DNA of 29,784 nucleotides from a virus. Position 1 is the stretch's first letter. Every line of letters begins with the position of its first letter. The position numbers were made by a program, and so were the translations under genes. The stretch lies in IMG/VR virus record IMGVR_UViG_3300031339_000034, positions 1 through 29,784 of that record; one strand, 5' to 3'. A model generated the notes under the pieces. That model ran no database searches and was not told the origin of the DNA. It was given only the letters and a program-made list of their open reading frames with translations. Below, piece by piece: positions 1 through 29,784 of this stretch.

Positions 1-900
1 CGAACTGCCGTTTGCTGTCTATCTTCCGTCAACCTAGAGAAGTGGGATGAGTGGCGTGACACAACAATGATTGAAGATTTAATCACTATGTTGGACAACG
101 TATTAACATTCTTCATTGACAATGCACCTAAAGAGTTACACAAGGCTATCTACTCAGCAACACAGGAGAGAGCTTTAGGTCTTGGGGCTATGGGTTGGCA
201 TGGACTGCTACAGAAGAAGGGCATACCGTTCGAATCAGCTCTTGCTGTAGGTCAAACTAGGCACATATTCAAATATATGCAGAGTAAAGCTATAGCTCAG
301 TCAGTAAAACTAGGGACTGAGAGAGGTGAAGCACCAGACATGGTAGGTACAGGTAAACGTAACAGTCATTTACTGGCTATTGCTCCTAACGCTAACAGTT
401 CAATGATAGCAGGATGTAGCCCTAGCATAGAGCCTGTTAAAAGCAATGCTTATCCTCACCGTACTCGTGTTGGAACTCACCTTATTAAGAATAAGTATCT
501 GGAAGCATACCTAACAAGCATAAATTGTAACACTGATGAAACATGGGCTAGTATAGTTCAAAACGAAGGAAGTGTTCAGCACTTAGCATTCATCCCTGAC
601 TATGAGAAGTTAGTATACAAGACATTCTCTGAGTTAGATATGAACTGGGTGATAGAACAAGCAAGTAATAGACAGGAGTTCTTATGTCAAGGGCAATCTG
701 TTAACCTTTACTTCCCTGCTGAGTGTGATAAGGCGTACCTAAACGAGGTACATCTTAGTGCTTGGAAGAAGAAGCTGAAAGGTTTGTATTATGTACGTAG
801 TTCATCTGGTGCTGTTACAGACAAGGTGAGCGTAAAGGTGGAGAGGAAAGCACTCTCTGGGATATTACAAGACGATGGTTGTCTAAGTTGTGAGGGGTAA
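1..900 (+). CDS. nrdA: Ribonucleoside-diphosphate reductase class Ia, large (alpha) subunit, C-terminal part
   Basis: The start lies outside the window; the frame is open from base 1 and 299 residues are visible. The enzyme reduces ribonucleoside diphosphates to deoxyribonucleotides for phage DNA synthesis, partnered by NrdB encoded at 1765-2709. Visible family marks: AVCCLSSVNL at the left edge (C5 aligns with E. coli C462 of the active-site disulfide pair), LLAIAPNANSSMIAGCSPSIEP near residues 124-145 (a substrate-phosphate loop of PxxxSS type), the radical-transfer Tyr-Tyr pair in GLYYVRS (residues 263-264), and the C-terminal redox shuttle CLSC (C294, C297) in DGCLSCEG. All catalytic elements that fall in this part are intact. 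The tail is CxxC rather than the longer CESGAC of E. coli. nrdA and nrdB are separated by three small genes on the same strand. Confidence 0.93.
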   Translation, partial: RTAVCCLSSVNLEKWDEWRDTTMIEDLITMLDNVLTFFIDNAPKELHKAIYSATQERALGLGAMGWHGLLQKKGIPFESALAVGQTRHIFKYMQSKAIAQSVKLGTERGEAPDMVGTGKRNSHLLAIAPNANSSMIAGCSPSIEPVKSNAYPHRTRVGTHLIKNKYLEAYLTSINCNTDETWASIVQNEGSVQHLAFIPDYEKLVYKTFSELDMNWVIEQASNRQEFLCQGQSVNLYFPAECDKAYLNEVHLSAWKKKLKGLYYVRSSSGAVTDKVSVKVERKALSGILQDDGCLSCEG

Positions 901-906
901 AAACTG

Positions 907-1353
907 ATGTCTGAACTACAAACGCTAGAAAGTATTATTAAAAATGCACCTGAAAATCACTATTACATTTTAGAAGACGGTAAAACGTATTTAGACAAAG
1001 ACGCTTTTGTTTTTGATGAAAACACAGGGTATATGACTCCTGTTCATGCTGTATTTGATGGTTATTCAATGAGAGCCTTATCAGATATAGAAAAACAGAT
1101 AGACCAGTTGAAGGAGGTTGAGGGCTTACGTAAGAAATTAGCTAGTGCAAATAAAGAAATAGAGAGGCTTAAGCATTTTGATTCTGCAATAAATATTATT
1201 TTAGATAACACAAACCCTCCATACCCTATATTTGTAGAGATAGAAAACGACAAAGGGGAATCTATAACAATAGGTGAGTGGAGTAAAGTTGACGGAATTT
1301 ATAATAAAATACGGATAACACTTCCAGATATTATTGATAATATTTTAATTTAA
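907..1353 (+). CDS. Hypothetical protein with central coiled coil (148 aa)
   Basis: Starts six bases after the nrdA stop, behind a GAGGGG ribosome-binding site that lies inside the nrdA 3' end, so it is likely co-transcribed and coupled. The N-terminal half (about residues 1-55) is acidic/aromatic with a KTYLDKDAFVFDENTGY stretch. Residues about 60-95 are a charged heptad-like helix rich in E, K and L, predicted coiled coil. The C-terminal part contains a short beta-like region (FVEIENDKGESITIGEW). I do not recognise the family. Position between the two RNR subunit genes suggests an accessory nucleotide-metabolism or early gene, but nothing in the protein proves that. Confidence 0.75.
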   Translation: MSELQTLESIIKNAPENHYYILEDGKTYLDKDAFVFDENTGYMTPVHAVFDGYSMRALSDIEKQIDQLKEVEGLRKKLASANKEIERLKHFDSAINIILDNTNPPYPIFVEIENDKGESITIGEWSKVDGIYNKIRITLPDIIDNILI

Positions 1354-1377
1354 GACCAAACAACTAGAGGGTAAAGA

Positions 1378-1545
1378 ATGATTGTAGAAAAAGACAAAAT
1401 GTACTGTCCTGTATGTCAGTCTTTGCTTACAGCTAGTAATAAAAGCGAAGTCGATAGGGGTGTACACGAAGGGTATATTTTTGTACACAACAATGTTGAG
1501 CATACAGAAGAAGATTTACAAGCACTATACAGGGGTATTCAATAA
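1378..1545 (+). CDS. Small CPxC (zinc-ribbon-like) protein, 55 aa
   Basis: ATG at 1378 is preceded by GAGGGTAAAGA, a good ribosome-binding site, and the frame ends in TAATG, sharing one base with the start of the next gene at 1545. The protein carries YCPVCQS at residues 9-15, half of a typical zinc ribbon, and two later histidines in the segment VHEGYIFVHNN (H30, H37) that could complete a metal site. It is acidic at the C terminus. Family and function are not recognised. Tight packing with the neighbours supports it being translated. Confidence 0.68.
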   Translation: MIVEKDKMYCPVCQSLLTASNKSEVDRGVHEGYIFVHNNVEHTEEDLQALYRGIQ

Positions 1546-1784
1546 TGAGTAGCTACTATGCGGAAGCTATTGCTATAAAATTAAAGGACTTGACACGACA
1601 ACAACTAGATACATTAGTAGACCTCGATGACCACTATCCGACCATAGTTGCATCTGAGGATGTAATAGGTTTACTTACAGGAGTGTTTGACTTCTGGTGG
1701 TCACAAGATGAAGATTGGAAATATATAACTTACGAAGAAATGTTAAAGATAATTAAGGATAAAAATGCTAACAGATTACGCTAA
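1545..1784 (+). CDS. Hypothetical acidic protein (79 aa)
   Basis: Translationally coupled on both sides: its ATG overlaps the previous stop by one base (TAATG) and its 3' end overlaps the nrdB start by 20 bases. The protein is acidic and tryptophan-rich in the middle (FDFWWSQDEDWKY near residues 48-60) and ends in a lysine-rich helix. No signal peptide, membrane segment or known motif is visible. Its function is unknown; the operon places it with the reductase genes. Confidence 0.7.
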   Translation: MSSYYAEAIAIKLKDLTRQQLDTLVDLDDHYPTIVASEDVIGLLTGVFDFWWSQDEDWKYITYEEMLKIIKDKNANRLR

Positions 1785-2709
1785 GACGTTTAAACCGTTT
1801 AACTACCCTGACCTAATGGAGATAGCTAAGAAGCATGAGCTTATCCATTGGCACGAGGACGAGATAGACTTAGGTGACGACATAGACCAGTGGAATAAAG
1901 GAGATTTAAGTGAACAAGAAACTAATCAAATTACACAAATCCTTAGACTGTTCACGCAGACGGACGTTCAGGTTGGACAGAACTATTGTGACCTCTTCAT
2001 CCCAATCTTCAAGAACAACGAAGCCAGATGTATGCTTCTCGCCTTTGCTAGTAGGGAAGGGATTCACCAGAGGGCGTATGCCTTACTGAATGATACGTTA
2101 GGTTTGCCTGACGATGACTACAAGGCTTTCCTTGGTTACGAAGAGATGGCTAATAAGATTGAGTTTATGCAGGAGAATGATGTATCTACTAAGGAAGGTA
2201 TTGGATTAGCCTTGGCACAGACTGTGTGTAACGAGGGGATGTCATTGTTCTCAGCGTTTGTTATGCTGTTGAATTACCAACGGTATGGTAAGATGTTGGG
2301 GATGTGTAAAATAACTGAATGGAGTTTACGTGATGAGAGTCAACATGTTAACGGTATGGCTAAACTCTTTACTCAATACTGTAAAGAAAATAAAGAAATC
2401 GTTACTAACGCATTTAAGAAAAAGGTATATAAAATGTATCGTAATGCTGTTGGTCTTGAGGATAAATTTATTGATTTGGTATTTGAAATGGGGGGCTGTG
2501 AGGGTCTAACAAAAGAAGAAGTAAAGGAGTACATCAAATACATAGCCGATAGACGGCTCACACAGCTTGGCATGAAGCCTAACTTTGGAGTTGAAGCTAA
2601 CCCCTTACCTTGGTTAGACTGGGTGCTTACCGAAGGACACACTAACTTCTTTGAGCAACGTGTATCTGAATACAGTGTAGCTGGCCTTAAAGGTTCTTGG
2701 GGCTGGTAA
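1765..2709 (+). CDS. nrdB: Ribonucleoside-diphosphate reductase class Ia, small (beta) subunit
   Basis: Holds the di-iron centre and tyrosyl radical needed by NrdA. All six metal ligands of the class Ia family can be placed: D67 (TQTDVQV), E98 and H101 (REGIHQRAY), E157 (CNEGMS), and E191 and H194 (RDESQH). The radical tyrosine is Y105, in the same E-x2-H-x3-Y spacing as E. coli E115/H118/Y122. At 314 residues it is somewhat shorter than E. coli NrdB (376), as is usual for phage versions. The start is ATG 1765, preceded by AAGGATAAAA and overlapping the upstream gene by 20 bases. The C terminus ends GSWGW; the family's C-terminal tail docks on the alpha subunit. It is the last + strand gene before the convergent terminator. 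Confidence 0.96.
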   Translation: MLTDYAKTFKPFNYPDLMEIAKKHELIHWHEDEIDLGDDIDQWNKGDLSEQETNQITQILRLFTQTDVQVGQNYCDLFIPIFKNNEARCMLLAFASREGIHQRAYALLNDTLGLPDDDYKAFLGYEEMANKIEFMQENDVSTKEGIGLALAQTVCNEGMSLFSAFVMLLNYQRYGKMLGMCKITEWSLRDESQHVNGMAKLFTQYCKENKEIVTNAFKKKVYKMYRNAVGLEDKFIDLVFEMGGCEGLTKEEVKEYIKYIADRRLTQLGMKPNFGVEANPLPWLDWVLTEGHTNFFEQRVSEYSVAGLKGSWGW

Positions 2710-2726
2710 ATTTTAGACAACAAAAA

Positions 2727-2744
2727 GGGGCTTTAGTTAGCCCC
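2727..2744 (-). terminator. Intrinsic terminator of the leftward late operon
   Basis: Six-bp stem GGGGCT/AGCCCC with a 6-base loop. On the minus strand it is followed directly by a T run (CCCCTTTTTG), which is the classic layout. On the plus strand the downstream bases (TGATTAAG) are poor in T, so it mainly ends late transcripts. It sits between the convergent nrdB and late operons and might also slow plus-strand transcription. Confidence 0.8.
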
Positions 2745-2768
2745 TGATTAAGTAGATAAGTCACCCCC

Positions 2769-3074
2769 TTAGTTACGTTCTTCTACACCCTCCGTAGCTT
2801 TCAGTCTTTCCTCTATCCTTGCCATGCTAATGTTTAACTTGTCAACACCATCTGATAGTTTACTCATAACCTCATAAGACCTCTCATCTTTCCTAACTCC
2901 TTCCGTTTCAAGATAACTAACCCTAGTCTCTAATGTATATATCTCTGTTTTCAATGTGGCATACGTACCACCTACAGCCATAACTAACAATACTACACCG
3001 ACACCTACCTCTACCCACGCATGGGCCCTCACTTCTTTCTCCAAAACAACACCGTCCCTTTCAAACCTTTCCAT
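2769..3074 (-). CDS. Membrane-anchored coiled-coil protein, candidate inner-membrane spanin or class III-type holin (101 aa)
   Basis: One transmembrane segment at about residues 19-41 (WVEVGVGVVLLVMAVGGTY) follows a short charged N terminus. The remaining 60 residues form a charged, heptad-like helix (YTLETRVSYLETEGV onward). That is the layout of an i-spanin (cytoplasmic N tail, one span, periplasmic coiled coil) and is also compatible with a single-span holin. It is the last gene of the late operon, and its start lies 46 bases inside the preceding lipoprotein gene, an overlap style common in spanin pairs. Which lysis role it has cannot be decided from sequence alone. The next object downstream is the operon terminator. 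Confidence 0.72.
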   Translation of the reverse strand: MERFERDGVVLEKEVRAHAWVEVGVGVVLLVMAVGGTYATLKTEIYTLETRVSYLETEGVRKDERSYEVMSKLSDGVDKLNISMARIEERLKATEGVEERN

Positions 3075-3346
3075 ATCTCATTGGGACTAGGTAACAACCA
3101 ACCCAACACTAACAACACCAAGAAAGTCAAAGGCACGCTATTGATATTGTTCTCAATAGTTTTAGCCGCTTGATTACTATTCATAACCTGACGACCGACC
3201 TCTGTATTTATTTCTTCCTGCTTATCCCCCACTGTCAATTCTGCGTCAACTGCTACACCATTACTAGCAGGCTGTGCTAGGCTAAGTGCAGTTTTCATTG
3301 CGCTACATCCTGACAAGAGAAATACCAACAATAATATACGTATCAT
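3029..3346 (-). CDS. Lipoprotein with C-terminal membrane segment, candidate u-spanin/lysis protein (105 aa)
   Basis: The N terminus MIRILLLVFLLSGCSA is a lipoprotein signal with lipobox LSGC (C14) and Ser at +2, which predicts outer-membrane retention. Residues about 71-86 (VPLTFLVLLVLGWLLP) are a second hydrophobic span near the C terminus, followed by a basic tail (FWRKK). Lipid anchor at one end and membrane span at the other is the architecture of unimolecular spanins such as phage T1 gp11. The intervening 56 residues (with VDAELTVGDK) would have to be extended to cross the periplasm. It follows the lysozyme gene with a 4-base ATGA overlap. Similar lipoproteins next to endolysins occur in other marine podoviruses (from memory). 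Alternatives are an o-spanin working with the next gene, or a superinfection-exclusion lipoprotein. Confidence 0.75.
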   Translation of the reverse strand: MIRILLLVFLLSGCSAMKTALSLAQPASNGVAVDAELTVGDKQEEINTEVGRQVMNSNQAAKTIENNINSVPLTFLVLLVLGWLLPSPNEIWKGLKGTVLFWRKK

Positions 3347-3912
3347 CCAACACCTTTCTCCTTACCATACTTTAATATGGCGGCTTGTAAAGCTTCGAGT
3401 CTACGGGTTACGCCGTCATCTCCTTTAGCTTTTCTTTCTTTATATTCTTGATGGTCGAGTAGTTCTTGCGCCGCTTCATCGTACTTACCGTCCTCTAATA
3501 ATTTAAGAGTGTCAGGAGACATACCTGTATCTCCCCTATAGGTAGCTTGCACAAGCTCTGCTTGTAAGTACTCAGGCATCCCATCAAAACCCTTCACTAA
3601 CCTTCTAGTGTCTTTCTTGTGAGCATCAAATGTCTCTTTGAAAGTCTTACCTTTCCACTTCCCTGTTTGTCCTACCCCCGAAGTCTCGATACCTTTGTCA
3701 TCCTTATACGTACCAGAAACATATCCTTCTTCTTCAACCACACGCTTTTCAGCTAAAGAAAGGGAACGCCCCTCCTTGCTTTCAACCTTCTGTACAGCTT
3801 CTAAGCCAACGTATGTCTGGGGTTCAGAGACTAAGCTCATTTCCCAAGGCTTCTTAGGGGTAGCCTTAGCCTCCCCTTCTTTAAAGCCCATTTCCCAAGG
3901 TCTCTTAGCCAT
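3343..3912 (-). CDS. GH24-type lysozyme (endolysin or virion-associated), 189 aa
   Basis: Cleaves peptidoglycan. The T4-lysozyme catalytic triad is present at exact spacing: E62, D71, T77 in EEGYVSGTYKDD...ETSGVGQT (Glu, +9 Asp, +15 Thr, as in T4L E11/D20/T26). The N-terminal 45 residues before the lysozyme domain are unusual: they hold two copies of K[RK]PWEM (residues 3-8 and 20-25). I chose ATG 3912 because GGAGAG precedes it and because it overlaps the upstream stop by only eight bases. A longer frame to 3990 begins with TTG and lacks a ribosome-binding site; it would add a hydrophobic stretch. No signal sequence is present with the chosen start, so export would need a holin, or the protein rides in the virion. 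Confidence 0.85.
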   Translation of the reverse strand: MAKRPWEMGFKEGEAKATPKKPWEMSLVSEPQTYVGLEAVQKVESKEGRSLSLAEKRVVEEEGYVSGTYKDDKGIETSGVGQTGKWKGKTFKETFDAHKKDTRRLVKGFDGMPEYLQAELVQATYRGDTGMSPDTLKLLEDGKYDEAAQELLDHQEYKERKAKGDDGVTRRLEALQAAILKYGKEKGVG

Positions 3913-5863
3913 CCACTTCTCTCCAATTTGAAGGGTCATCAGTGGCCCCACCAAGAAACTCATAACCACCAACAACAGCACCAGATTCAATTGTATCTCC
4001 TGCTAAAGGTTCAAAGGTTTCGCTCTCCAATGGCACTCTAGGTGTCACAGGTTCCACTACTTCCTCAGGTTGTACCCCTAACATCTGAGCATAGTTCTCT
4101 TCGTACACTTTCTGATAGTCAGTGTGACCTTCTACGTGTGCTAAAGACTTAACCAATCTGTTAATCTTAGGTAGTACAGTTTTGTTGACTTGCTTTAATG
4201 CAGGAGCAACTAGGTTAGCAGGAGCACCAGCTTTCGCTCTAAACGATAAACCAGATGGAGTCATAAACGGCTCTAGTATGTCAGGCAATGGCATGATAGT
4301 AGTTGGTGCTGGCCCTCTTGGGTTACGCACAGCTCCTGTTACAGCGTCCACTGCACTAGTCACACCGTCAGCAATACCACTAAAGCCAAACACGCCTTGG
4401 TCTATAGCTACATCCGTTTCCCAGTTCTGCACAATATCTTTTAACACAGGCTCACTGTAGTAAGCTTGAAGAGTGTTCTTGACTTGTGGAGAGATAGAAG
4501 CAGGTACACCTTTGTTTGCACTAGCCCATTCACCGAAGCGTGGGTCAGCCAACATAGTCACAATCTCGTTCAACTGTTGAGGGTTATCAACAGAGGCAGA
4601 GAACACATCCATGTCTTTAAATATCTTCTGGATAACTTTAAGACCTTCTGCTTTCTCTGTAGGTGAGGTTGTCCCAGCCGTATCGCTTTCGATAAAGCTC
4701 ATAGATAAATCTACTAAGGCTTTCTGTGCTTTTGGTTCCAAGTTAGTAATAGCTTCTGACTTACCAGTTACCGTGCTGTCTAAGTAGTTAGCCACTAGTC
4801 CCTGAAACTCTAATGTTAAGCTAGGGTCAGTGTGGCCTACCAATTCACTAGCCGCCCACAACTTCTGTATACGTGGATTCGAAGCAAACATAATAGCCTG
4901 TTGACGCATTCCTTCAATCTTAGCTTTGTTTTGAAGCTCATCACGAGTAATTTTTCCTGTTACAAAATCCTTGTTAAACTGATAAAGGTTCTTCATAGGA
5001 GTAGTCAAGGCTGTTACCTGTGCTTCATTACCTGTGCCAGCCGTTTGGCTGATAAGCATCTGTACACTAGACCACTGAGACTCAATCTCTTGCAGTGCTA
5101 CCTTAGGGTCGCCACCTGCATTGAAGGCTTCTCTGGATGCTGTAAAGTTGTCTCTTAAGATAGTCATGTAGCTACCAGACATACTTGTCAGTGCATCCGA
5201 AGAAGCTTTCTCAGCTTGAGTTTTCTGTAGGTTTAACTCACTGATTTTATTAGAAGTGAGCTTACCTTTCTGAGTTAACTGAGCATTAGTGTTAGTCAGA
5301 ACAGAGGTCGAGTCTTGTAAAGCCTGTTGAGCACGCGCATAGACGTTGTGATTCATCAACTTACGGTCAATCTCTTCTTCTGAATCCTCAGGTAAGATAA
5401 GAACATTGTCTTTCAATGCCGCATCTATACGTGCATTGTAAATCCTATCCTCCTGTGTCTCCTCAGTAAACTCCGCACCAAGCCCCTTCGCATTCATAAA
5501 CTTACTAAACTCAGTAAGCAACTCATTACCCCTAGACTTACCAGTAGGCCCGTTCATTGCTTGGGCCAAGGCTTGCCTCGATAGTGTCATGGCTTGTTCT
5601 TGATTAAACTTACCTTCGTTTAACCCTGCACTGATGGTAGTTAATTTACGTACCATGTTAGTATCCACAACATTGCCTGCTTCAATAGCGGCATCTTTGT
5701 TGGACTTAGCCTGTACCTGTTGACCTGTAGCAAATACACTCAAAGCTCCTTGAGTTAGACCAGCCACCTGAGCAAGGCCAGAATCCTCTTGCACTGCTTG
5801 TTTAGGGCTGGTAGAGGAGTCTAGGCCATTCATAGACCCAGCCCCCTGATTTAATACTGCCAT
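3905..5863 (-). CDS. Internal virion (ejection) protein, gp15-position, 652 aa
   Basis: Large, mostly helical, Ala/Gln/Lys-rich soluble protein without signal peptide or membrane span. The N-terminal 60 residues are low-complexity and Ala/Gln-rich (GALSVFATGQQVQAKSNKDA), and the C-terminal 40 residues are Pro/Glu-rich. No enzymatic motif is visible. Its ATG overlaps the stop of the 1565-aa gene by one base (TAATG), and the lysozyme follows. In T7-type phages, genes between the tail proteins and lysis genes encode gp14-gp15-gp16, which leave the head and form the DNA channel across the envelope. The size is near T7 gp15 (747 aa). The assignment rests on position, size and composition, not on recognised sequence identity. 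Confidence 0.72.
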   Translation of the reverse strand: MAVLNQGAGSMNGLDSSTSPKQAVQEDSGLAQVAGLTQGALSVFATGQQVQAKSNKDAAIEAGNVVDTNMVRKLTTISAGLNEGKFNQEQAMTLSRQALAQAMNGPTGKSRGNELLTEFSKFMNAKGLGAEFTEETQEDRIYNARIDAALKDNVLILPEDSEEEIDRKLMNHNVYARAQQALQDSTSVLTNTNAQLTQKGKLTSNKISELNLQKTQAEKASSDALTSMSGSYMTILRDNFTASREAFNAGGDPKVALQEIESQWSSVQMLISQTAGTGNEAQVTALTTPMKNLYQFNKDFVTGKITRDELQNKAKIEGMRQQAIMFASNPRIQKLWAASELVGHTDPSLTLEFQGLVANYLDSTVTGKSEAITNLEPKAQKALVDLSMSFIESDTAGTTSPTEKAEGLKVIQKIFKDMDVFSASVDNPQQLNEIVTMLADPRFGEWASANKGVPASISPQVKNTLQAYYSEPVLKDIVQNWETDVAIDQGVFGFSGIADGVTSAVDAVTGAVRNPRGPAPTTIMPLPDILEPFMTPSGLSFRAKAGAPANLVAPALKQVNKTVLPKINRLVKSLAHVEGHTDYQKVYEENYAQMLGVQPEEVVEPVTPRVPLESETFEPLAGDTIESGAVVGGYEFLGGATDDPSNWREVDG

Positions 5864-8800
5864 TATTTACCACCTTCTTCTTTCCAATTATTAAAAATTC
5901 TGACACGATTCTTGAGTATCTCTTTCTTCTCATCAGATATGTTAGGCATGGTGTCGATAGCTTGAAGCTGTTCTTCGTAGCTAACAATCCCTGCATCCTT
6001 CTGTATGTATAAAAGAACAGACGCATCACTAGCAAGTGCATCACGTTTGATTAACTTCTGCACCTCATCAAGCATAATGTCTCTGTCTTCACCATCATAG
6101 CTACGCATAAATTCTGATATAGCCATCTGTGTGAAACGGTGAGACTTATTAGTAACATCCTTGTTTACTAGCTCTGAACGTATGTTATCATAGAACACTT
6201 TGGCATCGTCTTTGATAGCCTTCATCTTCTCTGACTTTAACATCACTGTCTTATACTTCCAAGAACTGTCGCTTGTTGGGAAACCTGCCGCTATCAACAT
6301 GGATTCAAGCTTGTTAACGTGAGTGTCTAACACATCACCTCTTGAGCTTAAAGCTTGTCCTGTCTTGTATGCGTAGTGTGCCTTAGCCGCATTACTGTAA
6401 CCAGAAGATAATTTAAGGAATGATTGAACAGTTAACAACAAATCATCTGATGTTTCATGTTTATCAAACACGTTAATTAATCTACCTACTGAATTAGCAA
6501 GGGCTGTAACCCTACCGTTAGCTGAGAACAACTGACCTGATGGGCTTTCTGAATAGAAAGAGTTCAAGTCTGTGTTGAACAACGCTTCTGAAAAACCTAA
6601 CAGACCTGCGTTATAAGGAGCTAAACTAGACCAATCTGAGTCTACCTCATCCCCTGCCAGTGTAGAGAACAATCCATTCAACGCGGCTGACTCAGCCCCA
6701 TCTTCTACAATCGTTCTGATTGGGTCAGGAACACCTTCAAAGAAATCATCACCTAACCATTGGGTAAGGACAACACCTGCTGGTGCATACATAAACATAC
6801 TGAATGCCGCTACACGAGCTTTCTCTGAACGAGTTAGTGAATTGTTCATCATCTGTAGAGCCGCTTTGTGCGGCACTTGCAAGAACTGCATAGGAATACT
6901 AAGCAAGTTCTGGTTGTAAGGCATGTCACCTGCCGAGTTCATGTTGAATGTAAAGTTACGTGCCTCTGCACTCACCTCTTCCAACTCTTTCGCAGAAAGC
7001 TCAAACTTACCTAGCTTCTCAGCCTTAGCATTACGCATAGACAACCAAGCTGTCATCATGTTAGTTTCTTCACCAACATCAAAACCAACCTTTCTCGCAG
7101 TACGTAGAACAGTGGCTACGCCCTTACCTACCATACCAATTGCATTTCTGCTCTTAGTATACTGGGCATACTCTGTCATTTCTGTCAAGTTACCTGCCAC
7201 AAGAGACTGTTTATCAATAGCAGAAGGTATCCCACTATCCATGTACTCTTGGTGCATCTGTTTCATTTGACCAGATGTACGAGCGTCAGCACCTCTCAAA
7301 ATGTCTAACTTAGCCGCAGTGTCTGCACTGCTTCCCATTCTCATAGCTGTTAGTTTAGCAAAGTCACTTCCTAATCCTGTAAAGAAATACTTAGGATGAA
7401 TAGAAGCTAACTGAACTGACTGGTGGCCCTGTACAATAATTTGACGTATAGGGTTAAGACCTAAGTATAGGTTGAACGCAATGTTCTTACCTAGTTGTGT
7501 AGGTGCTGTGTTGTCAGCTAACCAGTATGCGGCTCTTTCGCCAGTAGAAGTTTTCTGACCTAACAGCTTACCAACAGCGTTTAGTCCAGCCTTCCAGCCT
7601 TCATCAAGAGCGTTACGGTATCCGTTCTCTAAGTAGTTAATGTACTCGAAGTTAGAACGCATGTCAGCACCAAGCTTCTCTCCACTTATACCTCTTTCCA
7701 AAAGCATAGAGTTGAGTTCACCTTGGTTCTTAGGAAACACTGTTTTACCAAACTTATCTTTAGGTAACTCAGTCTTATAGGCATCAACGAATCTTTTCTT
7801 TACACCATCAATGTAAGGACGCATAGTGGTTCTGTTAGATAACCCCCTTGCCGCCTGTACCATTGAATCAACAGGGCCAGCTATGTGCTGTGCCGATGTA
7901 TCAATGTTTTCATTACTGTCCTCTAATCGCTCCCCTCTCATTCTCTGAGAACTTCTTCCCCCACCTGTAGACAAATCCCATTCGATATTCTCAGGGCTTA
8001 AATCAGGCTCGTCCTTTACATCATCTCTGAATCTATATATACTTTCATCAACACCGTCGTTGTTATACGTGGTGCTGTCAGCAGATACTCTTTTTTCAAC
8101 TAACAACTTAGCCTCTTTAGTACTTTGAGCAGTACCAATAGCTTTAGTGTAAAGAATCTTACCGTTGTCGTCTAGGACTTTTTTAGTAATAAAGATAGGT
8201 GCGTCATACTTAACTTTGTAGTAACCTGCTCTGTAGTTCAGAACCTGTTCATTGTCACGTATCCCTCTTGTGTAAGAACCAGAAGGTTGATTACGAGTAA
8301 CTATATGTGTAACCATCTGTTCATCTATTTTTTGAGGTCTACGTAGTTCCACGATAGTACCGCCTTTGTTGTATAGGTCTACACTATTAAAGTTACCCTT
8401 GTCAACCAAAGTCTTAGTATCACCGTCAAACAATACCGAATTGTTCATGTCCACATCTAACCTTCCACGTTCCTTACCGTAGAACTTACTACCTTCGTTG
8501 TCTGTAAGAACACGGTAGCCTTGGTTACGCATTGTAGTGCCAAGGTCTCTGTTCTCTAAAAAGTATAGGTTATCCTGTACCTTCCTGAACCCTTCCAGTG
8601 TCTTAATTTCTTCTCCATTTAAACCCTGTGCTATTAACTCTTGACGAGTCAGAAACCTTTGCTCCTTGTTCTGTTGCTTGATAATATCATACAACATATC
8701 CTGTTTTTCATTCTTCATAGCGTTAAAAGGTTTAGCAAATACCTCCACAGCCATATTCAAAACAACTCTCTCAATAGCACTAGACTTATCCACAGCTACC

Positions 8801-10560
8801 GAAGCACCTTGTGTTAGTGACTTATTGATTAGACTCATTGGGTCTAGGGCATGCCTTGAGATACTACCAAAGCCAGAAGTTACCATGAAGTTTTTAACTT
8901 TATCAAACACGTTAAATCTAGCTTCCATGTTCTTAGGGTCAGTAATATCCAGTGGGTTAAACTTGTGCTTGTGGTCTATGCTTATCAAAAAGTCAGCAGG
9001 GTCACGAGATACTACACGTACGTTACGTGGTTGCTTGCTTTTAGTCTTTCTCATTGCAGTACGTACAGAACCCATAGCATCTAGTTCAGCAAGGGTTACT
9101 TCTTTATAGTTACCGTCTGACTGTCTGCCAAGTATCTTGAAGTCCTCAGAGGTAATACCGAACTCACGTAAGTTGTAAGACATTGTGTCAACAGCTTCTT
9201 CTGCACTCTTCCATCCATTTTCGGCTGGGCCGTACACTGCGTGGAATGTCATGCCATCATCTGCATTAGAGATAGAAGACATGTTAGCACGTATGTCTGC
9301 ACTAGAGGCTCTGATAAAGTCATTACTAATCTTTATACGAGCGTTACTCTTAGCTTCATCAGACCAATAGATAGCTCCGTCTTTCTCGACAATACTCTTT
9401 AAGCTTGGGTCTACCATCTCTGATGTAAAGACACCATCGTTGTTGTGTACCTGAGGAAGCTCTGCACTAGCAATGTATTGCTCTCTAGTTGTTCCTGAGA
9501 GAGCTTGTGCGGTGTCATCTGTCTGGTCGGCTAGGATAGCATCGTGCATCTCCTTGCCCTTTTTCTGGTTGAATACCTTTGCATTTTCGACAGGTGAGGA
9601 AGGGGCCACACCAGCTCTTACAAAACGAGGTTTTGCTGAACTAATTAGACTTCCCACACCTCTAGCTGTAGCACGCAATGGTTGCCAGAACAACCCACCT
9701 GCATCAATAGCACTAAAGAAGTTATCAAGAAACTCGTCCTCAGAACCGTAGCTGTGCAAATCAAAAGCATCTCGCAACATACCTGTACGAATTACATCGT
9801 TAGGGTCATCAGAGAACAAAGAAGAGTTTTCGTTTACTATCTTTGCGTAAGCTTTAGCCGCAGACAACCTTTGTGCTGGTGGCATTCTACGTAGTGTTTT
9901 ACTCAAGTCATCCTTAGCCGCGCCCATTAAAAGGAAAGGCCAGTTCTCATCTTCCATGTCAATGTTATTAACCATTGTCTGTTCAACAAAAGGTACAAAC
10001 ATTTGAGCAAAATCTTTTATTAGTGTCATTGTTTCAGGGTCAGACTTAGCTACTTCAACAGCAAGCATTCCCTGTAGTTGGTTGTTACTATAGTTTACTT
10101 CGTCAACAATCTCTGCTGAACTAATACGGACAAACTCGTTGTCCATGTCCTGCGGAAACTCACTGTCTTCTGATAGGATTTTAGTAGAGTAATCATTACG
10201 TAAACTATACCTCTCGTTACTTAAATCCAAAGAAGCCTGCACCGCCGACATCTTAACATCATCTTGTATGTCTACATCTGAAATGATGTCTACAAGATTA
10301 GACTGGTCTGCCATGTATGAGTCGACTCTCTGTTGGTCTTCAACATACTCAGCAGTAGGTGAATAGCCCAACATGTCAAACTCAGCCATTATCTCTCTTT
10401 GGTTTGCGGAGAACTCTTCTGTCCCACCTTTCAATAGAGCTGTGTAGCTTGCTGTATTATTGTTTAAGCTTCTGTTTGGAGATTTATCTTCTACTGTTTC
10501 TTCTTCGAACATCGAAGTAACATCAGCAGGTTCTTCAAACATGTTGTCTATGTCTTCCAT
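5863..10560 (-). CDS. Giant internal virion/DNA-ejection protein, gp16-like position (1565 aa)
   Basis: The largest protein in the window, about 250 residues longer than T7 gp16 (1318 aa). It probably belongs to the ejectosome that carries DNA across the host envelope. The N-terminal 150 residues are acidic (two MFEE repeats at residues 8-11 and 17-20). No lytic transglycosylase motif (ES...GLMQ) is seen at the N terminus where T7 gp16 has it, so the peptidoglycan-cleaving part may have moved to the neighbouring GH24 protein (inference). The C-terminal third contains hydrophobic, possibly membrane-active stretches, for example near residues 1030-1060 (NLYLGLNPIRQIIVQGHQ) and about 1245-1265 (SMFMYAPAGVVLTQWLG), and a motif RNFTFNMNSAGDMPYNQ near 1200. 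ATG start; the preceding gene ends 14 bases upstream. Confidence 0.8.
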   Translation of the reverse strand: MEDIDNMFEEPADVTSMFEEETVEDKSPNRSLNNNTASYTALLKGGTEEFSANQREIMAEFDMLGYSPTAEYVEDQQRVDSYMADQSNLVDIISDVDIQDDVKMSAVQASLDLSNERYSLRNDYSTKILSEDSEFPQDMDNEFVRISSAEIVDEVNYSNNQLQGMLAVEVAKSDPETMTLIKDFAQMFVPFVEQTMVNNIDMEDENWPFLLMGAAKDDLSKTLRRMPPAQRLSAAKAYAKIVNENSSLFSDDPNDVIRTGMLRDAFDLHSYGSEDEFLDNFFSAIDAGGLFWQPLRATARGVGSLISSAKPRFVRAGVAPSSPVENAKVFNQKKGKEMHDAILADQTDDTAQALSGTTREQYIASAELPQVHNNDGVFTSEMVDPSLKSIVEKDGAIYWSDEAKSNARIKISNDFIRASSADIRANMSSISNADDGMTFHAVYGPAENGWKSAEEAVDTMSYNLREFGITSEDFKILGRQSDGNYKEVTLAELDAMGSVRTAMRKTKSKQPRNVRVVSRDPADFLISIDHKHKFNPLDITDPKNMEARFNVFDKVKNFMVTSGFGSISRHALDPMSLINKSLTQGASVAVDKSSAIERVVLNMAVEVFAKPFNAMKNEKQDMLYDIIKQQNKEQRFLTRQELIAQGLNGEEIKTLEGFRKVQDNLYFLENRDLGTTMRNQGYRVLTDNEGSKFYGKERGRLDVDMNNSVLFDGDTKTLVDKGNFNSVDLYNKGGTIVELRRPQKIDEQMVTHIVTRNQPSGSYTRGIRDNEQVLNYRAGYYKVKYDAPIFITKKVLDDNGKILYTKAIGTAQSTKEAKLLVEKRVSADSTTYNNDGVDESIYRFRDDVKDEPDLSPENIEWDLSTGGGRSSQRMRGERLEDSNENIDTSAQHIAGPVDSMVQAARGLSNRTTMRPYIDGVKKRFVDAYKTELPKDKFGKTVFPKNQGELNSMLLERGISGEKLGADMRSNFEYINYLENGYRNALDEGWKAGLNAVGKLLGQKTSTGERAAYWLADNTAPTQLGKNIAFNLYLGLNPIRQIIVQGHQSVQLASIHPKYFFTGLGSDFAKLTAMRMGSSADTAAKLDILRGADARTSGQMKQMHQEYMDSGIPSAIDKQSLVAGNLTEMTEYAQYTKSRNAIGMVGKGVATVLRTARKVGFDVGEETNMMTAWLSMRNAKAEKLGKFELSAKELEEVSAEARNFTFNMNSAGDMPYNQNLLSIPMQFLQVPHKAALQMMNNSLTRSEKARVAAFSMFMYAPAGVVLTQWLGDDFFEGVPDPIRTIVEDGAESAALNGLFSTLAGDEVDSDWSSLAPYNAGLLGFSEALFNTDLNSFYSESPSGQLFSANGRVTALANSVGRLINVFDKHETSDDLLLTVQSFLKLSSGYSNAAKAHYAYKTGQALSSRGDVLDTHVNKLESMLIAAGFPTSDSSWKYKTVMLKSEKMKAIKDDAKVFYDNIRSELVNKDVTNKSHRFTQMAISEFMRSYDGEDRDIMLDEVQKLIKRDALASDASVLLYIQKDAGIVSYEEQLQAIDTMPNISDEKKEILKNRVRIFNNWKEEGGK

Positions 10561-10574
10561 AATTTACCTTACGT

Positions 10575-11003
10575 TTATGTCTGGCTGGCGTTAAAGTTAG
10601 CACCCTGCATAGCAAGGTTACCTATAGCTTGGAATGTATTAGCTCTTGAAGCCGCATCAGCCGCGCTTTGCATTTGATTACCGACAGCTATGTTAGCTAT
10701 TCGTTGCCCAGCTTGGCTACCTACAGATTGGCTAAACACTGTACTCATTCCTCCCAAAACACCCGACTCTTGTGAACTACCCTCTGTTCCAGTATTTTCA
10801 CTAGCTTGCAGTATCCTAGCTCTCCTTACACGTTGTTCACGTATTCCTTGACTTCGGGCATCCCTATCTTGCCCTAGCTGTGTGTTCTGTCTTAGTTCAC
10901 CAGCTCTCTCCCGTCTACGTGCGGATGTTTTACTAGCATCTATAGAAGCTACTGTGCTTACACTAGAAGCAATTAATAGACCAATAGTTAACGGGTCTCC
11001 CAT
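10575..11003 (-). CDS. gp14-like internal virion protein (142 aa)
   Basis: Begins with a short hydrophobic Ala/Ser segment (DPLTIGLLIASSVSTVASI), followed by an Arg/Gln-rich helix (SARRRERAGELRQNTQLGQDRDAR) and a Gly/Ser/Ala/Gln-rich C-terminal half. The same order of features is seen in T7 gp14, the protein that inserts into the outer membrane during ejection, and the gene holds the gp14 position, between the gp13-like gene and the large ejection proteins. It is shorter than T7 gp14 (196 aa). The start overlaps the upstream gene by 16 bases. Confidence 0.72.
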   Translation of the reverse strand: MGDPLTIGLLIASSVSTVASIDASKTSARRRERAGELRQNTQLGQDRDARSQGIREQRVRRARILQASENTGTEGSSQESGVLGGMSTVFSQSVGSQAGQRIANIAVGNQMQSAADAASRANTFQAIGNLAMQGANFNASQT

Positions 11004-11278
11004 TTGTATACCCCCATTCCGTTATCAAGTGTCTCTAAAAGAGAACCATTTATAAATTTAATAAACCGAGAGTTGTGAGATAGGGAGTATATGTTGTCAA
11101 AACCTTCGTAGTAGAAGCCTTCTTTTATATCTTCCCAAACAACTATCCCTCTTTTCATAACAGACTTTTTAAAATTAAGCACTTTGCAATGCAGATAGGG
11201 ATTACCCTCTACAATTTCTGCTTGTACTACTAAATCATCGTCTTGATAGATTATTGCTATATTTCTTTTATCAGACAT
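10988..11278 (-). CDS. gp13-like small protein, possible GNAT-fold remnant (96 aa)
   Basis: Lies between tail tubular protein B and the gp14-like gene, the place of gene 13 in T7. The C-terminal segment HNSRFIKFINGSLLETLDNG, followed by MGVYKWE, resembles the final helix-strand of GNAT acetyltransferases and of T7 gp13 (N-x-x-x-I-x-F-L...G...F-x-I-T). The N-terminal part that would hold the acetyl-CoA loop is missing or unrecognisable, so catalytic activity is doubtful. T7 gp13 is needed for virion assembly. Overlaps its neighbours at both ends (8 and 16 bases). Confidence 0.68.
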   Translation of the reverse strand: MSDKRNIAIIYQDDDLVVQAEIVEGNPYLHCKVLNFKKSVMKRGIVVWEDIKEGFYYEGFDNIYSLSHNSRFIKFINGSLLETLDNGMGVYKWETR

Positions 11279-13652
11279 TAGTGCTTACATCCATTATGTA
11301 TGACCATCCTAGAATCTTACAATCCTTTTCTGGTTCTGTTTTAAATAACATCGAGAGCGTCCTGCCATTGCCTCTCAACTTCGTCTTGGTAGTAAGAACA
11401 TCCTCACCTGTATCGTAAGAATCGTTTACATCCTCAGGCATGTACACACGCTTGTTTTTGTATATCTGATTCTCTCGTCCCCACCTGTTACCGTTAGGGC
11501 TGTTGTGCCAATCCCATCGGGCTTGCATTATACAAGAAGAAGCGTTATCAGGTACTAAGTCACCACCTACTGTTTTAAAACCATCTTCGGTTTTTTTCAT
11601 GTGAGTGGAAATATGAGGAACTTGCTTACGTCTTTGGAAATCACCTTGAGGGCCGTAGCCTGTGATAAAGTAAGCTTCCGAGTCTGCACCTGCATTGTCC
11701 TTATCAACCCAGTCTTTGAAACTTGTATTCTTGTATGTACAGAAAGCTAATTGTAAAGGGCTTGCTGACCATAAGGCTATATACATTGTTTCTATTTCAC
11801 TGTCCAGTATAACGAGTTCGTTTATTCCTACTGCATCCGTTGCAGAAAAAACTTCGTCAGTTCCTACAAGAATAGTTAGAAAGTTAACTTGTTGGTTAAA
11901 AGGTTTAACTGCAAGAGGGCTTAACAACGTAGGTGTTTCGCCTTCCAAAGTTCCTAAAGTGTTAGGGGAAAAAGCTTGTAAGTTTAAATCAAGTAGAAGT
12001 TCTTTAGAAGTGCTGGCTATATTTCCCTCACTGTAAACCCACTTTAATTTATTTTCGTATCTATCATATACACCCGATGCCCTTGTCTTGGCTTCTATAG
12101 GTATAGCCTCATAGAAAGTCTGAATAGTATTCTTTGTCAAAGACTGGCTTGCAAAGACTCCCACTTCATTAGGTGCTACTGCAAAGATACCAGCAGTTCC
12201 CCAATAAAAAATAGTGCTACCGTCTTCTACAATACTGTCAGAGTTAACAGCTCCTTGGTCTGATACTTTTTCAACAATAAAAGCATCTGCTTGGAAACCT
12301 ATGTTAGTTCCTCCACTGATAGACCATACGCCGTTAGTTGCAAACACTAAAAGAGAACTACCCACAGCTATAAGTTCTTTTATTCCGTAAGCTTGGTCTA
12401 GTCTTATTAGGCCACCATCCGTAGCTAACAAGTCAGCCTCTAATTCATAAGTGGGGTCATTGTTCTGGTAACATTTATCTATGTTAGAAGATGCTGTAAC
12501 TAATTGAGAAAACAAGACGTAGGAAGACATACGAGGAGACCTTGTATCAGGAGAGATAGTATCGCCTGAAAAACCTGCATACCACATTCTTCCTGCAAAC
12601 TCTGCTACTGTTCTAGCTCCGTCAGGTGTTGTATCCAAATTTAAGGGAGCAGTTAAGTCAAGAGTAAGTGCTCCTGCCGATTCTTCAAACATATTGGTAT
12701 ACTGTTCTTTTCTACTTGGCCCTCTTCTTAAGGCATCTATAACAAAGAAACCCCTTGCCGCAGATGAGCTGAGTAAAGGAACAATACCTAACTCACTAGC
12801 TACAAATTTTGTAGGAGCACCTGTTTCTTCTGCGTAGTTAATCAAGCCTAAGGATACAACATCTGCGTTACTAGGGATAAAGAGAGTTCTGTCATCAAAC
12901 TCAACAATTGGGTCTAGTTTTCCATCCTCCCCACTTACTAAAGAAATGGATTCTCTTGGTCTTCCCCAAGACTGGTTACGTAGATTATAAAAATGTAAGT
13001 TAGGAGAATTTCCTCTGAAAGGTCTGACTTGTACAGCATCGTCGTCTAGCATATCCTTAATACTTCTATAAGGATAAAATTTAGTACTGCCGTCCTCTAG
13101 TGGCCTTGTTGTTTCAGGTCTTTCAAAAGGAACTTCAATACCAAACTGGTCACGTACTTTTAAAAATACTGTGTTTGAAGATACTGTATTATTTACTGGG
13201 TTATAGATTAGTCTGAGTATAGAGTGTTCACCAAACGCTCCTACTAATATACCATCAACAGTTGCAAAGCTACCTCTCTCTATATCTATTTTATCAGAGC
13301 TAAGTAAAACTTTTAAATTAAGAGTTGTGACTAGTTCAGGAATACCTTCTGAGAGGTTGAACACTAACAAGTCTTTACCGTACTGCACAACGATAAGAAG
13401 TTTTTCAGATATACCACCAGCATTCTCCCATTCAAAAGAACTGAAAGCTTTACCTTCGGCTGTTTCTGTAGGGATGTTTGTGATGTTACCTAGTTTGTTC
13501 ATACCTAAACGTCTATTACGAGAACCATCTCTGTTAAGGACAAAGTTCCTTTCATCAATAGATGCGTTCTCAGGAAAAGTTAAGGGACTTGCTTCGGTAA
13601 TTAAACCTTTAACAAATACATTAACCTCTATTGGTACTTTTTGAATTGCCAC
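11271..13652 (-). CDS. Tail tubular protein B (tail nozzle), gp12-like (793 aa)
   Basis: Forms the distal nozzle of the short tail. Its length almost equals T7 gp12 (794 aa). Typical family marks: an N-terminal VKGLITEASPLTFPENASIDERNF segment (broken in the family by varying residues), RNRRLGM, and the mid-protein EFAGRMWYAGF and GIKELIAVGSSLLVFATNGVWSI-type strands corresponding to the platform propeller region. It starts with GTG at 13652, preceded by GGAGAAGG at good distance, and overlaps the 66-aa gene by 32 bases. It is followed by gp13/gp14-like genes, the same order as in T7. Confidence 0.9.
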   Translation of the reverse strand: MAIQKVPIEVNVFVKGLITEASPLTFPENASIDERNFVLNRDGSRNRRLGMNKLGNITNIPTETAEGKAFSSFEWENAGGISEKLLIVVQYGKDLLVFNLSEGIPELVTTLNLKVLLSSDKIDIERGSFATVDGILVGAFGEHSILRLIYNPVNNTVSSNTVFLKVRDQFGIEVPFERPETTRPLEDGSTKFYPYRSIKDMLDDDAVQVRPFRGNSPNLHFYNLRNQSWGRPRESISLVSGEDGKLDPIVEFDDRTLFIPSNADVVSLGLINYAEETGAPTKFVASELGIVPLLSSSAARGFFVIDALRRGPSRKEQYTNMFEESAGALTLDLTAPLNLDTTPDGARTVAEFAGRMWYAGFSGDTISPDTRSPRMSSYVLFSQLVTASSNIDKCYQNNDPTYELEADLLATDGGLIRLDQAYGIKELIAVGSSLLVFATNGVWSISGGTNIGFQADAFIVEKVSDQGAVNSDSIVEDGSTIFYWGTAGIFAVAPNEVGVFASQSLTKNTIQTFYEAIPIEAKTRASGVYDRYENKLKWVYSEGNIASTSKELLLDLNLQAFSPNTLGTLEGETPTLLSPLAVKPFNQQVNFLTILVGTDEVFSATDAVGINELVILDSEIETMYIALWSASPLQLAFCTYKNTSFKDWVDKDNAGADSEAYFITGYGPQGDFQRRKQVPHISTHMKKTEDGFKTVGGDLVPDNASSCIMQARWDWHNSPNGNRWGRENQIYKNKRVYMPEDVNDSYDTGEDVLTTKTKLRGNGRTLSMLFKTEPEKDCKILGWSYIMDVSTNV

Positions 13653-13821
13653 TAGCCTTCTCCAACTTTGATGTTTCGAAGCTGTCTATCGCTCTATGCG
13701 CTTCAACTGCTGTTGTGTATGCACCTCGTAGTTCTAAAGATACTGAACCCTTACTAAGGGGAACGATATGTTTATAACCGAATGTTCCATCACCTACTAT
13801 TTTATATCCTTTATATTCCAT
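13621..13821 (-). CDS. Small conserved tail-module protein (66 aa)
   Basis: Lies between the two tail tubular genes. The N-terminal half is beta-like (MEYKGYKIVGDGTFGYKHI), followed by LRGAYTTAVEAHRAIDSF, a probable beta-alpha unit ending in a polar Ser/Lys tail. I recall similar small proteins in marine podoviruses but know no function. The start overlaps the stop of tail tubular A by one base (TAATG) and the end overlaps the tail tubular B start by 32 bases, so translation of the three is coupled. Confidence 0.75.
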   Translation of the reverse strand: MEYKGYKIVGDGTFGYKHIVPLSKGSVSLELRGAYTTAVEAHRAIDSFETSKLEKASGNSKSTNRG

Positions 13822-14609
13822 TAGTTCTCTCTGTTAAATGTTGGGTCTTTAGCAAACTTGCGGCTATTACGACCATAGTTAGGGTAGCTTATACCACGAT
13901 TTATTTTACGAGCTTTACGTGAAAGCCATCTGTTCTGTCTTCCTGCTTCTATTTCAGCTTTCTCGTCCTTAAACTGTCTAAGTTTAAATTGAGCCTTGCT
14001 CTTAGCTTCCTCTATTAGTAGAGGGAAAGCATCCTCAGGTAAGTCTGGGATAGCTGTATCCGTGTGAGACCAAACTGGAAGAGTGTAAGCGATAGCTTGT
14101 ACTTTACTTTCTTGCAATGTATCATCTACATTCCTATCGTAAGAATCAAACACCATGTAACTGTCATCAAAAGATGTATAGTACTGTGGAGCTATGTCAT
14201 TACGTACTAGTAACTCTACACCTGTAGGGTCAGTTATGATGTCTACGTAGGCATTGTCATTGTTTAATTGATTCTGTTTACGTAGAAATGCGTCTGGGTC
14301 TAGGTACTTGACAGGTAAATATTTCTTACGTGTTTCACCCGACTTTGCCTTGTTATAAGTAGTACTAAGCATGTGCTTAACATTGGTTTTTAGTTTTAAA
14401 TGTGTAGGAAGAGAGCTAGTCCCCGAAGCTATAAAAGTAACAAGCTTGCGTGTATGAGGCCAATCTCTGTTGACCATCATAGCATTGAATGTAGACTTAA
14501 CTATGGTAGCTACTTGCTCAGACTCTGTTGTATCAGTAATGCTATTTACTTCGTCACTGTCCATATCTGACAGTATTTCTTGCACTATCTCAAGGAGGGA
14601 GTATTTCAT
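13821..14609 (-). CDS. Tail tubular protein A (tail adaptor/gatekeeper), gp11-like (262 aa)
   Basis: The dodecameric ring that joins the portal to the nozzle. The family pattern is visible: an N-terminal helix (SLLEIVQEILSDMDSDEVNSI), then TESEQVATIVKSTFNAMM, NRDWPHTRKL near residue 47, a beta-rich middle (LPTHLKLKTNVKHM...), and a basic C-terminal helix (KAQFKLRQFKDEKAEIEAGR). Mature length is close to T7 gp11 (196 aa) plus an extension of about 60 residues ending in an Arg-rich tail. ATG with GGAGGG upstream; it shares one base with the previous stop. Confidence 0.87.
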   Translation of the reverse strand: MKYSLLEIVQEILSDMDSDEVNSITDTTESEQVATIVKSTFNAMMVNRDWPHTRKLVTFIASGTSSLPTHLKLKTNVKHMLSTTYNKAKSGETRKKYLPVKYLDPDAFLRKQNQLNNDNAYVDIITDPTGVELLVRNDIAPQYYTSFDDSYMVFDSYDRNVDDTLQESKVQAIAYTLPVWSHTDTAIPDLPEDAFPLLIEEAKSKAQFKLRQFKDEKAEIEAGRQNRWLSRKARKINRGISYPNYGRNSRKFAKDPTFNREN

Positions 14610-15292
14610 TACCAGTCACCTCCTGAGGTTCTTTTAATTAATATGGATGCTCCTGTTATTGTTATGGAGCCAGCGTTTGTTTTTACAAAGAACTGACCTC
14701 CGTTTGTGAAGAAGTCTCCTATTGTGAAAACACCTATATAGAAACTCATCAAGTAAGGAATAGTCTTACCAGCTTCTGCATACTCTGTTACAATAACATC
14801 AGTAGGTGTTGTAGCTCCACCAATATCTATTTTCAAAGTAAGCTCTGCGGCTGGTGCGGCTGTGGATGTTACTGGTAAGTTAATCCTTACATCGTAAGCG
14901 TCACCTTCTACCATAGGGGTCATCTTGCTGTTTAAAGAATCCCATAAGTTCCCAGTGCCTCGTATAGCTCTAGGAAGGTAGTCGTTGTTAGAATCTGCTG
15001 AGTTTCCATCTATAATTAGTTTTTGTTCAGACAAGGCATCTACTACTTGAACCGTTCCTGCATGTTTTTGGTAAGTCCAACCGTTAGGAGGATAAGTCCA
15101 AACAACACTACCTGTTCCTGTAGCTCTTGGAACCTTTCCTTCTGGTGCGCTATCTTGTCCTACTATTTTTACTGTTTCCCAATTACCTGAACCACCTCCG
15201 TCTGATTGATATACCGTTCCCTCAGAAGCTGTGCTTGCTCCTTTTGGTTCATGCCTTTCGGCATCGGGAATGTCTTTGTGCTGTATTGTCAT
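14609..15292 (-). CDS. Structural protein with fibre-like N-terminal motif (227 aa)
   Basis: The N terminus reads MTIQHKDIPDAERHEPKGAS, then TASEGTVYQSDGGGSGNWE, a motif I associate with head fibre/decoration-type proteins of podoviruses. The remainder (about residues 60-227) is beta-rich with Gly/Thr and resembles a jelly-roll-like trimeric domain. The first gene after the capsid terminator, before tail tubular A. I chose ATG 15292 because AGGAG stands six bases upstream; a TTG at 15310 would extend the frame by six residues without a ribosome-binding site and is unlikely. Function is inferred as head decoration or fibre. Confidence 0.75.
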   Translation of the reverse strand: MTIQHKDIPDAERHEPKGASTASEGTVYQSDGGGSGNWETVKIVGQDSAPEGKVPRATGTGSVVWTYPPNGWTYQKHAGTVQVVDALSEQKLIIDGNSADSNNDYLPRAIRGTGNLWDSLNSKMTPMVEGDAYDVRINLPVTSTAAPAAELTLKIDIGGATTPTDVIVTEYAEAGKTIPYLMSFYIGVFTIGDFFTNGGQFFVKTNAGSITITGASILIKRTSGGDW

Positions 15293-15312
15293 TACGTACT
15301 CCTGATACAAAA

Positions 15313-15336
15313 AAGGCCAGCTAAAAAGCCAGCCTT
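15313..15336 (-). terminator. Intrinsic terminator after the capsid genes
   Basis: On the minus strand: a nine-bp stem (AAGGCTGGC/GCTGGCCTT, two G-U pairs), 6-base loop, followed by T6. The G-U pairs become A/C mismatches on the plus strand, so it is built for leftward RNA. It stands directly after the two capsid-surface genes and before the tail genes, the place of T-phi in T7. Partial read-through would give excess capsid over tail protein. Confidence 0.8.
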
Positions 15337-15346
15337 AGTTTTTTTC

Positions 15347-15703
15347 TTATTGAGCGATTCGCTTGAACTTGACTACTACAGTACCAGCAGTGATTTCAGT
15401 TGAAGCAACAACACCAGTGTTATCATCTGCAATAGCGACGTTACTACCCTCTGTAGCAGTAAGCACGTTAACACCACCAATAGTCAATGTCTCAGTACCA
15501 GTTGTAGCAAAGGACACATCAACACCAGTCACACGCACACCGTCTAATACTGGGAAGAGAAACCCTAGAGGGCCATCTCCATCAAAGTTGATAGCGTACT
15601 CATTGTACAAACCTTCGGTTTTGATAATGCCTTCAACACCACCAGTGTCACGAGGGCCATATTGGTTAGACACACCAAGGCCCGAAGTTTTTTCATAACT
15701 CAT
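15347..15703 (-). CDS. Capsid-associated (decoration-like) protein (118 aa)
   Basis: Begins MSYEKTSGLGVSNQYGPRDT, a Gly-rich extended arm. From residue 45 on it is an all-beta, Val/Thr/Gly-rich domain (VRVTGVDVSFATTGTETLTI...) of Ig-like or spike-like type, without cysteines. It lies directly downstream of the major capsid gene (13-base gap) and upstream of a terminator, so it would be made in large amounts. That fits a head decoration protein. No enzymatic feature. Sequence identity to a named family was not recognised. Confidence 0.75.
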   Translation of the reverse strand: MSYEKTSGLGVSNQYGPRDTGGVEGIIKTEGLYNEYAINFDGDGPLGFLFPVLDGVRVTGVDVSFATTGTETLTIGGVNVLTATEGSNVAIADDNTGVVASTEITAGTVVVKFKRIAQ

Positions 15704-15716
15704 TTATAATTCCTTA

Positions 15717-16658
15717 TTATGCAATGTTAGTTGCAGAAGTGATTAGAATGAACAACGTATCTAAACGCTGTACACCAAAGCCCCAGCGAGAACGTGTAAC
15801 GAACTCATCACGAGCGCGGTCTTTGTTACGTTCGCCCTCTACTTTAGGCATTCTACGCCATGCACCCATAATAGGTTTACACTGGTCGTCTAAGATACAC
15901 ATACCGATGTTAGCTACAGCTCCTGTGATAGAAGTAGTGCCATCACCAAAATTACCTTTAGGTAGACGGTTAGATGTGATAATATCCCAGCCGTATAAAC
16001 GCATAACAAACTCTTGACCACGAGCCATACCCTCTTGTAGCAACATAGCACCAAACGGTGATACATCGTGAGTGATGGTTACAAGGTTATCAAGAGTGGT
16101 AGCCGCTACTTCATCCATGATAAACACACGACCTTCGGAAGGTACGTTAGCTTTACCAAAAGAAAGCTTGGCATAAGACAGTTGGTCTAGTGCAAAAATG
16201 CCGTTAGTCTCAGCAGAAGCTGTTCGATGAGAAAAACCATTGATGGTCATTGGGTCTCCGTCAGTCTGAGCAGAGTTACATACTGCTAAGAAACGTGACT
16301 CGTAAGTTTCTTGGAGAGCACGAGTAGATTCAGCAGAACGAGCCGCCATAAGTGAGTCAATCTGAGCACCATCTTCACGTAAGTCATCTGTAACGAACCA
16401 AGCATCACCAACGTAGTCAGTAATAGCCAAAGTAACAGTTCCAGATTCGATTGGGTTGTACTCAAGAGGGGTGTCTTCTGCCGCTTCTTGAATAGTAACT
16501 GTACCCACAGTTTTAATATTTAAAGTAGTACCTGAACCGAAGTCAGACACATCCCGAAACATAGTCATTGGTAGTAAGCCATCGTGCAAGTTCATCAAGA
16601 TAAAGTCAGAGTATTGCTCTGCTTCGATAAACGCACGGCTGTTATCAGTAATTTGCAT
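15717..16658 (-). CDS. Major capsid protein, HK97-type fold (313 aa)
   Basis: Builds the icosahedral head. The length fits podovirus capsid proteins (T7 gp10A 345 aa). Visible pattern: N-terminal arm, then the LHDGLLPMTMFRDVSDFGSG segment, a beta-rich E-loop region (LNIKTVGTVTIQEAAEDTPL), a long spine helix (LMAARSAESTRALQETYESRFLAV), and a C-terminal A-domain ending in GFGVQRLDTLFILIT. It follows the scaffold gene and precedes a decoration-like gene. No N-terminal protease or cleavage site is obvious. Confidence 0.9.
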   Translation of the reverse strand: MQITDNSRAFIEAEQYSDFILMNLHDGLLPMTMFRDVSDFGSGTTLNIKTVGTVTIQEAAEDTPLEYNPIESGTVTLAITDYVGDAWFVTDDLREDGAQIDSLMAARSAESTRALQETYESRFLAVCNSAQTDGDPMTINGFSHRTASAETNGIFALDQLSYAKLSFGKANVPSEGRVFIMDEVAATTLDNLVTITHDVSPFGAMLLQEGMARGQEFVMRLYGWDIITSNRLPKGNFGDGTTSITGAVANIGMCILDDQCKPIMGAWRRMPKVEGERNKDRARDEFVTRSRWGFGVQRLDTLFILITSATNIA

Positions 16659-16671
16659 TATTTAATCCTAG

Positions 16672-17418
16672 TTATTGTGTAATTCCATTTCTCTTATACA
16701 CTTTTTCTCGGATGAGAGCCATGTAAGCAGATTGCTCTTTAGTTGTAGCACCTGCTAAGAGAGATTTTTTAGGTTTTTCCAGAACATCTTCTTGAGGATA
16801 GTCTGGTAATCGATGGCTACCTGTTATATGAGGAGCCCCTTGTTTAGATTGTGTAGTGGCAAATAAAGCCAACACAGCTTGAGGAGACTCTTGAGAGAGT
16901 TCCTTGACACGCGCAATAGAGATACCTAGTTCTTCGGCTTTCGCCTTAACTATCTCAGTTGCTTTATCTCCGAATTTCTTTTTCAATTCAGTGTCTACCG
17001 AGGACTCATTAGTTTGCGCTTTAGAAAGCTGGTCTCGTTGAGTAAACTGTTGGTTTATTAATTCGGATATTGATGCCTCGTCTAAACCTTTTGGAGCAGG
17101 GGTTTCCTGAGTTCCTTGGTTTTGATTGGCTTGTAACCTAGCCATAGTTTGCTCAACTGTTTCACGTTTGTCCAACTCTGCTTGCGATTGTGTATATTTA
17201 TTTTCTGACTCAGAAAGTTTACCTTTCAGTTCAGTAATATAAGTCTGGGCATGAGCCGCACCTTTTAGTGCTTCTTCGAGCGTACTGTACTTAGGTTCGC
17301 CATTATCATTTAAAATCCCTTTTAGCTGGTCGGCTAATGCAGATTCTTGTGATGGCAGTTGTGCAGGGGTTTCCTGCGGATTTTCTTTTGGTACATCAAA
17401 TACTGACGGGTCAGCCAT
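16672..17418 (-). CDS. Capsid scaffolding protein (248 aa)
   Basis: Acidic, Gln/Glu/Lys-rich, largely helical protein. The N-terminal part is Pro/Gln-rich and disordered (residues 1-28); a long coiled coil follows at about residues 60-105 (TYITELKGKLSESENKYTQS and following). A conserved-type SISELINQQF element lies near 120, and the C terminus is basic (KKSLLAGATTKEQSAYMALI then REKVYKRNG), which would bind the capsid shell. Position just upstream of the capsid gene is standard for podovirus scaffolds. Expressed from the region that holds the 45-bp repeat at 17698. Confidence 0.87.
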   Translation of the reverse strand: MADPSVFDVPKENPQETPAQLPSQESALADQLKGILNDNGEPKYSTLEEALKGAAHAQTYITELKGKLSESENKYTQSQAELDKRETVEQTMARLQANQNQGTQETPAPKGLDEASISELINQQFTQRDQLSKAQTNESSVDTELKKKFGDKATEIVKAKAEELGISIARVKELSQESPQAVLALFATTQSKQGAPHITGSHRLPDYPQEDVLEKPKKSLLAGATTKEQSAYMALIREKVYKRNGITQ

Positions 17419-17439
17419 AGTATTCCTTAATTAGTTTTT

Positions 17440-17613
17440 TTAAAATTCATAAGACTTAGAAGCTTTAGGCTTCTTTTTCTTTTTAGCGGTTTTTACTTCT
17501 TTTTTAAATTCTTTAGTTACTACAGGAGAAAGCTCTTCCCATTTTTTACTCATAGGTGGCTTTGTTTCTGTAGGCTTTTCATCTTTAACTTTTTCTTTAT
17601 CTCGCCTAGCCAT
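17440..17613 (-). CDS. Small Lys-rich protein (57 aa)
   Basis: Opens with MARRDKEKVKDEKPTETKPP and ends with a run of lysines (KTAKKKKKPKASKSYEF); 20 of 57 residues are Lys. AGGATATCAA upstream of the ATG gives a fair ribosome-binding site. Located between the scaffold gene and the AT-rich intergenic gap, so it would be the first gene read from any promoter at about 17.65-17.74 kb. Probably disordered and nucleic-acid-binding; it could be a head-internal basic protein. Function unknown. Confidence 0.6.
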   Translation of the reverse strand: MARRDKEKVKDEKPTETKPPMSKKWEELSPVVTKEFKKEVKTAKKKKKPKASKSYEF

Positions 17614-17746
17614 TTGATATCCTATATATTATTATTTATTTAGTATAGTAAAAATTATTAAATATATTATCTTGGTATATTATTAATTACTATTCTTATA
17701 CTAGTATTAGTATATATCTCTTTTTGAGCAAATAGTACGCAAAAGT
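17614..17746 (-). promoter_or_regulatory. AT-rich intergenic control region before the scaffold/capsid genes
   Basis: A 133-bp gap in an otherwise tightly packed late operon. It is extremely A/T-rich (long TATTAT/AATATA runs) at 17620-17697 and contains one copy of the 45-bp repeat at 17698-17742. On the minus strand the repeat has a TATACT hexamer but no properly spaced -35, so ordinary sigma-70 recognition is not convincing. Inferred to be an internal late promoter for the highly expressed capsid module. Confidence 0.45.
17698..17742. repeat. 45-bp dispersed repeat, copy A
   Basis: 42 of 45 bases are identical to 28046-28090, in the same orientation; the first 29 bases are identical. It begins with the palindrome ATACTAGTAT. 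It lies upstream (minus strand sense) of the 57-aa, scaffold and capsid genes. Intergenic in both places, so the identity is not due to a shared protein. Confidence 0.9.
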
Positions 17747-17986
17747 TTAAGAAAGAATTGAAATAATTTCTTGCAATGCTCTTTCATAACCACGACAATC
17801 AGCCTGTAAGTAAGGCCAGTTGGGGTTTTCGTAGTTATCTTTATTGCGTGAATCTTTTGTAGATAAATCTAATTTTTCTGTTGCAAGAGTTATTAACCTT
17901 TTTCGCGTATAAAGCGAGGACTTGAAATCAGCCCTCATTTCTTTTTCAGCGTCTAAGTCTAAACCTTTAGTCCAGATTGTCTTCAT
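17747..17986 (-). CDS. Small protein after the portal gene (79 aa)
   Basis: Helical, charged protein: starts MKTIWTKGLDLDAEKEMRAD, with ENPNWPYLQADCRGYERALQ near the C terminus. Its ATG shares one base with the portal stop (TAATG), so it is co-translated with the portal. Small genes at this position between portal and scaffold are common in podoviruses and are usually uncharacterised. No motif recognised. It is the last gene before the AT-rich control gap. Confidence 0.75.
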   Translation of the reverse strand: MKTIWTKGLDLDAEKEMRADFKSSLYTRKRLITLATEKLDLSTKDSRNKDNYENPNWPYLQADCRGYERALQEIISILS

Positions 17987-19746
17987 TAGATACCTTCCTC
18001 TGTAGCTATGTTAGAAGCTTCCTGTTCGCCTTGCAGGTTACTTGTAGCTTGTTGCATTAGAGATTGAGTTTCTTGTGCTTCAAAGATGCTCACGTTAGGG
18101 CTAAAGATATTGTAACCTGTAAGACCAACTATGTCGTTAACTACCTTAGTCATTTCCTTACCAGAAGTATGCGGAGTAATCATCTGACCAATTGGCGAAT
18201 TGAATACACCCATAAGGTTCTGTAAATCCTGAGCTTGCTTGGCAAAGTGTCTAGCACCGATAGGACGAATCTTACCGTTAGCTGTAATATCTTCCTTGGT
18301 TATACTTAGAAACTCCTGTACGCCAAGGTCATCGTCTATAACACGTATGACATCCGTTTGGTCTAGGTTACGTACTGCAACCTCTAGCTGGTCATTTAGG
18401 TTAGGCTCAAGTAGGTTAACCTCAAAAGATGTTATCTTCTCTTGGAATATTCTACCACCTGCCGTAGCTAATTGATTTACTTCAAACGCTGTTTTTTCAC
18501 CTGCGGTACGAATACCCATAGCTTCACGAGGAGCACCTGCATACATTTCCATACGCATTTCTGTCATTTCAATCTCGTTATTAGTTGCAATAACACCGCT
18601 AAGATTTTTACCTAGCTCTTGAACATCTCCGTTTTCGTCTATGTGAATCTCTTCGCTAGGGCCATAAACAAACTCTTCTACCTCACCAATTATTTTTAAT
18701 GGTGGGTGTACAAGTAAATCCATTGCATCTGCTTTAAGATTTTCTAAATGGTCAAGCCTATACTGCATACCTACGAGGTTATCTAGCGGCCCCATTGCCC
18801 ATAGGTTATCTTGTCTGATTCTCCAACCTACGTGGCGGATAGGGCTTGTGCCCTGCCATGAAGGGATGTCAGCTTCTCTTGCTGTGTAGCTACGGTCAAC
18901 AACAGTAAGAACTTTATTAAGTTCAAGAACACCATCTTTAGTATGGTAATCACCAAAGAACTCAAGGATTTCTACATAGTCACCCATAAAGTATTCGTAC
19001 ATGTTGCCAAAACCATCTGCCTGAAAGCCTACAGCCTTATCAAAGTCTTCCTTGGAGTAACCACCTAGTGTGTGTTTTAAAGTTTGTCTACGTTCCACTA
19101 CCTCCGCCCAGAAAGCATTGTCTGGGTCATCCATAGCTAATTTTTTTAACTCACCTATAGTTTTAATACTACGTACTATTTTAAAGGTGTCTTCAAAACT
19201 TTCAGCTAAAGGATTAAACACAATGTCAAGAGGAGATATACGATGAGAAACTGGCCCCATATAAGATACAACCTTTTCTCCATTAGCAAGTTCTTTGAAT
19301 TTGTTAACATACGAGGTTGTAATAAACGAATTACCATAGTCTATGTAATCGTATAGCAATTTACTTACTACAGTCTTAAGACCGCTTAGACGAGCTTTGT
19401 TAGCTATGTATTGTTCTATTGCTTGAGCTTTAGTTTTAACTGCTGAGTCGGCACTGTGGGCTTCCCACTTTACCCAGTTGTCATTTGGAAACAATGCACT
19501 CAAATAGTTTGAATGTAAGTTGTCGCGTATCTGACATAGCTTAGGTATAGTGGTAGAGTTTTTCCAAGGAAGCGACTGGTTAGTTGTAGTAGAAGTATCT
19601 GTTGCAAAAATGTAATTGCGTAATTCCTTCCATTCCTCTATTTTACCAGAACGCTGAGTGTTGAACTTATCCCACAGGTTAGCGACCCAAGCCGCTTCAT
19701 TGTCTTGATTAAATAATGCTGATAATTCAGCTACTTTAGTACTCAT
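17986..19746 (-). CDS. Portal (head-tail connector) protein (586 aa)
   Basis: The dodecameric portal through which DNA is packaged and ejected. Family marks: an N-terminal helical region with LPWKNSTTIPKLCQIRDNLH (residues about 60-79), LFPNDNWVKWE, DYGNSFITTSYV, a conserved ISPLDIVFNP segment near residue 169, VGWRIRQDNLWAMGPLDNLV near 305-325, and a C-terminal helix/clip region with GEKTAFEVNQL. Size and place, next to the large terminase, agree with T7 gp8 (536 aa). ATG overlaps the terminase stop by one base. Confidence 0.92.
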   Translation of the reverse strand: MSTKVAELSALFNQDNEAAWVANLWDKFNTQRSGKIEEWKELRNYIFATDTSTTTNQSLPWKNSTTIPKLCQIRDNLHSNYLSALFPNDNWVKWEAHSADSAVKTKAQAIEQYIANKARLSGLKTVVSKLLYDYIDYGNSFITTSYVNKFKELANGEKVVSYMGPVSHRISPLDIVFNPLAESFEDTFKIVRSIKTIGELKKLAMDDPDNAFWAEVVERRQTLKHTLGGYSKEDFDKAVGFQADGFGNMYEYFMGDYVEILEFFGDYHTKDGVLELNKVLTVVDRSYTAREADIPSWQGTSPIRHVGWRIRQDNLWAMGPLDNLVGMQYRLDHLENLKADAMDLLVHPPLKIIGEVEEFVYGPSEEIHIDENGDVQELGKNLSGVIATNNEIEMTEMRMEMYAGAPREAMGIRTAGEKTAFEVNQLATAGGRIFQEKITSFEVNLLEPNLNDQLEVAVRNLDQTDVIRVIDDDLGVQEFLSITKEDITANGKIRPIGARHFAKQAQDLQNLMGVFNSPIGQMITPHTSGKEMTKVVNDIVGLTGYNIFSPNVSIFEAQETQSLMQQATSNLQGEQEASNIATEEGI

Positions 19747-21317
19747 TAATTAACGCCTCCAAAGCGTGAATGGAATTTTATATTTTGGTTAAACATACCT
19801 ACGTCTTGTTTTCTACGTTGCTTAGGTCGGATAGCCATTTCTACAGCACTTGCTAGTGCATCTTTTAAATCGTCGTGAGGTGGCCTAGCAAGCACCAGTT
19901 CTTCTTCAAGCATACCAGTGTACCCACCTCTATAGTGCCACATCTGCATGTCGTCATAACGTGGCTCAAGTGCGGCCGCTATTCTTTCTTGTTTACTGCC
20001 ATCATGTCTTGAAGGTCTAAATTCTTCAATAGATAAACGCATACCATCTTTCTTGATGTGGTCTTTGATACCATTTACAATAACCTTCTGAGCAACCGAG
20101 ACTTCGGCTCTCATCTTCTTAAACTCCCATCTTGAATGGAGCTTACCGATTTCTTTGTAATAGTCAAGTACCTTATCTGTTTTGAATCTAGCAATGTCCA
20201 GTACGTATACGTTGTTTTCGGAATCAATACCTATTACAACAATAGCTGTACTGTCTGCTCTTTTAGATAAGGAGAATGCAAAGTCAACAGAAGCATAGAT
20301 GTTTAGCTTGTATCCCTTGTAAACCCAATCACCGTGTTCCCTTTTTACAAACTTAGGGTCAAAGTATTGGAATTTGTTATAAGTAATACGAGCTGATGCA
20401 GGGTCATTAGGGTCATTATAGTATTGAGCAAAAAACTGAGTAGCATCCTCATACTCGGCTTTAATCCGAGAGAGTTGATTAATATCAAAGCCAAAGGCTT
20501 TACCGTCACCACGTACCTCTCTAGGCCAGAGAAAGATATTATCAATTTCAACTACGTGTTCGTTGATGTCCCATACTGGAATAACATCTATTACTTCGGC
20601 AGTTACTTCGTCATACAACATCATGGTTTGTTTCTTCCATGTATCATAGATGTCCGAAGGGTGATAACGAGTACCGCATGCCTTAGTGAATCCACCTGTG
20701 TTACGAATAGATGTCATCTGAGACATTGCCATTGTAACTTTACGTCTACCATCTTCTGTATATGCGTTATCTGGAACTACAACGTCATCTGCTAAGATAA
20801 CGTCAGCGTGCCAACCAGTTGTGTTAGTTGTCAAGCCAGCAGTTGCTACCGTCCAGTCTCGGATACCCTCTAATTTACGTTGAGGGTGACACACTGCAAT
20901 TTTAGATGTAGCCCATTTTTCACGCTTCCCTTCCTCAGGGTTAAGCATGTTAGGCCAGTATCGTGAATAAGCATCCCCTGTTAGGATGTTTTTAATATCG
21001 TATAATTGTTTTTCTGCTAGTTCAGCCGTAGCTGATAAGTAAAGAATAGAAACCTCAGGGTGTTTTGTAATCCACCATGCGGCCCATACAGCAATACAAT
21101 GTGATTTCATGTGAGCACGAGGAAGGAGAAGGAGTTGGTTACCTACTGAGTCATTTTGAAGCCAATCAAAAACATCTTTGTGGATGTCTCCGTATACTCG
21201 CATAGGGTTTACTAACTGGGCGAATGTAAATAAATCTTCTTCTGCCGCTAGTTTTAAATCCTTAGCCGCTTGTGGCATGTTGTTCATTTTGAACTTAGCC
21301 TGTTGCAACCAATCCAT
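19746..21317 (-). CDS. Terminase large subunit (TerL, packaging ATPase/nuclease), 523 aa
   Basis: Pumps DNA into the prohead and cuts concatemers. ATPase part: Walker A-like LPRAHMKS (residues 65-72, K71), the deviant type found in many podovirus terminases; YLSAT at 93-97; Walker B VILADD (173-178); and a coupling motif around CGTRYHPSD (214-222). Nuclease part (RNase H fold): D345 in YASVDFAF, D355 in RADSTAIV, and the HDDLKDA acidic pair at 482-483. All catalytic positions are present. It follows the small terminase (10-base gap) and overlaps the portal gene by one base. Confidence 0.93.
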   Translation of the reverse strand: MDWLQQAKFKMNNMPQAAKDLKLAAEEDLFTFAQLVNPMRVYGDIHKDVFDWLQNDSVGNQLLLLPRAHMKSHCIAVWAAWWITKHPEVSILYLSATAELAEKQLYDIKNILTGDAYSRYWPNMLNPEEGKREKWATSKIAVCHPQRKLEGIRDWTVATAGLTTNTTGWHADVILADDVVVPDNAYTEDGRRKVTMAMSQMTSIRNTGGFTKACGTRYHPSDIYDTWKKQTMMLYDEVTAEVIDVIPVWDINEHVVEIDNIFLWPREVRGDGKAFGFDINQLSRIKAEYEDATQFFAQYYNDPNDPASARITYNKFQYFDPKFVKREHGDWVYKGYKLNIYASVDFAFSLSKRADSTAIVVIGIDSENNVYVLDIARFKTDKVLDYYKEIGKLHSRWEFKKMRAEVSVAQKVIVNGIKDHIKKDGMRLSIEEFRPSRHDGSKQERIAAALEPRYDDMQMWHYRGGYTGMLEEELVLARPPHDDLKDALASAVEMAIRPKQRRKQDVGMFNQNIKFHSRFGGVN

Positions 21318-21326
21318 AATTTTTCC

Positions 21327-21824
21327 TTATCGTTTTAATCTTACAATGTCTGCACTGTAATCTGTTTGCACTCGCTTAGTAAGTTCATCTTCTATTTCTT
21401 GAGCTTTCTTAGCAGGGCGACCTACTGTTTTCTTTTCCCAACCTTTGTCAGCTAACCATTTAACTGCTTGAAAGCTGTCCTCAGACATATCTAACATCTG
21501 AGCTGTAGCTTGGGAGCGTAGTTTAAGTTCTAACTCTTCACGCCATTCATCAACATGTTTTGCTATAATCTTATTTGCACATAGCCTTTTCCAGTGTTGG
21601 TAGCCAAGAAGATACTCCTGAGCAAAGTCCCACTCGATAGGGTCACACATTTCAAGGTACAACTGTTTAAGAGAAGGATATGTCTTACCTTTGTACTCAT
21701 AGTCTTGTTCTTTTAATGTAAATAAGGCATAGTCTGTGTACCCTATTTCTAAGAACAACCCCTGTGTAAGAGGTCTTCCTTGAGTGTCAGTTAGTTTTGT
21801 TTTATCAGTTTTAAATTTTTCCAT
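21327..21824 (-). CDS. Terminase small subunit-like DNA-packaging protein (165 aa)
   Basis: Directly upstream of TerL. Middle segment SLKQLYLEMCDPIEWDFAQE, then LGYQHWKRL and HVDEWREELELKLRSQA, is helical and resembles podovirus small terminases. The C-terminal WLADKGWEKKTVGRPAKKAQ holds the AT-hook-like GRPAKK, typical of that group. It recognises phage DNA and loads TerL (family knowledge). AGGAAAAG precedes the ATG. No canonical N-terminal helix-turn-helix could be confirmed by eye. Confidence 0.8.
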   Translation of the reverse strand: MEKFKTDKTKLTDTQGRPLTQGLFLEIGYTDYALFTLKEQDYEYKGKTYPSLKQLYLEMCDPIEWDFAQEYLLGYQHWKRLCANKIIAKHVDEWREELELKLRSQATAQMLDMSEDSFQAVKWLADKGWEKKTVGRPAKKAQEIEDELTKRVQTDYSADIVRLKR

Positions 21825-21874
21825 TACTTTTCCTAAAAATACATTTTACGCGATAACGGTTTAAAGCCTAATGT

Positions 21875-21946
21875 TTAACCGTCATAATCTGGATGATTAA
21901 AACCCATGCGTTTAAGTGCTTCTAGTGTTGATTTTGAGTATGTCAT
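21875..21946 (-). CDS. Possible 23-aa peptide coupled to the tailspike gene
   Basis: ATG overlaps the tailspike stop by one base (TAATG), the same junction used by six other gene pairs in the window, and encodes MTYSKSTLEALKRMGFNHPD plus three residues. Short Ser/Thr-helix-type peptide, no motif. The coupling is the only real support. It is followed by an imperfect inverted repeat at 21855-21880 (ACGGTTTAAA / TTTAACCGT) without a T run. Confidence 0.4.
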   Translation of the reverse strand: MTYSKSTLEALKRMGFNHPDYDG

Positions 21947-23574
21947 TATGATTGTGTTCCTATAATTGTTCCATCCGTATTGCTAGAAGGGTCAGAGCCA
22001 ACTTTTAATCTTAATTTATCTGAGTCGTCAGCCCAAATTCGGATAGGGCCAAGCCTTAAAGTACCTGTATCCCATCTTCCACCCGTATTAGGTCCACCAA
22101 TTATAACCGGCCCACCGTCATTTTTTGACAGGTTAGTATAGCCTGTATCTCTTATTTCTGTTGTTTCAGTCGAAGTGCCTTTTAAATAAGCAATAATTCG
22201 GGTTAATCCTGTTGTAGCTCCTGAGCTTCTAAAAAATCTTAATATCTGGTTACCAGTTAAATCAGGTGAATTTACATCAGTATCACAAAAAACATCTGAG
22301 CCGTTATTAGTAACAGCCGATACTTTGTGTATTTCAGTACCTATTGTCTTAGAGACTATAACATTCGGGAGCGCATTATATGTATCAGGGTCAAACGGAC
22401 ATACAAACTTAGTAGTTTGCGAATCGCTATATGAGTTAAAATGGTATGGTTCTTGTGTTACCCACAATCCATCGGTGCCAACTTCTGTTTTATAAGTGTG
22501 AACTTCACCATCGAAACTAAATTTATCAGCCGATGCGCCTATTAATATGTCATAGTTTACTCCGCTAGAAATAGGGTTTGCAACTGATAAATAACCGTTA
22601 GTGTTAGATGAGCAATTAACAAACGCACTACCCTTACCTAATATTTGTATACCATCACAGTAGTTATCTTGTGCTTCACCGCTTGTATATTGGTTAAATG
22701 CGCCTTGGTCACGCCAACCTCCTAAAGTATTTACAGTACGCCCATTCCAAATAGCCTTGAAGTTAGAAAACTTATTTGCTGACCCACTTGCATACAATCC
22801 AGTCGAGCCATTTTTTTCTGCATAGAAGTTACTATATATACCATCACTACTTCTAATCCAAATGCCATTCAAACCATTATGAGCCGCCGCAAAGTTATCC
22901 ATAAATATTTGAAAGTTTGACGGTTGAGAATATATACCATTGCCAGCGCAATTGCCTACTGCAAAATCAGTTGCGATTACTTGCTTATAACTGTATGGAG
23001 CGTTTTGTGCCTTGTCGTTAAAGGGAGAAAAACTGTTTCCGTTATTGCCAACACCTTCAACAAAGAATATTCCATTGCCCGATGTGTTATTATCCTTGTT
23101 ACCATTAAATGTTATTTTACTCCACCCAGATTGGTCACAAGATGCAGGGACGGTCATTAAATCTTCGTTTGCACCATCGTTTAATTTTATGTGCGCCGAA
23201 CCCCTAGATTCACCTTCTATTAAAATCATTGTGGGTAATGAAAACCCGTCCATTCTGTGTATGCCGCTTGGGAAATAAACCTTCCCACCTAATGTATCGC
23301 CAACTATTGATAGCCTAGATAAAGCCGATGCCATTGCCACTGTATTATCAAAAGCATCATCACCTTTACCACCGAATTTCAATATATTAGCGACTCCGTT
23401 AATCTGTAATTTAGCAACCCGACTATTAACAAAAGTGACATCACCAGATAACGCAGTATAGCCCTCAGCTTGTAAAATATAATTTGCGTTTGCTCTTTCT
23501 CTACATACAAACTCGGAGCCTGTTAAAGTTTGAATGCTTTCAGATAATTCTAAAAATGTTTCGTAAATCTTCAT
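21946..23574 (-). CDS. Tailspike with parallel beta-helix (putative polysaccharide depolymerase), 542 aa
   Basis: Receptor-binding, probably enzymatic. After a short N-terminal part (residues 1-60), the pectate-lyase-type entry motif FGGKGDDAFDNTVAMASAL (residues 67-85) is followed by GGKVYFPSGIHRM (96-108), the hallmark start of a right-handed beta-helix. The following 300 residues are rich in N, G and short strands (GNGIFF, NGIWIRSSDGIYSNFYAEKN, STGLYASGSANKFSNF). The C-terminal 120 residues form a different beta domain (trimerisation or carbohydrate binding). It has no long anchor domain, so it probably docks on the 601-aa fibre upstream. Catalytic residues cannot be assigned without a structure model. 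Confidence 0.85.
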   Translation of the reverse strand: MKIYETFLELSESIQTLTGSEFVCRERANANYILQAEGYTALSGDVTFVNSRVAKLQINGVANILKFGGKGDDAFDNTVAMASALSRLSIVGDTLGGKVYFPSGIHRMDGFSLPTMILIEGESRGSAHIKLNDGANEDLMTVPASCDQSGWSKITFNGNKDNNTSGNGIFFVEGVGNNGNSFSPFNDKAQNAPYSYKQVIATDFAVGNCAGNGIYSQPSNFQIFMDNFAAAHNGLNGIWIRSSDGIYSNFYAEKNGSTGLYASGSANKFSNFKAIWNGRTVNTLGGWRDQGAFNQYTSGEAQDNYCDGIQILGKGSAFVNCSSNTNGYLSVANPISSGVNYDILIGASADKFSFDGEVHTYKTEVGTDGLWVTQEPYHFNSYSDSQTTKFVCPFDPDTYNALPNVIVSKTIGTEIHKVSAVTNNGSDVFCDTDVNSPDLTGNQILRFFRSSGATTGLTRIIAYLKGTSTETTEIRDTGYTNLSKNDGGPVIIGGPNTGGRWDTGTLRLGPIRIWADDSDKLRLKVGSDPSSNTDGTIIGTQS

Positions 23575-23583
23575 TATTTTTCC

Positions 23584-25389
23584 TTACGTAAAATCAATGT
23601 TCTTAATAACTTCAGAATTTGGGTTACCTAAAGTAATCCAATACTCTCTACTAATTAACGGGCCAGTAACTCTAAAAACAAACTTTTCGCCATCAAGGGA
23701 TTTAACCTCAATTAAGTTATTTGCTGTTGGCACATTATTTCCTGCAACATCAATTAAAGATTGGTTATCACCTGCAAACGAATATGTATTTAAGTCATTA
23801 TCTCTCATCATATCAATAACTCTTACAAGGCTAGTTAAAGTCGTATCCCTTAATGGGTATGTTAAACTTGTGTTGCTAAAATGTATTTCACGTTGAAAAT
23901 TTATAGAGTTAAAAGGATATTTAAAACCAACAGAAGTATTTGAAAAATCTACTCTGTTTCCTTCTTTTGAAAGTTCTTTTGTTAAAGCAATTCCTTTTCC
24001 TGCAAATGCAGGGTCTGTCCATTCAGCAATGTCTAAAGTTACCCAAGTAGCATAAACATTTCCATTGGTGCTGTAGATACCTTCGTTTTCAATTAAAGTG
24101 CAAACATGGTCTACCATGCTTTCAAACTTTTCTTTAAACAAATCAGGTCTACTAAGATACTGCCCTACTAGATTACCATTAGCTGTTAGTTGATTAATTC
24201 CTTGATAAAACTGTGGTTCTTGAACATCGTCATCATCTTTAAATATTCTGCCTGCCGCTACTAAAAACTCTCCATCATGGAATGTTATACCTTGTTGCTT
24301 AACGTATCTCGTAATGTTACTGCCAAAAGTACCAGTGGCTTCAATTGGAAAAACAATTCTTCCGTACTCGTTAAAGTCTACGTCGAAGACACCATATATG
24401 TGCCTATGACCTGTTCCCTTATAAGTGTCAAATCTTTTTGATACGTAGAAAAATTCTCCATCATATGTCATGTTAGTATGCGCCTCTACATCATAGCGGT
24501 CTGCAATAGCTACCGTTGATTTAGAAACTGGGAGAATCGTTATGTTCATCCTATAGACTTCGTGAGTATCCCTACTAATAGCGTAAAGGTAACGAGTAGT
24601 GCCTACGTAACGAATTACTAAAGACTCCCATGTAAGCTCTTCTGAGGTAAATACGGTTTTAAATGCGCCAGTAGCTAAATTATAAACCCAAAACCAAATC
24701 CAATTGTTTGAGCCGTCTGCTGGCCCTCTTGAAATAATAACTTCATTGGCCTCTTCGTCTACTGCTATACCTGATGGGTATATCTGGCTGTATCCATATT
24801 CTGTTTCTAATTCTTTATAAACATCGTCTGAAAAAGCAAATTCGTGAACTAGACTTCTTTTGTAAAAATCTTCAGAACGTGACTCTTTTAAAATACTTTC
24901 ACTGCCCCCTACAGGCTCCGCAGACACTCCTGTAAGTGTTGAACCCGTAGGGAAGGTGTTAGTAAGTTGTATTTCTGTTTCACCAACAACGGTGTAATCA
25001 ATATCTTTTACTAGCCTACCTATGTCTACGCCTTTGTCTGTAATAAAGAAAGCGGCTTGTACTGCAAAGATAGATATAAACACTACGTTAACTTGTGTGT
25101 TAGTTAGTTCTATACTCTCTTCGTTAAAAACAAAGTCAGCAGGTGTTGATGGGTCGAAGGCAATCTTCTGTACATCTTGAAGGCGCATAAGGTCGTTAGG
25201 AAAAAGAGGAGAAGGTGAGTTTAGAATACGCTTTGAGTTCATATCTAAATCAGTTAACATGGAGTTGTTTTCACCACTATCTAAAACTTTCTTAACGACT
25301 TTGTTTTTTAGTTCTTCTTGTATGATTTCAAAGTTATCATTTATGATAGTTCTGTTAAATCCACTACCTATGTTATTTAATGTTGTCAT
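23584..25389 (-). CDS. Tail fibre protein with virion-anchor N terminus (601 aa)
   Basis: First protein gene of the leftward operon. Residues 1-75 carry a fibre-start pattern: FNRTIINDNFEIIQEELKNK, then MLTDLDMNSKRILN and PNDLMRLQDVQ, as in many podovirus tail fibres that attach to the tail hub. Residues about 90-150 form a beta domain (FVFNEESIELTNTQVNVVFI). From about 190 to 480 the sequence has repeated W/Y/F-rich strands (IAVDEEANEVIISRGP, YLYAISRDTHEVYRMN, FFYVSKRFDTYKG), suggesting a beta-propeller-like receptor domain instead of a beta-helix. No intramolecular chaperone was recognised. The tRNA-Pro gene is 33 bases upstream. Confidence 0.82.
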   Translation of the reverse strand: MTTLNNIGSGFNRTIINDNFEIIQEELKNKVVKKVLDSGENNSMLTDLDMNSKRILNSPSPLFPNDLMRLQDVQKIAFDPSTPADFVFNEESIELTNTQVNVVFISIFAVQAAFFITDKGVDIGRLVKDIDYTVVGETEIQLTNTFPTGSTLTGVSAEPVGGSESILKESRSEDFYKRSLVHEFAFSDDVYKELETEYGYSQIYPSGIAVDEEANEVIISRGPADGSNNWIWFWVYNLATGAFKTVFTSEELTWESLVIRYVGTTRYLYAISRDTHEVYRMNITILPVSKSTVAIADRYDVEAHTNMTYDGEFFYVSKRFDTYKGTGHRHIYGVFDVDFNEYGRIVFPIEATGTFGSNITRYVKQQGITFHDGEFLVAAGRIFKDDDDVQEPQFYQGINQLTANGNLVGQYLSRPDLFKEKFESMVDHVCTLIENEGIYSTNGNVYATWVTLDIAEWTDPAFAGKGIALTKELSKEGNRVDFSNTSVGFKYPFNSINFQREIHFSNTSLTYPLRDTTLTSLVRVIDMMRDNDLNTYSFAGDNQSLIDVAGNNVPTANNLIEVKSLDGEKFVFRVTGPLISREYWITLGNPNSEVIKNIDFT

Positions 25390-25422
25390 TTATTTTTCCT
25401 ATTAAAGACAGTTTGTTAAAAT

Positions 25423-25500
25423 TGGTCTGCGCGGTAGGATTTGAACCTACAACCTCTCCCGTCCAAGGGGAGCCATCTACCAGATTGATATTACACACAG
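25423..25500 (-). tRNA. tRNA-Pro (anticodon UGG), CCA encoded
   Basis: Minus-strand fold: acceptor CTGTGTG/CGCGCAG (seven pairs, two G-U), D loop AATCTGGTA with the invariant GG, anticodon stem CTCCC/GGGAG with loop CTTGGAC giving UGG, T arm GTAGG-TTCAAAT-CCTAC, discriminator A and genomic CCA. The C1-G72 pair and A73 are proline identity elements, which agrees with the anticodon. Odd points: three bases (TAA) instead of two between acceptor and D stem, and A at position 37 where tRNA-Pro usually has G. It reads all CCN in part, chiefly CCA. It lies at the head of the leftward late operon. Confidence 0.9.
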
Positions 25501-26375
25501 TTTGAATACTTGTAAATACATTATTGCATTTATAAATACTCTTTTAGCTTTTACTACGTAAAACCGATTACTCGTCCGTAGGACTCTTACACTATCCAGA
25601 GGAACTTTGGGGAGGGCTTACGGTTTTCTTAGGATTATATTGAGAAAATATGATGGTGCTATATGCAATATAGAACAACCCCTTGACCCCCCTTGTCCCC
25701 CGAGAGAATATATTCCTGTGGTGTTACATTATAACATAGCATTAGTCAGGATTATTTATTATTGGCATGGGAATTGCATAATGTTATGTTATACAATAAT
25801 GAATTGGTGTAATGCTCTATCGAGATACACACCACATCATATTGATTGCATCCCCTTGTTATTGCTAGGTTATATAGTAACAGTGCTATCGCACGACCTG
25901 ACTATTTATCTAGTAGTATATAGTATCTACATAATGGTACGTATTAGGATATGTATCCTAGTGTATATGGTATGCTTTATATAGGCTTGATGTGCCTGTT
26001 TTGACCTATGTTTCACAGGATAATGAATAGATATGCACTGTTCTATTCACTTTCAAACTTTTAATGCGGGTTGTAGCCTTGTTGTACTGCATACTTATGC
26101 AATGTTTCACAAAACAGACCTCATTCTATGGGCCTACATGGCACTGTACAGCGTTTTAATGGCTTATGAGGCCAGTGTATACCTTGTCATTGCATATGCT
26201 GTTAGGATGCGATACAAGCATTTTCGACTATTTGAGATATTGATTTAATTTGCCCTTTATTGGCATGTTGGCATGGTCTATGCTACGCATGCGTTCCTTA
26301 TGTATTTTAGAGTGGCATTGGTAGCCTTATATATAGGTAATGATTTTAGGCTTATTCAATTAATTTGAAATAAGA
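25501..26375. other. Gene-poor AT-rich region, left half
   Basis: No convincing gene: reading frames here lack a ribosome-binding site or a normal start. Visible structures are a C-rich patch at 25676-25702, the palindrome TAGGATA-TG-TATCCTA at 25945-25960, the palindrome ACGCATGCGT near 26285, and several TTGCAT hexamers with 17-base spacers to -10-like hexamers on the plus strand. Best read as the host-RNA-polymerase promoter region between divergent operons. Confidence 0.55.
25774..25802 (+). promoter_or_regulatory. Candidate sigma-70-type promoter
   Basis: TTGCAT, 17-base AT-rich spacer, TAATGA on the plus strand, inside the gene-poor region and pointing to the boxA modules and early genes. 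Matches to consensus are 4/6 and 4/6, so this is only a candidate. Confidence 0.3.
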
Positions 26376-26418
26376 TTGAACTATCTATGATTGTTGTACT
26401 CTTATCTATGTAAGCAAG
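26376..26418 (+). repeat. Conserved upstream block, unit 1 (TTGAAC...AGCAAG)
   Basis: TTGAAC, then exactly 37 bases ending in TATGTAAGCAAG. Equivalent blocks occur at 26540-26582 and 26706-26747. An A/T-rich stretch with TTGAAA lies just upstream. Possibly a promoter with its initial transcribed bases, although the -35/-10 spacing is not canonical. Confidence 0.7.
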
Positions 26419-26428
26419 AGGTCTACAC

Positions 26429-26444
26429 GTTCTTTAACAATTTG
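26429..26444 (+). promoter_or_regulatory. rRNA-type boxA site 1
   Basis: GTTCTTTAACAATTTG. It differs from the E. coli rrn boxA core (GCTCTTTAACAATTTA) at two bases. In rRNA operons boxA RNA binds NusB-S10 and starts antitermination. It lies ten bases after upstream block 1, and its last base starts a 13-bp inverted repeat. Confidence 0.8.
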
Positions 26445-26513
26445 ATTATTCACCATGTAACCAGTTAACAGGTTAAAGGTATTAGCGTACTGAATGTGGG
26501 ATGGTGAATAATC
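26444..26513 (+). repeat. Inverted repeat (stem) of unit 1
   Basis: Perfect 13-bp stem GATTATTCACCAT / ATGGTGAATAATC enclosing 44 bases, in which TAACC/GGTTA forms a smaller hairpin. AATTT/AAATT may extend it past a bulge. Arm positions are 26444-26456 and 26501-26513. A stem directly after boxA recalls rRNA leader and spacer processing stems. Confidence 0.85.
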
Positions 26514-26539
26514 TGATTTGAAATTAGTTTGAAATTAAA

Positions 26540-26582
26540 TTGAACTTATTTCGAATCCAGTTGACTAAGTATTGTAAGCAAG
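26540..26582 (+). repeat. Conserved upstream block, unit 2
   Basis: TTGAAC plus 37 bases ending TATTGTAAGCAAG, 164 bp downstream of block 1. Preceded by AT-rich ATTAGTTTGAAATTAAA. Confidence 0.7.
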
Positions 26583-26590
26583 TTTTACAC

Positions 26591-26606
26591 GTTCTTTAAA
26601 AATTCG
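26591..26606 (+). promoter_or_regulatory. rRNA-type boxA site 2 (most divergent)
   Basis: GTTCTTTAAAAATTCG, eight bases after upstream block 2. The CTTTAA core is kept; AACAATTT became AAAAATTC, so its 3' part also forms the left stem arm. Confidence 0.65.
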
Positions 26607-26691
26607 GTTTGTTGTATGTATTGGTCACAAGGTGACTATATGATACTTAGCTTAGGCGGTACACAATGCAGTAACAAACCTCATTCGAATT
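26601..26691 (+). repeat. Inverted repeat (stem) of unit 2
   Basis: AATTC/GAATT plus GGTTTGTT/AACAAACC (13 pairs in total, with a six-base bulge on the right side). Arms are 26601-26613 and 26673-26691. The loop contains the small hairpin GTCAC-AAG-GTGAC. Confidence 0.8.
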
Positions 26692-26705
26692 AATTTTTAA
26701 TTAGT

Positions 26706-26747
26706 TTGAACTTTATTGAAAGTGTGACGTCTTACTTATGTAGCAAG
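26706..26747 (+). repeat. Conserved upstream block, unit 3
   Basis: TTGAAC plus 36 bases ending TATGTAGCAAG, 166 bp downstream of block 2 and one base shorter. AT-rich TTTTTAATTAG precedes it. Confidence 0.7.
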
Positions 26748-26754
26748 TAGTAAC

Positions 26755-26770
26755 GCTCTTTAACAATTTG
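26755..26770 (+). promoter_or_regulatory. rRNA-type boxA site 3
   Basis: GCTCTTTAACAATTTG, identical to the E. coli rrn boxA core except for the last base, seven bases after upstream block 3. Its 3' end forms part of the left arm of the next stem. Confidence 0.85.
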
Positions 26771-27029
26771 GCAAGTGAAGTAGAGAAAGTAACATTATGT
26801 TACAGTTCACAATATAGTTGCGCCCATTGCATTGACATGCTAGGCAAGGTCAATGACACAAGTGACAAGTATTTGAAAATGACATAATGGCACAAAACAC
26901 ACGGATAACTCATAGGGCTATAAATCCCCTGTGAGGTACGCCGTTAAAGTGCAGATATTTTATATCCTTTTAGCCTACTAGAATCATTCCGTCCTTTGGA
27001 TGGTGTGACCAATTACAGCTTGCCAATTG
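26764..27029 (+). ncRNA. Candidate 266-nt stem-closed RNA domain of unit 3
   Basis: CAATTTGGCAAG (26764-26775) pairs with CTTGCCAATTG (27019-27029), 11 pairs with one bulged T, enclosing 243 bases. Internal hairpins are CATTGAC/GTCAATG (near 26829-26854), CTCATAGGG/CCCCTGTGAG (near 26909-26934) and CCGTCC-TTT-GGATGG (near 26989-27003). No reading frame of note. The right arm ends one base before boxA 4. It could be a processed small RNA or a structural leader; transcription has not been shown. Confidence 0.45.
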
Positions 27030-27030
27030 T

Positions 27031-27046
27031 GCTCTTTAACAATTTA
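27031..27046 (+). promoter_or_regulatory. rRNA-type boxA site 4 (perfect)
   Basis: TGCTCTTTAACAATTTAT, as in the E. coli rrn boxA. It has no TTGAAC block of its own and follows the unit 3 stem directly, so it is probably on the same transcript. It is the last boxA before the first rightward gene (start 27316). Confidence 0.88.
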
Positions 27047-27054
27047 TACGAATG

Positions 27055-27140
27055 CGATACTAGAATATAGAAACGAGAGTACTTTCTTTTTTATTCCTAG
27101 TAATGACTTAGAAACAAGGGCAGTTTTATGTCTAGTATCG
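27055..27140 (+). repeat. Inverted repeat (stem) of unit 4
   Basis: Perfect 10-bp stem CGATACTAGA / TCTAGTATCG (arms 27055-27064 and 27131-27140), enclosing 66 bases, starting eight bases after boxA 4. Confidence 0.82.
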
Positions 27141-27166
27141 GGATGGTTTTTAAATAGCTTCGAGTA

Positions 27167-27273
27167 ACCTTGACAAGGTGAATTTAGCTAGTCAGACCGT
27201 AAAAATGACAATTAAAAAACAAGTGAATAACTCAATAGCATTCTTAATTCAGAGTGCTATTTATGATATTTAT
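27167..27273 (+). promoter_or_regulatory. Leader structures before the first early gene
   Basis: The palindrome ACCTTG-A-CAAGGT at 27167-27179 may be a protein-binding site or small hairpin. Further on, AATAGCA / TGCTATT (27234-27240, 27255-27261), extended by outer GAATAA / TTTATTC, forms a hairpin 43 bases before the start codon at 27316. Neither is followed by a T run. Confidence 0.4.
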
Positions 27274-27315
27274 TCCCGAATATCCTTTCAATCAATCAAT
27301 TAAGTGAGAATTACC

Positions 27316-27957
27316 ATGAATGCAATCAATAAAGATATACAAACCTTCGAACAAATAGAAGCGAGCATTACTGTATTAGCAAATGCCGAGGTGATTACTA
27401 ACAAGATACTAGGTGAACTATCGCGCTCTGTTTTGCTGTATATGCTAGACAATAACGACGATGTACGTCCAGTGAACCGTCTACTTGGCACTGATGAAAA
27501 TGGCAAGTTTTTACTAACACCTATGAATTGGCGTTTAGCTTGCCAGTATTTCTATAAATTCGTACCGTTTAAGTCGAACTGGAATGAAACTCAAGCTTTC
27601 ATTGTTAGTGCCAAAGGCAAGCGTGAAGCATTAGTGTTTAGCAAGAAAGACAAGAAAGTCTTTGACACAAAAGCTATCGCTATCTACACTTGGCTTGCCC
27701 TTGAAACCAATGACATTTGGACGTTTTCTGATACTGTCGAAGTCAAGGCCAAAGACATTGACTATTCTAAGCGTATAACCTCTGCTGTTGAGTCAGCTAT
27801 TGATAAAGGTGGTTTGAGTATATCCGATGTTATGCTTGCAATGTTATCAAGTGACATGCTCACAGCCGATATGGTTATCGAAGCTATGGGCGAAATAGAA
27901 GAAATCCCTCTTGAAGGTGAAACTTTAGAAGTTGATAATAAAGACCCAAACTTCTAA
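27316..27957 (+). CDS. First rightward gene, putative early protein (213 aa)
   Basis: I chose ATG 27316 (MNAINKDIQTFEQIEASITV); an in-frame GTG at 27304 would add four residues. Soluble, mixed alpha/beta, with NRLLGTDENGKFLLTPMNWR near residues 54-73 and an acidic tail (GEIEEIPLEGETLEVDNKDP). No motif recognised. It is the only gene between the boxA/stem array and a strong hairpin, so the antitermination-type region appears to serve at least this transcript. By position it is a host-takeover or early regulatory gene, but its role is unknown. Confidence 0.8.
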   Translation: MNAINKDIQTFEQIEASITVLANAEVITNKILGELSRSVLLYMLDNNDDVRPVNRLLGTDENGKFLLTPMNWRLACQYFYKFVPFKSNWNETQAFIVSAKGKREALVFSKKDKKVFDTKAIAIYTWLALETNDIWTFSDTVEVKAKDIDYSKRITSAVESAIDKGGLSISDVMLAMLSSDMLTADMVIEAMGEIEEIPLEGETLEVDNKDPNF

Positions 27958-27962
27958 GTAAT

Positions 27963-28014
27963 CTTACAATGCTTTGCTGTAAGTAATAAGGGGGTAATTT
28001 TATCTTACCCCCTT
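27963..28014 (+). terminator. Double hairpin after the first early gene
   Basis: CTTACA-(9)-TGTAAG at 27963-27983 is followed by the perfect 10-bp stem AAGGGGGTAA / TTACCCCCTT at 27988-28014 (loop TTTTATC). The following bases GTATCTATTCTCTTT are only moderately T-rich, so termination is likely but may be partial. It would be a fitting target for boxA-dependent antitermination. Confidence 0.65.
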
Positions 28015-28045
28015 GTATCTATTCTCTTTCACTACGTTCAAACGA

Positions 28046-28090
28046 ATACTAGTATTAGTATATATCTCTTTTTGGGCGAAAAGTACGCAA
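28046..28090. repeat. 45-bp dispersed repeat, copy B
   Basis: 42/45 identical to 17698-17742, same orientation; the three changes all lie in the 3' third. Intergenic, after the hairpin and 73 bases before the next gene. On the plus strand TTGGGC-17-TTTAAT at its right edge is a weak sigma-70 match. Confidence 0.9.
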
Positions 28091-28162
28091 CTATTTTAAT
28101 ATTAATGCATAAGCCCTTGTATTATGGGGTACTATTTCTGTGCATTTTATCGGGAGAAATCT

Positions 28163-28393
28163 ATGCCAAGAACAATTCCAAACATTTTGAACTATGCCAA
28201 ACTTCTAACAAAGGGAGTCGTAGCACCTGCTAGTGCTCACAGTGGACGTATTGTAAAATCCACTGGCACTAACGTACACACACCAAGAAAGATGCGCTCT
28301 ACTGTGCGTAAATCTAGCACTCGTAGAAAATTCAGTGTAGAACAGGAGAAACTAGGGCTATTGTTAAGGGAGGCTTATGAAATTAATCCTTGA
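28163..28393 (+). CDS. Small basic protein (76 aa)
   Basis: I chose ATG 28163 because GGGAGAAATCT stands before it; an upstream ATG at 28124 adds 13 residues without a ribosome-binding site. Strongly basic in the middle (TPRKMRSTVRKSSTRRKFS), with an acidic-helical C terminus, suggesting nucleic-acid binding. No family recognised. The 3' end overlaps the next gene by 17 bases. Confidence 0.7.
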   Translation: MPRTIPNILNYAKLLTKGVVAPASAHSGRIVKSTGTNVHTPRKMRSTVRKSSTRRKFSVEQEKLGLLLREAYEINP

Positions 28394-28544
28394 TTTAGAA
28401 ACAACCAATGCTCTGATTAAGGTATACATGGAGATACCTTATCTTAGACGTAACTCTGTGTTTGGTCTTTTGTTAGCACATGCTGATAAACTAGAAGAAC
28501 AGAGACTTATCTCCCTTAACGAGTGGGAGGATAGCCCATGTTAA
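28377..28544 (+). CDS. Small hypothetical protein (55 aa)
   Basis: ATG 28377 follows AAGGGAGG, the best ribosome-binding site in this part of the window. The protein begins MKLILDLETTNALIKVYMEI and ends DSPC; the MKLILDLETT start looks like an exonuclease-type DxE strand, but the rest is too short for such a domain. It overlaps both neighbours (17 and 7 bases), so it sits in a tightly packed early operon. Function unknown. Confidence 0.65.
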   Translation: MKLILDLETTNALIKVYMEIPYLRRNSVFGLLLAHADKLEEQRLISLNEWEDSPC

Positions 28545-28732
28545 TTGCAATAATTAGTACATTTGTATCAATGTTGCTTGTGTGTCTTTTTCTAATATCA
28601 CTCATAAGGTTGATAGAAGAATTAGACGAATACAAATGGGTTGAGGCGTTTAAATCGCTCATCTTTTTAGTAATAATATATTGGTTAGCGTCCAGTATTG
28701 TCTTTAATTTAGTAACATCGAAGGGGAGTTGA
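28538..28732 (+). CDS. Small two-span membrane protein (64 aa)
   Basis: Hydrophobic spans at about residues 2-25 (IAIISTFVSMLLVCLFLISL) and 40-60 (LIFLVIIYWLASSIVFNLV), joined by a charged loop (EELDEYKWVE). GGGAGGAT precedes the ATG. Located in the early operon, not in the lysis cluster, so superinfection exclusion or host-membrane takeover is more plausible than holin, but this is inference. Confidence 0.68.
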   Translation: MLIAIISTFVSMLLVCLFLISLIRLIEELDEYKWVEAFKSLIFLVIIYWLASSIVFNLVTSKGS

Positions 28733-28733
28733 C

Positions 28734-28928
28734 ATGAGGATGAACAAGAAACTACGTAAACTGTACAAAGGTATGAATGCGGTAACTCGTAAGCATTTTA
28801 ATGAAGGTTTTAAACCTGTAACCTATGCTGGTAGGGATGGGGTAAATATGGGCGGTGTAAGAATACCACCTTTCAGTAAAATTAAAAATGGGACACCTTA
28901 CGTTAACCCTTTAAACTTTGGGGAATAG
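28734..28928 (+). CDS. Small basic protein (64 aa)
   Basis: Begins MRMNKKLRKLYKGMNAVTRK and continues with Gly/Pro-rich loops (GRDGVNMGGVRIPPFSK). Highly basic, no cysteines. AAGGGGAG precedes ATG 28734; the internal ATG 28740 is also possible. One base separates it from the previous stop. No family recognised; nucleic-acid binding is conceivable. Confidence 0.65.
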   Translation: MRMNKKLRKLYKGMNAVTRKHFNEGFKPVTYAGRDGVNMGGVRIPPFSKIKNGTPYVNPLNFGE

Positions 28929-28933
28929 GTAAC

Positions 28934-29125
28934 ATGCTTATATTTATATTGCTAGTAACGGGTATAATTCTGGTTTCTTTTTCAGACTTATTACCCATTA
29001 AAGACCCCGACATACACTACCTATCAAGTAGTGTGTTAGACTTATTGGGCTTTTCCCTGATAACGTTGTCATTGTTTTTGCTATTCATAGCAGAGAAAAT
29101 AACAGTAACGCCAGTGCCATTGTAA
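28934..29125 (+). CDS. Small two-span membrane protein (63 aa)
   Basis: Spans at about residues 1-17 (MLIFILLVTGIILVSF) and 34-54 (SVLDLLGFSLITLSLFLLFI), with a short acidic loop (LLPIKDPDIHYL). It follows the 64-aa basic gene by five bases; GGGGAATAGGTAAC upstream offers a fair ribosome-binding site. It resembles its neighbour at 28538 in layout but not in sequence. Confidence 0.62.
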   Translation: MLIFILLVTGIILVSFSDLLPIKDPDIHYLSSSVLDLLGFSLITLSLFLLFIAEKITVTPVPL

Positions 29126-29170
29126 AGTGGTATTGCTTACATTAACATTAGAAATTAAGGTAGAGGTATT

Positions 29171-29784
29171 ATGTTTTCAGATATAGCAAAAGAAATGGTT
29201 AAAGGAGTTAGTTGTGATTGGACAGGGTTCACAGGGGATAGTGACCGTAAAGGTAAGGGGTCTTTTGATGTGTCTCACTACGTAGCTAAACGTAAGTTAC
29301 AACAAAGAGATTCAGATAGTTCAGAAGGTGCTCCGTGTATGTCTATTTTGGATGGTGAACGTAGTATCACCAACTTGGTAATATTCGTTCCTAAATACAA
29401 AAAAATACCAGACTTTGAAGTTGCAGAACCTTACCTTGAATGGTTACTAAACGAGAGTGCATACGCTCCTGTCTTCTTAACAAAGTGCCCTATTTTTGTA
29501 TTAGAAAATGGGGTAGAAATTGATTGTAGTGCAGATTATTCTTTAGTAAAGTCAGCTCTAATAGCCATGCGTTTATGGGAATTTCCTGCAAGAACTAAGT
29601 TTATGCAAGAGTGTTTCAAAGTTAGTAACGACATGGGGAAGTCTTGGCTACTTTCTACAACAGTTCAAATGGAAGTAAATGGGGATTACGTGTTCAAGAA
29701 AAGTACATGTGAACATTCTGCATTTACAAGCAAGGCTTCAAGCCTTGAAGCTTTCCGTAAATTCCTCAAGGGTAAGTATACACC
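29171..29784 (+). CDS. Hypothetical early protein, cut by the window edge (at least 204 aa)
   Basis: ATG 29171 follows AGGTAGAGGT. The frame stays open for 204 codons to the window end. Soluble, mixed alpha/beta, aromatic-rich: WTGFTGDSDRKGKGSFDVSH near residues 17-36, LVIFVPKYKKIPDFEVAEPY near 69-88, and WEFPARTKFMQECFKVSND near 138-156. No known motif seen. Its length and steady codon use make it a real gene; the C-terminal part is missing. Confidence 0.75.
   Translation, partial: MFSDIAKEMVKGVSCDWTGFTGDSDRKGKGSFDVSHYVAKRKLQQRDSDSSEGAPCMSILDGERSITNLVIFVPKYKKIPDFEVAEPYLEWLLNESAYAPVFLTKCPIFVLENGVEIDCSADYSLVKSALIAMRLWEFPARTKFMQECFKVSNDMGKSWLLSTTVQMEVNGDYVFKKSTCEHSAFTSKASSLEAFRKFLKGKYT

Follow-up and report, generated by a model that had tools for sequence, protein, structure and literature searches.

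The window, as we call the whole stretch of DNA analysed, comprises an entire IMG/VR record of 29,784 bases and is a fragment of a marine phage. Its terminase is 65-71% identical to the terminases of Vibrio phage ICP2 and oyster-associated Zobellviridae, and judged from the agreement of its terminase and virion genes it is a fragment of a Zobellviridae phage related to ICP2 and CW02. The virion genes are read leftward, up to position 25389, and the early genes rightward, from about 27316; between them lie 1.9 kb of almost entirely untranslated DNA, one end of which carries a tRNA-Pro. Homologues of the first early gene begin the rightward gene set in other Zobellviridae. When the DNA of this region was searched against phage records only the tRNA-Pro was matched, so homologous regions were reached through proteins. 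Two further elements of the region were noted. One stretch at 25641-25705 (TGAGAAAATAT...ACCCCCTTGACCCCCC) resembles a stretch in the same intergenic region of L010, whose counterpart is also similar to L011, L012 and L014, and may belong to the leftward operon. In addition, a terminator-like hairpin at 27234-27261 lies between the boxA array described below and the first early gene, and both it and the similar hairpin directly after that gene are possible targets of read-through control.

The preliminary description of this DNA had reported four boxA sites of the rRNA type within about 620 bases, and this was borne out (Table 1). Exactly four copies of the boxA core YTCTTTAAMA are present in the window when both strands are counted (26430, 26592, 26756 and 27032), all of them on the plus strand, and the four cores span 26430-27041, or about 620 nt of leader, on the early-gene strand only. 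Shuffled versions of the window held a mean of 0.76 cores and none of 100 shuffles reached four, while a Poisson estimate puts the chance of four within 612 nt on one strand at about 1.5e-10. All four sites fit GYTCTTTAANA exactly, which is the gamma-proteobacterial boxA consensus published in PMC5725501. The first start codon lies about 270 nt past boxA 4. In an Rfam scan of the window and six relatives no family reached its gathering score at the boxA modules; the scan also returned a sub-threshold match to the skipping-rope RNA at 22120-22237 on the minus strand (28.5 bits, gathering score 36.7), inside a coding region.

Table 1. Features of the boxA array and its surroundings (positions are those of the window).
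Feature	Sequence	Position	Strand	Remark
AT-rich TTTGAA-repeat block before module 1		26358..26382	+	
boxA 1	CGTTCTTTAACAATTT	26428..26443	+	reads TGCTCTTTAACAATTT in close relative L004
Stem 1, 5' arm	GATTATTCACCAT	26444..26456	+	
Stem 1, 3' arm	ATGGTGAATAATC	26501..26513	+	
TTTGAA repeats before module 2		26511..26546	+	11-nt spacing
Weak boxB-like hairpin before boxA 2	TGTAAG-caagt-TTTACA	26573..26589	+	p=0.12
boxA 2	CGTTCTTTAAAAATTC	26590..26605	+	
Stem 2, 5' arm	GGTTTGTTGT	26606..26615	+	
Stem 2, 3' arm	GTAACAAACC	26671..26680	+	
TTTGAA-repeat block before module 3		26688..26712	+	
Weak boxB-like hairpin before boxA 3	TTACTT-atgtagc-AAGTAG	26732..26750	+	p=0.13
boxA 3	CGCTCTTTAACAATTT	26754..26769	+	
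Long-range stem 3, 5' arm	TTGGCAAGT	26768..26776	+	kept in L004
Long-range stem 3, 3' arm	GCTTGCCAA	27018..27026	+	3 nt before boxA 4
boxA 4	TGCTCTTTAACAATTT	27030..27045	+	
Stem 4, 5' arm	CGATACTAGA	27055..27064	+	CACTGCTAGA in L004
Stem 4, 3' arm	TCTAGTATCG	27131..27140	+	TCTAGCAGTG in L004
First early gene		27316..27957	+	function unassigned
Intrinsic-terminator-like hairpin		27986..28016	+	directly 3' of first early gene

Two of the helices that follow the boxA sites are significant alone, namely those of module 1 (13 bp, p=0.005) and module 4 (10 bp, p=0.015), and those of module 2 (10 pairs, p=0.095) and module 3 (9 pairs around a 241-nt loop, p=0.08) are marginal when taken singly. The four combined give p=3.5e-4. 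An inverted repeat of 10-13 pairs had been described after every boxA; this is correct for modules 1, 2 and 4, but the helix of module 3 is long-range and has 9 pairs. A local hairpin was also considered for module 3, where the best local inverted repeat has 5 bp (p=0.92), and the long-range helix was preferred. A short recurrent sequence, TGCTAGGCA/TGCTAGGT, was also seen inside modules of different phages (26838-26846 in the window, and in L006, L008 and L011) and may form a small hairpin.

L004, a near relative whose first-gene protein is 93% identical to that of the window, gave evidence of covariation. Stem 4 differs by six substitutions, all of which fall in three pairs and each of which is exactly compensated (CGATACTAGA/TCTAGTATCG in the window versus CACTGCTAGA/TCTAGCAGTG in L004). 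The stems of modules 1-3 are almost invariant between the two, and the stretch 26440-26780 carries one substitution in about 340 nt versus many in the flanks. Compensatory change in a near relative is thus seen for stem 4 alone among the four. In boxA 1, CGTTCTTTAACA in the window has become TGCTCTTTAACA in L004, which is still within the consensus.

Arrays of this kind are a property of the family. Tandem boxA sites were found at the same place in CW02 (3), PQ867848 (3), PQ867851 (3), PQ867842 (3), PQ867839 (2) and ICP2 (2), with one or two sites elsewhere, so that boxA near the early genes of related phages, which the preliminary description had proposed to look for, is present in many Zobellviridae. 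A survey of 38 Zobellviridae terminase loci in IMG/VR, allowing up to one mismatch in boxA, placed it upstream of the terminase 31 times on the early-gene strand and 4 times on the other strand, and downstream 3 times, with the downstream stretch searched being the longer. At least one boxA was present in 16 of the 38 contigs, many of which are too short to reach the region, and some contigs of the survey had no recognisable boxA though long enough to cover it. Two Zobellviridae without a clear boxA, L015 and L016, have a conserved 1.5-kb leader in common, part of which (L016:5096-5132) resembles window positions 27128-27166 after stem 4.

The association of boxA with a following helix was evaluated over 56 boxA modules from about 28 phages (the window, Zobellviridae, SP6/T7-like and T5-like phages, including K1-5, LUZ100, J8-65 and AG74) by comparing the best ungapped helix whose 5' strand starts at most 14 nt after the boxA core with dinucleotide-preserving shuffles. 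A helix with p<=0.05 was found in 31 of the 56 modules versus 4.2% of control positions taken from these regions (Fisher 2.4e-23). Because the modules are not fully independent by descent this pooled p is optimistic, though the contrast with the controls stands. Fifteen significant helices have a next boxA; in 7 of them the helix end falls at -1 to +2 nt relative to this boxA, and in another 6 it falls 13-44 nt ahead of it, which leaves room for a hairpin or promoter. In nine phages the SP6/T7-like helix has 21 bp, 98.4% of them paired, with two-sided changes at 6 of the 21 pairs versus 0-1 in slid controls.

Promoters and hairpins ahead of boxA were enriched as well. A sigma70-type promoter precedes boxA at p<=0.05 in 19 of 56 modules (Fisher 1e-12), and in several phages the last boxA of the series has no promoter of its own, as would follow if transcription arrives there by read-through. 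Hairpins immediately ahead of boxA are likewise enriched over 55 modules (Fisher 2e-8), examples being GACC-TTCG-GGTC in LUZ100 and GAAGC-gataca-GCTTC in CW02. For the window itself, sigma70 consensus scans found no promoter above chance before any module (p 0.54-0.97), and none of the boxB-like hairpins before its boxA sites was individually significant (p=0.12 to 1.0). Modules 1-3 of the window are instead preceded by TTTGAA repeats without a sigma70 consensus, which are possibly a protein-binding array or part of an unusual promoter, and the AT-rich block before module 1 may act as a promoter or UP-like element. The pattern TTGACA followed by boxA also finds prophage-looking sequences without a long helix, and a promoter with boxA alone is therefore not specific. 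In prophage-looking IMG/VR contigs (L120, L134-L136, L163, L175, L180 and similar ones) a hairpin, TTAACCaatacGGTTAA or TTACCaatctGGTAA, stands immediately before a consensus boxA and after TTGACA, so that the hairpin-then-boxA order of rrn operons occurs in temperate phages too.

The 11-nt spacing of the TTTGAA repeats, at a place where late and early operons diverge, could also point to repeats that act as DNA, for example as an origin or a regulator-binding array, with a boxA similarity that arose by chance. The strand bias, the exact boxA consensus in unrelated phages and the compensatory pair changes all argue against this, the covariation in particular, and we find this explanation hardly credible.

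A like arrangement is found in many lytic phages, T7 among them. Phage T7 (L109) carries a perfect boxA, CGCTCTTTAACAATCT, at 812-827, which is 62 nt past the A3 start (750) and ahead of gene 0.3 (925), and the boxA is followed by a helix at 836-845/862-871, which we take to be the region of RNase III site R0.3. The boxA of LUZ100 at 647 lies 41 nt beyond the end (606) of promoter P2, which was annotated from transcription-start mapping by ONT-cappable-seq in a paper that does not mention boxA. In K1-5 and T7-like phages boxA is about 60-110 nt ahead of an early start codon. No paper linking boxA to T7, SP6-like or Zobellviridae leaders was found in the open-access literature, and since the search covered open-access papers only, the novelty of the leader is provisional.

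That distance to the start codon would suit control as in suhB, in which Nus factors bound to boxA would act as a timer by keeping the following gene from being translated and favouring termination by Rho. The suhB precedent, in which a boxA near the start codon can have both effects (PMC5725501), also counts against antitermination. However, some 270 nt separate boxA 4 of the window from the first start codon, and the tandem boxA sites lie in untranslated RNA, and we give this reading very little credence.

The early regions also hold a nearly invariant element of 29 nt, GACAGTCAAGGATAAAGACGTTAAAACCC, near early sigma70 promoters of Zobellviridae, T7-like, T5-like and other phages (L005:4188-4216, L010:2903-2931, L020:449-477, L021:845-873, L023:1502-1530 and others). 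There are 28 non-redundant copies, several of them inside outer stems of varying sequence, and five copies lie 70-76 nt after boxA. Exact matches numbered one in bacterial genomes and 20 in IMG/VR. It had no Rfam match in the six loci scanned and is absent from the window, and it is possibly a new phage RNA motif.

The helices could mean that these leaders are mainly RNA-processing cassettes, in which helix formation and RNase III cutting yield processed early mRNAs or excised small RNAs and boxA is mainly a folding chaperone and not an antitermination signal. The helices are the best-conserved part after boxA, and in T7 the helix after boxA falls in the presumed R0.3 region. PMC6614801 describes the rrn complex as keeping 5' regions close to the exit tunnel so that they can pair, and it has been argued, which counts against antitermination, that the main role of Nus factors at rRNA is RNA folding and not protection from Rho (PMC5725501). 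However, processing is compatible with an antitermination leader and not exclusive of it, and the RNA between the helix arms is not conserved between phages apart from a C-element in some. As the main function it seems unlikely to us.

The data are best explained by an rrn-type antitermination leader, and we consider it probable that the array, consisting of boxA and a helix like that between rRNA leader and trailer, loads NusB-S10 onto host RNA polymerase. The rRNA operons of E. coli have boxB, boxA and boxC in that order after the promoter and a second time ahead of 23S; boxA alone is enough for factor recruitment, and boxC is part of the 5' strand of the helix between leader and trailer, a strand that boxA tethering is proposed to hold for pairing (PMC10250234). 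SuhB and the Nus factors counter Rho, and can lower intrinsic termination in vitro (PMC6614801). In order, spacing and repetition the phage leaders agree with this anatomy. By analogy, we infer that the rightward early operon would be transcribed with the window array as its leader, and that this leader would work like that of pre-rRNA. Host RNA polymerase would start upstream and transcribe boxA, and binding of NusB-S10, then of NusA, NusG and SuhB, would turn it into an rrn-type antitermination complex. Because boxA and the polymerase would stay linked, the helix's 5' strand would be kept at the RNA exit and would pair once the 3' strand emerged, in a manner resembling the pairing of boxC with the 16S trailer. 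Antitermination would shield both the untranslated leader of about 900 nt and the series of short early genes from Rho, the closed helices would be candidate RNase III sites, and each repeat of the module would reload the complex, as the boxA of the 16S leader and that of the 16S-23S spacer do. Against this explanation speak the lack of a promoter or boxB-like hairpin above chance in the window, the marginal helices of modules 2 and 3, and the Zobellviridae contigs in which boxA was not recognised.

The earlier proposal that the phage copies the rRNA leader is thus supported comparatively, by the placement of the arrays, the excess of helices, the 3' strands that end at the next boxA, and the rrn order of promoter and boxB-like hairpin in many relatives. 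It had also been proposed that this happens without an N or Q protein of the phage. Nine Zobellviridae relatives contain neither a Q-type antiterminator (PF03589, PF06530; 0/9) nor a T7-type RNA polymerase, which for these relatives agrees with the part concerning Q and makes host polymerase with host factors the economical reading. An N protein may still be present, since N-like proteins are short and variable enough to escape profiles and the window is only part of a phage genome.

Up to four tandem boxA sites near early promoters in many phages might alternatively serve as a sponge, in which abundant boxA RNA would draw NusB-S10 off the rRNA operons and so reduce rRNA synthesis in the host. 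Neither helices that end at the next boxA nor a boxA near each promoter would be required for this, many phages have only one to three copies, and S10 is an abundant protein. We regard a sponge as highly improbable.

A broader proposal is that pre-rRNA mimicry is a general early strategy of lytic gamma-proteobacterial phages, T7 included, in which a series of boxA-helix domains would switch host polymerase into its rrn antitermination form as infection begins, with no phage protein involved, and the helices would free RNA domains with functions of their own. We put this forward tentatively, as possible rather than probable. In the textbook view, phage antitermination requires a phage protein (N or Q) or the put RNA. 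An rrn-type leader in phages without a T7-type polymerase, together with the perfect boxA in the early leader of T7, would mean that widely studied lytic phages rely on the host ribosomal transcription complex from the first minute. Whether early expression in T7- and SP6-like phages is set by the state of NusB, SuhB or RNase III can thereby be tested, and the leader modules offer small model RNAs for how boxA helps distant strands pair.

Several known systems share part of this design. The put RNA of HK022 is also a phage leader RNA that works without a phage antiterminator protein, but it acts directly on polymerase and without boxA. The T7 early leader (A1-A3, R0.3) likewise has its perfect boxA after A3 and then a helix before gene 0.3, but a single boxA is found there in the stretch searched, and T7 has an RNA polymerase of its own, of a type lacking in the nine Zobellviridae records. 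In lambdoid nut sites, too, the boxA of an early phage transcript loads NusB-S10 on the host polymerase (PMC10250234), but there boxA is followed by boxB and phage N protein is used, whereas hairpins of the phage leaders, where found, precede boxA; what follows each window site is a helix with a long loop (44-241 nt), with no short-loop nut-type boxB hairpin within about 10 nt. The suhB mRNA has a Nus-factor-bound boxA outside rRNA as well, but it is a single repressive site near the start codon, for which the covered sections of PMC5725501 report no flanking helices. The E. coli rrn system (boxB-boxA-boxC, rrnTAC) shares the boxA sequence including the flanking AATTT, repetition of the module in one transcript, a boxB-like hairpin before boxA in many relatives, and a helix whose 5' strand comes just after boxA and whose 3' strand comes before the next boxA set. 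The consensus of rrn boxC is UCUGUGUGGG. The phage helices differ from those of rrn in enclosing 20-250 nt of unrelated RNA or a tiny ORF and not rRNA, and the phage leader has up to four sets and sits in the leader of a phage mRNA.
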